A stretch of DNA of 64,000 nt from Chloroflexus aurantiacus J-10-fl (GTDB lineage: Bacteria; Chloroflexota; Chloroflexia; Chloroflexales; Chloroflexaceae), in NCBI RefSeq assembly GCF_000018865.1, contig NC_010175.1, positions 4,464,001-4,528,000 on the forward strand, written 5' to 3'. The position numbers were made by a program, and so were the translations under genes. The notes under the pieces were generated by a model, which saw only the letters and a list, made by a program, of their open reading frames with translations, was not told the origin of the DNA and did not search any database. Shown here one piece after another: positions 1 through 64,000 of the stretch (position 1 is the first letter of the stretch; each line of letters begins with the position of its first letter).

Positions 1-1331
1 GCCACATTGACGGCGTCTCCCATAACGGTGTACTCTTTGCGTTCGGCATCACCGACGTTGCCGGCAAAGACATTGCCACTGTTTAGCCCGATGCGGAGCC
101 GCAGTTGGGCAAGGCTGATCCCTGCCGGTTGGGACGTGATGAGCGAATGAAACGCACGTTGAAGATCGAGCGCTGCGCGTGCCGCCCGCTCGGCGTGATC
201 CTCTTGCGCGATAGGGGCACCAAAGATCGCCAGGATTTTGCTACCCTCTGCCGCGAGGTCGATTTTGTTGACGTACCCGCCGTAATGCTCAATTGCGGTA
301 AAACAGACCCGCCATACGGCATCAATGATCTGGGCGGCGCGTTCGGGTGGCAAATCCTCGACTAGCGGTGCCAGTCCTTCGATTTGGGCAAACAGGACTG
401 ATACGGGACGCAGGTCAGCTTCCAGGCGTGGCCGCTGCGGGTCGCTCATGATCCGGTCGACCAGCGTTGCCGGCAGGTAGGGACTGAGCCGTTCCAGAGT
501 CCAGATCAGGTGAAATGCGGTGTCGCGACCGGGTGGTGGTGTCTTGAACGGAGCGGCCGGACTCGTCGCTAGAGTCTGGCCTTCTATCGTTTGTAACTTT
601 ACATAACCGTCGGTTAGTAATTCACCCTGGGCACGCCCGGCCAGGGCAGACCAGGCGTATGGCCCCAGCACAATCTCACCACGTCCCCCCAGCTCCTCTG
701 CCCGTGCTACCCGCTCGACGCAGGAACCCATGGCGCTGTAGCGCAACGACTCGGAGCGTCCGGCACTGACCATAGCGATGCGCCCGCTTTCAACGCCGAT
801 GTGCATAGTCAACGGGAACGAACCGATCCCCGGCACGTCACGTACAAAATTGGCCTGACGTTGTAGCAGGTCACGGGCAACCACCGTGGCAGTGTAAGCG
901 TGATCGGGATCGGTAAACAAGACCAGCAGGGCATCGCCGCCAAAGGTGATCAGATCACCGCCGGCTTCCTGGATGCGGCGAATGAGCGCACCGAAGTACG
1001 TGTTCAGCGTATCGGTAACAATCTCGATGCCTTCCCGACCAATACTGCTCAAGCGTTCGGCCAGCGCCGTCGAGCCGCTAATGTCGGCAAATAGTAACGA
1101 GCCGTCAACCCATTCCACCCATGGTTGATTGTCGGTTGTACGCAGGCGATGGTTCACCAGACGGCGTGGCAGGTATGTCGAGAGCGTATACTGAGCACTG
1201 GCAAGAAGGGCGCATAGTTGATAGAGTTCGTGCGGTCGTAGACGATCAAGCCAGAGCGCGTTAGCCTGCTCGTTGCCAAGATAGCGTGCAATGCGCTGCT
1301 GATCAATCTGGTAAGCACTATATTCAGACAT
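1..1331 (-). CDS. Tandem class III nucleotide cyclase domain protein (5' part; runs off the window)
   Basis: The reading frame is open for 443 codons from an ATG at 1329-1331 and leaves the window still open, so the C-terminus is missing. Two cyclase homology domains are seen. The first (about residues 80-220) has FADISGST and FGGDALLV, which supply the two metal-binding Asp. Its transition-state Asn position is replaced in MGSCVERVAR. The second (about residue 305 onward) has lost both metal Asp (VLFAQIEG, EGSKILAIFG) but keeps the VMGDAVN motif. The domains therefore look complementary, as in pseudo-heterodimeric cyclases (inference). In known relatives with this order a AAA/TPR regulatory region often follows, which cannot be checked here. 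cAMP or cGMP production is the likely role. Confidence 0.8.
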   Translation of the reverse strand, partial: MSEYSAYQIDQQRIARYLGNEQANALWLDRLRPHELYQLCALLASAQYTLSTYLPRRLVNHRLRTTDNQPWVEWVDGSLLFADISGSTALAERLSSIGREGIEIVTDTLNTYFGALIRRIQEAGGDLITFGGDALLVLFTDPDHAYTATVVARDLLQRQANFVRDVPGIGSFPLTMHIGVESGRIAMVSAGRSESLRYSAMGSCVERVARAEELGGRGEIVLGPYAWSALAGRAQGELLTDGYVKLQTIEGQTLATSPAAPFKTPPPGRDTAFHLIWTLERLSPYLPATLVDRIMSDPQRPRLEADLRPVSVLFAQIEGLAPLVEDLPPERAAQIIDAVWRVCFTAIEHYGGYVNKIDLAAEGSKILAIFGAPIAQEDHAERAARAALDLQRAFHSLITSQPAGISLAQLRLRIGLNSGNVFAGNVGDAERKEYTVMGDAVNV

Positions 1332-1625
1332 TGGCTGATCGTTCCTGTACGCTGAATGGTGAGATTGCAGTCTTACACCATGAGCCGGTACTGTTGTGCA
1401 GGAGTAACTGACACTTCATACATTGTTGTTGGAGACATACATCGCTTCCATTATAGCAGAGGAGGGAAGGGTGTAGGGGGGTTGGGGATGATAGTTTTGT
1501 AAGGCGTTGTCTTGTGCGTCGTTGAAAAGCGGTGGCCCAGGTGTTACATAGCCGAACGCAGGCCGGCAGCCTGCCCCACAGCGTGCTGGTGGTACGTAAG
1601 GGTAGATTCCGCAGGGGCGGGTTCC

Positions 1626-1654
1626 GTAGGGGCGGGTTTAGAACCCGCCCCTAC
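1626..1654. repeat. GTAGGGGC...GCCCCTAC palindromic repeat unit
   Basis: A 29-nt near-perfect palindrome beginning GTAGGGGCGGG and ending CCCGCCCCTAC. The same unit with slightly different centres recurs at 42798-42826, 43171-43198 and in the tandem block at 54600-54745. It is probably a REP-like intergenic element able to form a hairpin on either strand. Confidence 0.75.
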
Positions 1655-1658
1655 GGAC

Positions 1659-2127
1659 CTATGCATTACCCATATGTCGCGCTGCGTTAGGCTGGGCTGC
1701 AAGTGCTCCCCGTGGCGCAGGCTTCCAGCCTGCGTGGAGGCATTCCTCTCCACCGCTGTCAGGTGCTGGCCGTGACCGCTGGTGCGCAGGCACGAATCTC
1801 TTACAACATAACCGTCTACACGCAGGGGTATCGCATGCATGCCGGACCGACTCGATGATCGGTATGAGCACATTCAGCACCCCCGTGACCAGGATGGGGA
1901 ACGGTATGCCACGCGCCGGATCGTGAGCACGGCTGGCGCGGCAGCATGGCTGCCGCACTCCAAACTGCGAGACACGCGCATGCCGAGCGGGTACAGCAAT
2001 CCATCCAGCACGTGCCGGCACGGCTGGAGCAGCGCTCTGCCATCGGGCCAGTCGCCCACAACAGCACCTATGGCGATCATCCCCGCTGATACGCATGTGG
2101 TTGACACCAGTTGTGGGTAATGCATAG
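1659..2127 (+). mobile_element. MITE-like element, copy A (469 bp, 14-bp terminal inverted repeats)
   Basis: The ends are CTATGCATTACCCA (1659-1672) and its exact reverse complement (2114-2127). The whole body aligns by eye with the reverse complement of 51113-51569. The head and the last about 215 bp also align with 42370-43156. No transposase motif is visible in any frame, so it is called non-autonomous. A frame open for about 55 codons and ending near GDHPR is shared in part with the other copies; this may be chance or a remnant of coding sequence. Confidence 0.7.
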
Positions 2128-2602
2128 CGGGGGCGGGTGATGGGAGGGCAGACGTGTGATCCAGGGCTTTCTGATAGGGTAGACGTTGCGTTCGATCATC
2201 TATCCTGGCCGTCCGTGAATGCCGCCAGGGGCGGGAGCTTGCGCCTGGCTCCTCCCTCCAGCACTGGTACCGGCACCATGCGCGCCGGAGGCGCGCGCTC
2301 CCAGCTCCCGGCTGGGGAGCACGCCCGTCATCACTCCCCCGACCCGCTCCGGCACGCGGGCAATGCAGTATTCGCGTTATGGGTAATGCATAGCCTACGG
2401 ATGGTGCCTGTGCCATTAACCTTAACTATACAAGGGATGCGGTGAATGAGAGAAGAGAATGTCTAAATCGCATGTAGTGTATCGGATGTATCCAGATGTG
2501 ATCTCATTCCTCTACGCTCCTCTCTTTCGGGTGGCGCTATGCATTACCGTTCAGGTTCGGTGTCGAGGCAATCGTTGACCGGCCTGTCACCCGGCTGTTG
2601 CC

Positions 2603-3781
2603 TCAGTATACGAACTCCTCGATGTGGTATAACACAACCTTCGTGCCCGCCGGCACGATTGCCCGCACACCTTGCTTAAGCTGTTCAAGCTGGGCCGCCA
2701 GCGCCGCCTCACTGAGCGGAGGGCTGTCAATCGCCTGCATCTGGGCAAGATAGGGGGTGTCGGGTGGGATCATCAGCGGTGACAGGTAGATAATATCTTC
2801 CGGGCCAGGGTGCATCGCGGCAATGGTGGCAAGCGAATGTTGCACATGATCGGCGGCCAGCCGCTCACCGCCGGCACCAACCAGCAGAATGATACCAACG
2901 GCGATACCGGCAGCTTTGATCGTGCGCACGGCCTCGATAGCCTCTGCCGGTGAGCCGGGTTTGTTCAGCAAACGAAAGACCGTCTCATCACCACTCTCCA
3001 ATCCCAGATAGACGCGGCGTACTCCGGCTGCCGCCAGTTCGCGATAGTCCGCCAGTGTTTTGCGCTCGGCGCCAAAGATGTCGAGGAAGGCGTAGATGCC
3101 TTTGAAATCGGCATCTGGCCCGATGGTGAACTCTTCATGCACCACCTGCAAGAGATCGCGCAGACGTGGCTGAGGGATGATCAGCGCATTGGCATCGCCG
3201 AGAAAGATGGCCTTGCGCAGACCCAGGCCGGCGCCAACGAATGTTTTCACCTGTTGGATGTGCTCACGAAATGAGGCGGGTGTGTGAATGCGAAACGCCC
3301 GGTCACGATAGAAGGTACAGAAATGGCACCGGTTCCAGCTACATCCCTCTGTCGCCTGGAGCACAAGCGCCCGGTATTGATCAGGCGGCAGAATGCTGAT
3401 CGGTTTATAGACGGTCAGAAAGCGTTCACGTTCGGCTTCCAAACGATCTACATCCCAGTGCCGAATGCGATCAAACCAGGCCCGTGCCTCTGCTGCGGCT
3501 TGTGGTTCGAGGCGGTCGATCATGCGGTGGGCGTGATTGAGCAGATCGCCGAGAACGGCTCGCCGTTCGGCAGCAGACAGTTTGCGTCGTTCTTTGTGTC
3601 CGCGAGATACCACCCGCTTCAGCAGTACATCACCGCTCAGTCCACGAACATAGTTGGTTCCGTGGAGAAAGGCAACGATTGGTCGGCCCTCCCGATCAAA
3701 TGAGATGATGGTTCGTAGTTCCTCGGCGAGGGTCAGGTACTGTGGCTGTAAGGCAATCGTGATCGCAGGTTTTGTCGGCAT
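2603..3781 (-). CDS. Radical SAM family protein
   Basis: 392 residues. A C-x4-C-x2-C cluster motif (GCSWNRCHFC) at about residues 147-156 would bind the [4Fe-4S] cluster that cleaves S-adenosylmethionine. It is followed by Elp3-type TIM-barrel features, including YLGLESGDE and a glycine-rich VGIILLVGAGG segment. This spacing is common in a radical SAM subfamily with the CPYNRCTFC-type motif, whose members are mostly uncharacterised. The ATG is clear and the gene stands alone. Substrate unknown. Confidence 0.85.
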   Translation of the reverse strand: MPTKPAITIALQPQYLTLAEELRTIISFDREGRPIVAFLHGTNYVRGLSGDVLLKRVVSRGHKERRKLSAAERRAVLGDLLNHAHRMIDRLEPQAAAEARAWFDRIRHWDVDRLEAERERFLTVYKPISILPPDQYRALVLQATEGCSWNRCHFCTFYRDRAFRIHTPASFREHIQQVKTFVGAGLGLRKAIFLGDANALIIPQPRLRDLLQVVHEEFTIGPDADFKGIYAFLDIFGAERKTLADYRELAAAGVRRVYLGLESGDETVFRLLNKPGSPAEAIEAVRTIKAAGIAVGIILLVGAGGERLAADHVQHSLATIAAMHPGPEDIIYLSPLMIPPDTPYLAQMQAIDSPPLSEAALAAQLEQLKQGVRAIVPAGTKVVLYHIEEFVY

Positions 3782-3877
3782 AAGGCACCGGCACCGACAG
3801 TCGTCTCATCTGTGTTGAAAAGACCGACGGTCGCCCGGTCGGTCGCAGGTTGTCCACGCCTCCGGTATGGCGTATGG

Positions 3878-3906
3878 GAAGTGCGGAAGTCAGGCTTCCG
3901 CACTTC
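3878..3906. terminator. Hairpin downstream of the aldehyde dehydrogenase gene
   Basis: A perfect 12-bp inverted repeat GAAGTGCGGAAG / CTTCCGCACTTC with a 5-nt loop lies just past the aldehyde dehydrogenase stop (minus strand). There is no clear T-run, so it could be a weak terminator or a transcript-stabilising hairpin. Confidence 0.5.
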
Positions 3907-3944
3907 AGAAGAGAGCGACATAACCCCGTCTGCTGAGATACGTC

Positions 3945-5477
3945 CTACTCTGGCAGCAAGGTATCCCACCACAACCGGCCCTGCCGTCGCTGCATCAGAT
4001 CGACGTGAATGTGCTTGACTTCGGTATACTCGTCCAGGCCGTAGCGCCCCATTTCGCGGCCAAAACCACTCTGGCGATAGCCACCAAACGGTGCCCGTGG
4101 GTTCAGGACGTGGTGTTCGTTGATCCAGACGGTACCGGCACGGATGCGTCGCACTACCGACAACGCATGCTGGAGATCGCGTGACCAGACTGAAGCGGCG
4201 AGGCCGTAGATGCTATCATTCGCGATCCGAATCGCCTCACCGATCTCGTCGTAGGCAATGACGGACAGCACCGGGCCAAAGATCTCCTCACGGGCGATCC
4301 GCATCTCAGGGCGCACACCGGTAAAAATGGTCGGCTCGACATAATGGCCATTGGCAAAGGCTTCGCCTATCGGTCTGCCACCACCGATAACGACAGTTGC
4401 TCCCTCTTCACGACCAACTGCAATGTAGTACTCCACCTTCTCGCGCTGCCGTTCGCTGATCAGCGGGCCGATGTCGGTCTCCAGATCCATGGGGTCACCG
4501 ATCCGCATCCCGCGCACCCGTTCGACCAGCCGCTCGACCAGCGTATCGTGGAGGGCGTGCGGTACCAGCAAACGCGAACCGGCCTCGCACAATTGCCCGG
4601 AGTGGTAGAACGCTCCCCACAACACTCCATCGACGACCAGATCGAGGTCGGCATCGGGCAGGATCAGCATCGCATTCTTCCCGCCCAGTTCCAGGGTGAC
4701 CCGTTTGATGTGCGGTGCCGCCAGCGCCATGATCTTGCGTCCGACTTCGGTGCTGCCGGTGAAGGCGACTTTGTCGACCGCCGGGTGAGTAACCAGATAC
4801 TCCCCAACATCGCCACCAGGCCCCAACACCAGATTGATCACCCCTTTCGGCAGTAAATTGAGATCGTGAATGGTCTGGAAAATCGCCAGCGTGCTCAGTG
4901 GTGCGAGTGAGGATGGCTTAAAGACGACCGTATTGCCGGTTGCCAGCGCCGGGCCAAGCTTCCAGGCTGCCATACAAAAGGCGTAATTCCAGGGAATAAT
5001 CTGGGCACACACCCCGATTGGTTCACGCCAGACAAAATTCCACGACACGCTCGGCAGATCGTTCCACGGGAGTGGCTCGTAAGGATGCTTGCGCGCCATT
5101 TCGGCACAACCGCGCAGAATTTCCAGGCCAAGGGTAATATCGTTGTAGGTTGTCTTGCGGATCGGTACCCCGGCATCGCGCGACTCAATCTCGGCCAGCT
5201 CAAAGTTGCGTGCTTCGAGGGCATCGGCAATTGCGTGGAGAATTTCCGCACGTTGGGCCGGGGATGTATGCGGCCAGGGGCCGTGATCGAACGCGGCGCG
5301 GGCGGCGCGGACTGCCCGGTCAACATCGCTGTGGGTAGCACTGGCACAGGTGGCAATGGGCTGGCTGGTAGCCGGATCATAGACGGTGAAGGTTTGGCCA
5401 TTCTCTGCCGGTTGCCACGCACCATCAATGTACAGGTCATAGTGGGGTAACCCGGTCGGGGAGTGTTCGTGCGTCAT
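3945..5477 (-). CDS. NAD(P)-dependent aldehyde dehydrogenase
   Basis: 510 residues, the usual size for the ALDH superfamily, which oxidises aldehydes to carboxylates. The general-base Glu lies in VTLELGGKNA and the nucleophilic Cys in SGQLCEAGSR. The Rossmann FTGSTEVGR motif and the C-terminal PFGGYRQSGFGRE motif are present. It most resembles betaine-aldehyde/phenylacetaldehyde-type dehydrogenases, but substrate cannot be assigned. An AAGGAG ribosome site sits 8 nt before the ATG. Probably monocistronic. Confidence 0.9.
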   Translation of the reverse strand: MTHEHSPTGLPHYDLYIDGAWQPAENGQTFTVYDPATSQPIATCASATHSDVDRAVRAARAAFDHGPWPHTSPAQRAEILHAIADALEARNFELAEIESRDAGVPIRKTTYNDITLGLEILRGCAEMARKHPYEPLPWNDLPSVSWNFVWREPIGVCAQIIPWNYAFCMAAWKLGPALATGNTVVFKPSSLAPLSTLAIFQTIHDLNLLPKGVINLVLGPGGDVGEYLVTHPAVDKVAFTGSTEVGRKIMALAAPHIKRVTLELGGKNAMLILPDADLDLVVDGVLWGAFYHSGQLCEAGSRLLVPHALHDTLVERLVERVRGMRIGDPMDLETDIGPLISERQREKVEYYIAVGREEGATVVIGGGRPIGEAFANGHYVEPTIFTGVRPEMRIAREEIFGPVLSVIAYDEIGEAIRIANDSIYGLAASVWSRDLQHALSVVRRIRAGTVWINEHHVLNPRAPFGGYRQSGFGREMGRYGLDEYTEVKHIHVDLMQRRQGRLWWDTLLPE

Positions 5478-5555
5478 TGCCAGACTCCTTCATCTGGTGG
5501 GGAGTGATTACATTGCTGCTTTGCGTCAATAGTGTAACACGCCGCGTTATAAAAC

Positions 5556-6596
5556 TCAAGTGGTGCGTGAACGTGCTTTGTGCAGCAAAGCAGCGCGGGT
5601 GGCTTCATCGATAAAGGCAGCGGACAGGGCATGAGCCTGCAATGTCCGTAGTTCTTCGGTAGTGAGACCAAGCCGGTCGCGGGCAATGCGATATTCGTGT
5701 GGCAGATCGATGGCGCTAATGCCGGGGTCATCGGTGTTGAGCGTGACCAGCAGGCCACGGCGCAATAGTTGTGGTAGCGGGTGGCTCTCGTAGCCGCTGA
5801 CCGTCTGGGTTTGCACGTTACTGGTCGGGCATACCTCCAGGGCAACCCCACGTTCGGCGATCAGTTGCAAAACAGCCGGGTCTTCGACAGCCCGCACGCC
5901 GTGGCCGATACGTTCAGCACCCAGTTCCTCAATCGCTTGCCGGACACTCCACGCGCCGGCGGCTTCACCGGCATGCACCGTGATGCGCAGACCGGCGGCG
6001 CGAGCACGGGCAAAGTGCTTCACAAACCGGGTACCGGGAAAATTGGCTTCATCGCCGGCGAGATCGATCCCGACTACACCTTCACTCATCAGCGCGATGG
6101 CTGCTTCCAATTCGCGCCAGCAGCTCTCTTCACCCATGTGACGTGACATAATCCCGATGATCTGTGCCTGAACCGGGTAGCGGGCCATGCCGGCACGCAC
6201 ACCCCGGCAAACCGCCGCCAGCACGCGGGTCGGATCGAGACCGTAGCGTTCGCCCATGAATGCCGGTGAGCAGCGTAACTCGATGTAGTCGATTCCTTCA
6301 TTGGCTGCATCTTCGACATTCTCTTCGGCAATGCGCGCCACTACATCTTCATCAACGCAGATCAGCTTCAGAAGATCGAAACGCGCGATGAAATCCATTA
6401 CTGAAGCTGCCACACCCTGAATCTGCGCGTATGGGCGTAATCCTTCGACGGTGTCGGCAGGCAGGCGAATACCATACGTGCGGGCAACGTCGAGGATAGT
6501 GGTGAGCCGCACATTGCCATCGAGATGGCGATGCAAGTCGATCAATGGCACATCACGGGCTATGGGAGCTGTGTCAGCTTGTGCTTGCAGGGTCAT
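5556..6596 (-). CDS. add: Adenosine deaminase
   Basis: 346 residues. The zinc-hydrolase motifs of the adenosine/AMP deaminase family are in order: LIDLHRHLDGN (metal His pair), ITVHAGEA, ERIGHGV and the late NTDDPG. It would deaminate adenosine to inosine in the cytoplasm for purine salvage. The start overlaps the stop of the upstream homoserine dehydrogenase gene in an ATGA (6593-6596), so the two are probably co-transcribed and translationally coupled, an odd functional pairing. Confidence 0.9.
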   Translation of the reverse strand: MTLQAQADTAPIARDVPLIDLHRHLDGNVRLTTILDVARTYGIRLPADTVEGLRPYAQIQGVAASVMDFIARFDLLKLICVDEDVVARIAEENVEDAANEGIDYIELRCSPAFMGERYGLDPTRVLAAVCRGVRAGMARYPVQAQIIGIMSRHMGEESCWRELEAAIALMSEGVVGIDLAGDEANFPGTRFVKHFARARAAGLRITVHAGEAAGAWSVRQAIEELGAERIGHGVRAVEDPAVLQLIAERGVALEVCPTSNVQTQTVSGYESHPLPQLLRRGLLVTLNTDDPGISAIDLPHEYRIARDRLGLTTEELRTLQAHALSAAFIDEATRAALLHKARSRTT

Positions 6597-7657
6597 AACT
6601 CTCGTGCGGTGGCAATAATATCGCTCAACACACCGGCTGCGGTCACTTCTACGCCGGCGCCGGGGCCACGGACGACAAGCGGGCGATCAGCGTAGCGATT
6701 CGTCGTGAAACTGATCATATTATCTGGGCCGCGCAGACTGGCGAGCGGATGATCGGTGGGCAATTCGCGCAGGCCAACCTCGACCCCATTGTCAGGACTG
6801 ATGCGGGTGATGTAGCGCAACACCTTCCCGTTAGCACTGGCCACCTGCAAACGGTTCATCACCTCGTGTTCTGCTTCCTCAAGCCGTTGGAGAAATTCGG
6901 TGACGCTGATCTCTTTCAGGGTCGCCGGGAAGAGTGGCTCGGCGATTACAGCATCAGGCGGCAGATGCATGCCACAGGTACGGGCCAGAATGAGCGCTTT
7001 ACGGGCGACATCCGCACCGCTCAGATCGTCGCGAGGATCGGGTTCGGTGTAACCGAGCTGGTGGGCCGTGCGTACTGCATCGGCGAAGCCAACCCCACGT
7101 TCAAGCTCACTCATGAGAAAGCCGAGGGTTCCACTCAAGGCCGCTTCAATGGCGCGTACCTCGTCGCCGCTATCGATCAGGCTTTGCAGCACACCAATCA
7201 CCGGTAAGCCTGCGCCGACGGTTGCTTCGTAGCGGGTCGCGCCACGTTCAGTCAGCGCGGCAAAGAGTTCATAACTCTCACACAACGGTCGTTTGTTGGC
7301 CAGCACCACCCGGTGTCCGGCAGAGATAGCAGCAGCAAGCGGTGCCGCGTGACTCCCCGCCGCCGTGACGTCAACCACGATAGCCATCGTTGCCGGTAAG
7401 AGTTCCAGCCAGTGTCGATCAGTAATAGCGTGGGCAAGACTATCAATATGATGACCCGCCGCTTTGGCGGTAAGCACAGTCTGAATCTGATCATCGGTGA
7501 GTGCCGGATCGCCGGCCAGTGCGCCACGGCTGTCCACCAGGGCTGTGTAGCGCAAGTCGATGCCATAGCGTCGGCGAATGGTCGGTGCCACAGCCAGCAT
7601 CTGACGGACAAGTGCCCGACCAACACCACCAAGACCAAGTTGAATAATCGGTGTCAT
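6593..7657 (-). CDS. hom: Homoserine dehydrogenase
   Basis: 354 residues, the short form without a C-terminal ACT domain. The Rossmann motif GLGGVGRALV is at the N-terminus. VVLANKRPL and the GTLGFLMSELERG plus GYTEPDPRDDLSG segments are hallmark homoserine dehydrogenase sequences, with substrate-binding Asp and Lys residues. It reduces aspartate semialdehyde to homoserine for threonine and methionine synthesis. A GGGGAA ribosome site precedes the ATG. Lack of the ACT domain suggests no threonine feedback through this subunit (inference). Confidence 0.92.
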   Translation of the reverse strand: MTPIIQLGLGGVGRALVRQMLAVAPTIRRRYGIDLRYTALVDSRGALAGDPALTDDQIQTVLTAKAAGHHIDSLAHAITDRHWLELLPATMAIVVDVTAAGSHAAPLAAAISAGHRVVLANKRPLCESYELFAALTERGATRYEATVGAGLPVIGVLQSLIDSGDEVRAIEAALSGTLGFLMSELERGVGFADAVRTAHQLGYTEPDPRDDLSGADVARKALILARTCGMHLPPDAVIAEPLFPATLKEISVTEFLQRLEEAEHEVMNRLQVASANGKVLRYITRISPDNGVEVGLRELPTDHPLASLRGPDNMISFTTNRYADRPLVVRGPGAGVEVTAAGVLSDIIATAREL

Positions 7658-7740
7658 AGCTTCCCCTGGTCTCCGTCCAATGTGCGGCTATTGTACCACA
7701 GGGTGTGTTGCTGTCTGGCAGCCTGATCGGTTGCACGGAT

Positions 7741-7769
7741 TTGACGGTCTGCCGCGCTCGACGTACAAT
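7741..7769 (+). promoter_or_regulatory. Consensus sigma-70 promoter of the leucyl aminopeptidase gene
   Basis: TTGACG (7741-7746), a 17-nt spacer, then TACAAT (7764-7769). Transcription would start near 7776, which excludes upstream in-frame start codons and supports translation from 7812. Confidence 0.7.
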
Positions 7770-7811
7770 GAAGAACCGGAAAAGATGACTTGTCACCTAT
7801 TTGAGGTTCCT

Positions 7812-9269
7812 ATGCAGTGCGAAGTACAGACCGGTGATCTGTTGGGGGTTACAGCGGATCTGGCGGTGTTGCTCTACGCTGAGGATGAGACTCTACCATC
7901 AGCGGTTGCAGCGCTATGTGAGCCTGAAGATACCACCGGACGCTGGCAGAGTCAGACACTTATCTATCCGCGAGGAGCATTGCCGGCCCGTCGGTTGTTG
8001 TTGATCGGGATGGGGAAGCGTTCGGCCATTACGGCTGACACAGTCCGTCAGGCGGCGGCGCTGGCTGTTCGCTATGCCCAGGATGCGAAGGTGGCAACAT
8101 TCCATATCGGCTACAACGGCAATCTACCACTGACACCGGCGGTGTTCGGGCAGGCATTTGCCGAGGGAAGTGTTCTGGGTGCGTATCGTTACACCCGCTA
8201 CAAGAGTGACGCCAAAGAGCAACCGACGCAGAAAGCCGTTTTGCAGGCCGCTACTGACGCTGATGCAGCGGCAGCCGGAGTACGCCGTGGTCAGATCATC
8301 GCTCAGGCCACAGCGTTTGCCCGCGATCTGGCCAATGGCCCCGGTAATGATGTCACTCCAGCGTTCCTTGGTCAAACCGCTCTTGCCTTGGGCGAGCGGT
8401 ACGGCTTGAAGACAATGGTGCTCGATAAGGCGCAGTTGATCGAACAGGGCTTCGGTGGCATCCTCGCCGTCGGTCAGGGTTCGGCCAATGAACCGCGCTT
8501 TATTGTGATGGAGTATGGCTCACCCGATCAAGGGCCACCGATCTGCCTGGTCGGTAAAGGCATTACCTTCGACACCGGTGGGATCAGTATCAAACCGGCA
8601 GAGAAGATGGACGACATGAAGATGGATATGAGCGGTGCGGCTGCGGTGTTCGGCGCGATGCAGGCCGTCGCCGAATTGCAACTGCCGCTCTATGTCGTCG
8701 GTATTGTTTGTGCTGCCGAGAATATGCCGAGCGCGACGGCGTATCGCCCCGGCGACATTATCCGTACCCTCAGCGGTAAGACGGTTGAAGTGCTGAATAC
8801 GGATGCTGAAGGGCGGATCGTGCTGGCCGATGGTCTCTTCTACGCGCAGCGCTACCAACCCGCTGCGATTGTCGATCTGGCGACGCTCACCGGTGCGATT
8901 ATGATCGCCCTTGGCCCCCACGCGATTGGGATGATGGGGAACAATCAAGAGCTGGCCAATCGGCTGATTGCTGCCGGTGAAGCAACCGCCGAGCGCGTCT
9001 GGCAGTTGCCGCTTTGGGACGAGTATCGCGATGCGATGAAGAGCGAGATCGCCGATCTCAAGAATACCGGTGGCCGCTATGGTGGTGCGATTACCGCAGC
9101 CGGTTTTCTGGCCGCGTTTGTCGGTGATTATCCGTGGGCGCACCTCGATATTGCCGGTACTGCCTGGGTAGAAAAGCCGAACCGAACCTATCAGTCACGG
9201 GGGGCAACCGGGGTTGGTGTCCGGCTGTTGGTTGAGCTACTGCAAGGGTACGTGGGTCAGCAGTCATAA
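7812..9269 (+). CDS. pepA: Leucyl aminopeptidase (M17 family)
   Basis: 485 residues from the chosen ATG, typical for M17 aminopeptidases, which release N-terminal amino acids using two metal ions. The metal-ligand region GKGITFDTGGISIK and the signature NTDAEGRIVLADGL are intact. The frame extends upstream to about 7680, but a consensus promoter at 7741-7769 and a TGAGG ribosome site about 6 nt before 7812 favour this start; ATG 7785 is the alternative. Divergent from hom. Confidence 0.93.
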   Translation: MQCEVQTGDLLGVTADLAVLLYAEDETLPSAVAALCEPEDTTGRWQSQTLIYPRGALPARRLLLIGMGKRSAITADTVRQAAALAVRYAQDAKVATFHIGYNGNLPLTPAVFGQAFAEGSVLGAYRYTRYKSDAKEQPTQKAVLQAATDADAAAAGVRRGQIIAQATAFARDLANGPGNDVTPAFLGQTALALGERYGLKTMVLDKAQLIEQGFGGILAVGQGSANEPRFIVMEYGSPDQGPPICLVGKGITFDTGGISIKPAEKMDDMKMDMSGAAAVFGAMQAVAELQLPLYVVGIVCAAENMPSATAYRPGDIIRTLSGKTVEVLNTDAEGRIVLADGLFYAQRYQPAAIVDLATLTGAIMIALGPHAIGMMGNNQELANRLIAAGEATAERVWQLPLWDEYRDAMKSEIADLKNTGGRYGGAITAAGFLAAFVGDYPWAHLDIAGTAWVEKPNRTYQSRGATGVGVRLLVELLQGYVGQQS

Positions 9270-9280
9270 CCTGAATAACG

Positions 9281-9307
9281 GCGGGGCAGGTTGTACATCT
9301 GCCCCGC
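9281..9307 (+). terminator. Hairpin after pepA
   Basis: GCGGGGCAG (9281-9289) and CTGCCCCGC (9299-9307) form a perfect 9-bp stem 12 nt after the pepA stop. No strong T-run follows. It lies between convergent genes. Confidence 0.5.
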
Positions 9308-9379
9308 TGGAGCGGACTCCAGGGGTGACGCAGGCGTCGCCCCTGGTTCATTTCTGGCGGGTAACGAATGAAGTCGCGT

Positions 9380-9643
9380 TTATTGCGAACGACGGCGGGA
9401 CGACTTACGTCCGCGTTGCACCATGATCTGCCAGGCCTCATCGGGATCAACCCTGGAGCGCAATCGTTGATCGCTGATCCGATTGGCCTGCCGATCATTG
9501 AGTTCGGCAATCTCGCGTAACAGCTCTTCATCTTCGGGTGAAATATTCACCTGCTCACGCCAGTAACGCCATGCAATGATACCAATGCCTCCCAGAATCA
9601 GCGTGACCAGTATCGCGACAACGAGACCACCAATCTGTTCCAT
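9380..9643 (-). CDS. Small single-pass membrane protein, function unknown
   Basis: 87 residues. Residues about 5-26 are a hydrophobic helix (GGLVVAILVTLILGGIGIIA), followed by WRYWREQ and a charged tail ending in a basic RGRKSSRRR stretch. The tail is probably cytoplasmic. The start lies 9 nt after the stop of the upstream hybrid kinase on the same strand, so they may be co-transcribed. No family recognised. Confidence 0.65.
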   Translation of the reverse strand: MEQIGGLVVAILVTLILGGIGIIAWRYWREQVNISPEDEELLREIAELNDRQANRISDQRLRSRVDPDEAWQIMVQRGRKSSRRRSQ

Positions 9644-9652
9644 AGGCGCCTC

Positions 9653-12600
9653 TCAGCGTGCTTGACTGATTGTCTGTCGGATCAGCGCAAAAAGCTGATG
9701 CCGGGTAAAGGGTTTATTCAAGACCGGATATGGTGGTTCACTGCCATTGGCCATCACTCGTTGCAGATATCCTGACATCAAAATAACCCGTAACTGGGGG
9801 AATGAAGCCTGCAACTCATAGGCCAGCGTGATTCCATCAGTATGTGGTAATACCACATCTGTTATCAAAAGGTGTAATTCATCACCGTGCTGTTGGGCAA
9901 GCGCCATTGCTTCTTGCGCGTGCGTTGCTTCCAGCACCGTGTAGCCCTGTTCGCGAAGCAAGCGGGCAGCCATCTGGCGTACACCGGGTTCATCCTCAAC
10001 CAACAGGATTGTCTCGTTCCCAAACCGCTCGACGAGTGGAGTCGGCGTGGACAGCGTATCTGGTGCAGGCGTCATCGTTCCGGCAGGCATTGCCGGTAGG
10101 GCAACGGTGAAACAACTGCCGGCACCGGGCTGGCTATCGACGGTAAAAAAGCCGCCGTGTTGGGTCACGATGCCGCTGCAAATCGCCAATCCTAACCCGC
10201 TGCCCTTGCCCATTGGCTTGGTCGTAAAGTAGGGTTCAAAAATATGACCACGGATTGTTTCATCAATCCCGATACCGGTATCACACACTGAAAGTAACAC
10301 ATATTTGCCGGCTTTTGCCTGACTAAATGCCGGAATGTTACCGGCCTCGACATACTGCATCGAGGTACGAATGGTTAATTCGCCACCATTGGGCATAGCA
10401 TCTCGTGCATTAACCACCAGATTCATTAATACCTGTTCAAATTGATGTGGATCGATATTGATAGAATCAATCGGTTCACACAGTTCTAATCGTAAATGAA
10501 TGTGTTCACCAATGATTCGCTTCAGCATATTCATAATATCGTTAATCTGGTGGTTGACATTGATCGGCTTTGGCTGTCCGGGCTGGCGGCGAGCAAACGT
10601 CAACAACTGACGCACCAGCTCGCTGGCACGGGCCGTACTCTGCCGGACCGATTCGAGTTCAGGATAGATCGGATGATCTGGTGCAATCTCCAGCATCGCC
10701 AGCTCGACATTACCGGTAATCACCGTGAGGATATTATTGAAGTCGTGCGCAATCCCACCGGCTAGCTGACCGATAGCTTCCATTTTTTGCGCCTGCAACA
10801 GTTGAGTCTGAAGCCGGGCCTGTTCACGTTCGGCCTGTTTTCGTTCGGCAATCTCGCGTTGCGCCGCAGCATAGAGATTGGCATTGTCGAGCACAAGCGC
10901 AGCCAGTTGGGTGAGCAGCATGGCATGCTGAATTTCGTCAGGCGTGAAGGGGGTACCCTGTTGATTTCGCGCCAGGCCAAGCACACCCAGGCAGGCATCT
11001 TTGACGATGATCGGAATGGTCATCGCCGGCCCAAAATGGAATGGCTCATAGTCAATAGCGTGTTCGGGCCAATCCGTATAATTCAGAATGATAGCCGGTT
11101 GTCGTGTGTGAAATGCGCGCCAGGACAGCGGTGCTGTAGATACCGTTTTTTGCCGCGATACGTGTTCCGGTAAAGGTGGTGTACAGGCACGAATGACCAG
11201 TGTTTGATCATCCTCCACCAGGAGTAATTCTGTGTAACTGACATTGAGCAACTTGTAAGCGCTATCGGTAATGGCCTGCAACAGATCATCCATCTCTCGC
11301 CGATTAAACCAATCGAGTGTGAGACGGTGCAGGGCTGCCAGTTGGTCGCGTTGTCGGCGCAGACTCTCTTCGGCCTGGCGAATATTGGTAATATCGACAT
11401 CCATGCACACAATATCGCTGACGTTACCCTGAAAGAACAAGGGGAACATGGCTGAGTAGACCCAGCGTATATCACCATTCCTGGCCTGAATCTGCCATGT
11501 GCGCGGTGGTGGTGCCTGGCCGCTTCGCCAGATCTGTTGAATGAGATGTTCGAATTCGGCGACCTCATCTCCTGTCAAGATCAGATCTTGCAAGCGGCGG
11601 CCACATGCTTCGGCAGCCGTGTACCCGTAAAATTGCTCGCACACCCGGTTCCATTCCAGAATGATTCCGTGCTGATCGAAACGCTGAATAGCCACCAGCG
11701 GCGTCTGTTCGATCATGTCGGTAAAGCGGCGTAACGCCTCTTGCAGTTGTTGTTCAACCTTCTTGCGCTCGGTAATTTCGCGAAAGACCAGCAGGCGACC
11801 GCCAGGTTTACCAGTCCTGTCATCAATTGGACTAATCGTAATATCAAAAAACCGATCAGGATGGTATGGGCAATTGAGTTCGATCCGCAGCGCCTCAGTT
11901 GTCTGCGTGGCTTTCAACAATGCCGGCCAGTTCAGTACCTCTACCAGTGGCTTATTTGTGTACTGTTTGACTCTGAAAAGGCGTTCGGCTGCCGGGTTGG
12001 CATCGACGATACGCCCCCCCTCATCGAGAACGATCATCGCATCTGACATTGCCTCGATGAGCCGGTTTCTGGCAACTGGGGCCAGATTCAGGAATTTATG
12101 CCGATACAAACCTAGCAGAATGAACGGAGCTGAGAAGAGGAAAGAAATCGGTGTTATATCAACACCGAGATGTGTAACCTGACTGAGATATGTCCAGTTT
12201 GAGAGAAATGGAAAGATAAAACCCATCCCCAGCCAAAGCATCTGGCGACGGAAAAGGGGCGAAGCCTGCCAGAATGCACCGGCGATCAGCGCCAGACCGG
12301 TAGTGAGACAGAGGTATGAATAGCCGATGTGAAACCAGTACCACCGGCCAGGGATCACTTCGAGATTAGCCGGCGTTGTGTCACTCAGCAGAAATTCGTG
12401 AAAAAAGAGGAAGTGCCACTGGTTCGTCAGAACAATGGTAATAGTTATCAGCGGTACAACGAAGATCAGCCAGCGTGCGCGCGAGCGACTCCACGGCTGA
12501 AAATCGAGGTAAGCAAAACCGAAGAGCAACCAGATAGGTGGTAGAAGGGTTGTTCCTAATTGCTGAACAGTGCGCCAGAAGATTTTGCTCTCCAGCGTAG

Positions 12601-12784
12601 ATGCCATCAATTCCAACGCATCAGCACCGGCCCACACGACAATTGCCGCCAGCATGGCGAGAAACTCTCTCCCCCCCGGTCTGTCGCGGCGTGGCCAGAG
12701 ATAGATGGAGACGCCTACGGTAATCAGACAAACAAACCAGAGCAGGCCGATGTATATGGAGATGTCGATGGCAACTGGCGGCAT
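9653..12784 (-). CDS. Hybrid sensor histidine kinase with receiver domain
   Basis: 1043 residues from the ATG at 12782-12784, chosen because GGAGG lies 9 nt upstream; an in-frame start at 12847 would be longer. Order: seven hydrophobic helices (about 1-230, histidine-kinase 7TM type), two PAS domains, a GAF domain (about 500-650), dimerisation domain with H-box GGIAHDFNNIL, ATPase domain (N-box NLVVNARDAM, DTGIGI, GKGSGLGLA) and a C-terminal receiver (LLVEDE, TDVVLP with the phosphorylatable Asp, late Lys in LNKPF). It would sense an unknown signal and phosphorelay to an unlinked partner. No output domain or cognate regulator is adjacent. Confidence 0.92.
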   Translation of the reverse strand: MPPVAIDISIYIGLLWFVCLITVGVSIYLWPRRDRPGGREFLAMLAAIVVWAGADALELMASTLESKIFWRTVQQLGTTLLPPIWLLFGFAYLDFQPWSRSRARWLIFVVPLITITIVLTNQWHFLFFHEFLLSDTTPANLEVIPGRWYWFHIGYSYLCLTTGLALIAGAFWQASPLFRRQMLWLGMGFIFPFLSNWTYLSQVTHLGVDITPISFLFSAPFILLGLYRHKFLNLAPVARNRLIEAMSDAMIVLDEGGRIVDANPAAERLFRVKQYTNKPLVEVLNWPALLKATQTTEALRIELNCPYHPDRFFDITISPIDDRTGKPGGRLLVFREITERKKVEQQLQEALRRFTDMIEQTPLVAIQRFDQHGIILEWNRVCEQFYGYTAAEACGRRLQDLILTGDEVAEFEHLIQQIWRSGQAPPPRTWQIQARNGDIRWVYSAMFPLFFQGNVSDIVCMDVDITNIRQAEESLRRQRDQLAALHRLTLDWFNRREMDDLLQAITDSAYKLLNVSYTELLLVEDDQTLVIRACTPPLPEHVSRQKTVSTAPLSWRAFHTRQPAIILNYTDWPEHAIDYEPFHFGPAMTIPIIVKDACLGVLGLARNQQGTPFTPDEIQHAMLLTQLAALVLDNANLYAAAQREIAERKQAEREQARLQTQLLQAQKMEAIGQLAGGIAHDFNNILTVITGNVELAMLEIAPDHPIYPELESVRQSTARASELVRQLLTFARRQPGQPKPINVNHQINDIMNMLKRIIGEHIHLRLELCEPIDSINIDPHQFEQVLMNLVVNARDAMPNGGELTIRTSMQYVEAGNIPAFSQAKAGKYVLLSVCDTGIGIDETIRGHIFEPYFTTKPMGKGSGLGLAICSGIVTQHGGFFTVDSQPGAGSCFTVALPAMPAGTMTPAPDTLSTPTPLVERFGNETILLVEDEPGVRQMAARLLREQGYTVLEATHAQEAMALAQQHGDELHLLITDVVLPHTDGITLAYELQASFPQLRVILMSGYLQRVMANGSEPPYPVLNKPFTRHQLFALIRQTISQAR

Positions 12785-13281
12785 AGTTTGTAACCTCCGG
12801 TGCGCCGAACATTGGAGCTGAATTGATAACGCACCTTCACTGTGCAATGATATTGTAGCCGGAAAGTAAAGCGTGTGGAGTCATCATCATGGTGTAATTC
12901 CTGGATACGTTGTGTCGACGTGTTCAAACCACTACAGAGTAGAAGTCAGATCATCAGTCATTGACAGGCCAGATGATCGTGCGCTGGCCGCTGCGCCGCG
13001 CGCCTGGTAACGGGCATAATAGGTACAGGGTCGTGCTTCCTGTACCCCAGTCACGTGATACTCGCATCGCTGAGTGTAAAACGTAAACGCTTCATGAATT
13101 TGTAGCTTCTACATTAAACATATCGAACGTCATTGTAGTCAATACTGTGACGACGATCATGTTCCACTTTTGAAACATGCATCTGATTGACAGCACCCCA
13201 GATCAAGACGATAATAATTCCAGTTCCCGCCTGGTTTAAGGTAAAAGTGAATGACCCGCCTGGAAGCGTTCGGAGGCAGCT
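12785..13281. other. Divergent intergenic region
   Basis: About 0.5 kb between the hybrid kinase and the OsmC-like gene. Apart from a consensus promoter at 13187-13215 nothing recognisable was seen. Confidence 0.6.
13187..13215 (+). promoter_or_regulatory. Sigma-70 promoter of the OsmC-like gene
   Basis: TTGACA (13187-13192), 17-nt spacer, GATAAT (13210-13215). This predicts a leader of about 60 nt before the ATG at 13282. Confidence 0.65.
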
Positions 13282-13818
13282 ATGGCTCCAATTTGGAGTT
13301 TGCGAGAGTTTTTGGCACGTAAGCGCGAGGCACTATCCGCATTCCGTTCGCGTCTACGTGATCAGCCCCCTTCACCGGTGACGTTGCGTGCCGCAGTGAC
13401 TGTCGCTGCCGGTACCGGCCTGCGTCCGGTGCGGGTGCGCGATCATACGGTGATCAGTGACTCAGGGCCGGCCCTCGGTGGGTACGATCTGGGGCCAAAT
13501 GCGCCAGAGTTGCTGTTAGCGGCAATGGCCAGTTGTATCGCTCATTCGGCGCTGGCAATTGCCGCCGACCGTGAACTGGCGATTGACGATCTTCAGGTAG
13601 AAGTCAGTGGTCAGATAGACTATCGTGGTGCGCTGTCCGTCAGTGCCGATGCTCCGGTAGCCCCAACCGGCCTGCATTATACCCTCAAGTATCGAGGCGA
13701 AGTCACTGATGCCGAGATGACAGCACTGCAAGCCGATCTGGAACGTCTCTGTCCGGTGTTGCTGGCAGTTTTGCAACCGCAACCGTTATCCGGTCAGGTG
13801 CAGCGGCTTGAGGCATAG
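13282..13818 (+). CDS. OsmC/Ohr-family protein
   Basis: 178 residues. The OsmC fold is indicated by NAPELLLAAMASCIAHS, carrying the first catalytic Cys, and LERLCPVLLAV, carrying the second. In the family these two cysteines reduce organic hydroperoxides with lipoyl or thiol donors. The N-terminal about 35 residues are a basic extension not needed for the fold. GGAGG precedes the ATG, and a promoter is at 13187-13215. Not clearly Ohr rather than OsmC. Confidence 0.8.
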   Translation: MAPIWSLREFLARKREALSAFRSRLRDQPPSPVTLRAAVTVAAGTGLRPVRVRDHTVISDSGPALGGYDLGPNAPELLLAAMASCIAHSALAIAADRELAIDDLQVEVSGQIDYRGALSVSADAPVAPTGLHYTLKYRGEVTDAEMTALQADLERLCPVLLAVLQPQPLSGQVQRLEA

Positions 13819-13887
13819 CGTATCAGGATAATGCTTTCCTGGCTCTGATGATAGTTGGTTCGTCTGGTGAGCAAAAGGAGAGGTTGT

Positions 13888-14715
13888 ATGTGTCCACCAC
13901 GCTTTATCGAGTCGATTCAATCCCCTGAAATCAGTCGGCGCAATTTGCTCAAATTTGGTTTGGGAGCAGCGGTTGCTGCCGTTGCCGCACCGTTAACGGC
14001 GGAAGCGGCGACGGCTACGCGGGCCAGTTTCCGAAATGTGGCTGATTTAACTCATTTGTTGGGCACGCAATTTCCGCTTTTCCCCGGTGCGGCACCATTT
14101 CAGATTACTCCGGTGGTTTTTCACGAGCGCGATGGCTACTATGGCAGCATTCTGAATTACTGGGAGCATTCCGGTACACACATGGATGCGCCGGTGCATT
14201 TTGCTCCCAATGGTTTGTTTGTTGATCAGATTCCGGTCAGTTCGCTGGTGGTGCCGGCAGTGGTGATTAACATTAGCGAGCGGGCAGCCCGCGATCCCGA
14301 TACGGTCGTTACCCCAGACGATATTCGGGCGTGGGAGCGGCGTTACGGCCGGATACCCAATAATGCCGCCGTGTTGATGGCAAGCGGTTGGGGGGCACGT
14401 GCCCATTCGGTTGAACTCTTCCGCAATACCGACTCGAGTGGGGTGATGCACTTCCCCGGTTTCGGGAAGGATGCGATTGATTTTCTACTCACCGAGCGGA
14501 GTATCAGCGGTATCGGGGTTGATACCTTGAGTCTCGATCACGGCCCCTCGACGACCTTTGCCGTGCATTATACGTTGTTACCGACGAACCGCTGGGGTTT
14601 GGAGAATCTGGCGAATCTGGAGTCGATCCCACCAAGCGGCGCAACGCTGGTGGTTGGGGCACCGAAAATCGCTGCCGGCTCCGGTGGACCGAGCCGGGTG
14701 TTCGCGCTGTGGTAA
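13888..14715 (+). CDS. Tat-exported cyclase-family metallohydrolase (kynurenine formamidase-like)
   Basis: 275 residues from the ATG preceded by AAGGAGAGG; the frame opens slightly earlier. The N-terminus has a twin-arginine motif SRRNLLKFG, a hydrophobic Ala-rich core and an A-x-A-type end, so export through Tat is expected. The metal-binding motif HSGTHMDAPVHF (H-x-G-T-H-x-D-x-P-x-H) defines the cyclase/formamidase family. Substrate cannot be assigned. Convergent with the CoA-transferase gene across a hairpin. Confidence 0.82.
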   Translation: MCPPRFIESIQSPEISRRNLLKFGLGAAVAAVAAPLTAEAATATRASFRNVADLTHLLGTQFPLFPGAAPFQITPVVFHERDGYYGSILNYWEHSGTHMDAPVHFAPNGLFVDQIPVSSLVVPAVVINISERAARDPDTVVTPDDIRAWERRYGRIPNNAAVLMASGWGARAHSVELFRNTDSSGVMHFPGFGKDAIDFLLTERSISGIGVDTLSLDHGPSTTFAVHYTLLPTNRWGLENLANLESIPPSGATLVVGAPKIAAGSGGPSRVFALW

Positions 14716-14741
14716 TCAGGGGTATATGCGCACATAGCCGG

Positions 14742-14769
14742 GGTAGCACAGACTGAAGCCTGTGCTACC
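14742..14769. terminator. Bidirectional hairpin between convergent genes
   Basis: GGTAGCACAG (14742-14751) pairs perfectly with CTGTGCTACC (14760-14769). It lies between the stops at 14715 (+) and 14781 (-). The T-run is weak. Confidence 0.6.
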
Positions 14770-14780
14770 TCCGTTCTTCT

Positions 14781-15956
14781 CTACACAATCCCCTGATCGT
14801 AGAAGTGACGAATCTGATCGGCCGAATAGCCCAACTCTGCCAATACCGCTGCGGTATCTGCACCGAGCGCGGGCGGGGCAGAGCGGATGGTTGCAGGAGT
14901 GGCACTGAATACCGGCGCCGGACCAACCATCCGGATACCGTCAATACTGCGAACCATGCCTCTGGCCTGCGCCTGTCGGCTGTTCAGAGCCGTTGGAATG
15001 TCGTTGACCGGGCCACACGGCACCTGAGCCGCTCGCAATCGCTCGATCCAGAAGGCCACCGACTCGCCGGCCATGACCTCAGCAATCGCCGTAATGATCT
15101 GTTCGCGGTTCGTTACTCTGGCCGGGTTGGTTGCGAAACGCTCATCGGTGGCCCATTCGGGGTGGTTAAGCGCCTGACAGAAACGGGTGAATTGCTGATC
15201 GTTCCCCACCGCCACCATAACATACCCATCAGCAGCCGCAAACGGTTGATAGGGAACAATGGTGGAGTGGGCATTGCCGTAGCGACGTGGTGGCTTGCCG
15301 GAAACCAGGTAGGCTGATGCCACGTTTGCCAGCCAACTGAGTTGCACATCAAAGAGGGACAGATCGATATACTGCCCTTCTCCGCTGTGGGTGCGGTAGT
15401 GCAATGCCGCCAGAATGCTGGTTGCGGCGTACAGGCCGGTAGTAATGTCCGCAACGGCAACGCCGGTCTTCATTGGCGGGCCATCCGGTTCACCGGTGAT
15501 ACTCATCAACCCGCCTTCGGCCTGAATCACCGTGTCGTAACCAGGACGGTCGGCATCAGGACCGTACTGACCGTAGCCGGTAATGCTACAGTAAATGAGT
15601 CGCGGATTGAGCGGACGTAGATCGTTGTATCCCAATCCCATCCGGGCCATTGTTCCAGGCAAAAAATTCTCAATCAGCACGTCGGCACGTCGGGCGAGTT
15701 CACGGGCAATCGCCTGGCCGGTAGGATGCTTGAGATTGAGGGTGATGCTCTGTTTGTTGCGGTTGACGGCAATGAAATAGGCACTCAGGCCATTATCGGC
15801 GAAGGGTGGTCCCCACTGGCGGGTTTCATCACCGGTACCCGGTTGTTCAATCTTGATCACCCGTGCGCCCATATCGGCGAGAACCATTGTCGCATATGGG
15901 CCGGCCAGAACCCGACTGAAATCAAGAATCAGGAGATCAGCAAGTGCAGTTGGCAT
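14781..15956 (-). CDS. CaiB/BaiF family (class III) CoA-transferase
   Basis: 391 residues, full length for the family, which moves CoA between carboxylic acids through an aspartyl-CoA intermediate. Typical motifs are LDFSRVLAGP, the NRNKQSI segment, NFLPGTM and TGVAVADITTG with the probable catalytic Asp. Chloroflexus uses family members in its 3-hydroxypropionate bi-cycle, but no pathway gene is adjacent, so the substrate is left open. The divergent neighbour is a hydroxyacid dehydrogenase. Confidence 0.87.
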   Translation of the reverse strand: MPTALADLLILDFSRVLAGPYATMVLADMGARVIKIEQPGTGDETRQWGPPFADNGLSAYFIAVNRNKQSITLNLKHPTGQAIARELARRADVLIENFLPGTMARMGLGYNDLRPLNPRLIYCSITGYGQYGPDADRPGYDTVIQAEGGLMSITGEPDGPPMKTGVAVADITTGLYAATSILAALHYRTHSGEGQYIDLSLFDVQLSWLANVASAYLVSGKPPRRYGNAHSTIVPYQPFAAADGYVMVAVGNDQQFTRFCQALNHPEWATDERFATNPARVTNREQIITAIAEVMAGESVAFWIERLRAAQVPCGPVNDIPTALNSRQAQARGMVRSIDGIRMVGPAPVFSATPATIRSAPPALGADTAAVLAELGYSADQIRHFYDQGIV

Positions 15957-16081
15957 AGGCGAGCACCTTTAGCACTGTTAGCGGTACAGCGAGTATGTCA
16001 TTGCGTTGTGATTGCAATGCCGGCAGGTATGATACCATCCTTTGTATCAGCGTTGTTCTCAGCAAAATTGAGGAGTGAGGT

Positions 16082-16981
16082 ATGAGTGAACGAATTGGCT
16101 TCATTGGGCTGGGGATCATGGGGCGTGGCATGGCGGCCAACATTCTGCGAGCCGGGTTCCCGTTGACGGTGTGGAACCGCACGCCGGGGCGGGCCGATGA
16201 ACTGGTTGCTGCCGGCGCTCAGTTAGCAACCTCACCGGCCGATCTGGCTGCCCGCAGTGATATTGTGATCAGTTGTGTGAGTGATACCCCCGATGTAGAA
16301 GCCGTTCTGTTTGGACCGCAAGGGGTGATCGAAGGTGCACGGGCCGGAATGTTGGTCATTGATATGAGTACCATCAGCCCGCAAGGCGCACAGCAGTTTG
16401 CCGCTCGCCTGCACGATCACGGGATTGGCTTTCTCGATGCGCCGGTGAGCGGTGGCAGTGAAGGAGCCGCACGCGGAACGCTCAGCATTATGGTTGGTGG
16501 ACCGGCCCCGCTGGTGGAACGGGCGATGCCGGTCTTTCAGGCGATGGGCAAAACGATCACACACGTCGGCGATCACGGTGCCGGCCAGACGGTCAAGCTG
16601 GTGAATCAAATTCTGGTGGTGGGGACGATGCTGGCTATCAGCGAAGCACTGGTCTTCGCCCAGGCCAGCGGCGTCGATTTAGAGAAGACGCTGGCAGCGG
16701 TGAGTGGTGGTGCCGCCGGAAGCTGGATGCTCTCGAACCGTGGGCCGCAGGTCATTCGCCGCGACTGGCGGCCCGGCTTTACCATCGACCTCCAGCAAAA
16801 AGATTTACGATTGGTGCTGGCCGCTGCCGATGCGGTCGGCGCGCCAATGCTGACCACTTCGACCGTGTTTCATCTCTACCGCACCCTGCAACAGGCCGGA
16901 TTAGGTCACGAGGGGAATCATGCCCTGATCAAAGCGATAGAGCGCCTGGCAGGGATTGAGGTGGGGCAGCGGAGTGAGTGA
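16082..16981 (+). CDS. 3-hydroxyisobutyrate/beta-hydroxyacid dehydrogenase family protein
   Basis: 299 residues. The N-terminal NAD(P) motif GFIGLGIMGRGMA is followed by the substrate loop DAPVSGGSEGAARGT and the catalytic-Lys segment GAGQTVKLVNQ. This is the family of tartronate-semialdehyde reductase, 3-hydroxyisobutyrate dehydrogenase and succinic-semialdehyde (GHB) reductase; which applies cannot be decided. A GAGGT ribosome site abuts the ATG. Divergent from the CoA-transferase gene. Confidence 0.87.
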   Translation: MSERIGFIGLGIMGRGMAANILRAGFPLTVWNRTPGRADELVAAGAQLATSPADLAARSDIVISCVSDTPDVEAVLFGPQGVIEGARAGMLVIDMSTISPQGAQQFAARLHDHGIGFLDAPVSGGSEGAARGTLSIMVGGPAPLVERAMPVFQAMGKTITHVGDHGAGQTVKLVNQILVVGTMLAISEALVFAQASGVDLEKTLAAVSGGAAGSWMLSNRGPQVIRRDWRPGFTIDLQQKDLRLVLAAADAVGAPMLTTSTVFHLYRTLQQAGLGHEGNHALIKAIERLAGIEVGQRSE

Positions 16982-17039
16982 GGATGGTGATTGGATAACA
17001 TTTGCAATAGCACGGCTCGTCATCACAGGTGCGGGTTAT

Positions 17040-17068
17040 TGATGGGCGGACTGTCGATCCGCCCATCA
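17040..17068. terminator. Bidirectional hairpin
   Basis: TGATGGGCGGA (17040-17050) and TCCGCCCATCA (17058-17068) form an 11-bp perfect stem with a 7-nt loop, between the convergent genes ending at 16981 and 17079. Confidence 0.6.
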
Positions 17069-17078
17069 CCCTGCTCGT

Positions 17079-17438
17079 CTACTTAATCTTGATCCGCTCA
17101 CCACTCCACTGCTCCCACAGCCAGACCAGCAAATACAGCCCACAGATACCGAGCATCACCACATTTGCGAACACCGCAGCATTGATGATCAGGCCGGTCT
17201 GACCGATAATCCGTACCAGGTTCCCGATTGGTGCCAGCACACCGAGCAGCCCTACCAGTGCAGCCAGCCATTCAAAACGGCGAGAGTTACTGGAGCGCTC
17301 AATTGCTATTCCCAGACCGAGCAGAACCAGGCCAAACAGTGCAGGAATGGTTGAGGTGATGGCAGCAGTAGCGAAAACACCGCCGATGCCAAGAACAATA
17401 AGCAGGATCGCAGCAGCAATGGTGCTATTAACAGGCAT
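17079..17438 (-). CDS. Four-helix membrane protein, function unknown
   Basis: 119 residues, almost entirely four hydrophobic segments (about 5-27, 30-47, 56-76, 82-105), ending in a Trp/basic tail. No conserved motif was recognised. Single gene, convergent with its upstream neighbour. Confidence 0.7.
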   Translation of the reverse strand: MPVNSTIAAAILLIVLGIGGVFATAAITSTIPALFGLVLLGLGIAIERSSNSRRFEWLAALVGLLGVLAPIGNLVRIIGQTGLIINAAVFANVVMLGICGLYLLVWLWEQWSGERIKIK

Positions 17439-17602
17439 ATCGTCACTCCGTCTACAGGTTAAACCATCACTGATTGATACGGAGTAATTGTCATGTTGGA
17501 TGCGAAAGCAATGTATATATGGCTGTTCTTAAACATATACATATTCGTTTATGAAGAGAACGTTGATAAAACAGTATTCTATACATTGCCCAATGACGCA
17601 TC

Positions 17603-18184
17603 CTACGGTAATTGCCGGATCATTGCCACTTCATCACAGCGATCCTGCTTGAAGCAGGTGGCGCAATCTTGCCAGATTTTATGCGGGAGGCGTAATTTTG
17701 GAATCTCGCGAAATCCCAATGAGCTAAAGAACCCTACCTGCAATGTCAGCGTGAAGAGCGTTGGAATGCCAAGTTCCAATGCTTCGGTGAAGAGCGGCTC
17801 GATCAGACGGCGCCCAATGCCACGGCCCTGAAACGACGGATGGACGGCAACGCTTACCACTTCGGCCAGATCGGCCCAGGTGATATGCAGCGCTGCACAA
17901 CCGATCACCTCACCATCGGCTTCGGCAACATTGAAGTTCCGTACCCGATTGTAGAGTTGATCGAGGGTTTTGGGCAGCATATCGCCACGGGCGGCGTAGT
18001 AGTTGATAATCTCGTAGAGCCGTGGCACATCACCGACCCGTGCCCGGCGAATTGTGACGGCAGCGTCAGGGCGAATGTGAAGGACCGGCAGGCTTACCGG
18101 CGGTGCGTAGAGTGGACTGGTCATAGCTGTGCTGTTTTCCTCTTCAATGATACAAAATGCTGATGCCGAACGACTATTCATCAT
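17603..18184 (-). CDS. Short GNAT N-acetyltransferase, probable N-acetylglutamate synthase
   Basis: The acetyl-CoA motif VHPSFQGRGIGRRLI is clear. The C-terminal segment KIWQDCATCFKQDRCDEVAM has the Cys-rich end seen in stand-alone or ArgH-fused N-acetylglutamate synthases, which make acetylglutamate for arginine synthesis. It follows argH and overlaps its stop by 11 nt, which supports that role. Start is uncertain: ATG 18184 or 18181 (coupled to argH) or ATG 18124, closer to the conserved domain (VTIRRARVGDV). Confidence 0.8.
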   Translation of the reverse strand: MMNSRSASAFCIIEEENSTAMTSPLYAPPVSLPVLHIRPDAAVTIRRARVGDVPRLYEIINYYAARGDMLPKTLDQLYNRVRNFNVAEADGEVIGCAALHITWADLAEVVSVAVHPSFQGRGIGRRLIEPLFTEALELGIPTLFTLTLQVGFFSSLGFREIPKLRLPHKIWQDCATCFKQDRCDEVAMIRQLP

Positions 18185-19559
18185 TCAACAAACTGTCACG
18201 CCAGCGAGCACACTGTTCGCGAACCCGCTGTGGTGCAGTCCCGCCGTAACTGGCTTTTTGCGCGACGCTGCGCTGCATGTCGAACACATCATAAATGCTC
18301 GCATCGAGCGATGGCTCGACGGCCTGGTAATCCGCAAGGGGAAGCTGCCGCAGGCTTACCCCACGGGTCAGTGCGCGCTGTACCAGTTGACCAACCTTGC
18401 TGTGGGCAACGCGGAACGGTACGCCACGCCGCACCAGCTCGTCGGCCAGATCGGTGGCCAGCATGGCATCGTCGAGCGCTGCTGCCATGCGCTCAGGCCG
18501 TACTGTCATGGTCGCAATGGCCGCTGCGGCTACCTGCAAACCCAGATCGAGCGTATCAAAACTGTCAAAGAGCGGTTCTTTGTCCTCTTGCATGTCTTTG
18601 TTGTAGGTCAGCGGCAACCCTTTCAGGACCGTCAGCAAGGCGACAAGGTTGCCCAGCAGGCGACCACTTTTGCCGCGCAGCAATTCCATACTATCGGGAT
18701 TCTTCTTTTGTGGCATCAGACTTGAGCCGGTACTGTAGGCATCAGCCAGTTCGAGAAAGCCAAATTCAGCACTGGCGTAGAGGATCACATCTTCGGCCAA
18801 TCGGCTCAGGTGGACACCGATTAAGGCACAGGCAAAGAGCACTTCGGCAACAAAATCACGATCACTGACTGCATCGAGTGAGTTGGCGGACAGCTCATCA
18901 AATTCATCGAGCAACTCGGTCAGGCGCTCGCGTTCGACGCCGAGTGAATTACCGGCCAACGCACCGGCACCGAGAGGCAGTACACGCATCCGGCGGATGG
19001 CATCGTTCAGACGACTCCGGTCACGGGCAAACATCTCAACATACGCCAGACACCAATGCCCAAAGGTGATCGGTTGCGCACGCTGAAGATGGGTATAACC
19101 CGGCATCACCGTGGCAGTGTGTTGTTCGGCCTGGGCCAGCAGAGCAAGTTGCAGATCGCGCAGACGCCGATCAAGCTGGCGCGCAATCCCGATAGTGTAG
19201 AGGCGCATATCGGTTGCCACCTGATCGTTGCGTGAGCGCCCGGTGTGTAGCTTGAGCGCCGCATCGCCGATTAACTCGCGCAGGCGCCGCTCAACAGCGG
19301 TATGAATGTCTTCGTCACCCGCTGCGGCCACGAAGCTCCCGTTCGCGAATTCGGCCCGCACCAGTTCCAGCCCGCGCACGAGGTCGGCGTGTTCGGTTTC
19401 ATTAATCAGACCGGCCTGCAATAGGGCACCGGCCCAGGCGATACTGCCGGCAATATCGACCTCGGCCAAACGGACATCAAAATGGAAGGAGTCGTTGAAG
19501 CGACGCATCTCCGCCGCTGTCGGTTCACTGAAACGTCCACCCCAAAGCCGGTGTTCCAT
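18174..19559 (-). CDS. argH: Argininosuccinate lyase
   Basis: 461 residues, normal length. It contains HTGRSRNDQ and the fumarase/aspartase superfamily signature GSSLMPQKKNPD with the catalytic Ser loop. It cleaves argininosuccinate to arginine and fumarate, the last step of arginine biosynthesis. It lies downstream of argJ and an unrecognised gene with short gaps, and upstream of the GNAT gene. Confidence 0.95.
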   Translation of the reverse strand: MEHRLWGGRFSEPTAAEMRRFNDSFHFDVRLAEVDIAGSIAWAGALLQAGLINETEHADLVRGLELVRAEFANGSFVAAAGDEDIHTAVERRLRELIGDAALKLHTGRSRNDQVATDMRLYTIGIARQLDRRLRDLQLALLAQAEQHTATVMPGYTHLQRAQPITFGHWCLAYVEMFARDRSRLNDAIRRMRVLPLGAGALAGNSLGVERERLTELLDEFDELSANSLDAVSDRDFVAEVLFACALIGVHLSRLAEDVILYASAEFGFLELADAYSTGSSLMPQKKNPDSMELLRGKSGRLLGNLVALLTVLKGLPLTYNKDMQEDKEPLFDSFDTLDLGLQVAAAAIATMTVRPERMAAALDDAMLATDLADELVRRGVPFRVAHSKVGQLVQRALTRGVSLRQLPLADYQAVEPSLDASIYDVFDMQRSVAQKASYGGTAPQRVREQCARWRDSLLNDE

Positions 19560-19571
19560 CTCTCTACTCCT

Positions 19572-20324
19572 CTATCGCAATGACAACGGTGCACTGGCCG
19601 CCGTCTGATGATGTTCGATATTCAGACCACAACGTATCAGCAATTGCCAGTAGTTGCCGACAAGCGTACCGGCCAGCCGGCCAATCTCTTCAAGTTCGCG
19701 AGCTGCAATCAGCGCCATCGCCAGACTCGGCCAGTCACGGGGCTGGAGGGAGAAAGCGAAACTCTCGCCCAGACCCGCCGCCAGCCGGCGGGTCGGCCAG
19801 CACCGGTTGATCAGGCAGAGCGCCGTATACATTTCGGTCAGGATGGTCGGTACCAGTAGCATTCCCACCTGCTCCTCACGACGAACAGCAGCCGCCCGTA
19901 GTTCGCTGTAGCGCGGGAAGACCAGTTGCGGCAGGTAAGGCAGAATACTGCGGTAGAAGGCAGGTTCTGGTACCGTCCTGGCCTGCGCTAACCAATCCTG
20001 TACGCGATCAGCATTGCCGACCAGCGGCTGTAACAGGTCCAGCCAGCACAACCACTGCGGCCAGCGCAAATCAGGTTCCCGCAACAGACTCTCCAGGGCA
20101 GCCAGTCCAATCGTGTGGATCGTCACCGGTATTCCTTGCAGCATAAAGCTCTGCTGCGTATATTGAACGGTGCTGTCGGCTACTACCAGCAGCTCCAGCG
20201 GATCGAAATCGGTGAGCGGTGTTTCCGGGGCAAGCATACCACCCACCACGAGCGGAGCGCCCGCTAGCCGGGCAAGGCGCTCACACAACTCACGGGCAAT
20301 CGATTGGCGGGTGGTGTACTCCAT
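19572..20324 (-). CDS. Unrecognised protein with a nucleotidyltransferase-like N-terminus
   Basis: 250 residues. An N-terminal LVVGGML...DFDPLELLVV segment recalls the G-S...D-x-D pattern of minimal nucleotidyltransferases, but the catalytic Gly-Ser and Asp pair are not clearly intact. The remainder is helical and Leu/Arg-rich. It is sandwiched between argJ (gap 15 nt) and argH (gap 12 nt), so it is co-expressed with arginine genes. Function unknown; the nucleotidyltransferase suggestion is weak. Confidence 0.6.
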   Translation of the reverse strand: MEYTTRQSIARELCERLARLAGAPLVVGGMLAPETPLTDFDPLELLVVADSTVQYTQQSFMLQGIPVTIHTIGLAALESLLREPDLRWPQWLCWLDLLQPLVGNADRVQDWLAQARTVPEPAFYRSILPYLPQLVFPRYSELRAAAVRREEQVGMLLVPTILTEMYTALCLINRCWPTRRLAAGLGESFAFSLQPRDWPSLAMALIAARELEEIGRLAGTLVGNYWQLLIRCGLNIEHHQTAASAPLSLR

Positions 20325-20339
20325 ACCGTCGCTCCACTC

Positions 20340-21557
20340 TCACGTGCGGTATTCGGCATTAATCCGCACATAGTCGTAGCTAAAATCGCACGTCCACACG
20401 GTCGCCTGCCCATCACCGAGGCCGAGGTCGGCGTCGATAGTAATTTCAGGGACATCGAGCAACTGATGCGCTGCCTTCTCATCAAAAGGTAATGGCAGAC
20501 CATTTTCCAACACGCGCATCCCCCCAAACGACAGCACCACCCGGTCGGGGTCTACGGTCGCCCCTGAATAGCCAATCGCACACAAGACACGCCCCCAGTT
20601 GGGATCGGCGCCGAACAGCGCCGTCTTGACCAGCGGCGAGCGGGCGATAGTCATAGCCGCCACCTTTGCTTCGGCATCGTTCACCGCCCCTCGCACCGTG
20701 ATAGTCACAAAACGAGTGGCTCCTTCGCCATCACGCACAATCGCGTGGGCAAGATGCTGACACACTGCGACCAGACCGGCGTAAAAGGCCGAACCGGCAG
20801 GGGAGTCGAGGTCAGTAATGGGTGGTGCCGGGCTGGCACCGTTTGCCATAACCAGCAGCGTATCGTTGGTGCTGGTATCGCCATCAATGCTGATGCTGTT
20901 GAAGCTCACCTCTAGCGCCCGGCGAAGCGCCTGGTCGAGTACCGCCCGTGGTACGGTCGCATCGGTTGTGACCACCGCCAGCATTGTCGCCATATTGGGA
21001 TGGATCATCCCGGCCCCCTTAGCCATCCCACCAATTGTGATCACCTGACCATCAGGGAGCGTAACCGCCACTGCGCAATACTTGGGGCGGGTATCGGTGG
21101 TCATGATCGCCCGCGCAGCCGCCGGGCCGTGATCCTGACTCAAGTGGGAAGCAGCGACGGCGATCCCGCGCACAATCTTCTCAACCGGCATGGGAACGCC
21201 AATCGTTCCGGTAGACATAACAAAAACGCTTTGGGGCGGCAAATCCAGCGCCTGTTCGACAGCCTGAGCCATCGCAGCGGCGGCGGCATCGCCATCACTC
21301 CCGGTACAGGCATTGGCATTACCGGCATTAATCACAACGGCACGCAGATCGTGGCCCTGCGCCATCAGCGCCATATCGTAGCGCACCGGTGCAGCCTTAA
21401 CCGCATTCGTGGTAAAGACGGCTGCCGCCGTCGCCGGATAATCGCTCACCAGCAGCGCCAGATCGTCGCGATTGGCGTATTTGATCCCACACGCTGCCAC
21501 CCCGGCACGCCAGCCGCGTGGACTGGTCACATGACCATCGGCGAGAAACGTTACCAT
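20340..21557 (-). CDS. argJ: Glutamate N-acetyltransferase / amino-acid acetyltransferase
   Basis: 405 residues, synthesised as one chain and self-cleaved at the Thr in HPNMATMLA, which is present with the preceding KGAGM. It recycles acetyl groups from acetylornithine to glutamate and may be bifunctional. The presence of a separate acetylglutamate synthase candidate nearby suggests ArgJ here may act mainly in recycling (inference). First gene of the arginine cluster apart from the phosphatase gene 6 nt upstream. Confidence 0.94.
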   Translation of the reverse strand: MVTFLADGHVTSPRGWRAGVAACGIKYANRDDLALLVSDYPATAAAVFTTNAVKAAPVRYDMALMAQGHDLRAVVINAGNANACTGSDGDAAAAAMAQAVEQALDLPPQSVFVMSTGTIGVPMPVEKIVRGIAVAASHLSQDHGPAAARAIMTTDTRPKYCAVAVTLPDGQVITIGGMAKGAGMIHPNMATMLAVVTTDATVPRAVLDQALRRALEVSFNSISIDGDTSTNDTLLVMANGASPAPPITDLDSPAGSAFYAGLVAVCQHLAHAIVRDGEGATRFVTITVRGAVNDAEAKVAAMTIARSPLVKTALFGADPNWGRVLCAIGYSGATVDPDRVVLSFGGMRVLENGLPLPFDEKAAHQLLDVPEITIDADLGLGDGQATVWTCDFSYDYVRINAEYRT

Positions 21558-21563
21558 ACCAGA

Positions 21564-22262
21564 TCACTCCTCGGTTGGTACCGGTGAAGCGGGATGGGTG
21601 TCTTCCCAGCGCACCGACTCCACAGCACCAATCCCCTGCAAATGGGCGATGTCGTTGTACGAATTGAGCCGCCAGAGCTGTTGATGCCGTCGATTCACGC
21701 GCTCCCACCAGGTAATGCTGGTATTGCGGGTGTGAAAATCAATGGGCGGCACCACCAGACTCGGCATACGGAAGAAGTGGATAAACGAACAGTCGATCAC
21801 CCCACCGTGACAGACGACTACAATCGTTTTACCCTCATACTCGGTGGTAATGCGGGTCAGCGCCCGGCTCACCCGCAAGGTGAAATCGCCCCAGCTTTCA
21901 CCGCCGGGGGCAATCGGACGCAACGGATACCGATCAAAATCCGGTACTCCAAACAACGCCCAGGCTTCCTGGTTCGTCATGCCATCGGCTTCACCAACCC
22001 GCAACTCCTGCACGTCATCATCGAAGATGATGGGCAGCCCCAGGGCAGGCTGAATAATCTCGGCAGTCTGGCGGGCACGCGGCAAGGTGGATGAAATCAG
22101 CACATCGGCTTTGATCTCACCGCTGGTTGCCAGCCGGTCACGCAGTCGTTCGGCCTGCGCGATCCCACGTTTGGTAAGCCCGGCATCTCCGCGCATGCCG
22201 GCAACAATTGGTTGAACATTAGCGACCGACTCACCGTGACGGATCAGATATAAGTGTGTCAT
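21564..22262 (-). CDS. Histidine phosphatase family protein (phosphoglycerate-mutase-like)
   Basis: 232 residues from the ATG at 22260-22262, preceded by AGGGGA. The catalytic motif LIRHGES starts at residue 5, and the second catalytic His is in VVCHGGVID. A longer frame upstream has no family similarity and is not taken. Members are phosphatases or mutases acting through phosphohistidine; substrate unknown. Only 6 nt separate it from argJ, so it heads the arginine transcript. Confidence 0.87.
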   Translation of the reverse strand: MTHLYLIRHGESVANVQPIVAGMRGDAGLTKRGIAQAERLRDRLATSGEIKADVLISSTLPRARQTAEIIQPALGLPIIFDDDVQELRVGEADGMTNQEAWALFGVPDFDRYPLRPIAPGGESWGDFTLRVSRALTRITTEYEGKTIVVVCHGGVIDCSFIHFFRMPSLVVPPIDFHTRNTSITWWERVNRRHQQLWRLNSYNDIAHLQGIGAVESVRWEDTHPASPVPTEE

Positions 22263-22688
22263 AGTCCCCTGTGCTCTGTAATGGCGAATACATAGAAGAA
22301 GCCAGCCTGCGCGCTGGCAAGCTGGCCTGAGAACATTCCTTCCAGAAGTGCAGGCGCGGCTAGCCAGTGCGTGTGACTGGCTGACGACGGTGACGACGAC
22401 GGTCATAAAATACAGCCGTGCGGCTGTGAGAACAAATACAGACAGTAAACGTCGTAAACATCGTCTCCTCACCTGCTGCGATCAACGTGAGTAGTATACC
22501 ACAGATTGATCGAATGCTGATACGCTGTTACGCGGCAGGACGGGAGGCTGATTGGGTATGTGAGGGTCCACACTATGGTGCCTTCTGATGGGTAATGAAT
22601 ACGATCCAGCGATGCTGTGGACGTGGTGATGCAATGTACAACGCTTAATGCACGCAGATACACCTATCTCTGTTATGGTATTTATTGC
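22263..22688. other. Intergenic region at the edge of the foreign-looking patch
   Basis: Short GC-rich inverted repeats occur near 22310-22400 (GCCAGC/GCTGGC cores). Composition changes from GC-rich to AT-rich towards 22688. No gene or promoter could be supported. Confidence 0.5.
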
Positions 22689-23612
22689 TTATACAAATGT
22701 CAATTGTAGTGGTTTGTCAGATTCTACTGATGGTGTAATTGCTGTTGCAAAGCCTGGTTTTATCAATAATGCTTCTTCCATCTCATTTCGTAAGTCTTCT
22801 GTCGAACCTACATGATAAAAATGAGAAACTGTCCGCTCGATCAATCCGTTCCAATATTGAGCGATGTGCTGATTTTGACGATATCGGTTTTCTTTCCACA
22901 TAGACAACGCAAAGCCACAAGGCAGATGCTGCGTCACCGTTGCTAACTCAGCCGCATCATGTTCAGTCCATTGTTGATAGTAATCTGTATGTCTGCCAAT
23001 GTAAGGCGGATCAAGGTAGACAAAGTCGTCCGGCGTAACATGGTGCAGGCAATCTCGCCAATCTCCAATCCGAAACTCCCACGCTTTGCCTTTCATAATA
23101 TTACGAATCTGAGTTATTTGATTAACGATTTTCGTGATATATGCCTGACGAAAGCGATCTGTCTTTCGACAAAACGGAACATTAAATTCACCTTTTTTAT
23201 TAAAACGCATGACACCGTTAAAACATGACCGATTCAAGAAAATAAAATCCAAGGGATCACCACTTTTGTTAAAACGTTCCCTGACAAAGTAGTAGTAATC
23301 TTCGCCTTTTAATAATAGCTTCTTTCCTTCTTCTGTCAAATACTTTCGTACAGTTTCAGGAAATATTTTTCCTTCATATATCATCTGATACAGGCGTATG
23401 ATATGAGGATTGATGTCATTTACAATTGCATAATCGGGCTGAACATTGAAAAGTACAGCTCCTGAACCTAAAAATGGCTCAATCCATCGTCCCTGACCGT
23501 GCCAGGAGATATTACTTAGAATAAACTTAGTCAGTTTAGTCTTAATTCCTTGACACTTTATTGGTGGAACAATGACTCGTTGTACTGTACGTGGTAAACC
23601 TCTAGTGTTCAT
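22689..23612 (-). CDS. D12-class DNA adenine N6-methyltransferase
   Basis: 307 residues. The order is that of Dam/EcoRV-type alpha-class methylases: PPIKCQGIKTKL, SAM-binding EPFLGSGAVLF, FLNRSCFNGVMRFN, and catalytic YLDPPYIG. It transfers a methyl group to adenine N6 in a short DNA site. The preceding gene is an EcoRV-like endonuclease overlapping it by 11 nt, so the expected target is GATATC or a relative (inference). Codon use is AT-richer than the flanks, which suggests transfer. It appears intact while its partner is broken. Confidence 0.9.
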   Translation of the reverse strand: MNTRGLPRTVQRVIVPPIKCQGIKTKLTKFILSNISWHGQGRWIEPFLGSGAVLFNVQPDYAIVNDINPHIIRLYQMIYEGKIFPETVRKYLTEEGKKLLLKGEDYYYFVRERFNKSGDPLDFIFLNRSCFNGVMRFNKKGEFNVPFCRKTDRFRQAYITKIVNQITQIRNIMKGKAWEFRIGDWRDCLHHVTPDDFVYLDPPYIGRHTDYYQQWTEHDAAELATVTQHLPCGFALSMWKENRYRQNQHIAQYWNGLIERTVSHFYHVGSTEDLRNEMEEALLIKPGFATAITPSVESDKPLQLTFV

Positions 23613-24390
23613 ATTGTAAACCTTTATACCGCAAATAGCTTCGTAGATCTGTATATGGTGGTCTGACCAATTCTGCTGCTCTTGCCATATCTTTAGTCAG
23701 GTAAAACATCCAGTAGTCATCAAAAATGTCTTCACCGAGTAATGCAAAAGGGCCTGTTCCACTTAAAAGTCTGCTGATTTCTGTAACGGAACCTATATTC
23801 TTTGTGTTACCACTGCCTGGACGATCAGAGGCTATTTTGTATTTCTCATGCACAAAGAATTGAAAATCTCTGATAACCGAGATAATTCTTTCAATATCTT
23901 CCAGGTTATATGTTCTTCGTTCGTCAATAGATGTATCTGCCTTTGAATAAATGATACCCAGAACAAAGTGTCCGCTGTACGAACCGTAGGGGAAAGTCAC
24001 ATTCTTTGTGCTGTGCCGCTCGCGAAAATATCCTGTAAAGCTGCCCAGTGTCATGCCGTTAACGCGATCATTATCAATTCGGTAAGTACTTTTCAGATCA
24101 AGCGCAAAGCGATTACCGTCAACATCCACGAAACTTATATCTGGATAGAAATTCTGTTATTCAGACAAGAACATTTTAAGCTGGTTTTGTTCGGCGAATT
24201 GTGCTAATCGGGGAAAAAGAAGGATTTCCAAAAGTTTTGAGATGACTTTCGTATCTGCCGAAATCGTGTAAATATTCCTGGCTACGTCAATAAAACCTTT
24301 GACAATCCAGTCACCGGTTTGTGTTGAAACGACCGGGTTGAATGTTGCTACTTCATTTCGCAGAGCTTCCAGGAATTGGCTGCGATTCAT
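23602..24390 (-). pseudogene. EcoRV-like type II restriction endonuclease, interrupted by one in-frame stop
   Basis: A single continuous frame of 262 codons contains one TAA at 24157-24159 (codon 78). Both sides resemble EcoRV as I recall it: ISADTKVISK before the stop, and YPD, ALDLKSTY, STKNVTFPY, GSGNTKNIGS after it. The catalytic set (Asp84, Asp98, Lys100) is preserved downstream. The stop aligns with a Gln of EcoRV just before the YPD motif, so one CAA-to-TAA change would explain it. Length matches EcoRV (about 245). Sequencing error or readthrough are alternatives. A start within the second half would lack the dimer N-terminus. Confidence 0.85.
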
Positions 24391-25136
24391 GTTTTCGTCC
24401 GTCAAAAGTGGCTCATGTTCAAAAAAGTAGTCCAACCTAACCACTGAGCGATACACCCAAGAGCGATCCGTTGCTCATTGATACGAACTTCGCCTATCGC
24501 CACAAATGCAGCCAGATACGTTTTGTGTACGCCACGAAACGGGTGCAGACCAGTGCGCACCGTTATCCATCATCCCTCGCAGGTGGTCACATGCACCACT
24601 CGTTTCCTATCTCTTTGTGTGTCCGGACCCGGTGGCCATGGTCCAACGTGCGATGCACCCAGGCACGATGCGCATATCTTCGTTATGCATCGGTGCCGAG
24701 CATCGCCTGTGCTCAGTGCAGTGCTCCACGCGCTGTGCTTCATCGGTGCCACGCCCACCGCCTGGCCATGGCAACCCATTGGGATGGACATCGTTCATCA
24801 CCACTGGTCACTGCGTTCATCATCGAACAGGTCATCAATTGGACATTCCATAGCTCTCCTTTGATACAACAATTCTGTCACAGTATACTATATCGCACTG
24901 ATTTTGAACATGAGCCTCAATCTTTCATCCATATCAATCAATAGTAACCTGTCTCAACATAAGGTTGCCTGAAAGAAGTTTTCGTTGTACCATACGTGCA
25001 CACACACCCAATCACACCCACAGACGGCTTTGAGAGTGATACAAACTGATCAGAAGCAGCTTGATTAAAACCGTCCTGGTTCTAAATCGTATAGAATATG
25101 CCTGTCCTCTATTCCCAATAATGTGAAAGCACGAAC
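24391..25136. other. Intergenic region between the restriction pseudogene and the ATPase gene
   Basis: About 0.75 kb. Positions 24530-24800 are GC-rich with many short repeats of GGTGCC, CATGG and ATGCAT words, unlike the AT-rich DNA on both sides. The overlapping short frames here are not supported as genes. No convincing promoter was found for the ATPase. Confidence 0.55.
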
Positions 25137-26324
25137 ATGAACACCCTCACAGTGTATAATTTCGGCCCAATAACATCAGCAAGTGTTACCTTTTCAGATT
25201 TGACAGTCTTTGTTGGTCCACAGGCTACAGGTAAAAGTATTTTTCTCCAGTTGCACAAATTACTGCTGGATATTGTTCCGATTCGCAATCGATTCAAGCG
25301 TTTCAATGTCGATTGGGCGGGAAAGACGAGTCATTTCCTTGAGTTGTATTTTGGTGAAGGCATGGCTAATCTGTACCAGCCTGAGAAAACACAGATTCTC
25401 AGTAATAATATCGCTGTTCAACTAGAAAGAGTCATTTCTGAAAACAGTCGTCATCGGCAAGAGAAAGAGAAGATGTTCTACATCCCTGCGCAACGAGTGA
25501 TGAGTTTGCGTGATGGATCGACCCGACCATTTACTGAGTACCGTTCAGGTGATCCCTTTGTGTTGCGTGAGTTTAGCGAAACAGTACATAACCTGCTCCA
25601 ATCAGAATTCGCAGTATCTTCGCAACTGTTCCCACCGGAACATCGCCTCAAAAAGCAATTACGAACTATGCTGCTGGAACATGTTTTTGGTAGCTTTGGG
25701 TTACAGATTGATACAGAGCACTCAGTAAAACGCATCGTCCTTAGTAGCAGAGAGGGGGAAGTAAAGCTACCGTATTCAGTGTGGTCAGCAGGTCAGCGCG
25801 AGTTTGTACCACTACTACTGGGACTTTATTGGTTGTTGCCGCCTAATCGCATGCGTCGCAATGCGCTGGAGTGGGTTGTTATTGAAGAACCTGAAATGGG
25901 TTTGCATCCAAGGGCAATCTCTGCTCTGCTGGCCCTGGTGCTAGAGCTGCTTGCACGTGGCTACAAAATCTGTATTTCGACCCACTCGCCGCATATTCTG
26001 GATATCGTTTGGGCATTGCAGATTATGCAAAAGCATCAAGGAACAGCACAGGATGTCCTGGATATGCTCCATCTCTCCGTAGATCAGGAGACAAGAAAAC
26101 TTGCTTCAAGTGCGTTAGCAAAAGGTTCAAAGGTCTATTTCTTCAAGCGCGATGGAAATGTGATCGATATTTCTGGCCTTGATCCGGGTTCAGAGGATGG
26201 TGATGAGTCTGGTTGGGGTGGATTAACGGAATTTAGTGCCAACGTGGGCGATGTGGTTGCACGTGTGGTCAATCGCTCGACCGGAGGGGCTGCGTTTCCC
26301 TTGCAAACGAGCCAATGTTTGTGA
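25137..26324 (+). CDS. OLD/AAA15-like ABC-class ATPase
   Basis: 395 residues. Walker A is GPQATGKS, followed much later by a signature-like SAGQREFVPLL, Walker B WVVIEEPEMGLHP and the H-loop ISTHSPHIL. This is the arrangement of AAA_15/AAA_21 and OLD-family ATPases, many of which act in phage defence with a nuclease partner. No TOPRIM domain is present in the C-terminal 100 residues, which are acidic and Gly-rich, and no partner gene is adjacent. It sits beside the broken restriction system and shares its AT-rich composition. Defence role is inference. Confidence 0.8.
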   Translation: MNTLTVYNFGPITSASVTFSDLTVFVGPQATGKSIFLQLHKLLLDIVPIRNRFKRFNVDWAGKTSHFLELYFGEGMANLYQPEKTQILSNNIAVQLERVISENSRHRQEKEKMFYIPAQRVMSLRDGSTRPFTEYRSGDPFVLREFSETVHNLLQSEFAVSSQLFPPEHRLKKQLRTMLLEHVFGSFGLQIDTEHSVKRIVLSSREGEVKLPYSVWSAGQREFVPLLLGLYWLLPPNRMRRNALEWVVIEEPEMGLHPRAISALLALVLELLARGYKICISTHSPHILDIVWALQIMQKHQGTAQDVLDMLHLSVDQETRKLASSALAKGSKVYFFKRDGNVIDISGLDPGSEDGDESGWGGLTEFSANVGDVVARVVNRSTGGAAFPLQTSQCL

Positions 26325-26371
26325 ATAAGGTAGGCGCCTTTTTAAGAACATTCATACAGAGAAATTGCACA

Positions 26372-26392
26372 GGGCACCACCTGTGGGTGCCC
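26372..26392. terminator. Hairpin between convergent genes
   Basis: GGGCACC (26372-26378) pairs with GGTGCCC (26386-26392). It lies between the stops at 26324 (+) and 26442 (-). Confidence 0.45.
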
Positions 26393-26441
26393 CTTCGGCA
26401 TACAGTTCAGTGTACTGCCGCTGGCTGTCAATCCATCCACT

Positions 26442-27551
26442 CTACACCACAATCAGCTCACGGGGGAAGGTGGTCAGTGAGCGACTACCATCGGGGGTGA
26501 TGACCACATCATCTTCTATACGCACACCGAACTGACCGGGCAGGTAGATGCCTGGTTCAACGGTGAAGGTGGTGCCTGGCAACAATGGTGCATCACTGCC
26601 GGCAACAATGTTGGGCAGTTCGTGGGTTTCCAGGCCGAGGCCATGGCCGGTGCGGTGAACAAATGCTGCCCCGTAACCGGCATCCTCGATCACCTTGCGC
26701 GCCGCGGCGTCAATCGTGGCGCCGCTCACGCCGGGCCGGCAGGCGTTGCGGCCAGCCGTGTTCGCTGCCAGCACGATGTCGTAGACGTGGCGGGCCATGG
26801 GGCCGGGATCGCCAATCGCTATCGTGCGGGTAATGTCTGAATGGTAACCCTGGTAGACGGCACCGCAGTCGATAATCACCAGATCACCGGTTTGCAGTAT
26901 GCGATCACTGTTTTCGTGGTGAGGATTGGCAGCATTGGGACCACTGGCTACCATATTCGCGAAGCTCTCGCCGTCGGCACCGGCTGCCAGGATGGCGTCG
27001 CTCAGCATACGCGAGAGGGTTCGCTCGCTCAGTCCGGCACGAATCTGTCTGATGAAGGTATGCAATGCCTGCTCGACAATCGCTACGGCGCGCTCCATAA
27101 GCGCCAGCTCTTCGGCATCTTTAACCATCCGTAGTTCACTCAGTAGCGGATCAAGATCAGCCGTGCGCAGACCGGGCGCAACAGCCTCCAATGCCCGCAG
27201 CTCCATCACCCGCATGACGGTGTGCTCAACGGCCAACGGTTTATCTGGTACGGTGGCGCCAAAAGCGGCTGTGATGCCGTCTGCCAATGCCTTCAATGGC
27301 CCTTCGGCATCACTCCAGGCAAAGAATTGGGTTGCGAAAGGAACACTTGCCCGCACCCGTTCGAGTTCGAGCTGGGGCAGCACCATAACCGGTGGGTTAC
27401 CGTTCGCCGGTAGCAAGAGCAGGGTGAGCCGTTTTCCGGGATGAAAGCGCAGGCTGGTGAGATAGGCGAGATTGGTAGCCGGCATCAAGGCGGCACCGGC
27501 GTAATCTGCGGCAACCAGACGCTCTACCAGGCGGGACAGACGTGCAGACAT
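26442..27551 (-). CDS. M24 family aminopeptidase (Xaa-Pro type)
   Basis: 369 residues with an N-terminal creatinase-like domain and the C-terminal pita-bread metallopeptidase fold. Metal ligands are visible in IIDCGAVYQGYHSDITRT, HRTGHGLGLETHE, TVEPGIY and the final GVRIEDDVVI. It likely cleaves X-Pro peptides (PepP/PepQ group). GAGGAG precedes the ATG. The ketopantoate reductase-like gene lies 22 nt upstream on the same strand. Confidence 0.9.
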   Translation of the reverse strand: MSARLSRLVERLVAADYAGAALMPATNLAYLTSLRFHPGKRLTLLLLPANGNPPVMVLPQLELERVRASVPFATQFFAWSDAEGPLKALADGITAAFGATVPDKPLAVEHTVMRVMELRALEAVAPGLRTADLDPLLSELRMVKDAEELALMERAVAIVEQALHTFIRQIRAGLSERTLSRMLSDAILAAGADGESFANMVASGPNAANPHHENSDRILQTGDLVIIDCGAVYQGYHSDITRTIAIGDPGPMARHVYDIVLAANTAGRNACRPGVSGATIDAAARKVIEDAGYGAAFVHRTGHGLGLETHELPNIVAGSDAPLLPGTTFTVEPGIYLPGQFGVRIEDDVVITPDGSRSLTTFPRELIVV

Positions 27552-27573
27552 GCGGCGCTCCTCTCTAGCGCAT

Positions 27574-28536
27574 TCAACGTTGGGTCGGTAGTTGGCCGCG
27601 GGCGGCTAATTCTTGCGGCAGCAAGATAGCGTACAGCATCTCGTTGACCGGCACCGGAACACCGGCGGCACGCGCCAGGCGTACCAGCGCTCCATTCTGG
27701 CTGGCCAGTTCTGAAGGCTGGCCGCTCATAATATCGCGCTGCAGCGAGGCTGTCCCTTCGTAAGGCATGCTATCGATAAACGCCATCATTGTGCTCACCG
27801 CATTGTCCGGCAGCATCACACCGCGAGCGGCGGCCACATCAACCACCTCTTGCAAACAACGTTCGACCAGGGGGCGGGTTTCAGGCAGGGAACGCCAGAC
27901 CCCAATCGGGGCGCGGGTAGCAGCGCCAAACCCACTCCAGGCGCAAATCAGCATGAACTTCTGCCAGAGCGCAACGTGGATGTTTTCGGGGATAAAGGCG
28001 CGAATACCGGCCCCCTCCAGTGCGGCCTGAATCCGCGCCAGGCGAGGGGTATGGCGATTGTCGAGTTCACCGAAATCGATAGAGGGCGGATTGACTCCGG
28101 CATGAACAATCACACCCGGTGCAGCCCGATAGGCAATGATGCGGCACAAGCCGGCCAACACATGTTCGGCGCCGAGTACCTCTGCCAGTTCGGTCGGCGC
28201 ATCGACCCCATTGAGCAGCGGAAGCACAGCCGTCTCTGGGCCGATCAGCGGTTGCATCGCGTATGCCGCTTCACGCACCTGCCAGCCTTTCACACCCACA
28301 ATCACCAGATCAACCGGGCCTACCTCGGCGGGTTGATCGGTTGCCTTCACGTCCGGTAACCAGAAATCGCCGGCAATGCTCTGCACGCGCAGGCCATGGC
28401 TTCGCATAGCTGCCAGATGATCGCCCCGGGCAATAAAGAAAACGTCGTGACCGGCCTGGGCCAGACGACCACCGAAGTAGCCGCCGACACCACCAACACC
28501 AACAATCGCTATCCGCATTGGGTTTTCGACACTCAT
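27574..28536 (-). CDS. 2-dehydropantoate 2-reductase family protein
   Basis: 320 residues. The NADPH motif GVGGVGGYFGGRLAQAG is followed by the family's K-x-W segment (GVKGWQV), LLNGVD, and a C-terminal helical domain with the WQKF Lys region. PanE makes pantoate for CoA synthesis; some family members act on other 2-oxoacids, so panE is not asserted. The next upstream gene starts within about 10 nt. Confidence 0.87.
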   Translation of the reverse strand: MSVENPMRIAIVGVGGVGGYFGGRLAQAGHDVFFIARGDHLAAMRSHGLRVQSIAGDFWLPDVKATDQPAEVGPVDLVIVGVKGWQVREAAYAMQPLIGPETAVLPLLNGVDAPTELAEVLGAEHVLAGLCRIIAYRAAPGVIVHAGVNPPSIDFGELDNRHTPRLARIQAALEGAGIRAFIPENIHVALWQKFMLICAWSGFGAATRAPIGVWRSLPETRPLVERCLQEVVDVAAARGVMLPDNAVSTMMAFIDSMPYEGTASLQRDIMSGQPSELASQNGALVRLARAAGVPVPVNEMLYAILLPQELAARGQLPTQR

Positions 28537-28545
28537 ACAGCACTC

Positions 28546-29298
28546 TTACGACAATTCAACGATAAGCTTTAGCGCTCCCAGCCGCAACTCATCACCGTGC
28601 TGGATCGGCTGCGGCTGACGGGGTGGTATCTTGCTGTTATTCCGAAAGCTCCCATTTGTGCTATCAAGGTCTTCGTAGTAGACCTGGCCCTGTTGTACCA
28701 GAAAGCGCCCATGGCGGCGACCAACGCCACGTTCCAGACCGCCGTGAGCGGTCAAATCAATATCAGGGTAAAAATTGCTTACCGGATCGGCGCGCCCAAC
28801 GGTGGCCTGGCCGGTGGCCGGTAATGAGAGCACCGTGCCATTTTCAAGCCGTAACCGTACCCCGGCCAGCGAACTACGTACCGGTGGGGCTACCGCAGGA
28901 ATAGATGGAACCGGCGGAGGTGGAACTGGTGGTACAGAGGTTGGCCGGGCCGGTGGCGGCATTTGGATGGTGGCCGGTTGCGGCGGTGGATAGACAGGTT
29001 GTGGTGGAACACCGGGGAATGGCGATCCAACTCCCGGCGGCGAAGCCACAGGTCGATTGAAGAGCGGGGCACCGCAACTATCGCAGAAGGCTTCACCTGG
29101 AATAACGCTGGTACCGCACTGCGGGCAGGTGGTTGGCCCGGCACTTACCGTACCGCCACCTGCTACAGGCGGTGCAACAGGTACCGGTGTGGCAGCCTGG
29201 GGTGGAGCAGCCGGAACCGGAATCAATTGCGCACCGCACTGATCACAGAAACGGGCACTATCGGGATTGGCAACACCACATTGTGGACAGAATGGCAC
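28546..29298 (-). CDS. Double zinc-ribbon, FHA-domain protein
   Basis: 250 residues from a GTG at 29296-29298 chosen because GGAGG lies 6-7 nt before it; an in-frame start upstream adds no conserved sequence. Two C-x2-C...C-x2-C zinc ribbons (about residues 4-23 and 59-78) lead into a Pro-rich linker (80-145) and a C-terminal forkhead-associated domain (VGRADP, GRRHGRF, DLDSTNGSF). FHA domains bind phosphothreonine, so this is probably a kinase-signalling adaptor. Stop lies close to panE-like start. Confidence 0.87.
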   Translation of the reverse strand: MPFCPQCGVANPDSARFCDQCGAQLIPVPAAPPQAATPVPVAPPVAGGGTVSAGPTTCPQCGTSVIPGEAFCDSCGAPLFNRPVASPPGVGSPFPGVPPQPVYPPPQPATIQMPPPARPTSVPPVPPPPVPSIPAVAPPVRSSLAGVRLRLENGTVLSLPATGQATVGRADPVSNFYPDIDLTAHGGLERGVGRRHGRFLVQQGQVYYEDLDSTNGSFRNNSKIPPRQPQPIQHGDELRLGALKLIVELS

Positions 29299-29530
29299 AA
29301 CGTTCCTCCGTATCTGACTAAGACGTTCTTCGTCACGTGGGCGAGGCCGGGATCGCCCAATTCTGTAGTCACGAGTCGCGAATGGTACCATCTCCATTCA
29401 CTCTTTCGACTCGCCGTTTCTCATACGACTCGTGTACAACAGATGAAGTTGCAGCGTTGCTCCATGCCATTCATGCATATTGTTGATATGTCCACTATAG
29501 CACAAGATTCGGATCAACGATGGCAGCACC

Positions 29531-30871
29531 TCACCTGTAGTCCTGCCGTTTGCCGACATCCAGCAGCGCTTCCTCGTGCTCTTCAGCACCAATCCCAAAG
29601 ATCAGCCGCACCCCTCGATCATACGTGAAATAGCTATACGCCCAATTGAGCAGGACTAACGCCCGGTTGCGAAAACCGACCAGAGCCATCAAATGGACAA
29701 ACAGCCAGCCAACCCAGGCCAGCCAGCCGCTCAGTCGCACGCCGAAGGCGTCGAGTACGGCAGCACTGCGGCCAATTGTTGCCATCTGGCCCTTATCGTG
29801 GTACTGAAAGGGCTGCATCGGTCGCCCGTCAATCTGAGCCAGTATATTACGTGCAGCCTGTTCACCCATCTGGATGGCTACCGGCGCCACCATTGGGTAG
29901 GCAACCCCGGGGCGATAGCCTTCCAGGTACGCCATATCACCGATCACAAAGACGCGATCATCGTCTGGCAAGGTAAGCTGAGGAGTTACCACCACACGCG
30001 CACCACGGCCGAGTGTTACCCCCAGCGCATCGGCCAATGGCGCACCCCGTACTCCGGCGGCCCAGACAACGGTTTTCGCGGCGAGGCTGGAGCCATCGCG
30101 AAACCGGAGGCCGTTTGTATCTGCATCGGCGACCGGCGTGTTCAGGCGAACCTCAACACCCATGCGTTGCAGACGGTGCAACGCAGCCTGTTGCAACGAA
30201 TCTGGAAATGAGGCGAGAATACGGTCGGTAGCTTCGATCAGAACAACCCGGGCCTGGCGGACATCGAGCATCGGATAATCGTGGCGAATCACATGGCGGA
30301 TAAGCTCGACAAAGGCGCCGGCCAGTTCAACACCGGTTGGGCCACCGCCAACCACAGCAAACGTCAACAACGCCATCCGCTTATCCGGATCGCTCTCGGC
30401 AGCAGCCCGTTCACAACACAACAAGACGTGGTTACGCAACCGTTGGGCTTCGTTCAGGTCTTTCATCCCCAGGGTATGACGGGCAATCCGCTCGTTACCG
30501 AAGAAATTGGTGGTGCTGCCGGCTGCCAGAATCAGATAGTCGTACTGCACACTACCGGTATTGGTATGCACAAGCTGACGGGTAAAATCAACGCTGTGAA
30601 CTTCGGCGAGCAGAAAGTTCACATTACGGTAACGGCGCAGAATGGCGCGCACCGGATAGGCAATCGACTCCGGTTCCAGGCCGGCGGTTGCGACCTGGTA
30701 GAGCAACGGCCAGAAACCGTGGTAGTTGGTACGATTGATCAGCAGCACATCCACCGGCGCCTGCGCCAGAGTACGAACTGCGGCCAGACCGCCGAAACCG
30801 GCACCTACGATCACAACTCGTGGGCGACGGGACTGAGCAGGCTGGTTGGATATGATATGCGGCGAAGACAC
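29531..30871 (-). CDS. ndh: Type II NADH dehydrogenase (NDH-2)
   Basis: 446 residues from a GTG at 30869-30871 placed 6 nt after AGGAGG; the upstream ATG at 30896 would overlap that ribosome site. The FAD motif VVIVGAGFGGLAAVR and a second dinucleotide site VVGGGPTGVELAGA are visible, with YLILAAGS and the FVIGDMA flavin segment. It would oxidise NADH and reduce quinone without proton pumping. The C-terminal hydrophobic helix fits membrane attachment. Confidence 0.9.
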   Translation of the reverse strand: MSSPHIISNQPAQSRRPRVVIVGAGFGGLAAVRTLAQAPVDVLLINRTNYHGFWPLLYQVATAGLEPESIAYPVRAILRRYRNVNFLLAEVHSVDFTRQLVHTNTGSVQYDYLILAAGSTTNFFGNERIARHTLGMKDLNEAQRLRNHVLLCCERAAAESDPDKRMALLTFAVVGGGPTGVELAGAFVELIRHVIRHDYPMLDVRQARVVLIEATDRILASFPDSLQQAALHRLQRMGVEVRLNTPVADADTNGLRFRDGSSLAAKTVVWAAGVRGAPLADALGVTLGRGARVVVTPQLTLPDDDRVFVIGDMAYLEGYRPGVAYPMVAPVAIQMGEQAARNILAQIDGRPMQPFQYHDKGQMATIGRSAAVLDAFGVRLSGWLAWVGWLFVHLMALVGFRNRALVLLNWAYSYFTYDRGVRLIFGIGAEEHEEALLDVGKRQDYR

Positions 30872-30958
30872 GATTTGCCTCCTTTCTAGTGAAATCATTC
30901 ACAAAATATCACGAGCACCCAACCCCGTCAATCCGTCGCCAGAACGAACCTCGCTAGA

Positions 30959-31450
30959 TCAGCGCTGTACGATCACCCATCCCCGTCGGTCACGTCGCGG
31001 AAGTGGCAGCGGTGGCAAGGGCCAGACATCATCGATCCAGACGAGCGTGACATAACGAGCCGTGGCGTGAGCCGACCAGAAGTCTGGATCGGCGATGGCG
31101 AGATCGTGCTCGTATGCCCGACGAATCTCGTGTATCTCGCCTGCCGAAAGTGGGCGACTGATTACCTCTGTCGCCAGCGCTAGTCCGGCCAGTGGCCCAC
31201 CGGCACCCTTGAGAAGCAGGATGTCGCCGACTGCAACACGACCAAATGGAGGACGGCGGTCGTGTGCAAAACGGCTTTCGATCCGTTTTTGTCCGCTAAG
31301 GATGCGACTCAGATACGGTTCACGTAGAATGACCAGGTGGATGGTTGGGTTGCTTTGTGTATGGTACCACCGGCTCAGACGCTCGTGCCACGTCGGTTGG
31401 GATTGGGTTGCCGCGATGATCTGTTGCCAGAGTTGTGGTGATAATTGCAT
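30959..31450 (-). CDS. ASCH (PUA-like) domain protein
   Basis: 163 residues. The ASCH core is seen in REPYLSRILSGQKRIESRF and the beta strand GRVAVGDILLLKGAGGPLAG. ASCH domains bind RNA or modified nucleotides and some are nucleases; no role can be assigned here. It lies 88 nt upstream of ndh on the same strand, possibly separately transcribed. Confidence 0.75.
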   Translation of the reverse strand: MQLSPQLWQQIIAATQSQPTWHERLSRWYHTQSNPTIHLVILREPYLSRILSGQKRIESRFAHDRRPPFGRVAVGDILLLKGAGGPLAGLALATEVISRPLSAGEIHEIRRAYEHDLAIADPDFWSAHATARYVTLVWIDDVWPLPPLPLPRRDRRGWVIVQR

Positions 31451-31710
31451 CCCTGTTGCCAGATGGGGAATTCATACGACATACGTATCATAACACAGGA
31501 TGACCAGGTTAGGAGTATTGTCCACCGCAATACCGGTATTCAATGAACATTGCATCTACGCAGCCTGATAGTAAGGTGGCTGGCGGAGTATATGTTCCGG
31601 CAGCAAATGCTCGGCTAGATTGAGGGTGTACTGATTGTACAGATTGGTAGTACAATACAATAACGCGCCGCAGCAGGCAGACGTTGTGGCCACGACCGGC
31701 GGAGGTTTGT

Positions 31711-32484
31711 GTGGAGATCGATATTGCGCTCGTGCGCGCATGGGCGCAACAAGCCGGTGATATGCTTTTGCGCTCGTACTTCAATCAGGTGTCGCCAGAA
31801 CGAAAACTCGACAAGAGTCTGGTGACGGCGGCAGATCGTGCGATTGAGGATTGGTTACGCGCTGCAATTCACGCTCGCTTTCCCGATCATGGTGTGTTGG
31901 GTGAGGAGCGCGATCCGGTTGGCCTCGACCGTGAGTATATCTGGGTTATCGATCCGATTGACGGCACCAGCTCGTTTGTGTCAGGATTACCGATGTGGGC
32001 CGTCTCTATCGGTATTCTGCGCCGCGGCGAGCCGCAGGCTGGTGTGATTTATCTGCCGGTCTTGGGCGATTGTTATTGGGCAGTTGCCGGTGGTCAGGCG
32101 TTCTGGAATGATGTGCCGATACAGGTTGCACCCCCTCAACCGCCTGGCCCCAACGATTGGATTGCCATTCCTTCGACCTTCCACCGGGCGTATACCATCC
32201 ACTACCCCGGTAAAGTACGGGTGCTGGGATCGGTTGCTGCCGATTGTTGTTATGTAGCCCGTGGTCAGGCCAAAGCCGCTATTATCGGTAAAGCAAAGGT
32301 GTGGGATGTTGCTGCCGGCTGGGTGATTGTACAGGCAGCCGGCGGGGTGGTTTGTCCGCTGGAAGGAACCCTGCCCGACTGGATGACACTGCTGCAAACG
32401 ATTCGCTTGCCGGCGCCGGTCGTGATCGGACACCCACAACAGGTAACTCAGGTGTGTGCGGTTGTGCGGCGCATTAAGCCTTGA
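31711..32484 (+). CDS. Inositol monophosphatase family protein
   Basis: 257 residues from a GTG at 31711 with GGAGG 5 nt upstream. Metal-dependent phosphatase motifs are present: GEE (about residue 60), DPIDGTSSF, and the late WDVAAGW. The family includes inositol monophosphatase, 3'-phosphoadenosine phosphatase and histidinol phosphatase HisN, and the substrate is not decided. The stop is about 100 bp before a tandem repeat array. Confidence 0.85.
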   Translation: MEIDIALVRAWAQQAGDMLLRSYFNQVSPERKLDKSLVTAADRAIEDWLRAAIHARFPDHGVLGEERDPVGLDREYIWVIDPIDGTSSFVSGLPMWAVSIGILRRGEPQAGVIYLPVLGDCYWAVAGGQAFWNDVPIQVAPPQPPGPNDWIAIPSTFHRAYTIHYPGKVRVLGSVAADCCYVARGQAKAAIIGKAKVWDVAAGWVIVQAAGGVVCPLEGTLPDWMTLLQTIRLPAPVVIGHPQQVTQVCAVVRRIKP

Positions 32485-32580
32485 ATTGGCACGAGCACTT
32501 CAAGCGCCTTTCAGAGGTGTGTGAACTTGAACTAACACCTATGGGCGACTACGCGGATGAACGCGGATATGCGCTGATTG

Positions 32581-33183
32581 GGCGGATACTCGTGGATAGC
32601 TCCACTCCGCACCCCCCTCCGCGTCGATCCGCGTCATTCGCGTGTATCCGCGTTCCGCATCACCCGTGCCTACTCCTGGATGAGCCGGATGCACCCGGAA
32701 CAACGCGGCTTGGGCGGATACTCGCGGATAGCTCCACTCCGCACCCCCCTCCGCGCCGATCCGCGTCATTCGCGTGTATCCGCGTTTCGCATCACCCGTG
32801 CCTACTCCTGGATGCGCCGGATGCACCCGGAACAACGCGGCTTGGGCGGATACTCGTGGATAGCTCCACTCCGCACCCCCATCCGCGCCGGTCTGCGTCA
32901 TTCGCGTGTATCCGCGTTCCGCATCACCCGTGCCTACTCCTGGATGCGCCGGATGCACCCGGAACAACGCGGCTTGGGCGGATACTCGTGGATAGCTCCA
33001 CTCCGCACCCCCCTCCGCGCCGGTCTGTGTCATTCGCGTGTATCCGCGTTCCGCATCACCCGTGCCTACTCCCGGATGCGCCGGATGCACGCGGAACAAC
33101 GCGGCTTGGGCGGATACTCGGCTCCACTCCGCACCCCCATCCGCGCCGATCCGCGTCATTCGCGTGTATCCGCGTTCCGCATC
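32581..33183. repeat. 132-bp tandem repeat array (about 4.6 units)
   Basis: Units begin at 32581, 32713, 32845, 32977 and 33109, an exact 132-bp period. The last is truncated and carries a 9-bp deletion. Each unit has internal CGCGTATCCGCGT-like subrepeats, and the same words (CGCGGATGAACGCGGATAT) precede the array at 32551. Because 132 is a multiple of three, three frames stay open for over 230 codons on both strands. None has a ribosome site or family similarity, so no gene is called. It lies upstream of the aminotransferase gene. Confidence 0.9.
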
Positions 33184-33311
33184 TTCGCTGATCGCCTCTC
33201 GTATGAGCCTGGAATGCGTTCTCCTGTTTCCCCTGTTCGCCAACCATCAGCATTTCGTATTATAATGACCGGTATCAGTTGTGGCAGCAAATACACAAAG
33301 GAGTGACCATC

Positions 33312-34655
33312 ATGACTGCGCCTGCTGTGCGCCACATTCGTCTTGTCACTGAAATACCCGGCCCGCGTTCGCGCGCATTACTGGCGCGGCGTGATGCGGC
33401 GGTGGTTGCCGGTTTGGGGCGGGCAACGCCGATAGCGATTGCCTCCGGCCAGGGTGCGCTGGTGACCGATGTTGATGGCAATACCCTGATCGATTTTGTT
33501 AGTGGGATTGGGACGCTCGCCGTCGGCCACTGTCCTCCTGAAGTGGTTCAGGCGATTCAGGCTCAGGCCGAACAGTTGATCCATCTTTCGGCGTTAGTTG
33601 GCACCTACGAACCGTATGTCGCCCTCTGCGAGCGGTTAAATGCGCTGGCACCCATCAGCGAGCCGTGCAAGACGTTGCTATCGAATTCGGGCGCCGAAGG
33701 GGTGGAAAATGCGATCAAATTTGCCCGCGCTGCGACCGGTCGTCCGGCCATTATCGTGTTCGATGGCGCGTACCACGGGCGAACGCTGCTTACGCTTTCG
33801 CTCACGTCCCGCACCTACTTCAAAAAGAAATTCGGCCCCTTTGCCCCAGAGATTTACCGCGCACCTTTTCCTTACGCTTATCGGATGGGCATGAGTGAAG
33901 CGGAGGCAGTTGAGCAGTGCTGGGCCGCATTTGAACGCATGCAGATTGCCGGTGTCGATCCCGAAACGGTGGCTGCGGTCTTGATTGAACCGGTGCAGGG
34001 TGAAGGTGGCTTTATCCCGGTGCCGGTCGAATTTATGCGGCGCTTACGCGAATTCTGCACGCGCAACGGCTCACTGTTGATTGTCGATGAAGTGCAGAGT
34101 GGTTTTGGCCGTACCGGTACGCTCTTCGCGATTGAGCAGTTTGGGGTTGAACCCGACATCATTGTAGCGGCCAAGAGTATTGCTGCCGGTATGCCACTGG
34201 CTGCCACAATTGGTCGTGCCCGCATTATGGATTGCGCCCACTACGGCGGTGTCGGTGGTACCTACGGCGGCAATCCGCTCGCCTGTGTCGCAGCGCTGGC
34301 CACTATCGATCTGATTGAACGCGAGCGCTTGCTGGAACGGGCAAAGGTGATCGGCCAACAGATTCGGGCCAGATTTGAACCATTACTGACCGATGATTCA
34401 CTCGATCCACTGGTTGGTGATGTTCGTGGTCTGGGGGCAATGATCGGGATCGAGCTGGTCAAGGATCGCCGCAAACGCACGCCAGCCGCCGCCGAAGAGG
34501 TGCTGGCGATCCTGGGGCGTGCGCTTGAACGTGGTGTGCTGGCGATGCGGGCCGGTCTGTATGTGAACTGTATCCGCTTGCTGGTACCACTTGTTATCAC
34601 CGATGATCAGCTCGATGAAGGGTTAGAGGTGCTGATAGGGGCAATGCGCCACTGA
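33312..34655 (+). CDS. Class III aminotransferase, probable 4-aminobutyrate aminotransferase
   Basis: 447 residues from an ATG preceded by AAAGGAG. The N-terminal TEIPGPRSRALLARRD segment is typical of GabT-type enzymes. LSNSGAEGVENAIKFAR binds the cofactor phosphate, DEVQSGFGRTG holds the pyridine-ring Asp, and AAKSIAAGMPL contains the pyridoxal-phosphate Lys. It would convert 4-aminobutyrate or a similar omega-amino acid to the semialdehyde. GabT is the best guess over acetylornithine aminotransferase. The GNAT gene follows about 90 nt later. Confidence 0.87.
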   Translation: MTAPAVRHIRLVTEIPGPRSRALLARRDAAVVAGLGRATPIAIASGQGALVTDVDGNTLIDFVSGIGTLAVGHCPPEVVQAIQAQAEQLIHLSALVGTYEPYVALCERLNALAPISEPCKTLLSNSGAEGVENAIKFARAATGRPAIIVFDGAYHGRTLLTLSLTSRTYFKKKFGPFAPEIYRAPFPYAYRMGMSEAEAVEQCWAAFERMQIAGVDPETVAAVLIEPVQGEGGFIPVPVEFMRRLREFCTRNGSLLIVDEVQSGFGRTGTLFAIEQFGVEPDIIVAAKSIAAGMPLAATIGRARIMDCAHYGGVGGTYGGNPLACVAALATIDLIERERLLERAKVIGQQIRARFEPLLTDDSLDPLVGDVRGLGAMIGIELVKDRRKRTPAAAEEVLAILGRALERGVLAMRAGLYVNCIRLLVPLVITDDQLDEGLEVLIGAMRH

Positions 34656-34747
34656 AGAGCATTGAGGCAGCCGTGAAGGGTGAGCGTGCAGGAACCCTGT
34701 GCGCTCGCTGTGATCACGTGCTGCCTTATTCCAAAGGAGAATATCTC

Positions 34748-35353
34748 ATGACTATTGTCGTTGTTCAGACCAGACCTGAACATATTCCGCAGCTAGTCAT
34801 TCACCAACAAGTCTGTTTTCCTCACCTGCATCCCGACGATCACTTTGACGCCGAGAACTTTGCCAATCATTTACGCCTGTTTCCCGAAGGGCAACATGTG
34901 GCCCTCGATGGTGATCGCGTCGTCGGGCAGAGTAGCACCTTCCGGATCAGCGGTGAGAAAGTCTTTCATCACCACACGTTTGAAGAGATCGTCGATCACG
35001 GCAATTTTGGCAACCACGATCCGGCAGGTGAATGGCTGTATGGCGCTGATATGAGTGTGCATCCCGATTACCGGGGACGCGGTATCAGCCGGATGTTGTA
35101 CGATGCGCGCAAAGCACTTATTCGGCGTCTCGGCCTGAAAGGTATGGTCGCCGGTGGCATGCTGCCCGGCTACGCTGCCTATCGTGACCAGATGACGGTC
35201 GAAGAGTATGTGGATGCGGTTGTGGCAGGGCGTTTGACCGATCCGACCCTCACCCCTCAGTTACGGAATGGGTTTACGGTGCGCGGCATTATCTACAACC
35301 ATATTCGTGATAGCAATATGCCGCATGCCGCGCTCATTGTCTGGGAACCGTGA
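34748..35353 (+). CDS. GNAT-family N-acetyltransferase
   Basis: 201 residues from an ATG preceded by AAAGGAGA. The acetyl-CoA-binding motif is MSVHPDYRGRGISRMLYDAR. The C-terminal half (ending ...RDSNMPHAALIVWEP) matches a GNAT subgroup with a long, conserved tail but no assigned substrate. Probably co-expressed with the aminotransferase. Confidence 0.83.
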   Translation: MTIVVVQTRPEHIPQLVIHQQVCFPHLHPDDHFDAENFANHLRLFPEGQHVALDGDRVVGQSSTFRISGEKVFHHHTFEEIVDHGNFGNHDPAGEWLYGADMSVHPDYRGRGISRMLYDARKALIRRLGLKGMVAGGMLPGYAAYRDQMTVEEYVDAVVAGRLTDPTLTPQLRNGFTVRGIIYNHIRDSNMPHAALIVWEP

Positions 35354-35364
35354 CCCTCTGCGCA

Positions 35365-35895
35365 TCATCGTATCCTGCGGCGGATGCCATGCACGATGCC
35401 ACCGATACACCCTAAACCCAGTGCCACGCCGATCAGCCACAATTCACTGCCGGCGGCAGGCAGGCTGGTACTGGCAGTGGCCGCCATCACCACCTGAATA
35501 TCGGTACGCGGAGCATTGCCGGTAATGACCGGAATGAGTGTGTTGGTCGAGAATAGCGTGCGTCCGCCGGATTGAATCCGACCTTGCAGCGTATACACTC
35601 GCCCTGCGTCGATCAGAGCCGGATTGTAGGCCAGATTGAAGCGAAACGGTGGTTGAGCGCCATTTGTCGTGAAGGTCTGTTCAACCACCACCCGCCCACC
35701 GGTTCCCTGTGATGTCACCTCAGCAATCTGAAGTGTTACCAGTGCATCGGCAGGCAGTGCAATCTGCTCGCGATAGGTAATAATCCCGCTCAGACTGGCC
35801 GTCGGTTGGGCGATTGCGCTGGCGGGTATCAATGTCAGGAGCAGACCAATCAGCGTATAGATTGTCCGCCGCATATCCAGCATAGCGTTCTCCAT
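35365..35895 (-). CDS. Exported YbaY/YscW-like domain protein with C-terminal anchor
   Basis: 176 residues. An N-terminal signal peptide (RRTIYTLIGLLLTLIPASAIAQ) precedes a beta-rich domain resembling YbaY/YscW (SGIITYREQIALPADALVTL..., FRFNLAYNP). The C-terminus has LPAAG, a hydrophobic helix and a basic end, a sortase-like or simple membrane anchor layout. Role unknown; probably an envelope protein. Convergent with the GNAT gene 11 bp away. Confidence 0.75.
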   Translation of the reverse strand: MENAMLDMRRTIYTLIGLLLTLIPASAIAQPTASLSGIITYREQIALPADALVTLQIAEVTSQGTGGRVVVEQTFTTNGAQPPFRFNLAYNPALIDAGRVYTLQGRIQSGGRTLFSTNTLIPVITGNAPRTDIQVVMAATASTSLPAAGSELWLIGVALGLGCIGGIVHGIRRRIR

Positions 35896-36008
35896 GTTGC
35901 AAAACAGGCGAGAGAAGATGGTATACTCAAGATTATAAACGATAGAGATGCGCGAAAGTTACCGATGCGGGACATTGCGCGTTCACATGACACGACGCTG
36001 GAGAAGTT

Positions 36009-38933
36009 ATGCCACTCTATCTGGTTACGGTGGCGTCATCTGCCATCAGATCACCACAGCACCTCTACCTGCTGGCCGGCGCTGAACTTATGCCATCAGC
36101 AGTCACATCGTTAGCCGATCAACTGTTACACGATCCGGTGGTGCAACAGGTTCACTGGCAAGTCGTTGAAGACGGTCAGGCGCTCACCGATCCGTTTCTA
36201 CCGCCAACTGATGCGTTGGTGATTGAAGTTGCCTACCGTCCCGGTGTAACCGATAGTGAAGGTGAGAGTGTAGTTGAAGGGGCGCGTCGGCTGGGCATTC
36301 GCAGTCTGGAACATGCCCGCTCGTTGCGCCGGTATATTCTACCTGCGACGACCGATCCCGCGCAGGCAGCGGCGGATCTTGCAATTGATGTCGTCCAAAC
36401 CACTATTGCCTACCATCCCGGTGACCAGACGACGGCACGGGCCGCTTTTTACGCACTGCTGGTCGCCGAGCCACATCCCACTACCCCGCACGTGGCGATG
36501 GTTCCTCTCCGTACTGCCGATGACGCTGAGCTGATGGCGATCAGTCAACGTGGTGTGCTGGCGCTTGATCTGGCCGAGATGCGTGCGATACAGGCCTATT
36601 TTGTTGCCCAGGGCCGCGATCCGACCGATGGTGAACTTGAGACTATCGCCCAGACCTGGAGTGAACACTGTTCCCATAAGACGTTCAAAGCCCGCGTACA
36701 GTATTCTCAACCACCAGAAGATCTATCGGTTGACAGCGAGCACTATCCGATGCTTGCCCGACTTGCCGTCGGCAACTGCACCATTGATAGCCTCATCCGC
36801 ACCTTTCTGATGCGGGCAACCCAAGAGGTGCTCTCTGGGCGTCAGGATGAATGGGTGTTGAGTGCCTTTGTTGATAACGCCGGCATTCTGGCCTTTGGGG
36901 ATCGTCACGAGGTTTCGTACAAGGTCGAGACCCACAACCATCCCAGCGCCCTCGAACCGTTCGGCGGCGCGAATACCGGTGTGGGTGGTGTCATCCGCGA
37001 TGTGCTGGGGGTTTCGGCACGCCCGATTGCCAATATTGACGTGCTCTGTTTCGGCATGCCCGACGCACCGCCACCACCGGCAGGCGTGCTGCATCCGCGC
37101 CGGATCGCCAGCGGGGTGGTCGCCGGGATTCGTGACTACGGAAATAAACTCGGTATTCCGACTGTTGGCGGTGCAGTGCTGTTCGATCCCGGCTATACCG
37201 CCAATCCATTGGTCTACTGTGGCACCGTTGGCCTCGCCCCGCGTGGTCTCCACCCGCGAAACGTGCGTCCGGGAGACATTATTGTGGTTATGGGTGGCCG
37301 CACCGGGCGTGATGGGATTCACGGTGCAACCTTCTCCAGCATCGAACTGACGCACACGACTGCCAGTGAGGTGGGCAGTGCGGTACAGATCGGTGACCCG
37401 ATCACCGAGAAGAAAATGCTCGACGTGCTCTTGCAGGCACGTGATGCCGGCCTCTATTCGGCAATTACCGATTGTGGTGCAGGTGGCTTATCGTCCGCAG
37501 TCGGCGAAATGGGGGCTGAACTGGGTGCCGAAGTGCATCTCGAACACGTTCCCTGCAAGTATGCCGGTTTGCAACCGTGGGAAATCTGGCTTTCCGAGGC
37601 GCAGGAGCGGATGGTGCTGGCAGTACCGCCCGACCGCCTGATCGCTCTGCTCACGCTGTGTACGGCTGAGGAGGTGGAGGCGACCCCGATTGGCCGCTTC
37701 ACCGACGATAAGCGGCTGCGCGTTTTCTATCGCGATCTGGCAGTTGTCGATCTCGACATGCACTTCCTCCACGAAGGCCGCCCCCAGCGGGTGCTGAATG
37801 CCGAATGGCAGCCTTCACCGGCGTTGAGTCAATCACCACACCTGACCAACGTCGATCCAGAGCAGGCCCTGCTGGCCCTCCTCGCCCATCCTTCAATCGC
37901 CTCCAAGGAGCGTATCATCCGCACCTACGATCACGAAGTCGGTGGTGGTACGGTTATCAAACCGCTGGTTGGTGCCAGCCTGGCCGGGCCTTCCGATGCG
38001 ACCGTTCTGCAGCCTCTCCCTGGTGAGACTGTCGGGCTGGCGTTAGGCTTTGGCATCTGCCCGCGCTACGGACGACACGATCCCTACTGGATGGCCCTGG
38101 CCGCAATTGATGAGGCACTGCGTAATGTTGTCGCAGTGGGGGGCGATCCTGAGCGGACGGCTATTCTCGATAACTTCTGCTGGGGCGATCCAAAGCAACC
38201 TGATCGCATGGCCGGCCTGGTACGGGCAGCCGCTGCCTGTTACGACGGTGCCGTTGCCTTCGGCACCCCCTTTATCAGCGGGAAAGACTCGCTCAACAAC
38301 GAATATCGCGACGCCGAAGGCCGCCGGGTTGCCATCCCGCCGACCCTCCTGATCTCGGCGCTGGCCGAGGTGCCGGACATCCGACAGTGTGTCACGATGG
38401 ACGTGAAGCAGCCCGGCGATGTCATCTACCTCCTCGGTGCCACCCGATCTGAATTTGCCGGCAGTCATCTGGCGGCAGTCGGTATGATCGACGACGTTGG
38501 CGCCTTGCCCAGGGTTGATCTGGTGGCGGCACGCACGACGTTCCGTACTTTGCATCAGGCCATCCGCGCCGGCCTGGTGCGCGCCTGCCACGATCTCAGC
38601 GAAGGTGGGCTGGCAGTAGCCGCTGCCGAGATGGCGATTGCCGGTGAACTGGGTCTGCATCTCGTGCTCGATAAACTGGATGTCGATCCAATCACTGCCC
38701 TGTTTAGTGAAACCCCAAGCCGATTCTTAATTGCAGTTGATCCAGCCCATACAGCAGCGTTCGAGGCCATGTTCGCCGGCCTGCCGCTCGTGCGCTTAGG
38801 TGTAGTGACTGGTACACCGGCGTTACGGGTCGAGTGGCAGGAACGATCGCTGATCAACGTACCGGTAACAACCCTGCGTGATGTCTGGCAGCATAGCCTC
38901 GATGTGATCAATGTAAAGGATAGCGACCTATGA
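36009..38933 (+). CDS. purL: Phosphoribosylformylglycinamidine synthase, PurS-PurL fusion
   Basis: 974 residues, about 230 longer than small PurL. Residues about 70-150 look like PurS (EVAYRPGVTDSEGESVVEGARRLGI), followed by PurL proper: TWSEHCSHKTF, VETHNHPSALEPFGGANTG, and GISGKDS-like SGKDSLNNEY. It converts FGAR to FGAM with ammonia supplied by the glutaminase PurQ, not found in this window. The stop overlaps the next start (ATGA at 38930), and it heads a four-gene operon ending in aat. Confidence 0.92.
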   Translation: MPLYLVTVASSAIRSPQHLYLLAGAELMPSAVTSLADQLLHDPVVQQVHWQVVEDGQALTDPFLPPTDALVIEVAYRPGVTDSEGESVVEGARRLGIRSLEHARSLRRYILPATTDPAQAAADLAIDVVQTTIAYHPGDQTTARAAFYALLVAEPHPTTPHVAMVPLRTADDAELMAISQRGVLALDLAEMRAIQAYFVAQGRDPTDGELETIAQTWSEHCSHKTFKARVQYSQPPEDLSVDSEHYPMLARLAVGNCTIDSLIRTFLMRATQEVLSGRQDEWVLSAFVDNAGILAFGDRHEVSYKVETHNHPSALEPFGGANTGVGGVIRDVLGVSARPIANIDVLCFGMPDAPPPPAGVLHPRRIASGVVAGIRDYGNKLGIPTVGGAVLFDPGYTANPLVYCGTVGLAPRGLHPRNVRPGDIIVVMGGRTGRDGIHGATFSSIELTHTTASEVGSAVQIGDPITEKKMLDVLLQARDAGLYSAITDCGAGGLSSAVGEMGAELGAEVHLEHVPCKYAGLQPWEIWLSEAQERMVLAVPPDRLIALLTLCTAEEVEATPIGRFTDDKRLRVFYRDLAVVDLDMHFLHEGRPQRVLNAEWQPSPALSQSPHLTNVDPEQALLALLAHPSIASKERIIRTYDHEVGGGTVIKPLVGASLAGPSDATVLQPLPGETVGLALGFGICPRYGRHDPYWMALAAIDEALRNVVAVGGDPERTAILDNFCWGDPKQPDRMAGLVRAAAACYDGAVAFGTPFISGKDSLNNEYRDAEGRRVAIPPTLLISALAEVPDIRQCVTMDVKQPGDVIYLLGATRSEFAGSHLAAVGMIDDVGALPRVDLVAARTTFRTLHQAIRAGLVRACHDLSEGGLAVAAAEMAIAGELGLHLVLDKLDVDPITALFSETPSRFLIAVDPAHTAAFEAMFAGLPLVRLGVVTGTPALRVEWQERSLINVPVTTLRDVWQHSLDVINVKDSDL

Positions 38934-39739
38934 GCGGGCAGTCTCCGCTAAGTTGTGCTGAATTTGTGATCGAAGTCGAACAACGGTTGCAGGCCGAACC
39001 TGCCATCGACTTTCTCGGTCGTGAAGGGGAAGTGATCCAGGTGCGCGCCGGTCAGCGTCGGTTGCGGATCGACATAAAACCCTTTTACAATGCCTATACG
39101 CAGGCTCCAGAGCACTTTGATCTGGTGTATGCGACGCTGCTCCGTGTCCTGTATGAACAGGTACCTGCTCGTGAAGCAAAAACATTTAGCGAAGTAGCGC
39201 AGCGCGTTCTCCCCATGCTCAAGCCGATTGTGCTACTCAACGCCGTCTTCGAGAAAAAATTGCCGATGCTGGCGTATCGTCCATTTCTTGCCGATCTCAT
39301 TATCACCTACGTCATCGACGAACCGCAGACGGTGGCGTACATCAACGAACGGCATCTCGAACGGTGGGGAATTGGCGAGCACGTGCTTCACGAGCAAGCG
39401 CTGACCAACCTGGCTGCCCGCACTCAGGAGCGGGCCAGGTTTCTGGTGACCGGAGAAGGGGCACAGCGCCTGATTATCGCCAATTCGCAAGATGGGTATG
39501 ACGCTACTCGCATCTTACTGCCCAACCTCCTGGCAAGCTGGCAACCCCACTTTCCGGGAACGATGGTGATCGGCATTCCCAATCGCGATTTTCTCATCGC
39601 CTTCAGCGATGCCGACGAAAGCATTCTGACCAGCGTCGCGCACCAGATTCAGCTCGATGCTGCTCAGCGTGACAATGGCTTAACCGACCAACTCTTCACG
39701 ATTGAGGATGGTCAGGTACGTGAATATCATTGGGTGTAG
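38930..39739 (+). CDS. DUF1444 (YtpQ-like) family protein
   Basis: 269 residues, no signal or membrane segment. The later segment PGTMVIGIPNRDFLIAFSDAD resembles the conserved end of DUF1444 proteins, and the rest has compatible length. Function is unknown. Translationally coupled to purL through a 4-nt overlap. Confidence 0.65.
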   Translation: MSGQSPLSCAEFVIEVEQRLQAEPAIDFLGREGEVIQVRAGQRRLRIDIKPFYNAYTQAPEHFDLVYATLLRVLYEQVPAREAKTFSEVAQRVLPMLKPIVLLNAVFEKKLPMLAYRPFLADLIITYVIDEPQTVAYINERHLERWGIGEHVLHEQALTNLAARTQERARFLVTGEGAQRLIIANSQDGYDATRILLPNLLASWQPHFPGTMVIGIPNRDFLIAFSDADESILTSVAHQIQLDAAQRDNGLTDQLFTIEDGQVREYHWV

Positions 39740-39751
39740 TAGCGTGCGCCG

Positions 39752-40483
39752 TTGTGTGATGGCGTGCAAGGAGTGGGAGTTCTGTTCGCGCTTATCATAA
39801 CCCTTGTGTTCTACGCTGCGGCGGGATGGCTTTGGTGGCAGCAGCGCAACCCATTGTACATTCTGGCGCTGCTGGCGGGTCAACTGAGTACCTGGCTCGA
39901 TCCGTTGTGGCGCTTGCTCTACACACTCCAGACAGTGCCCGGCCTCGGATCGCTCATCGCAGCCCTCGCGACACCCTTTGATCCGATCCGCTCGCTACCG
40001 GCGGCATGGCCCGATCCATTACCGGCCCTGATCATCGTTGGCCTTTACCTGTACCGCTGGTGGACACCAGGTCTGGGCAGTGGTCTCTTCACGTTTGTTG
40101 TGTTTGTAAGTTTTCAGTTGCTCATCAGCATCCTCAATCTGCGACCGGCCACGCCGCCACTGCTCTTACAAACACTCCCGTTTGGTGTGCGCGTGGAGCT
40201 ACTCGCCGCGCTGATGAGTGCAACCATTAGCTACGGTCTCTGTTACGTCTTTCTCACCGTCCAGAACTACTCGTGGCCAAGTATGGCAGTCGCCATTTTG
40301 CCGATGCCGACCCTGTTCAGCGTCCTGATCTACGGCGTCATCGGTGCGCCGCTCCTTATCGGGCGCTTGCTGCCAGATGGTGAGTGGCCTGGGCGGATCG
40401 GGCTGATCTTAACCCTCGCCCTGCTTGGCTGGTGTGTCTACATCATCAGTAGTGCGCTTAATCGCTTGGATCGCTGGCGATGA
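39752..40483 (+). CDS. Polytopic membrane protein, function unknown
   Basis: About 243 residues with six to seven hydrophobic helices ([19 protein letters not shown] at the N-terminus). The start is unclear: TTG 39752 opens the frame, GTG 39764 or 39773 are alternatives, and an AAGGAG at 39766-39771 suggests a start just after it, possibly CTG 39782. The stop overlaps the start of aat. No family recognised. Confidence 0.7.
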
Positions 40484-41076
40484 GCAAAACTGTACTCACT
40501 CCAGAATTGCTCTTGTCTGCCTACGCGCAGGGCATCTTCCCAATGGCAGACGCACGTGGCGAGATTGGCTGGTACGAACCGATTCGACGGGCGATTATTC
40601 CGCTCGACGAACGGTTTCACGTTCCGCGACGGCTGGCGCGCACCGTGCGCTCGGGGTTCTATACCGTGACGTTTGATGCGGCCTTTGCAGATGTGATTGA
40701 AGCGTGTGCAGCCCCGGCGCCGGGCCGTGAAACAACCTGGATTTCGCCCGAGATCATTCGTGCGTACACCGAATTACACCGTCTGGGATACGCGCATAGT
40801 GTAGAGTGCTGGCGCGATGGTCAACTGGCCGGGGGGCTATACGGGGTAGCGCTTGGCGGTCTCTTTGCCGGTGAGAGCATGTTTCATCGCATGCGCGATG
40901 CCAGCAAAGTCGCCCTGGTGCACCTCGTTGAACGCTTGCGCCGTGGCGGCTTTGTGCTTCTTGACTCACAATTCCTCACCGGGACGCACATGCTGCAATT
41001 TGGCGCCATCGAGATACCGCGCGCCGAATATCACCGGCTCCTGCGCCAGGCATTGACCGTCCCGGCGACATGGTAA
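40480..41076 (+). CDS. aat: Leucyl/phenylalanyl-tRNA-protein transferase
   Basis: 198 residues. Hallmarks are the N-terminal [21 protein letters not shown], and the core [18 protein letters not shown] followed by [20 protein letters not shown]. It adds Leu or Phe to proteins with N-terminal basic residues, marking them for ClpS/ClpAP degradation. ATGA overlap with the preceding membrane gene makes it the last gene of the purL operon. Confidence 0.93.
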
Positions 41077-41104
41077 ACGCCGTTGAAGCATCGACACAAG
41101 AAAT

Positions 41105-41133
41105 ATGCGACGTACCAGAACGGTACGTCGCAT
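41105..41133. terminator. Bidirectional hairpin after aat
   Basis: A 12-bp perfect stem, ATGCGACGTACC (41105-41116) with GGTACGTCGCAT (41122-41133), loop AGAAC. It separates the convergent aat and membrane-protein genes. GCTGTTTGTG follows on the plus strand. Confidence 0.65.
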
Positions 41134-41156
41134 GCTGTTTGTGTCTGGTGTAAACC

Positions 41157-41615
41157 CTACTTGCTCTTTCGTTTGCGTTCGCGACGGGCTTCACGGCGAC
41201 CGGTCGTCGCAACCGGGCGAGGTGTAGCCGGTGCAGCGGCGGCTGGATTCTGGCGTGGGGCCGGGGTGCGGGTACGCGCATTGCGTACGAGTTCGGGCAA
41301 GACATTGCGCATGTAGTATACGACGTAACCGCCCAAAATCAGCTCGATCACGAGCTGAATGTAAAACCAAAAGCGCTGATTAAATGTAGGTACGTTGAGC
41401 ATACGGGCCACGCCCAATGCTACGCCAAACCCACCTACAATCAGCAGAGCGATCCCCAGTTGGCGAAAAAATGTTGCTCGTGCAACGTTTCGCTCCGTGT
41501 GTAGCCAGATGAAGTAGGCGCCGCTCGCGACCAAAATAATCTGCACAATAAAGAAAGTCCACGCATATGAGCCAAATTGAGGGCTAACAGTAATGAAGTA
41601 GTCAAAGAAACCCAT
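41157..41615 (-). CDS. Membrane protein with a basic Ala/Pro-rich tail, function unknown
   Basis: 152 residues. Three hydrophobic helices (about 14-38, 50-72, 79-104) are followed by a long tail rich in Arg, Lys, Ala and Pro ending RREARRERKRKSK. The tail is presumably cytoplasmic and may bind nucleic acid or the membrane surface (inference). Monocistronic. Confidence 0.72.
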   Translation of the reverse strand: MGFFDYFITVSPQFGSYAWTFFIVQIILVASGAYFIWLHTERNVARATFFRQLGIALLIVGGFGVALGVARMLNVPTFNQRFWFYIQLVIELILGGYVVYYMRNVLPELVRNARTRTPAPRQNPAAAAPATPRPVATTGRREARRERKRKSK

Positions 41616-41750
41616 AAGAACAAGCCTCTCCTCACGGTCGCAGAGCGTCTCTCAAGATTGATTGTAGCGGCGATTATAGCAGCGCCGTGAATGATCGTCA
41701 ACAATGTCCACGCTACGATGCACGTGTCGCGTCGTTTGGCGTGCAGTCCC

Positions 41751-41883
41751 GCTGGAGGCGGGAGCTACCGGCACAGAATGATTCCCGCTGTCGCGTGGTG
41801 GGGCTGGCTTGCGCTACCCCGCCGGACGAAGCTACTGCGGGCCGGGGCAGGTGGGGGCGCGCTGGAGGCGTGTGTTTCCAGGG
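41751..41883 (+). repeat. 133-bp direct repeat, copy 1
   Basis: Starts GCTGGAGGCGGGA and ends TGTGTTTCCAGGG. It aligns without net gaps to 43511-43643, with the best conservation around CTGCGGGCCGGGGCAGGTGG. Confidence 0.75.
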
Positions 41884-42369
41884 TGACGCTACTGTGGGCT
41901 GGGGATGCGTTCGCTCCCAGGGCGAAGACCTGCGGGCCGGGGCAGGCGGGGAGCGGGTTGGTTCCGGCAGGGCGTGCCGGCGGCGGGGGAGCACCGTTCG
42001 GCGGGTGGGATAGGGGCGGGGAACATCGTGCCCGGCGTGGCGCAGGCGTTCAGCCTGGCCTGGACGTTGGCCCTTGTCGAGCAGGACGTGCGATGTGGCG
42101 TGCCAGACTGGTATGAGCCATCATCAAACGGAGCAATGACCAGCCAGGAAGTATCCGACGCAGCAGTCCCCTACCCCTACGTGCCTGTGGTGATCGCAAC
42201 CCTGCTGACGCTCAGCGCAACGTACCACGGCACGCAACCGGGATGCACCAGCGGTTAATACCAGCGCTCACTCCTGCTCTCCGTCCAGGCGTTGGACGAA
42301 ATTAATTTCGTCCAACGCTGCGAGGCACCAGTCGCTGACGACGGCGCTTGCCCTCCCTCCGTCCATGAC

Positions 42370-43156
42370 CTATGCATTACCCACCTGTCACGCTGCGTTA
42401 TGCCAGGCTGCACGCATTCCCCGTGGCACTGGCTTCCAGCCCGCGTGCCGGCATCATCGCCACCGCCGGCAGGGGCTGGCCATGCCCCACGGTCGGATAC
42501 ACTGTCTCCCGCCGCTACCACTGCGACCATCCGCTGCCCATGCGTGACGTGAGACCCACGCGACAGCGATGCAACACGATAGTGCCCAGGATCGCGCACA
42601 AAGAGATAGGTGCTGCTCATGAGCGAAGAAGGTGACAACCTGGGTATGGATGATGCATAGCACTGCGTGGGAGCGGGGAGCGTAGCGGCTGTGATCACCT
42701 CTGAACAACCATCCATGGCACGCCATGGCACACGATGCAAGACATTCCCATCCACCGCATCCCGTGGATGGTCAGGTGAACGGTACAGGTACCGTCCGCA
42801 GGGGCGGGTTGAGAACCCGCCCCTACGGAACCCGCCTCTACACACCACCGGCACCAGCACGCTGTGGGGCAGGCGATCAACCTGCGTTCAGCCCTCCCCA
42901 TCATCAGAGTCACGTACCGGCACGGGAGTCCGCTGCAATCCGCGCCGGATCGTGAGCATGGCTGGCGCGGCAGCATGGCTGCCGCACTCCACACCGCGCG
43001 ACACACGTATGACGAACGGGTAAAGCAATTCATCCAGCACGTGCTGACACGGCTGGAGCGGCGCACTGTCACCTGGCCAGTCGCCCACAACAGCACCTAT
43101 GGCGATCATCCCCGCTGATACGCACGTGGTTGACACCAGTTGTGCGTAATGCATAG
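42370..43156 (+). mobile_element. Composite copy B of the TIR element (787 bp)
   Basis: The head from CTATGCATTACCCA (42370-42383) for about 110 bp, and the tail from about 42940 to 43156 (ending TGCGTAATGCATAG), match copies A and C. The middle does not match: it contains an internal end-like TGATGCATAG at 42651-42660, a GTAGGGGC-type palindrome at 42798-42826, and an inverted match (about 42855-42900) to 1548-1596. This suggests insertion into, or recombination between, two elements. Confidence 0.6.
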
Positions 43157-43170
43157 GTCCATGACACAGG

Positions 43171-43321
43171 GTAGGGGCGGGTTCTGAACCCGCCCCTCCT
43201 CCAGGGGGCGTCGCGGGGCAACACATGCGTAGGGGCGACGCATGCGTCGCCCCTACCACGGTACTACACTGCACGATACACCGCTGGACATCTGTAGGGG
43301 CACGGCATGCCGTGCCCCTAC
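43171..43321. repeat. Cluster of three 28-nt palindromes with shared ends and different centres
   Basis: Units at 43171-43198, 43229-43256 and 43294-43321. All start GTAGGGGC and end in GCCCCTAC or nearly so. The inner 12 nt are different self-complementary sequences: GGGTTCTGAACC, GACGCATGCGTC and ACGGCATGCCGT. Each would form a strong hairpin. Confidence 0.8.
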
Positions 43322-43510
43322 GACGCCAACGACAATCCACGAGCGACTCACCAGGAGCACACCCGGTGACGCTTTTGCAAAAGGATTACATCCGAACAAT
43401 GCACATTATCGAGCAAGATTCGGTATGAGACAGTAGGTATTCCTATAGCTCATACATTCCGTCTGTTTTTGCAGGGCTTGGGGAGGAAGCATCCACCCTC
43501 ACCCGCTTCC

Positions 43511-43643
43511 GCTGGCGGCGGGACGCAGCGCTGCCGGCTGTCTCTCACTGTCGCGAGTTGGGGTTGGGTTGCGCTACTCTACCGGACGAAGGCACTGCGG
43601 GCCGGGGCAGGTGGGGGTGTGCCGGAGGCGTGTGTTTCCAGGG
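43511..43643 (+). repeat. 133-bp direct repeat, copy 2
   Basis: Same orientation and length as 41751-41883. Together the two copies bracket about 1.6 kb of repeat DNA. Confidence 0.75.
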
Positions 43644-43717
43644 CACACCAGTTCTGATGATGCACCGTATGGATCAAGGTTTGATACGAGCCGTGGGAAA
43701 TTCACAAACCTTTTCGC

Positions 43718-43746
43718 TAGACATATACAGCAAAAATATGTATAAT
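43718..43746 (+). promoter_or_regulatory. Near-consensus sigma-70 promoter
   Basis: TAGACA (43718-43723), 17-nt spacer, TATAAT (43741-43746), giving a leader of about 33 nt to the ATG at 43786. Confidence 0.7.
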
Positions 43747-43785
43747 GTGCAAAAGATTACAAATAATGAAAAAAGGGAGCATGTT

Positions 43786-44145
43786 ATGCCTTACCGCATT
43801 CGTCGCCGTGCCCACGATCTGATCTGGGTGGTGATGGAGGAACATCTGCACCTGGCCGAAGCGGAACGGTATTATCACGAAATGTGGCGCTTGCTCGATC
43901 AGTGTCCAAAGCCGACGGATTTGCTGGTCGATGGTCGTCGTATCTCTGGCGCTGATCGCGGCGCACGGCAGCGTACTGAGGCTATCGTTCACCATAAGCA
44001 TCTTGGTCGGATTGCCTTTATCGTGTCTGAGCATCATCTGCTGATATTTGCTCCACTGGTACGTTTTGTCAGTGGCATCGGGTTGTTTGCCACTGAACAA
44101 GAGGCGCTGCGTTTTCTGGGTACGGTGATGGAATACGGTGACTGA
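43786..44145 (+). CDS. Small STAS-like (SpoIIAA-like) protein
   Basis: 119 residues from the ATG with GGGAG about 7 nt upstream and a promoter at 43718-43746. The frame extends further 5' into repeat DNA, which is not taken. The pattern of an alternating N-terminal strand, LLVDGRRISGADRGAR and a late ALRFLGTVMEYG helix resembles stand-alone STAS-like proteins. Two His clusters (VHHKHLGR, SEHHLL) are notable. Function unknown; STAS proteins usually act as regulatory partners. Confidence 0.7.
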   Translation: MPYRIRRRAHDLIWVVMEEHLHLAEAERYYHEMWRLLDQCPKPTDLLVDGRRISGADRGARQRTEAIVHHKHLGRIAFIVSEHHLLIFAPLVRFVSGIGLFATEQEALRFLGTVMEYGD

Positions 44146-44529
44146 TCACGTCTGTCTCTGGTGTCGCAACCGCTGCAACAACGAATGCGCTGCCTGGTCG
44201 CGGGTCGCCCGGCAGGCGAGATGCCTCTTGCAGGCGTCCCGCAAAACAGTAGCTTTCTCTCTCCACACGCCTCGTCCGGCATGCTGCCCGGTCACGATCC
44301 TGGTGTACCAATCCTCATGGTTGCTCTGTTGATAGCATCCTCACCGTTGGGCATGCCCATCTGCGTCAGGTCGGTGACGACCATCTCCCGCCGCTGGTTT
44401 AATGATCGCCACAAGAGTCTTTGCTTATATGCACAGGCTTTGTTAATTTTATGTCCAGATTGTATTTTACGTCACACCACCGCATAATATACACAGGACA
44501 TTTGTTTAAAGGCAAGGAGCAATGGAGCT
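44146..44529. other. Upstream region of bchH
   Basis: About 0.38 kb with no gene. A candidate promoter lies at 44460-44488. Nothing else was recognised. Confidence 0.5.
44460..44488 (+). promoter_or_regulatory. Candidate bchH promoter
   Basis: TTGTAT (44460-44465), 17-nt spacer, CATAAT (44483-44488). Moderate match to sigma-70, placed about 40 nt before the start codon. Confidence 0.4.
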
Positions 44530-47500
44530 ATGAGCCAGCCACTTGAGTTTGTGATGGTGCTCGGCTTACAGCGCTACAGCCAGGATTTCTTCCGTCGTGC
44601 TGAAGCCGAAGTACGTAAAGAAGTTCCCGATTTTCGCCTGCATATCTTTGAAGATCGTGATGTCACTGCTCGTCCTGCTGAGGTGGAAGCGGCAATTGCC
44701 CGCTGTCAGTGTCTGATCCTCTCGCTAATCACCCTCAACGAAACGGCAGAGGTGCTGGTGCCGATGGTCGAACGTCACGATCCGCCGGTCGTCTTTTCGT
44801 TTGAGGGCTTGCCCGAAGTGATGCGTTTGAATAAGGTTGGTTCTTACAACCTTAAAGCCGGTAAAGGCATGCCAAAGCCCGTGCAGAATATTGCCCGACT
44901 GCTGGTTGGTGGGCGCGAGGAAGATGCATTCTACGGCTACGTCAAATTGCAAAAAATCACGTCTAAACTGATCAATTTCTTGCCCGGTAAACGTCTGAAC
45001 GATTTTCGTAACTGGACGAATGTCAATAATTACTGGAACCATCGCAGTGTGGCGAATGCTGCCAATATGTTTAAGCTGATCCTGCGCGAGTATGGCGGGA
45101 TGAGCCATTTGCGGGTTGACCCCGTGGTTGAGATGCCGAATATGGGCTTTGCCCACCCTGATGCGCCGCGTCTCTTTGCCAGTCCCGCCGAGTACGAACG
45201 CTGGGAGAAGGAGCGCAATCGCGCACGCAAAGATGTGCCGCCGCCGCTCGGCACGGTGGCAGTGTTGTCATTTCGCGCTCATATCCTGTCTGGCGCCGAC
45301 TATCATCACAAAATTGTGCGCGCTCTGGAAGCTGCCGGATTGCGCGTGTTGCCGATTTTTGTAATGGGTATCGAGAGCCATATCGTGGTGCGCGAGTGGC
45401 TAAGCCATATGAAGGTTGATCTGGTGATTAATACGATGGGCTTTCCCCTCGTTGGTGGACCTGCCGGTTCGACCAAGGCCGGGTTAACGGTTGATGTGGC
45501 TCGCGAGCTGTTGAGTAAACTCGATACCCCCTATATCGTGGCTCAACCACTGTTCGTGCAGGATGAAGATGACTGGCGTGAGCGTGGCGTAGGGCCGTTG
45601 CAGAGTACGTTTCTCTTCAGTTTGCCGGAGATGGATGGGGCAGTCGCCCCGGTTGTGCTCGGCGGGATGCGGGGTAGTACGATCACGACTGTTCCGGATC
45701 GGCTTGAGCGGCTGGCCCGCATGGCCCGTGGGTTTGTCCGGCTGCGCAAGAAAGCGAATCGGGACAAGAAGGTGGCAATCATCGTCTACAACTATCCGCC
45801 AGGTCAGGGGAAGGTGGCCACGGCTGCCCTGCTTGATGTGCCGGCCAGTCTGATTGCGATCCTCGACCGGCTGGCGGCTGAAGGGTACGATGTGGGCCGT
45901 TACCCCCGCGATCCGGCTGTCTTTGCCCGCTGCCTTGAGGGTCTGGTGAGCGATCAGCCGCTGCCACCCGGCCATCCGCCGGTAGTGATTGGTACCAGCG
46001 CCGACCGCCAGGATTTTTATCGCTGGCTCCGGCCAATCGATCAAGAGCGGATCAACGCACGGTGGGGCGAATTTCCCGGTGATATTGCACCGCTCGGTCG
46101 CGACAAGGTGCGGCTGGCCGGTACCCAGATTGGGAATATCTTTATCGGTGTGCAACCGGTGATCGGTATGCCCGGTGACCCGATGCGTCTGCTCTTCGAC
46201 AAAGAAAACACACCGCACCATCAATACGCGCTCTTCTACCGCTATCTCAGCGAGCAGTTTGGAGCCGATGCAATTATCCATCTCGGTATGCACGGTACCG
46301 CCGAGTGGATGCCCGGCGTGCAACTCGGTGTGACCGACCGCTGCTGGCCTGATGTGTTGTTGGGTGAGGTGCCCAATTTCTACGTCTATCCCATCAATAA
46401 CCCCGCCGAAGCCAATATTGCCAAGCGTCGCGGCTACAGCACGATCATCGGTCACGCCATCCCGCCGTATGGTCGTGCCGGGTTGTACCGCGAATTGCAG
46501 GCCCTGCAAGACCTGCTGACTGAATATCGCGAGCGTCCGGCAGCTCTGGCCGATGATGATCAAAGCCCTGAAGCGGTAGCGATTATGCAAAAGATCGCTC
46601 TGCTCAATCTGGATCAGGATTTGGTGCGCCAGCCCGATGAACCGTTCAGCCGTTTTGCGTCGCGTGCGTATGCGTATCTGCGCGATCTGGCAACCACCAT
46701 GATCACGGATCGGCTGCATGTGCTGGGTAGCGCACCACCACCGGAAGAACAGCTTACGCTAATCGTCGAAACGCTGAAGGTGCCACGGGGCGAACTGCCC
46801 GGCCTGGCCGATCTGCTGTTGTCGGCACGGCAGCCCGGTTTGCGCTACAACGAATTACTGGCACAGGCGCGTCAGGGTGATGCCACCGCATTAGCCTTGC
46901 GCGAAGAGATTGAAACCCGCTGTACTGAGCTGGTGCAGCAGACTGTCTTCGGCCAGATGACCCCTGAACGGGCTGCGCAGACCTTTGGTCTGCCAGTAGC
47001 GGAGGTTACAGGTCTGGTACAGCACGGGCGGGCCTTGCTGGCTGCATTGCGCGACAACACACAGGAGCTGGATTTTCTGATGCATGGTCTGGCCGGACGC
47101 TACATTCCGGCAGCCCCCGGCGGTGACATCATTCGCGATGGTGTGACCGTGTTGCCGACCGGACGCAACATTCACAGCCTTGATCCGTTCCGCGTGCCGA
47201 CAGATAGTGCCTATGAGCGCGGTGTTCGCATTGCCGAGGCGCTCATTGCTGCTCATCGCGCCGAGACCGGTCAGTACCCGGAGACGATTGCCCAGGTGCT
47301 GTGGGGGCTGGATGCGATCAAGACCAAAGGCGAGTCGATTGGGATTGTCCTCGGCCTGATCGGAGCGCGACCGGTCAAGGATGGTCAGGGTAAGGTGGGT
47401 CGTTATGCCCTGATCCCACTAGCTGAACTGGGGCGACCACGGATCGACGTGCTCATGACCGCTTCCGGCATCTTCCGCGATATTTTTGCCGGTACCATGG

Positions 47501-48339
47501 ATATGCTTGATCGCCTGGTGCGTGAGGCTGCGTCGGCTGATGAACCACCGACCATGAACTACATCCGCAAACACGTGCAAGAGATGATGGCTACCGGGAA
47601 GACCTTCGATCAGGCGACCGCCCGCATCTTTACCCAGGCCGCCGGTACCTACGGGACTGATGTTGACGAGGCGATTGAAGGCAGCGCCTGGGAAAAACGG
47701 GAAGAACTTGAGGAGCTGTTTATCAAGCGGAATGCGTATGCCTTCGGTGGACGGCAAAACGGTGAGGCACGTCCCGAAGTCCTGCGCACCTTGCTCGGCA
47801 CGGTGAGTCGAGTGGCCCAGGAGATCGACAGCGTCGAATATGGTCTCACCGACATGCAGCACTACTACGGTTATTCAGGAGCCTTAAAAGCGGCTGCCGA
47901 ACGGGCCACCGGTCAGCGCGTACCGCTCAATTTTGTTGAGAGCTTTACGGCTGAGACCAAACTGCAAACCCTGGAGCAGACGCTGCGGGTCGAATACCGC
48001 ACGAAATTCCTCAACCCGAAGTGGTACGAGGGCATGTTGCGCCACGGCCACAATGGTGCCGCCGAGATTGCCAGCCGCTTCACCTACATGCTGGGGTGGA
48101 GCGCCACCACCGATGCGGTCGATCAGTGGGTCTACGACGAAGCAGCCCAAACCTTCGTGCTCGACGATGCCATGCGAACCCGAATTGAAGCTCTCAACCC
48201 GGCGGCAGCGCGCAATATGGTAGGGCGTTTGCTGGAAGCGAACGCAAGAGGGATGTGGCAGACCGATGAGGCAACCCTCGAACGGCTACGCGAACTACAC
48301 GCCGACCTGGAAGACCGTTTAGAGGGTGTGGTTGGGTAA
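44530..48339 (+). CDS. bchH: Magnesium chelatase large subunit, BchH type
   Basis: 1269 residues, normal for BchH/CobN-superfamily chelatases. The N-terminal about 165 residues fit the BchH-specific domain (FVMVLGLQRYSQDFFRRAEA). The catalytic region has the family's HLGMHGTAEWMPG, PNFYVYPINNPAEAN and GHAIPPYGR. With BchI and BchD it inserts Mg into protoporphyrin IX, the committed step to bacteriochlorophyll. Chloroflexus genomes carry several BchH paralogues (bchH, bchS, bchT), and which one this is cannot be told. No other bch gene is near. AAGGAG lies 10 nt before the ATG. Confidence 0.93.
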   Translation: MSQPLEFVMVLGLQRYSQDFFRRAEAEVRKEVPDFRLHIFEDRDVTARPAEVEAAIARCQCLILSLITLNETAEVLVPMVERHDPPVVFSFEGLPEVMRLNKVGSYNLKAGKGMPKPVQNIARLLVGGREEDAFYGYVKLQKITSKLINFLPGKRLNDFRNWTNVNNYWNHRSVANAANMFKLILREYGGMSHLRVDPVVEMPNMGFAHPDAPRLFASPAEYERWEKERNRARKDVPPPLGTVAVLSFRAHILSGADYHHKIVRALEAAGLRVLPIFVMGIESHIVVREWLSHMKVDLVINTMGFPLVGGPAGSTKAGLTVDVARELLSKLDTPYIVAQPLFVQDEDDWRERGVGPLQSTFLFSLPEMDGAVAPVVLGGMRGSTITTVPDRLERLARMARGFVRLRKKANRDKKVAIIVYNYPPGQGKVATAALLDVPASLIAILDRLAAEGYDVGRYPRDPAVFARCLEGLVSDQPLPPGHPPVVIGTSADRQDFYRWLRPIDQERINARWGEFPGDIAPLGRDKVRLAGTQIGNIFIGVQPVIGMPGDPMRLLFDKENTPHHQYALFYRYLSEQFGADAIIHLGMHGTAEWMPGVQLGVTDRCWPDVLLGEVPNFYVYPINNPAEANIAKRRGYSTIIGHAIPPYGRAGLYRELQALQDLLTEYRERPAALADDDQSPEAVAIMQKIALLNLDQDLVRQPDEPFSRFASRAYAYLRDLATTMITDRLHVLGSAPPPEEQLTLIVETLKVPRGELPGLADLLLSARQPGLRYNELLAQARQGDATALALREEIETRCTELVQQTVFGQMTPERAAQTFGLPVAEVTGLVQHGRALLAALRDNTQELDFLMHGLAGRYIPAAPGGDIIRDGVTVLPTGRNIHSLDPFRVPTDSAYERGVRIAEALIAAHRAETGQYPETIAQVLWGLDAIKTKGESIGIVLGLIGARPVKDGQGKVGRYALIPLAELGRPRIDVLMTASGIFRDIFAGTMDMLDRLVREAASADEPPTMNYIRKHVQEMMATGKTFDQATARIFTQAAGTYGTDVDEAIEGSAWEKREELEELFIKRNAYAFGGRQNGEARPEVLRTLLGTVSRVAQEIDSVEYGLTDMQHYYGYSGALKAAAERATGQRVPLNFVESFTAETKLQTLEQTLRVEYRTKFLNPKWYEGMLRHGHNGAAEIASRFTYMLGWSATTDAVDQWVYDEAAQTFVLDDAMRTRIEALNPAAARNMVGRLLEANARGMWQTDEATLERLRELHADLEDRLEGVVG

Positions 48340-48362
48340 CCGATCCCTCACCTCACCCCCGC

Positions 48363-48397
48363 CCCCCGCTCTTCTCGCCCGGGGAGAGGAGCGGGGG
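48363..48397 (+). terminator. Hairpin after bchH, also a repeat-family member
   Basis: CCCCCGCTC (48363-48371) pairs with GAGCGGGGG (48389-48397), followed by AGTTACATTGTTTGC. The same CCTCACC...CCCCGCT...AGCGGG layout recurs at 51611-51654, so this may be a dispersed intergenic hairpin acting as terminator. Confidence 0.6.
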
Positions 48398-48513
48398 AGT
48401 TACATTGTTTGCTCTTGAGATCACTCTTGCTGTCGGAACGTATGGGCCAGGGCACCATTGCGCAGCCTTCTGATCATTCCCTTTCTTACCTTCCTTTGCG
48501 CCATCTATACCCC

Positions 48514-48571
48514 TTGACAGAACCACAAAACGGTTATACACTTCAAATAGTTTGAAAAACAAAACTATTTG
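48514..48571 (+). promoter_or_regulatory. Promoter and palindromic operator of the MarR/MFS operon
   Basis: TTGACA (48514-48519), 17-nt spacer, TACACT (48537-48542). Overlapping the start region are two palindromes: TTCAAA-TAG-TTTGAA (48542-48556), and the perfect pair CAAATAGTTT (48544-48553) / AAACTATTTG (48562-48571). The position fits autorepression by the MarR protein encoded 13 nt downstream. Confidence 0.7.
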
Positions 48572-48583
48572 GAGATTCAAATC

Positions 48584-49051
48584 ATGTATCACGAACTTGA
48601 TCCGCCCTACACCGCCGAACAGGTTGCCAAACTCTTCAACCTTGTACACAGTGAACTCATGGGTCAGAGTATGGAGACGCTCCTGCAATTTCTTCAGCGC
48701 TCCAATCTCTCGATGCCGCGTCTGGTCTCGCTGATGTACATTCAGCGGCAGCGCGCAACCACTATTTCATCCTTGAGCGAACATCTCAATCTGACTCTCG
48801 GTACGACCAGTCAGATGATCGAGCAGCTCGTGCAGGATGGCCTGGTTGAGCGCTCTGAAGCGCCGCATGATCGCCGCCAGAAACTGGTTTCCCTTACCGC
48901 AACCGGTGAAGCGATTGTCGCCGAAGCGCGCCAGATTCGATTGCATGAGGCCAGCCGTCATCTCAGCCGGTTGCCACCTGCATTGCTCGCGCAGTTGGGA
49001 CAGGCGCTGCACGCCGCCTGTCGCGAGTGGAATCTTGTGACTACCACGTAG
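48584..49051 (+). CDS. MarR-family transcriptional regulator
   Basis: 155 residues from the ATG with GGAG 9 nt upstream. The winged helix-turn-helix spans about residues 45-115 (SSLSEHLNLTLGTTSQMIEQL as recognition region, then the wing DRRQKLVSLTATG). It probably represses itself and the downstream efflux gene through the palindromes at 48542-48571 and releases on binding a ligand (inference from family and position). Confidence 0.9.
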   Translation: MYHELDPPYTAEQVAKLFNLVHSELMGQSMETLLQFLQRSNLSMPRLVSLMYIQRQRATTISSLSEHLNLTLGTTSQMIEQLVQDGLVERSEAPHDRRQKLVSLTATGEAIVAEARQIRLHEASRHLSRLPPALLAQLGQALHAACREWNLVTTT

Positions 49052-49158
49052 GCTTGCCGACTTACCACGCTTTGGTACGTGTTACCCCCAACGTGCCTGC
49101 GCGTGTGGGGGCGGCTCTGCCTGTGCCCGATTTTGACTTGTTATGACGACGCAGGAGC

Positions 49159-51036
49159 ATGAACAAACCTATGACAACCACAACCTCTTCCCCGACTGCT
49201 ACAACTGTCCGCATTGACTACGCTGTAATGCTCGATCAACGGAGCAAGGTGCTGATCTTGATCGGAGTCTTGCTGGGTCTGTTTCTCTCGGCACTGGATC
49301 AGACGATTGTTTCCACCGCACTCCCGCGCATCGTTGCCGATTTGCAGGGGATCGAATTGATCGGCTGGGTCTCAACCAGTTATCTGCTGGCCTCAACGGC
49401 GATGGTGCCGATCTATGGCAAACTGTCCGATATTTACGGGCGCAAGTACGTTTTGTTGTTCGGGATCGTGGTCTTTCTGCTCGGTTCGCTACTATGCGGG
49501 CTGGCCGCCGATATGACGCAGTTGGTCGTCTTTCGTGGCTTGCAGGGCTTCGGGGCTGCGGCCCTCACCTCAACCGCATTTGCGATTCCGGCTGACCTCT
49601 TCGCGCCGGCAGAACGGGCACGTTACATGGGGTTGTTCGGCGCAGTGTTCGGGTTGTCGAGTGTGGTTGGCCCATTCATTGGTGGTCTCTTGACCGACAA
49701 TCTGAGCTGGCATTGGGTCTTTTTCGTCAACCTCCCGCTGGGTGTGATCGCCCTTGGGTTTATCGTTGCCAAATTGCCACGCCTGCACAGTGGGCTTATG
49801 CCGGCCATTGATTACGCCGGTGCCGCGACTCTGTTGTTGACCGTGATCCCATTCTTGCTGGCACTGACGCTCGACAAGAATGATTATCCGTGGACATCGC
49901 CCCTTATTCTGAGCATGTTTGCCGTCAGTGCCGTCGGCCTCGTTCTCTTCCTCCTGATCGAACGGCGTGCCGAGTCGCCGATTCTGCCGTTGCATCTGTT
50001 CCGCATTCCCACCTTTACGCTGACGGCGTTGATTGGGGTGACGGTAGGAGCGACTCTGTTTGCGGCGATCTTCTTTCTCTCGCTCTATCTGGTGAATGTG
50101 CTGGGGGTAAGTGCGACGGCTGCCGGGACGACGCTTATTCCCCTGACGCTGAGTCTGGTGGTGGGGGCGATGGTGTCATCGCAAATCGTGCAGCGCACCG
50201 GCAACTATAAGTGGGTGATCATTGTCGGGATGGCGATCATTGTCGGGTCACTCTGGTGGCTGACGACGCTCACACCGGACACGTCGATCTGGATGGTGCG
50301 CCTGCGAATGATTGCGCTCGGTTTGGGGTTGGGGCCATCAATGCCCATCCTTAATCTGGCAATGCAGAATGCAGTGCCGCGCACCGATCTGGGTGCAGCC
50401 ACTGCCAGTCGACAGTTCTTTCAACAAATCGGCCAGGTGGTGGGGTCGGCGGTCTTTGGCGCACTGCTTACCGGTGTCCTCACGACGAGCCTGAGCACGA
50501 GTCTGGCCCCAATTCAGGCTCAGTTACCGCCCGATCTGGCAGCCCGCTTCGATAGCAGCGCACTTCGGAACGGCATGAGTGCAGGTGAGGGTGCGAGTGG
50601 CGAGGTGGTCGATCCGGCAGTTCGTATTGAGCAAGCCATTGCCGAACAGTTTGCCGTGCGACGCGATCTTATCACTCGTGCGCTGCGTGATGCCGATCCG
50701 GCAGCGATTGCCACGTTGCGCAGCGATCCCCAATTGCCGGCGCAGCAGAAGGCGATGCTGGAGATGGTAGAGACACTACCGGCGGCTGCGCGCGAACAGG
50801 CGCTCACGCAGGTGCTTGCCCGGCTGGACGAAGCGGAACAAACGGCACGTGCCGAAGGTCGTGCGCTGGGTCAACAGATCAGTACTGCTTTGAAGAACGC
50901 CTTTACCGACAGCGTCACCACTATCTACCGGTACGCAGTCTGGCTCGCCGTTATTGGACTGATCCTGGCGCTGTTCATTCCCCAACTGCCGCTTCAGCGC
51001 AGCTATGGCCAGGATTTGCCGCCACTGATGGAGTGA
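49159..51036 (+). CDS. MFS drug efflux transporter, DHA2 (14-TM) family
   Basis: 625 residues. Motif LDQTIVSTALPRI in TM1, GKLSDIYGRKYVLL between TM2 and TM3, and GPFIGGLLTDNLSWHWVFFVNLP in TM5 define the EmrB/QacA-type proton-coupled exporter. A hydrophilic Ala-rich insert (about residues 450-595) lies before the last helix. ATG 49159 sits only 1 nt after GGAGC, so ATG 49171 is possible. Downstream of marR in the same orientation. Confidence 0.9.
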   Translation: MNKPMTTTTSSPTATTVRIDYAVMLDQRSKVLILIGVLLGLFLSALDQTIVSTALPRIVADLQGIELIGWVSTSYLLASTAMVPIYGKLSDIYGRKYVLLFGIVVFLLGSLLCGLAADMTQLVVFRGLQGFGAAALTSTAFAIPADLFAPAERARYMGLFGAVFGLSSVVGPFIGGLLTDNLSWHWVFFVNLPLGVIALGFIVAKLPRLHSGLMPAIDYAGAATLLLTVIPFLLALTLDKNDYPWTSPLILSMFAVSAVGLVLFLLIERRAESPILPLHLFRIPTFTLTALIGVTVGATLFAAIFFLSLYLVNVLGVSATAAGTTLIPLTLSLVVGAMVSSQIVQRTGNYKWVIIVGMAIIVGSLWWLTTLTPDTSIWMVRLRMIALGLGLGPSMPILNLAMQNAVPRTDLGAATASRQFFQQIGQVVGSAVFGALLTGVLTTSLSTSLAPIQAQLPPDLAARFDSSALRNGMSAGEGASGEVVDPAVRIEQAIAEQFAVRRDLITRALRDADPAAIATLRSDPQLPAQQKAMLEMVETLPAAAREQALTQVLARLDEAEQTARAEGRALGQQISTALKNAFTDSVTTIYRYAVWLAVIGLILALFIPQLPLQRSYGQDLPPLME

Positions 51037-51849
51037 GTTTCAGGACGTTACCTCGTCCATTTGGGGGAGTGGGGATGGATGTGCTCCAGGGTATTCACCC
51101 GCCTCCAGCGGGCTATGCATACTGGTGTCAACCACGGGTGTACCAGCGGCTATGATCGCCATGGGTGCTGTTTTGGGCGACTAGCCCGGTGACAGTGCGC
51201 CGCCCCAGCTGTGCCAGCACGTGCTGGATGAATTGCCTTACCCGCTCGCCATACGCGTGTCGCGCGGTTTGGAGTGCGGCAGCCATGCTGCCGCGCCAGC
51301 CGCGCTCACGATCCGGCGCGTGTCACTCCGTTCCCCATCCTGGTCACGGGAATGCTGGATGTGCTTGTTTCGATCATAGAGTCGGTCAGGAATGAATGCG
51401 ATACCTGTGCGTAGACGTTTGGTTGCACCAGGTTCGTGCCTGCACACCATCGGCCACGGCCAGCCCCTGCCGGCGGTAGAGATGATGCCTCTACGCGGGC
51501 TGGAAGCCCACGCCACGGGGAGCACTTGCATCCCGACATAACGCAGCGTGACATGTGGGTAATGTATAGTCCAGCAGGGTCGGTGGGGTGGGGGTGGGTT
51601 GCCCTTATTAACCTCACCTAGCCCCCGCTTCTCTTCCACCAGGAAAGGAGCGGGAAATCCCAGGTTCAGGGAAAGGGAGAGGGGAATAATCATATTCCCC
51701 GAATTCAACACTCTCTACCAATGACGGGCGGGTGGCTACGATCAGCCGTAGCTATAGCGAACGGTATTTCCGTGTCGATGCACAATCTGGCAACTCCAGG
51801 TATATAATACGCCCAAGGAACCGCTGCCCTGTTTTAACGAGGTGTCACT
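51037..51849. other. Intergenic region with TIR element and hairpin
   Basis: It contains TIR element copy C (51113-51569), a hairpin of the bchH-terminator type (CCCGCT/AGCGGG, 51624-51654), and a TATAAT hexamer (51803-51808) that with TGCACA (51779-51784, 18-nt spacer) may be the promoter of the WYL gene. Confidence 0.6.
51113..51569 (-). mobile_element. MITE-like element, copy C (457 bp, inverted)
   Basis: Reverse-complement alignment to 1659-2127 is continuous by eye over the full length. The ends are slightly degraded: CTATGCATAC at 51113 and TGGGTAATGTATAG at 51556-51569. Confidence 0.7.
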
Positions 51850-52875
51850 GTGACGACTCAACGTCCGCGTCGTGGTCGTGGCCGCAAGCGCAGTTCAGCG
51901 CTGACCGTCCAGCGTCGGTTGTGGCTGATCAGCCGTCTTGGGCGGGGAGCGGCCCTTCCTGAAGAGTTGATTGCCGATGCGCGTCGCGTCTTTGGTGAGT
52001 CGGTCTACCCATCGAATGCCTTAACTGCGCTTCGTCGCGATTTCCACGCTATTCGTAATGAGTTTCGTTGTACGCTCAAGCGCCAGCTTGATGGCCGGTA
52101 TGCCCTGACCGATTTTGGCCGTCTGACGTTACTGCATCTGCCGGATGAGGAGATGGAAGCCCTGGCTTTTCTCGTCTCGTTCTTTAGCGAGGGAAGCTGG
52201 CCGAACCGGTTGCAGATACGTTCACTCTTAGAGCATATTATTGCCCTGCTACCTGATAAACAACGGCAAACGATCCAGCAACCGATCACGTTTCGGGTTG
52301 AATTGCCCCAGAGTAGTACAACCGTTGATCAGAAATTGCTGATGCGCCTGCAACGGAATCTGCGTCGCCACGCTGTGCAGTTTCAGTACCGCTCGAACTA
52401 CAGCGATGAGCCTGAGTCGCACCGGGTTGCCCCGATACGGCTGTTTGTTCGCGATGGGCATACGTATCTTGAAGCCTATTGCTACAATTCGTCCCAGCAG
52501 GTAACGATTGGGCAATACATAACCTATCGCGTTGATCGGATCATTCCCGGCACACTCCAGGTTGAACGACGGGCCTTACCACCAGAGCTGCCACCACGCC
52601 GGATGTGGTCAATTCGCTACCGCCTTTCACCGCAGGTTGCACGTAATCGGGATATTTCGCTGTGGTTTTCGCAAAGCACGGTGACATATCTTGAAGATGG
52701 CAGCGCAGAGGTGTCGGCTCAGACCGGCGATCTCTGGCAGGCTGAACAGATCCTCCTGCGCTATCGCGATCATTGTCAGGTGCTCGAACCGCCAGAGTTG
52801 ATCGAGCAGATGCGGCAAACTATCGAGCGCATGCGGCTGTTATACGCGCAGGATCAGCCGGTGCACAAGGGATGA
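51850..52875 (+). CDS. WYL-domain transcriptional regulator, copy 1
   Basis: 341 residues from a GTG with GAGGT 7 nt upstream. A basic N-terminus precedes a winged helix (about 25-80), a WYL domain (about 135-240, with HTYLEAYC in place of the WYL triplet) and a C-terminal WCX-like region. WYL proteins bind nucleic acid or nucleotide ligands and often control defence genes. It closely resembles the protein at 61800-62816 along its whole length. Promoter candidate TATAAT 51803-51808. Confidence 0.87.
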   Translation: MTTQRPRRGRGRKRSSALTVQRRLWLISRLGRGAALPEELIADARRVFGESVYPSNALTALRRDFHAIRNEFRCTLKRQLDGRYALTDFGRLTLLHLPDEEMEALAFLVSFFSEGSWPNRLQIRSLLEHIIALLPDKQRQTIQQPITFRVELPQSSTTVDQKLLMRLQRNLRRHAVQFQYRSNYSDEPESHRVAPIRLFVRDGHTYLEAYCYNSSQQVTIGQYITYRVDRIIPGTLQVERRALPPELPPRRMWSIRYRLSPQVARNRDISLWFSQSTVTYLEDGSAEVSAQTGDLWQAEQILLRYRDHCQVLEPPELIEQMRQTIERMRLLYAQDQPVHKG

Positions 52876-52897
52876 GACAGACATCACGTGCCGTTCA

Positions 52898-53767
52898 CTA
52901 ACGCCAGAAAAAGGCCAGGTAGAAGAGCGCAATGATAATCATACTTGCCACCACGAGCACGGTCAGATACCGTCTGGGCAACGGTTTTGGCAATGAGATG
53001 GACGACAGGTCGGCCAGCTCGGCTTGAAGTGCAGCCAGATCTACTCGCCGTTGGGAGAGTATCGGTTGACACATCTGTGTGATCAGGTGCCGTGCAGTTG
53101 ATGGCAGATTTTTCACGTCGAGCAGATCGTGGAGAATCTGGCCGAGGGCAAAGAGATCGCTGCGCTCGTCAATGGGATAGCCGGCCAGTTGTTCAGGTGG
53201 CGTGTAGCCGGGTCGGCCAATACCGGCAAGATCGGCGACAGTCTGGTAACGATACCGGCTCTGGCCGAAATCGATTAACGACACCTCACCCTGTGAGTGA
53301 ACGATAATATTCTGCGGATGCAGATCGCCGTGAATGATCCCGTTTGCGTGCAGAATGCGCACGTTCTGACAGAGATTCTGGGCGATGCGCACGGCATCAT
53401 GCGGACGACCGGCGGCAAGAATTTGGGCCAGCGTTTCACCAGCAATGTAGCTCATCACGAAATAGTATTTTGGTGGTATGTCTTTGATTTTGCCCATCGT
53501 GATGAACTGCGGAAAACGCGGGTTTTTTCCATTGTCTGAGGACAACGCCGAGATTGCCAGTGTCATCATGATCTCGTGGTAGAACATGCGGGCCGCGGCA
53601 CGCGGTGACAGGCTACGGGCAGTAGGTGCCAACCACTTAATGACGACAGGTTTGCCACTTTCGTGGTCGAATGCCAGATCGACGATACTATGTGCGGTAC
53701 GGGCTAGTTGGCGCGTGATCTCGAAGCGATGACCGATCCATCGTTCCACAGCCCGATAGTTCATCAC
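52898..53767 (-). CDS. Membrane-anchored Ser/Thr protein kinase
   Basis: 289 residues. The ATP-site Lys is in VVIKWL, the catalytic loop is HGDLHPQN (small-molecule-kinase style HGD rather than HRD), followed by DFGQSR and GYTPPEQ and the conserved DLFALG. The glycine-rich loop is poorly conserved. One C-terminal transmembrane helix (about 265-286) puts the kinase in the cytoplasm. The start overlaps the stop of the PH-like gene (ATGA, 53764-53767), so the two are coupled. Confidence 0.88.
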   Translation of the reverse strand: MMNYRAVERWIGHRFEITRQLARTAHSIVDLAFDHESGKPVVIKWLAPTARSLSPRAAARMFYHEIMMTLAISALSSDNGKNPRFPQFITMGKIKDIPPKYYFVMSYIAGETLAQILAAGRPHDAVRIAQNLCQNVRILHANGIIHGDLHPQNIIVHSQGEVSLIDFGQSRYRYQTVADLAGIGRPGYTPPEQLAGYPIDERSDLFALGQILHDLLDVKNLPSTARHLITQMCQPILSQRRVDLAALQAELADLSSISLPKPLPRRYLTVLVVASMIIIALFYLAFFWR

Positions 53768-54207
53768 GATTCCTCCAGGGTTCTGAGTAACTGCCGGTAC
53801 GAGGTCAAACCGGGGAAGGTGAAGATTTTATCGCCGACCGTGATGGTCAGGGTGCCGCAATCAAGCAGCCACTCAAACGGACTCTGATGCGAACTCCATT
53901 GGCTGATATAGATCCGCTCGATGGCCTGGCGCCGGTTGAATGGAAATCCCTCGCTAATGATCAGCCGATCATGGGTGATTGAGAGCGTGAACTGAGCCTC
54001 TCGTAACGCAAGCAAGACTGCGATAACGAAGACAAAGATGCTACCTGAAGCAAAGATGATGGTCAGAAACGGCCCCAGCTTCGCTGTCTTGAATACCAAT
54101 GCGAGCATGCCACCAGAGAGTGCGGCGTATGCGAGGCACCTGGAGGATTGTCGTAGTGGATGCCGACGGAACGTGGTCGGGGGATACGGATGGAGAATTC
54201 TCGCCAT
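53764..54207 (-). CDS. Two-helix membrane protein with bacterial PH-like domain
   Basis: 147 residues. Two adjacent hydrophobic helices (about 28-45, 48-68) are followed by a beta-rich stretch (FTLSITHDRLIISEGFPF..., IERIYISQW) like bacterial PH (bPH) domains. AAGGAGGAG precedes the ATG. Coupled to the kinase gene, so it may be its regulator or substrate (inference). Confidence 0.7.
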   Translation of the reverse strand: MARILHPYPPTTFRRHPLRQSSRCLAYAALSGGMLALVFKTAKLGPFLTIIFASGSIFVFVIAVLLALREAQFTLSITHDRLIISEGFPFNRRQAIERIYISQWSSHQSPFEWLLDCGTLTITVGDKIFTFPGLTSYRQLLRTLEES

Positions 54208-54599
54208 AGGTCTCCTCCTTTACCAGTTGGTAGTAGCCGGTTAACTATGCCAGGCTGGTGCTGCCGTGCAGGTATCCGTCAGGCATCTATGATGTTAAAA
54301 ACTGGTTGCAGTTCACCTCCTTTTTTTATTACCTTCTATACTCAATTGATGATCATTTGGTTACTAGTATTCTACGTATACCTGAGAGTTATGTCATCAA
54401 TCGGAAGACTCATGATCGGTTGATATTTGATCATCAAACGGATCATTCATTCATCATGAAGAGATGCTATTACGCGAGAAATTTTGCACAAACAGAGGTA
54501 AAATCTTCAGAGTTGTCTGCCCATGCCTCGGTCAGACGATAGGTTGTGGCAGGATTGACATCAAACCTGAAGAAATTCAATGTATGGCACGCGATTCAA

Positions 54600-54745
54600 G
54601 GGGCGGGTTGGGAACCCGCCCCTACGGGTGCGACACAACGGGCGGGTTGTGACCCCGGGGCGGGTTGGGAACCCGCCCCTACGGGTGCGACACAACGGGC
54701 GAGTTGGGAACCCGGGGCGGGTTGTGACCCCGCCCCTACAGGCGT
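54600..54745. repeat. 57-bp tandem repeat built from GGGCGGGTT palindromes
   Basis: Units start at 54600, 54657 and 54714 (period 57 bp, about 2.6 copies). Each contains GGGGCGGGTTGGGAACCC, CGCCCCTACGGG and a second GGGCGGGTT half. It is related to the palindromes at 1626, 42798 and 43171. Confidence 0.8.
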
Positions 54746-54801
54746 GACAAAACAGGCGTCCTTCAAGATAATGCCAATGTTCCTACCAGTTCGGGGCAAA
54801 G

Positions 54802-54827
54802 AAAAAGCGGCGCATCCGCTGCGCCGC
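54802..54827 (-). terminator. Rho-independent terminator of the histidine kinase/response regulator operon
   Basis: On the minus strand GCGGCGCA-(5 nt)-TGCGCCGC is followed by TTTTT (54806-54802), 32 nt after the response regulator stop. Confidence 0.8.
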
Positions 54828-54859
54828 GAGGAATCTGACGATGTGGCAACCCGTGATGG

Positions 54860-55525
54860 TTATGACTCATTGCTATCGAAACTACTATCCTTCTGCAAGA
54901 GACCGAGGTCATACCCTCTGGCAACGGCGTGTGCTCGACTGCGAACGCGCAGTTTCTCGAAGATTGCCTGCACGTCACGCTTGATGACGCCAATGCCCCA
55001 GGCCAGCCGGGTGCTAATCTCCTGATCGGTTAATCCTTTTGCCATCAATTCCAGAATCTGCTGTTCACGCACAGACAATTGCTCGAACGCATCACGCCGA
55101 ATCTGAGGCGAACGTACCGTCTCAATCGCATGGTGTAAGAGTTGTTCAAGCTGATCGAAATCGTTAAGCTGCTCCTTCATCACTGCCACATCCGCTCCAT
55201 GCCGACGGGCCTGCTCAACCAATTCGGCGTGAGCAGTCATCGCCAGTACTGCAACCTCCGGCGCTTGCTGCTTGATGCGCCGGATCGCTTCCAGGCCACG
55301 TTCGTAATGCTGGCGCATACTTAAGCCACCGGTACGTTCCTCTTTCCAGTGCAGATCGATCATGATCACATCCGGGCGTAATGAGATGGCTTTCGTTACT
55401 GCCTCGGTAGAGGTAAACGCCTCCCCGATCAAGTCAATCGTCGGCAATTCGGCGAGCATCTCCTTCAGACCTTTGACGAAAGGCAAGATGTCGTCGGCAA
55501 TCAAGACGCGGATGGTTGCTCCCAT
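54860..55525 (-). CDS. NarL/LuxR-type response regulator
   Basis: 221 residues. Receiver domain with LIADD, phosphorylation Asp in VIMIDLHW, and a late Lys in AVMKEQ; C-terminal helix-turn-helix beginning LSVREQQILELMAKGLTDQEI. The tail is slightly unusual (DVQAIFEKLRVRSRAHAVARGYDLG). It starts 8 nt after the stop of the large histidine kinase, its evident partner. GGAG 6 nt before the ATG. Confidence 0.92.
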   Translation of the reverse strand: MGATIRVLIADDILPFVKGLKEMLAELPTIDLIGEAFTSTEAVTKAISLRPDVIMIDLHWKEERTGGLSMRQHYERGLEAIRRIKQQAPEVAVLAMTAHAELVEQARRHGADVAVMKEQLNDFDQLEQLLHHAIETVRSPQIRRDAFEQLSVREQQILELMAKGLTDQEISTRLAWGIGVIKRDVQAIFEKLRVRSRAHAVARGYDLGLLQKDSSFDSNES

Positions 55526-55533
55526 AACAACTC

Positions 55534-58500
55534 CTACTTCAGCACACCTTCCACAACAATCATAACCCCTCCATCTGGACGATTACCAATGTTGACAGTA
55601 GCGCCAATGCGCTTTGCCCGTTCTTTTATGCTGTAAATGCCATAGGCCTGCTCGGCGTTGTGAATATCGCGATCAGCAGGCAAGCCGCGACCATTGTCGG
55701 CGATACACAGAGTGAAGGTCGCTTCATGCACGTGCAGATCGATCCAGACCTTGCCATCTGTTCGCTCTTGCAAACCGGCATGCTTGGCGATATTGGCCAG
55801 CGCTTCCCGACAAATACGGAACAGGATTGTTGCGATTTCAGGGGGTAGATTGACGGGATCGGGCAGATTAAGCCTGATCTCTACGTGATGACCGATCCGT
55901 TCCTGTACGAAGTCAATATGTTCGGTGAGAATTTCGCGAAACGGACGTTCAAGATTTACTGTACCGCGCAGATCATCCTGGATATGATGCAATTCCTGGT
56001 AGAGGTAGCGAGCGGCACGGTTGATCTGTTGCAATGCGGGACTGACCTGATCAGAGTCGCACCCTTGTTCCAGTTGTTTTATGAGCCTGTTATTGCGGAA
56101 AATAACAGCCCCCTGCAAAAAATTGACCATATCGTGAACATCTATCCCTAACTGATCGCGGACACTCTGGCGCAGATTGACACTCTCCAGGCTATGCACG
56201 ATCTGGCGTCGGAAGAGATCGAACAGGTCTTTCGTGGTATCGGGGAAACCGTTTTCGTGTTCATACGCATAATTTTCCAACACTACCACGCCAATCGGCT
56301 GATGGTTACGGCAGAGCGGTGCAGCCAGTAGCGAACGACTCCGCCCACTCGGCAGGTGATCAAACGTATCATCGGTCAAGCCGTAGTGCTCGTAATAGAC
56401 GGTGAGTTGCTCGCCGCTGAGGTGAACCATCTCCGGTTCATGCATGATTTGTCTTGCCAGATTGACATATTCGGGTGAAAGCTCCTGGCGCAACGATGAG
56501 ACGATAGTGGGTTGCTCATTGGCCGGGAAGAGCAAGATCGCACAGTGCTCGCATTCAAACATCTGGAAGCCCAGCCGGGCATACGTATCAAGCAGCGCTG
56601 ACTGATTGTTGATACCGACCAGGCTGGTGCTCTGCTTGAGCAGGTGGCTTAAGTTGACCCGTTGTTTCTCTTGGGCCTCGATGAGGCGGGCATTTTCAAT
56701 TGCTGATGCCGCAGCGCTCGCCACCAGAATACCGATGATGCTATCGCCGAACCGGTAAAAATTCACCGTCCGGCTATCCAATGCGATCATGCCAATCGAT
56801 TGACCGTGAGCGATGAGTGGAATGTACAGGATGCTCCGAATATGCTCGCTTTGATAGCGATCAGCCTCTTCGTAGAAGTGCGGATAGTCCTGGCGGACAT
56901 CAGCCACACACAATGGGTCGTTCCACGTCATAACATAATGATTGGGTAGCCGCTGATCGTTGATATCGAACGAAATAAGTTGCAGCGCATCCGGGTCGGC
57001 GAACCCATCATGCTTCTCTATTCTCAGATAGTCACCATAACGGATTTGAATTGAGGCACTGTCATATCCGATCAGATCGCGCAAAGCATCGAGTGTATTT
57101 TGATACACCCCTTCGACACCATGGCTAATGTTTTCACCGATCCGCTGAATATGGTGACGTAAGCGTTCTTCTTGCTCTTTGCGCCAGAACGCCTCGGCTG
57201 CCAGCGCGGCGTGGGTAGCGAATGCCGAGAAACGCTCTTGATCGGCAGGTGTAAACTGGCGTGGCGACGGGTAGTCAAGCGCGAGGATGCCGGCAATTCC
57301 CAGATGACCGATCAGCGGTGCAACCATCATGGCCCCGATGGGGGCCGTACCTGGGATAAAATCAGCGTCCTGCCCGGTATCCGGCACAAACTGAATCCGG
57401 CCTTCGCGCAGCGCACGGGCATTGATGCCAACAATTGGGCTGGGCGGCGTCCCGTAATCAAAACCGCGTCGATGACGCGCATACACATACTCTAATGTCT
57501 GCTGAGAGCGGTTCAGCCGCCGAATTTCACATTTACTGGCTTCAGGAAAAGCGGCCATTGCCTCTTCGACAATCGTCTCGAAGACATTCCGCTTTTCGGC
57601 ACTGGCGGCATAGATGCGATAAAAGCGGCGCGTCTCGGCCAGTTGTTGTTCCTGCTTGCGCGATAGTTCGCGGTATTCGAGCGCCCGTCCCAGACGTTCG
57701 GCAATGATGTTCAGATCAAATTCATGGGCGCGGTTAAAACCGTGGGGATGGAGATCGAGTGTCTGCCTGTCAAGATAATTGACCAGCCGAATGACGCCCA
57801 GAATGCGGTGGCGCCCGTTGATCGGAACCGCCAGCAGATGACGCACCTTGCCGCTCGGTAATGCCTGCTGGTACCGCGATACGTTGGCGTGCAGGACTTT
57901 GGGGTGTTCATCGAGATTGTTAACCCGTATGGTACATCCAAAGCGCGAATTGGGATGCCTCAGCAGGGTGAGACCGGTTACACCCTGCCCTGGTTCATAG
58001 GTCTCGCTAAACGGGAGGGGAGGCCCGCTGGTAAGGTCACGTTCCAACCGTCCATCACGCAACCAGAAGAGCGCCACAGACTCGGCGCAAAACTGCTCAC
58101 GGATCGAATCCAGGAACTGTTTGAGGGCATCGTTAAAACCACCATCATCACGCTCCACAATCCGATCCAGGAGCTGTTCGTATAGCTCAAGCTGAACAGC
58201 CCGGGGACGGTCGAGAAACATCAGCACGTAATTGTCTTCGGCTAGATGGTGTACAGTAATCTCAAAGTCGTGTTTGCGCCCACTGCTATCAATCATTGTG
58301 TGGCGGAAGGTGCTGTTGGCTGCGCCGGCTGGTGCCAGACAGGCTGTGCAATTTTCTCCCACACAGCCGAGATACTGATAACAGGTTTTGTCGTTCTGCC
58401 ATTCACCAAAGTATCGGCGCAGCCCGGCATTGACAAACTGAATCCGTCGTTTGCGGTCGATAATGCAGATACCTGACTGGTAGTGATCAAGAATCTGCGC

Positions 58501-59205
58501 AACCTCCGAACGCGGATCGATCAATGCATCGGGATTCAGGTTGGTACGACGGGTGACGAAGATGATAGCAATACCCAGCGAATTAATAGTGAGTGGGATA
58601 AAGGGACCGAAGGGGGATGGGTAGACAAACAGGCCGGTGATTGCTGAACTACCCAGGGTGAGCAGGATAGAAGCAGTTCTGTAAGGGTTTTGCAAAAAGC
58701 GTACTGCGCTTAAAATCGGTATCAGGTACAATGTCCAGAAAATACCATCTGCTGAACCAAGATAATAGATCGCCATGCTTAGTAAAAGTGTTTCGATAAT
58801 ATTTTGCAGCAATTTAACTTGTGGACGTTTCCATGTCTCTGGCTTCCAGAAGCCACCAATAGCTGTTCCTATCTGGAACGTGTACATGAACAGTACAAAA
58901 AGAGTGCCATAGAAACGCTGATTGGTATTTAAATTATCAAAGCGGAGGAATGTCCAGATAGTAAACAGGAACAATCCACCAAAGCGCAGTAACCATATCC
59001 AGATGAGTGCGCCTCGCTCCTGGCCGATCCAGGCCCGAAATTTCCGTATAGCGAGCTTATGGTCGCTGAAGAACAGTTTGATGATTGCCAGGAGTTCGGC
59101 CACAGACGCTGCTCGTTGTTCTCGACCGATCCAGGCCCGAAATTTCCGCACAGCGAGCTTGCGGTCGCTGAAGAACAGCTTGATGATTGCCAGGAGTTCG
59201 GTCAC
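55534..59205 (-). CDS. Multi-GAF sensor histidine kinase (NarX/DegS class)
   Basis: 1223 residues from a GTG with AAGGAG 9 nt upstream. The N-terminal residues 3-70 are a tandem duplication of 34 residues (ELLAIIKLFFSD...). Then come about six hydrophobic helices (65-220), a PAS domain with four Cys (CYQYLGCVGENCTAC), four GAF-like domains (about 340-1010), a HisKA_3 dimerisation domain with the probable His in DVHDMVN, and an HATPase domain (EALANIAKHAG, DNGRGLP, YGIYSIKERA). It should phosphorylate the adjacent regulator. Divergent from the cas6 operon. Confidence 0.9.
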   Translation of the reverse strand: MTELLAIIKLFFSDRKLAVRKFRAWIGREQRAASVAELLAIIKLFFSDHKLAIRKFRAWIGQERGALIWIWLLRFGGLFLFTIWTFLRFDNLNTNQRFYGTLFVLFMYTFQIGTAIGGFWKPETWKRPQVKLLQNIIETLLLSMAIYYLGSADGIFWTLYLIPILSAVRFLQNPYRTASILLTLGSSAITGLFVYPSPFGPFIPLTINSLGIAIIFVTRRTNLNPDALIDPRSEVAQILDHYQSGICIIDRKRRIQFVNAGLRRYFGEWQNDKTCYQYLGCVGENCTACLAPAGAANSTFRHTMIDSSGRKHDFEITVHHLAEDNYVLMFLDRPRAVQLELYEQLLDRIVERDDGGFNDALKQFLDSIREQFCAESVALFWLRDGRLERDLTSGPPLPFSETYEPGQGVTGLTLLRHPNSRFGCTIRVNNLDEHPKVLHANVSRYQQALPSGKVRHLLAVPINGRHRILGVIRLVNYLDRQTLDLHPHGFNRAHEFDLNIIAERLGRALEYRELSRKQEQQLAETRRFYRIYAASAEKRNVFETIVEEAMAAFPEASKCEIRRLNRSQQTLEYVYARHRRGFDYGTPPSPIVGINARALREGRIQFVPDTGQDADFIPGTAPIGAMMVAPLIGHLGIAGILALDYPSPRQFTPADQERFSAFATHAALAAEAFWRKEQEERLRHHIQRIGENISHGVEGVYQNTLDALRDLIGYDSASIQIRYGDYLRIEKHDGFADPDALQLISFDINDQRLPNHYVMTWNDPLCVADVRQDYPHFYEEADRYQSEHIRSILYIPLIAHGQSIGMIALDSRTVNFYRFGDSIIGILVASAAASAIENARLIEAQEKQRVNLSHLLKQSTSLVGINNQSALLDTYARLGFQMFECEHCAILLFPANEQPTIVSSLRQELSPEYVNLARQIMHEPEMVHLSGEQLTVYYEHYGLTDDTFDHLPSGRSRSLLAAPLCRNHQPIGVVVLENYAYEHENGFPDTTKDLFDLFRRQIVHSLESVNLRQSVRDQLGIDVHDMVNFLQGAVIFRNNRLIKQLEQGCDSDQVSPALQQINRAARYLYQELHHIQDDLRGTVNLERPFREILTEHIDFVQERIGHHVEIRLNLPDPVNLPPEIATILFRICREALANIAKHAGLQERTDGKVWIDLHVHEATFTLCIADNGRGLPADRDIHNAEQAYGIYSIKERAKRIGATVNIGNRPDGGVMIVVEGVLK

Positions 59206-59243
59206 AGACGTTGCTCCTTTCGCAAACCAACGATGGGTATACT

Positions 59244-59326
59244 GTATTGTATCGTTGATGAGCGGTACTGCGAAGAGCTGAAGGGATCTTTTATTGCCCC
59301 ATTATGTGATCCATTTGATACAATAC
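59244..59326. promoter_or_regulatory. Outward-facing pair of identical -10 regions between the histidine kinase and cas6
   Basis: GTATTGTATC (59244-59253) is the exact inverted copy of GATACAATAC (59317-59326). Each contains TACAAT reading outward. On the minus strand TTCGCA lies 17 nt upstream of it; on the plus strand TTGCCC lies 19 nt upstream. This may be a pair of divergent promoters or a two-site operator. Confidence 0.5.
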
Positions 59327-59412
59327 CTGGCGACACCACCTGATATTTGCTGCCACTTGCCTTCAGGGGCAGTCTGTTTCCCGTTGTTTTCACCCAAAGT
59401 CAGGACACATTC

Positions 59413-60399
59413 ATGAAAGATCAGTTCTGTCTGCCGGCGTTGAGTGTTTTACGACTCAGAATTTCGTTGCGTCTGGCGAGTGCAGCACGCCTTCCCGCCT
59501 TCAAAGGGGCACTCTTCCGCGGTGCTCTGGGGTATGCGTTGCAGCGGATCGGATGCCCCCCGGTATGTTGGGGACACGGTAGCACCTGTCCGGCGGCAAT
59601 TCCGTTGTGTGCGTACCGTGAATTGTTTGAAGTCGCATTGCCGTCTGACAAGGCCGTACTACACGATTTGCGCGATGCCCCCCGTCCCTTCGTTATCGAG
59701 CTACCGCTCGATCAGCGACGGCAGTATGCAGCCGGTGATGTCCTGGAAGCGAATATCCTGCTGTTTGGGCAGGGGATCAACCTGCTGGCACACGTGATCC
59801 TGGCCTTCGCCGATGTCGCCCGCACCGGCCTGGGCCGTTATCAGGTGCAGGCACGTCTCGAACAGGTGGAAGCCCTGGCCTATGGACAACCGTTCGGGGT
59901 GCCGATCTATCGTGATGGCGAGCGTCTGTTTTCGGCGCATGCATTGCCGATCTTTAATCTGGCCGAGTTACGTCTCCGTGCTACCAGACAATCACCACGG
60001 GTCCGTTTAGTCTTACGCACGCCATTGCGGATTAAGACGCGCGGTAGCTTGATGGAGCGGTTTGAGATGCCGGCACTGGTTCAGGCAATTGCCTGGCGTC
60101 TGCATGCGCTGAACTACTGTTACGGGAGTGAACCCTGGAACGTTGATTACCGACCGGTGATCGATGAAGCCCGCCAGATCACGATTGCCCACGATACAAC
60201 GCATTGGGTTGATTGGGAACGTTCGAGTACTCGCCCCGGTAAGCGCCAGTCAATGATACTCGGTGGACTCATCGGATCGGTCACCTTGCATGATGTACCG
60301 CCGGCAGTTCAGAGTCTGTTGCTGGCGGCGAGTGTGGTTCACGTGGGTAAGGCATGCGTGTTTGGTCACGGTCAACTGGAACTAGATCATGCCCTTTGA
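59413..60399 (+). CDS. cas6: CRISPR precrRNA-processing endoribonuclease Cas6
   Basis: 328 residues from the ATG with AGGA 8 nt upstream; an upstream extension of the frame is not family-like. The N-terminus (LSVLRLRISL, LPAFKGALFRGALGYAL) and the Cys pair (CPPVCWGHGSTC... CAYRELFE) match the Cas6 family common with type III systems. The C-terminal glycine-rich stretch VHVGKACVFGHGQLEL fits the RAMP fold. It would cut repeat RNA to make crRNA. The catalytic residue is not certain. First gene of a four-gene operon. Confidence 0.85.
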   Translation: MKDQFCLPALSVLRLRISLRLASAARLPAFKGALFRGALGYALQRIGCPPVCWGHGSTCPAAIPLCAYRELFEVALPSDKAVLHDLRDAPRPFVIELPLDQRRQYAAGDVLEANILLFGQGINLLAHVILAFADVARTGLGRYQVQARLEQVEALAYGQPFGVPIYRDGERLFSAHALPIFNLAELRLRATRQSPRVRLVLRTPLRIKTRGSLMERFEMPALVQAIAWRLHALNYCYGSEPWNVDYRPVIDEARQITIAHDTTHWVDWERSSTRPGKRQSMILGGLIGSVTLHDVPPAVQSLLLAASVVHVGKACVFGHGQLELDHAL

Positions 60400-60410
60400 G
60401 GAGTGTCACC

Positions 60411-61766
60411 ATGGATTTCAGCGAGCAATTAGAACGCTTCATCGCACGGGTTGACAAGCGGCGCACGCCGGCCTTGATCATTCCCGGTAGCCGGCAGGCC
60501 GATACCGCCGCATTGTTGATTGCCGCCCTGCGACCGGAACGAGTCGCATTCTTGCTGACGCCGGAAACAACCAACTTTCCCGCCCAGATGGCAGAAAGGC
60601 TTGGACGCCAGCCCGACGCTGGATGGCTTTGTAAAACGGCTCGCTATACCGACATTAATCAAGTATACCGCGAATTGCGGGCCGTGATTGAAGCGTGGTC
60701 TGATCTGGAGCGTGAGCAGATTCTGGTTGATCTGACCGGCGGCACCAAACCGATGACGGTAGGGCTGGCGAAGGCAGCTTACGTCCTGGGGTTGGGTACG
60801 GTCTACATTGAGAGTGATTACGCACAGAATCGCGTCATCCCCGGCACACAGCGACTGATCGAACCATCTGACCCCTACGAGGTCTTTGGTGATCTGGAAG
60901 CCGGGGAAGCCAGGCGTTTCTTCAACGCCCACGACTACGTCAGTGCTGAACGAATCTACGCCGATCTGGCCCGACGGGTGCCGGCAGAAGATGGCACCTT
61001 CTATGCGTGCATGGCGCAACTGGCACGCGCGTATACACAGTGGGAGTCGTTTGACATAACGACCGCGGTGAAGACAATGGCCGATCTGCTGGCGCATCCG
61101 CTGCCGGCCAGGCTGGCACTGTATCAATCCACCTTGCACGATCACTATCAGGCCCTGATCAGCCTGGATGCCACGATCAAGGCAATGAGCAATCAGCAGC
61201 AGGCACTGACAACCTTAGCCAATCGGCAAGCGATCCTGCCCCTGCTCGGTTCGCTCTACGCCAATGCTCTACGTCGCGAAACTCAGCGCCGCTACGACAC
61301 CGCAGCGCTGTTGCGCTACCGCTGTCTGGAATTGATGAGCCAGCACCGGCTGGCAACCCGTGGGGTGTGGGTAGAAAAACCCGACCTCGATCAGCTCAAA
61401 GCACAAATCCCAGACCTCGATAGAAGCTATCGTGCAGTTGAACGGACACTCGGCTTTCGCGAACGAGGACTCCAACCGAACCGCGACGGTCAATACAGCT
61501 CAATCACCCTGCTCAATGGCTATATGTTATTAACGGCTCTCAGTGATCCCCTGATCCAGACCATCACGCTCACCGACATCCGGCAACGGGTGAATGTACG
61601 GAATAAGAGTATTCTGGCCCACGGCTTCCGGCAGATTACCGAAGCCGAATACCGTGAATTTGCCAGGGTGGTGGAACAGCTTCTGGATCAATTCTTCACC
61701 ATCGCCCAGGAGCAGCGGTCGTCCTGGGAAGAGCGGTACCGGTTTATCGAGCTGCCCGCAACATAG
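60411..61766 (+). CDS. CARF-HEPN CRISPR ancillary RNase, TIGR02710/Csm6-like
   Basis: 451 residues. The N-terminal CARF domain (about 1-150) has the ligand-site motif DLTGGTKPMTVG (107-118). A helical middle (160-300) leads to a C-terminal HEPN-like domain whose R-x6-H motif (RNKSILAH, Arg397 to His404) is the usual RNase site. Relatives bind cyclic oligoadenylate made by Cas10 and degrade RNA. The ribosome site GAGGAG overlaps the cas6 stop 11 nt upstream. Family call is from memory; HEPN assignment rests on one motif. Confidence 0.85.
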   Translation: MDFSEQLERFIARVDKRRTPALIIPGSRQADTAALLIAALRPERVAFLLTPETTNFPAQMAERLGRQPDAGWLCKTARYTDINQVYRELRAVIEAWSDLEREQILVDLTGGTKPMTVGLAKAAYVLGLGTVYIESDYAQNRVIPGTQRLIEPSDPYEVFGDLEAGEARRFFNAHDYVSAERIYADLARRVPAEDGTFYACMAQLARAYTQWESFDITTAVKTMADLLAHPLPARLALYQSTLHDHYQALISLDATIKAMSNQQQALTTLANRQAILPLLGSLYANALRRETQRRYDTAALLRYRCLELMSQHRLATRGVWVEKPDLDQLKAQIPDLDRSYRAVERTLGFRERGLQPNRDGQYSSITLLNGYMLLTALSDPLIQTITLTDIRQRVNVRNKSILAHGFRQITEAEYREFARVVEQLLDQFFTIAQEQRSSWEERYRFIELPAT

Positions 61767-61799
61767 CTGGATAGGGCAACCACTCGTTAAGGGGGGAGT

Positions 61800-62816
61800 A
61801 TGGCAACAGAGGAGAATCGGCGACGGCGTGGTGGCGGTACACGACGTAGTTCGCTGCTGACCTTTTACCGTCGACTCTGGCTGGTGCGTCGTTTGGTACG
61901 AGGGGCGGCTACAGCGCGTGAACTAATTGCCGATGCCCGCCGTGCGTTTGATGATGAGATCTACCCATCTAACGCCACGGCTGCACTACACCACGATTTT
62001 GACGCCCTCCGTGAGCTGTTTTACTGCACGATCAAACGCACCCACCACGGCAGGTATGCGTTGGTCGATTATGGACATCTTGCCCTCTTCGATTTGAGTG
62101 ATGAGGAATTGGCTACGTTCAGCTTTCTGGTAGCACTTTTTTCCGACAACATAACCCCCAATGCGCATGACGTTCAGCACCTGCTACAACGGATCATTGC
62201 GCTCTTACCGTCCGAGCGGCGGGCAGTGTTGGAGCGCACTACGGCACACCTTCAGATCGAGACACCTGCCACAACCACGTCACCCGATGGAGAATTGCTG
62301 AAACGATTGCAAACCACGCTTGGCCGGCATTATATCCGCTTCCGCTACCGTTCTACCCATAGCCCGGCACAGATCGAAGAAGATCATCGGGTAGCCCCCT
62401 ATCGTTTACTGGTACGCGATGGCCATACATATCTCGAAGCCTTCTGCCTGGCTGCACCGCACAGCGCGATCATTAACCATTACGTTACCTATCGTGTTGA
62501 TCGGATCGTGGCAGGATCGCTGTTGGTAGAACCGAAGCGATTGCCACCAATTGCACCGCCACGTAAGACCTGGCAGATCCGCTATCGCCTGGCTGCTCAC
62601 GTCGCCCGGCAGCGCGATATAGCCCTTTGGTTCACCAACAGTTCCGTCACATTTCTCCCCGATGGGAGTGCCGAGATCACTGCGCAAACAACCGATCTCT
62701 GGCAGGCACGTCAGGTGTTACTTCGCTATCGTGAACATTGCCAGGTGATCGAACCGGCAGAACTGGTGGACATGATTCGCACCAGTCTCCAAAAGATGCA
62801 GGAGTACTATCAATGA
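61800..62816 (+). CDS. WYL-domain transcriptional regulator, copy 2
   Basis: 338 residues; AAGGGGGGAG precedes the ATG. Winged helix (about 20-75), WYL domain (130-235; HTYLEAFC) and WCX-like C-terminus. It matches the protein at 51850 throughout, for example ELIADARR, YPSNA, RVAPYRLLVRDGHTYLEA. Embedded between two CARF genes and overlapping the next start (ATGA at 62813), it is likely the regulator of this operon. CRISPR-linked WYL proteins are known as regulators in other systems. Confidence 0.87.
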   Translation: MATEENRRRRGGGTRRSSLLTFYRRLWLVRRLVRGAATARELIADARRAFDDEIYPSNATAALHHDFDALRELFYCTIKRTHHGRYALVDYGHLALFDLSDEELATFSFLVALFSDNITPNAHDVQHLLQRIIALLPSERRAVLERTTAHLQIETPATTTSPDGELLKRLQTTLGRHYIRFRYRSTHSPAQIEEDHRVAPYRLLVRDGHTYLEAFCLAAPHSAIINHYVTYRVDRIVAGSLLVEPKRLPPIAPPRKTWQIRYRLAAHVARQRDIALWFTNSSVTFLPDGSAEITAQTTDLWQARQVLLRYREHCQVIEPAELVDMIRTSLQKMQEYYQ

Positions 62817-63538
62817 ACAGGCGAAGCTGGTCTGAAATATTCGAGACTATAAACAATCCCGGCGTACCGGTGCTCTTTCTACTTGGGACGATGATTTTTG
62901 CCGTGCTCGGCAATGCATTCTACGATTTGCTCGTCACCACGATCCAGGGTCAAACCGGCAGTACCGGCGATGTTGTCTACGTGATCATTACCGTTTTTGC
63001 GTTCTTAGCGTTGCTGGGGATTGTCATCATCCTTTGGGTCTGGTACAACCTGCGTCGCCGCCGCAGAACCCGGTTGAGCGATACGGTCAAGCTGACGCAG
63101 ACCTATCCGGTTTTGGTGCTCTTTGTAAGTGCTAATCCGCGCGGGAGCGAATGGACAGCCATTCAACACCACTTTCGCGATAGCAAACTCCAACAACTAT
63201 GGCTGATTGCCAGTGCCGAAGCCGAGAAAAAAGCACAACAGCTTCGCGAACAGGTGCAGCAGCGGTATAACCAAGCAGTACGCATTTCAATTCTCTCGAT
63301 TGCCAGTGCACACGATATTCCCCAGGCGTACCGGGTTGTCACACAAATCTTCGAGCTGATTGTCGATCAGATCGATCAGGCAATTGTTGACATTACAAGT
63401 GGTACCAAGCAGATGAGTGCCGGTGCAGTGCTGGCCTGTCGTGAATATGGGGTGCCAATGCAATACGTTTTGGGTGATTTAAAGGGTGGCAAAGTTGATG
63501 AAGGGAGTGAAGGTGAATTGATGAAAGTACTGCTGTAA
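62813..63538 (+). CDS. Two-transmembrane-helix CARF protein, putative membrane effector
   Basis: 241 residues from an ATG overlapping the WYL stop. TM1 is about 18-40 and TM2 54-78, then a stop-transfer NLRRRRRTR (79-87) places the rest in the cytoplasm. Residues 98-221 look like a CARF domain: VLVLFVSANPRGSEW, and DITSGTKQMSAG (193-204), matching DLTGGTKPM of the neighbouring CARF-HEPN protein. No nuclease motif is present. By analogy with Cam1, a CARF membrane effector with one TM helix, it may alter membrane permeability when cyclic oligoadenylate binds (inference). The two-helix layout differs from Cam1. Confidence 0.8.
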   Translation: MNRRSWSEIFETINNPGVPVLFLLGTMIFAVLGNAFYDLLVTTIQGQTGSTGDVVYVIITVFAFLALLGIVIILWVWYNLRRRRRTRLSDTVKLTQTYPVLVLFVSANPRGSEWTAIQHHFRDSKLQQLWLIASAEAEKKAQQLREQVQQRYNQAVRISILSIASAHDIPQAYRVVTQIFELIVDQIDQAIVDITSGTKQMSAGAVLACREYGVPMQYVLGDLKGGKVDEGSEGELMKVLL

Positions 63539-64000
63539 TGGTGGTGGGTGGCGGGTACGGCTATCGGCACCACCGGCCGGTGTCGAAGCTATTTCACCCA
63601 CCTACGCAGCAATCACGCCGCTGAATGGGATGCCTTCCACGTGCCGTACTGCACGTAGTGCGTTGGTTGGAGCGCGGAAACGTTGCTTTCGCATCGCCTG
63701 TGCTCCATACCAGGATCGGGGCACACCGATCAACCGGCAGCTCACGGTCATGATGTGCGATCAAGGTACGACTATCTGGCTTTGCAACAATGACTTCTCG
63801 TTATTGTTGAGACAGGTTCTGACGATCTGAACATCCTGGTGTTTTGGCGCAGAGGACAGCGTGATGACGACATCTGTGCCGGCCAGGGTTGAATCTCGGT
63901 CTGGAGACCCGGGTGACTACGTCATCCGGGTTCTGCTTTTAACATCCTCGCCGTTATTCCGGTACTTCGCGCATTTGTGAAAACCTCTTCTGGCATGCTA
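63539..64000. other. Non-coding end of the window
   Basis: No supported gene. A 66-codon frame (63630-63830) has no ribosome site. A strong terminator hairpin is at 63907-63940. No CRISPR repeats are seen here. Confidence 0.55.
63907..63940 (+). terminator. Rho-independent terminator
   Basis: ACCCGGGTGAC (63907-63917) pairs with GTCATCCGGGT (63921-63931, one G-T pair), loop TAC, then TCTGCTTTT. Possibly ends the cas6 operon transcript about 370 nt after its last stop. Confidence 0.65.

What the first reader, a model, noticed from the sequence alone, without database searches (positions are those of the whole stretch)
23602..24390. EcoRV-type endonuclease inactivated by a single in-frame TAA beside an intact methyltransferase
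The frame is continuous across the stop, and the catalytic Asp, Asp and Lys remain. The stop sits at a Gln codon position (CAA to TAA) just before the YPD catalytic strand. This looks like a very recent loss of restriction with retained methylation.
Basis: partly seen in the sequence, partly recalled or inferred. Interest (0 to 1): 0.6.

Follow-up and report, generated by a model that had tools for sequence, protein, structure and literature searches.

The report
Broken EcoRV restriction gene, methylase kept
A hot-spring bacterium carries an EcoRV-like DNA-cutting enzyme gene cut short by one stop codon, while its partner protective methylase gene is still whole; this is a tidy example of an ordinary kind of gene decay.

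Summary
The frame 24390-23602 reads as a full-length EcoRV-family endonuclease interrupted once, by TAA at codon 78 (24159-24157). Pfam Endonuc-EcoRV matches it at E=3.6e-106 when the stop is written X. The genome is a single 5,258,541-bp contig, the size I recall for Chloroflexus aurantiacus J-10-fl. Close relatives have CAA or CAG (Gln) at this codon, aligned with EcoRV Gln68. A congener keeps an intact relative, 76% identical. The genome holds no second EcoRV gene. The methyltransferase beside it is full-length, with its motifs conserved.

Best reading: a type II restriction-modification operon whose restriction half was lost by one nonsense mutation, leaving what is probably a solitary GATATC methylase. 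'Very recent' is supported only as an upper bound (under about 1.5% neutral divergence since the stop).

Two additions: a 507-bp IS1595-like remnant with perfect 15-nt inverted ends lies 20 bp upstream of the endonuclease ATG, and a 337-bp, 98.5%-identical scrap of the operon junction lies about 365 kb away beside an IS element.

Methylation, expression and strain distribution were not testable here. GATATC is depleted across the genus, so its scarcity is uninformative. The kind of event is well known; interest is low.

The parts
23602..24390 (-). EcoRV-family type II restriction endonuclease gene, disrupted (ATG at 24390-24388, TAG at 23604-23602)
   Evidence: PF09233 E=3.6e-106 with X at the stop; solved EcoRV E=2e-32; only EcoRV-family match in the genome, reported with '1 TAA' inside
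24157..24159 (-). In-frame premature TAA, codon 78, aligned with EcoRV Gln68 in the Q-loop just before the Tyr-Pro-Asp74 strand
   Evidence: Translation; alignment with EcoRV; CAA/CAG in close relatives
22689..23612 (-). Intact D12-class (Dam-like) adenine methyltransferase, 307 aa, start overlapping the endonuclease stop by 11 bp
   Evidence: PF02086 E=3.4e-44; TIGR00571 E=1.3e-54; PADLOC MTase_II E=6e-116; FLGSG and DPPY motifs aligned with nine relatives; 48% identical to the methylase on the E. coli EcoRV plasmid
24410..24916 (.). 507-bp non-coding insertion-sequence remnant (IS1595-like) with perfect 15-nt terminal inverted repeats GGCTCATGTTCAAAA, 20 bp upstream of the endonuclease ATG
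   Evidence: Inverted repeats; 19 ends of the family in this genome against 0 for the control pattern; shorter copies with 8-bp target duplications; longer relative carries a weak IS1595 zinc-ribbon match, E=8e-4, below cut-off

Best explanation
This is an EcoRV-type restriction-modification operon (endonuclease first, methyltransferase second, overlapping by 11 bp) in which a single C-to-T change in a Gln codon created a TAA at codon 78. Translation ends before all three catalytic residues, so no active endonuclease is made (inferred from the sequence and the known EcoRV structure). The methyltransferase gene is intact and most likely still marks GATATC, leaving a solitary methylase (inferred). 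A host that keeps the methylase survives loss of the endonuclease, so such a mutation is tolerated and can spread by drift, by relief from self-cutting, or because incoming DNA is no longer restricted. The operon lies in a stretch that differs between Chloroflexus species, was probably acquired horizontally, and sits next to insertion-sequence debris.
For: Full-length EcoRV match with one internal stop. Gln at the stop column in close relatives. Same gene order and near-overlap in relatives. Methyltransferase intact, with only 5 deviations at 137 otherwise invariant columns. No second EcoRV gene in the genome. Seven deviations at 117 invariant endonuclease columns, all conservative (BLOSUM62 0 or more), so the frame was under constraint until recently. 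The neighbouring methyltransferase ends in TAA, so TAA works as a stop here. The finished genome is reported at 11-fold coverage with under 1 error per 100,000 bases (PMC3150298). C. aggregans and another congener have a different gene in the slot between the same two flanking genes.
Against: No reads, methylation data or second strain of the species could be examined, so an error or a laboratory mutation is not formally excluded. Methyltransferase expression is unproven: both genes probably shared transcription, an insertion-sequence remnant lies 20 bp upstream, and about 555 nt of untranslated message now precede the methyltransferase.
Confidence: 0.87

Rival explanations
1. The stop is a sequencing or assembly error, and the operon is intact in the organism.
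For: Single substitution, no other lesion, otherwise constrained frame.
Against: Finished Sanger genome at 11-fold coverage, stated error under 1e-5 (PMC3150298). Expected error-made nonsense in this 789-bp gene is at most about 789 x 1e-5 x 0.044 = 3.5e-4 (nonsense fraction). Broken EcoRV frames are not rare among related loci (about five with frameshifts or truncation), so real loss has a far higher prior.
Confidence: 0.05
2. The stop is real but strain-specific or arose during laboratory culture; wild strains are intact.
For: The limit of about 1.5% neutral divergence is compatible with zero time.
Against: No direct evidence; no second strain of the species is held in the collections searched.
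Confidence: 0.3
3. Low-level readthrough or a suppressor tRNA still yields some endonuclease, a deliberate down-tuning.
For: The frame beyond the stop is conserved.
Against: TAA is the least read-through stop (general knowledge); there is no repeat tract that could switch the frame on and off (sequence); TAA ends the neighbouring gene; a recent mutation explains the conserved frame without any special mechanism.
Confidence: 0.03
4. The methyltransferase is also silent, and the whole operon is dying.
For: Insertion-sequence remnant 20 bp upstream; possible polarity from the premature stop; methyltransferase start overlaps the endonuclease stop, suggesting coupling.
Against: The methyltransferase coding sequence shows no lesion.
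Confidence: 0.25

Closest known systems
EcoRV restriction-modification system (E. coli plasmid, GATATC)
   Same: PF09233 endonuclease with Asp74, Asp90, Lys92, Glu45, the QN of the Q-loop and the GSGNT-N recognition loop in the DNA; paired with a D12 adenine methyltransferase (48% identical)
   Different: Endonuclease truncated at codon 78; the genes here lie in the same direction and overlap, whereas they are divergent on the E. coli plasmid (opposite strands)
Intact EcoRV-type operon of a congener (G006, locus L061)
   Same: Same gene order, 76% identical endonuclease and 77% identical methyltransferase
   Different: Intact endonuclease, CAA at the codon in question, different genomic location
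Solitary (orphan) methyltransferases left by decayed restriction-modification systems
   Same: Intact methyltransferase beside a disrupted endonuclease
   Different: Disruption here is a single nonsense mutation, so an early stage of the process

Membership tests
EcoRV-type restriction endonuclease (PF09233) | Full-length match to the family profile above the curated cut-off | tested here: met
   354.5 bits against 25, profile 2-244 of 244, with X at the stop
EcoRV-type restriction endonuclease (PF09233) | Catalytic Asp74, Asp90, Lys92 encoded | tested here: met
   YPD and LDLK align with EcoRV YPD and IDIK (the listed chain carries A in place of T after the Lys); all lie beyond the stop
EcoRV-type restriction endonuclease (PF09233) | Uninterrupted open reading frame giving active enzyme | tested here: not met
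   TAA at codon 78
EcoRV-type restriction-modification operon | Cognate D12 adenine methyltransferase adjacent | tested here: met
   PF02086, TIGR00571 and PADLOC MTase_II; same pairing in relatives
EcoRV-type restriction-modification operon | Recognition and methylation of GATATC | not testable with these tools
   Recognition loop conserved; GATATC depleted in this genome but also in a congener without EcoRV
Solitary methyltransferase | Intact methyltransferase without an active endonuclease of the same specificity in the genome | tested here: met
   Methyltransferase intact; one EcoRV-family match in the genome, with the stop. Endonucleases of other families with the same specificity were not excluded
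Solitary methyltransferase | Methylation occurs in the cell | not testable with these tools
   No modification data held

The most novel reading that the evidence does not exclude
The GATATC methylase is being kept for a new role, for example gene regulation or immunity against EcoRV-like systems still present in congeners, with loss of restriction being selected rather than neutral.
Probability: 0.07. Interest if true: 0.4.

Novelty: new member of a known kind. Interest (0 to 1): 0.17.

Why it matters
It is a clean early-stage case of how a restriction-modification system becomes a solitary methylase: one substitution, everything else preserved, an intact congener for comparison. It also predicts that this strain can accept unmethylated GATATC-bearing DNA, of practical use for genetics in Chloroflexus. 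The phenomenon itself is well known.

Tried and rejected
GATATC avoidance as a sign of past restriction: observed/expected 0.32 in this genome, 0.37 in C. aggregans-sized G004 without the family, 0.28 in G006 with an intact system, so it is a genus-wide pattern and says nothing about this operon. Pairwise dN/dS for dating: synonymous sites saturated against all close relatives. Search of IMG/VR contigs for either allele around the stop: none. Literature on an EcoRV-type system or a methylome of this organism: none found in the library. A second intact copy of the endonuclease in the genome: none; only a junction fragment lacking the stop region, so it cannot show the ancestral codon. Rfam on 22200-26500: nothing.

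Full report
What is there. The window is positions 4,464,001-4,528,000 of a single 5,258,541-bp contig. That length, as I recall it, is that of Chloroflexus aurantiacus J-10-fl; the organism name is from memory, not from a tool. The finding lies on the minus strand. From ATG at 24390 the frame runs 77 codons, meets TAA at 24159-24157, and continues open to TAG at 23604-23602. With the stop written X, the 262-residue frame matches Pfam Endonuc-EcoRV over the whole profile (354.5 bits, E=3.6e-106), and each half matches alone. Against solved structures the best matches are all EcoRV (E=2e-32). The stop aligns with EcoRV Gln68, followed by Gln69, Asn70 and Tyr-Pro-Asp74. The catalytic Asp74, Asp90 and Lys92 are encoded, all beyond the stop. 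The recognition loop GSGNT-x-N is conserved.

Relatives. A family search of the own genome and 40 related genomes found EcoRV-family genes in five, including this one. One congener (G006) has an intact copy, 76% identical in the endonuclease and 77% in the methyltransferase, in the same order but at another genomic place. Another (G007) has a distant one (46%). A scan of species genomes gave 26 more loci, mostly Chloroflexota with a few from other phyla. In the closest relatives the codon at the stop column is CAA or CAG; in one of the next group it is CAC. So CAA to TAA, a C-to-T transition, is the simplest history.

How recent. Synonymous sites are saturated against every relative, so no direct dating is possible. 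There is no second stop or frameshift, and at 117 columns invariant in ten relatives this copy differs at seven, all conservatively. An intact relative (L015) deviates at as many. Simulating neutral change after the stop, P(no second stop or indel and no radical change at those columns) falls to 0.09 at 1% and 0.04 at 1.5% divergence. The loss is therefore probably younger than about 1.5% neutral divergence; it could be zero.

Is it an error? The genome paper reports 11-fold coverage and an error rate below 1 in 100,000 (PMC3150298). With 4.4% of one-step changes in this gene giving a stop, an error-made nonsense in it has an expectation of at most about 3.5e-4. Broken EcoRV frames are not rare among related loci: L011 and L030 have frameshifted endonucleases beside complete methyltransferases, and L020, L031 and L064 also carry frameshifts, although some may be faults of metagenome assemblies. 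Real loss is the far likelier reading.

The methyltransferase. The gene at 23612-22689 overlaps the endonuclease stop by 11 bp. It is a D12-class adenine methyltransferase, full-length against nine relatives, with FLGSG and DPPY intact and 5 deviations at 137 invariant columns. It is 48% identical to the methylase on the E. coli EcoRV plasmid. Whether it is expressed is open. Translation of the first gene now stops early, leaving about 555 nt of untranslated message before the methyltransferase start, which could reduce its expression if the two are coupled.

The setting. Between the same two flanking genes (a phosphoglycerate-mutase-like gene and a Xaa-Pro peptidase), C. aggregans-sized G004 and congener G001 have a single unrelated gene of about 365 codons, so this slot is variable. 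Immediately upstream of the endonuclease, 24410-24916 is a 507-bp element with perfect 15-nt inverted ends. The end sequence occurs 19 times in the genome with up to one mismatch, against none for the reversed control. Copies of 102-214 bp elsewhere have 8-bp target duplications, and a 998-bp relative carries a weak IS1595 zinc-ribbon match. It is thus a non-coding IS1595-like remnant. Its own flanks (TCAAAAGT and TCAATCTT) match at only five of eight positions, so the insertion is probably older than the copies with perfect duplications. The endonuclease frame was evidently maintained with it in place, which is inference.

A 337-bp piece, 332 of 337 identical to 23307-23643 (methyltransferase start and last codons of the endonuclease), lies at 4,852,416-4,852,752 next to a DDE transposase gene. 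It shows that part of the operon was duplicated or that a second copy once existed. It does not reach the stop codon.

Site avoidance. GATATC is at 0.32 of expectation in 400 kb of this genome, but also 0.37 in a congener without the family and 0.28 in one with an intact system. It cannot be used as evidence of past activity here.

Verdict. The word 'recent' needs the qualification above, and retained methylation is a prediction. The system is a new instance of a familiar event.

Noticed in passing
window 24410-24916: 507-bp IS1595-like remnant with perfect 15-nt inverted ends, one of a genome-wide family of short elements (102 bp to 1.7 kb) with 8-bp target duplications; looks like a MITE family of this genome.
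   Followed up: partly
L065:7417-7753 (G000:C1:4852416-4852752): 337-bp fragment of the endonuclease-methyltransferase junction, 98.5% identical to window 23307-23643, next to a DDE transposase gene whose end sequence (AACCTATTTCAAAAA) abuts the fragment.
   Followed up: partly
window 25137-26324 (+): AAA-family ATPase gene, full-length match to the PADLOC candidate defence protein PDC-M56A (E=5.5e-143); not found near EcoRV operons in any of the other loci fetched.
   Followed up: partly
L011, L030: Two other Chloroflexota loci with frameshifted EcoRV-family endonucleases beside complete methyltransferases, so restriction loss with methylase kept recurs in this lineage (metagenome-assembled, unverified).
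   Followed up: partly
L073-L132 (400 kb samples of three Chloroflexus genomes): Many palindromic hexamers (CGTACG, CAGCTG, GAGCTC, TTCGAA, GGGCCC) are very strongly depleted across the genus, down to 1 observed against about 84 expected for CGTACG.
   Followed up: no
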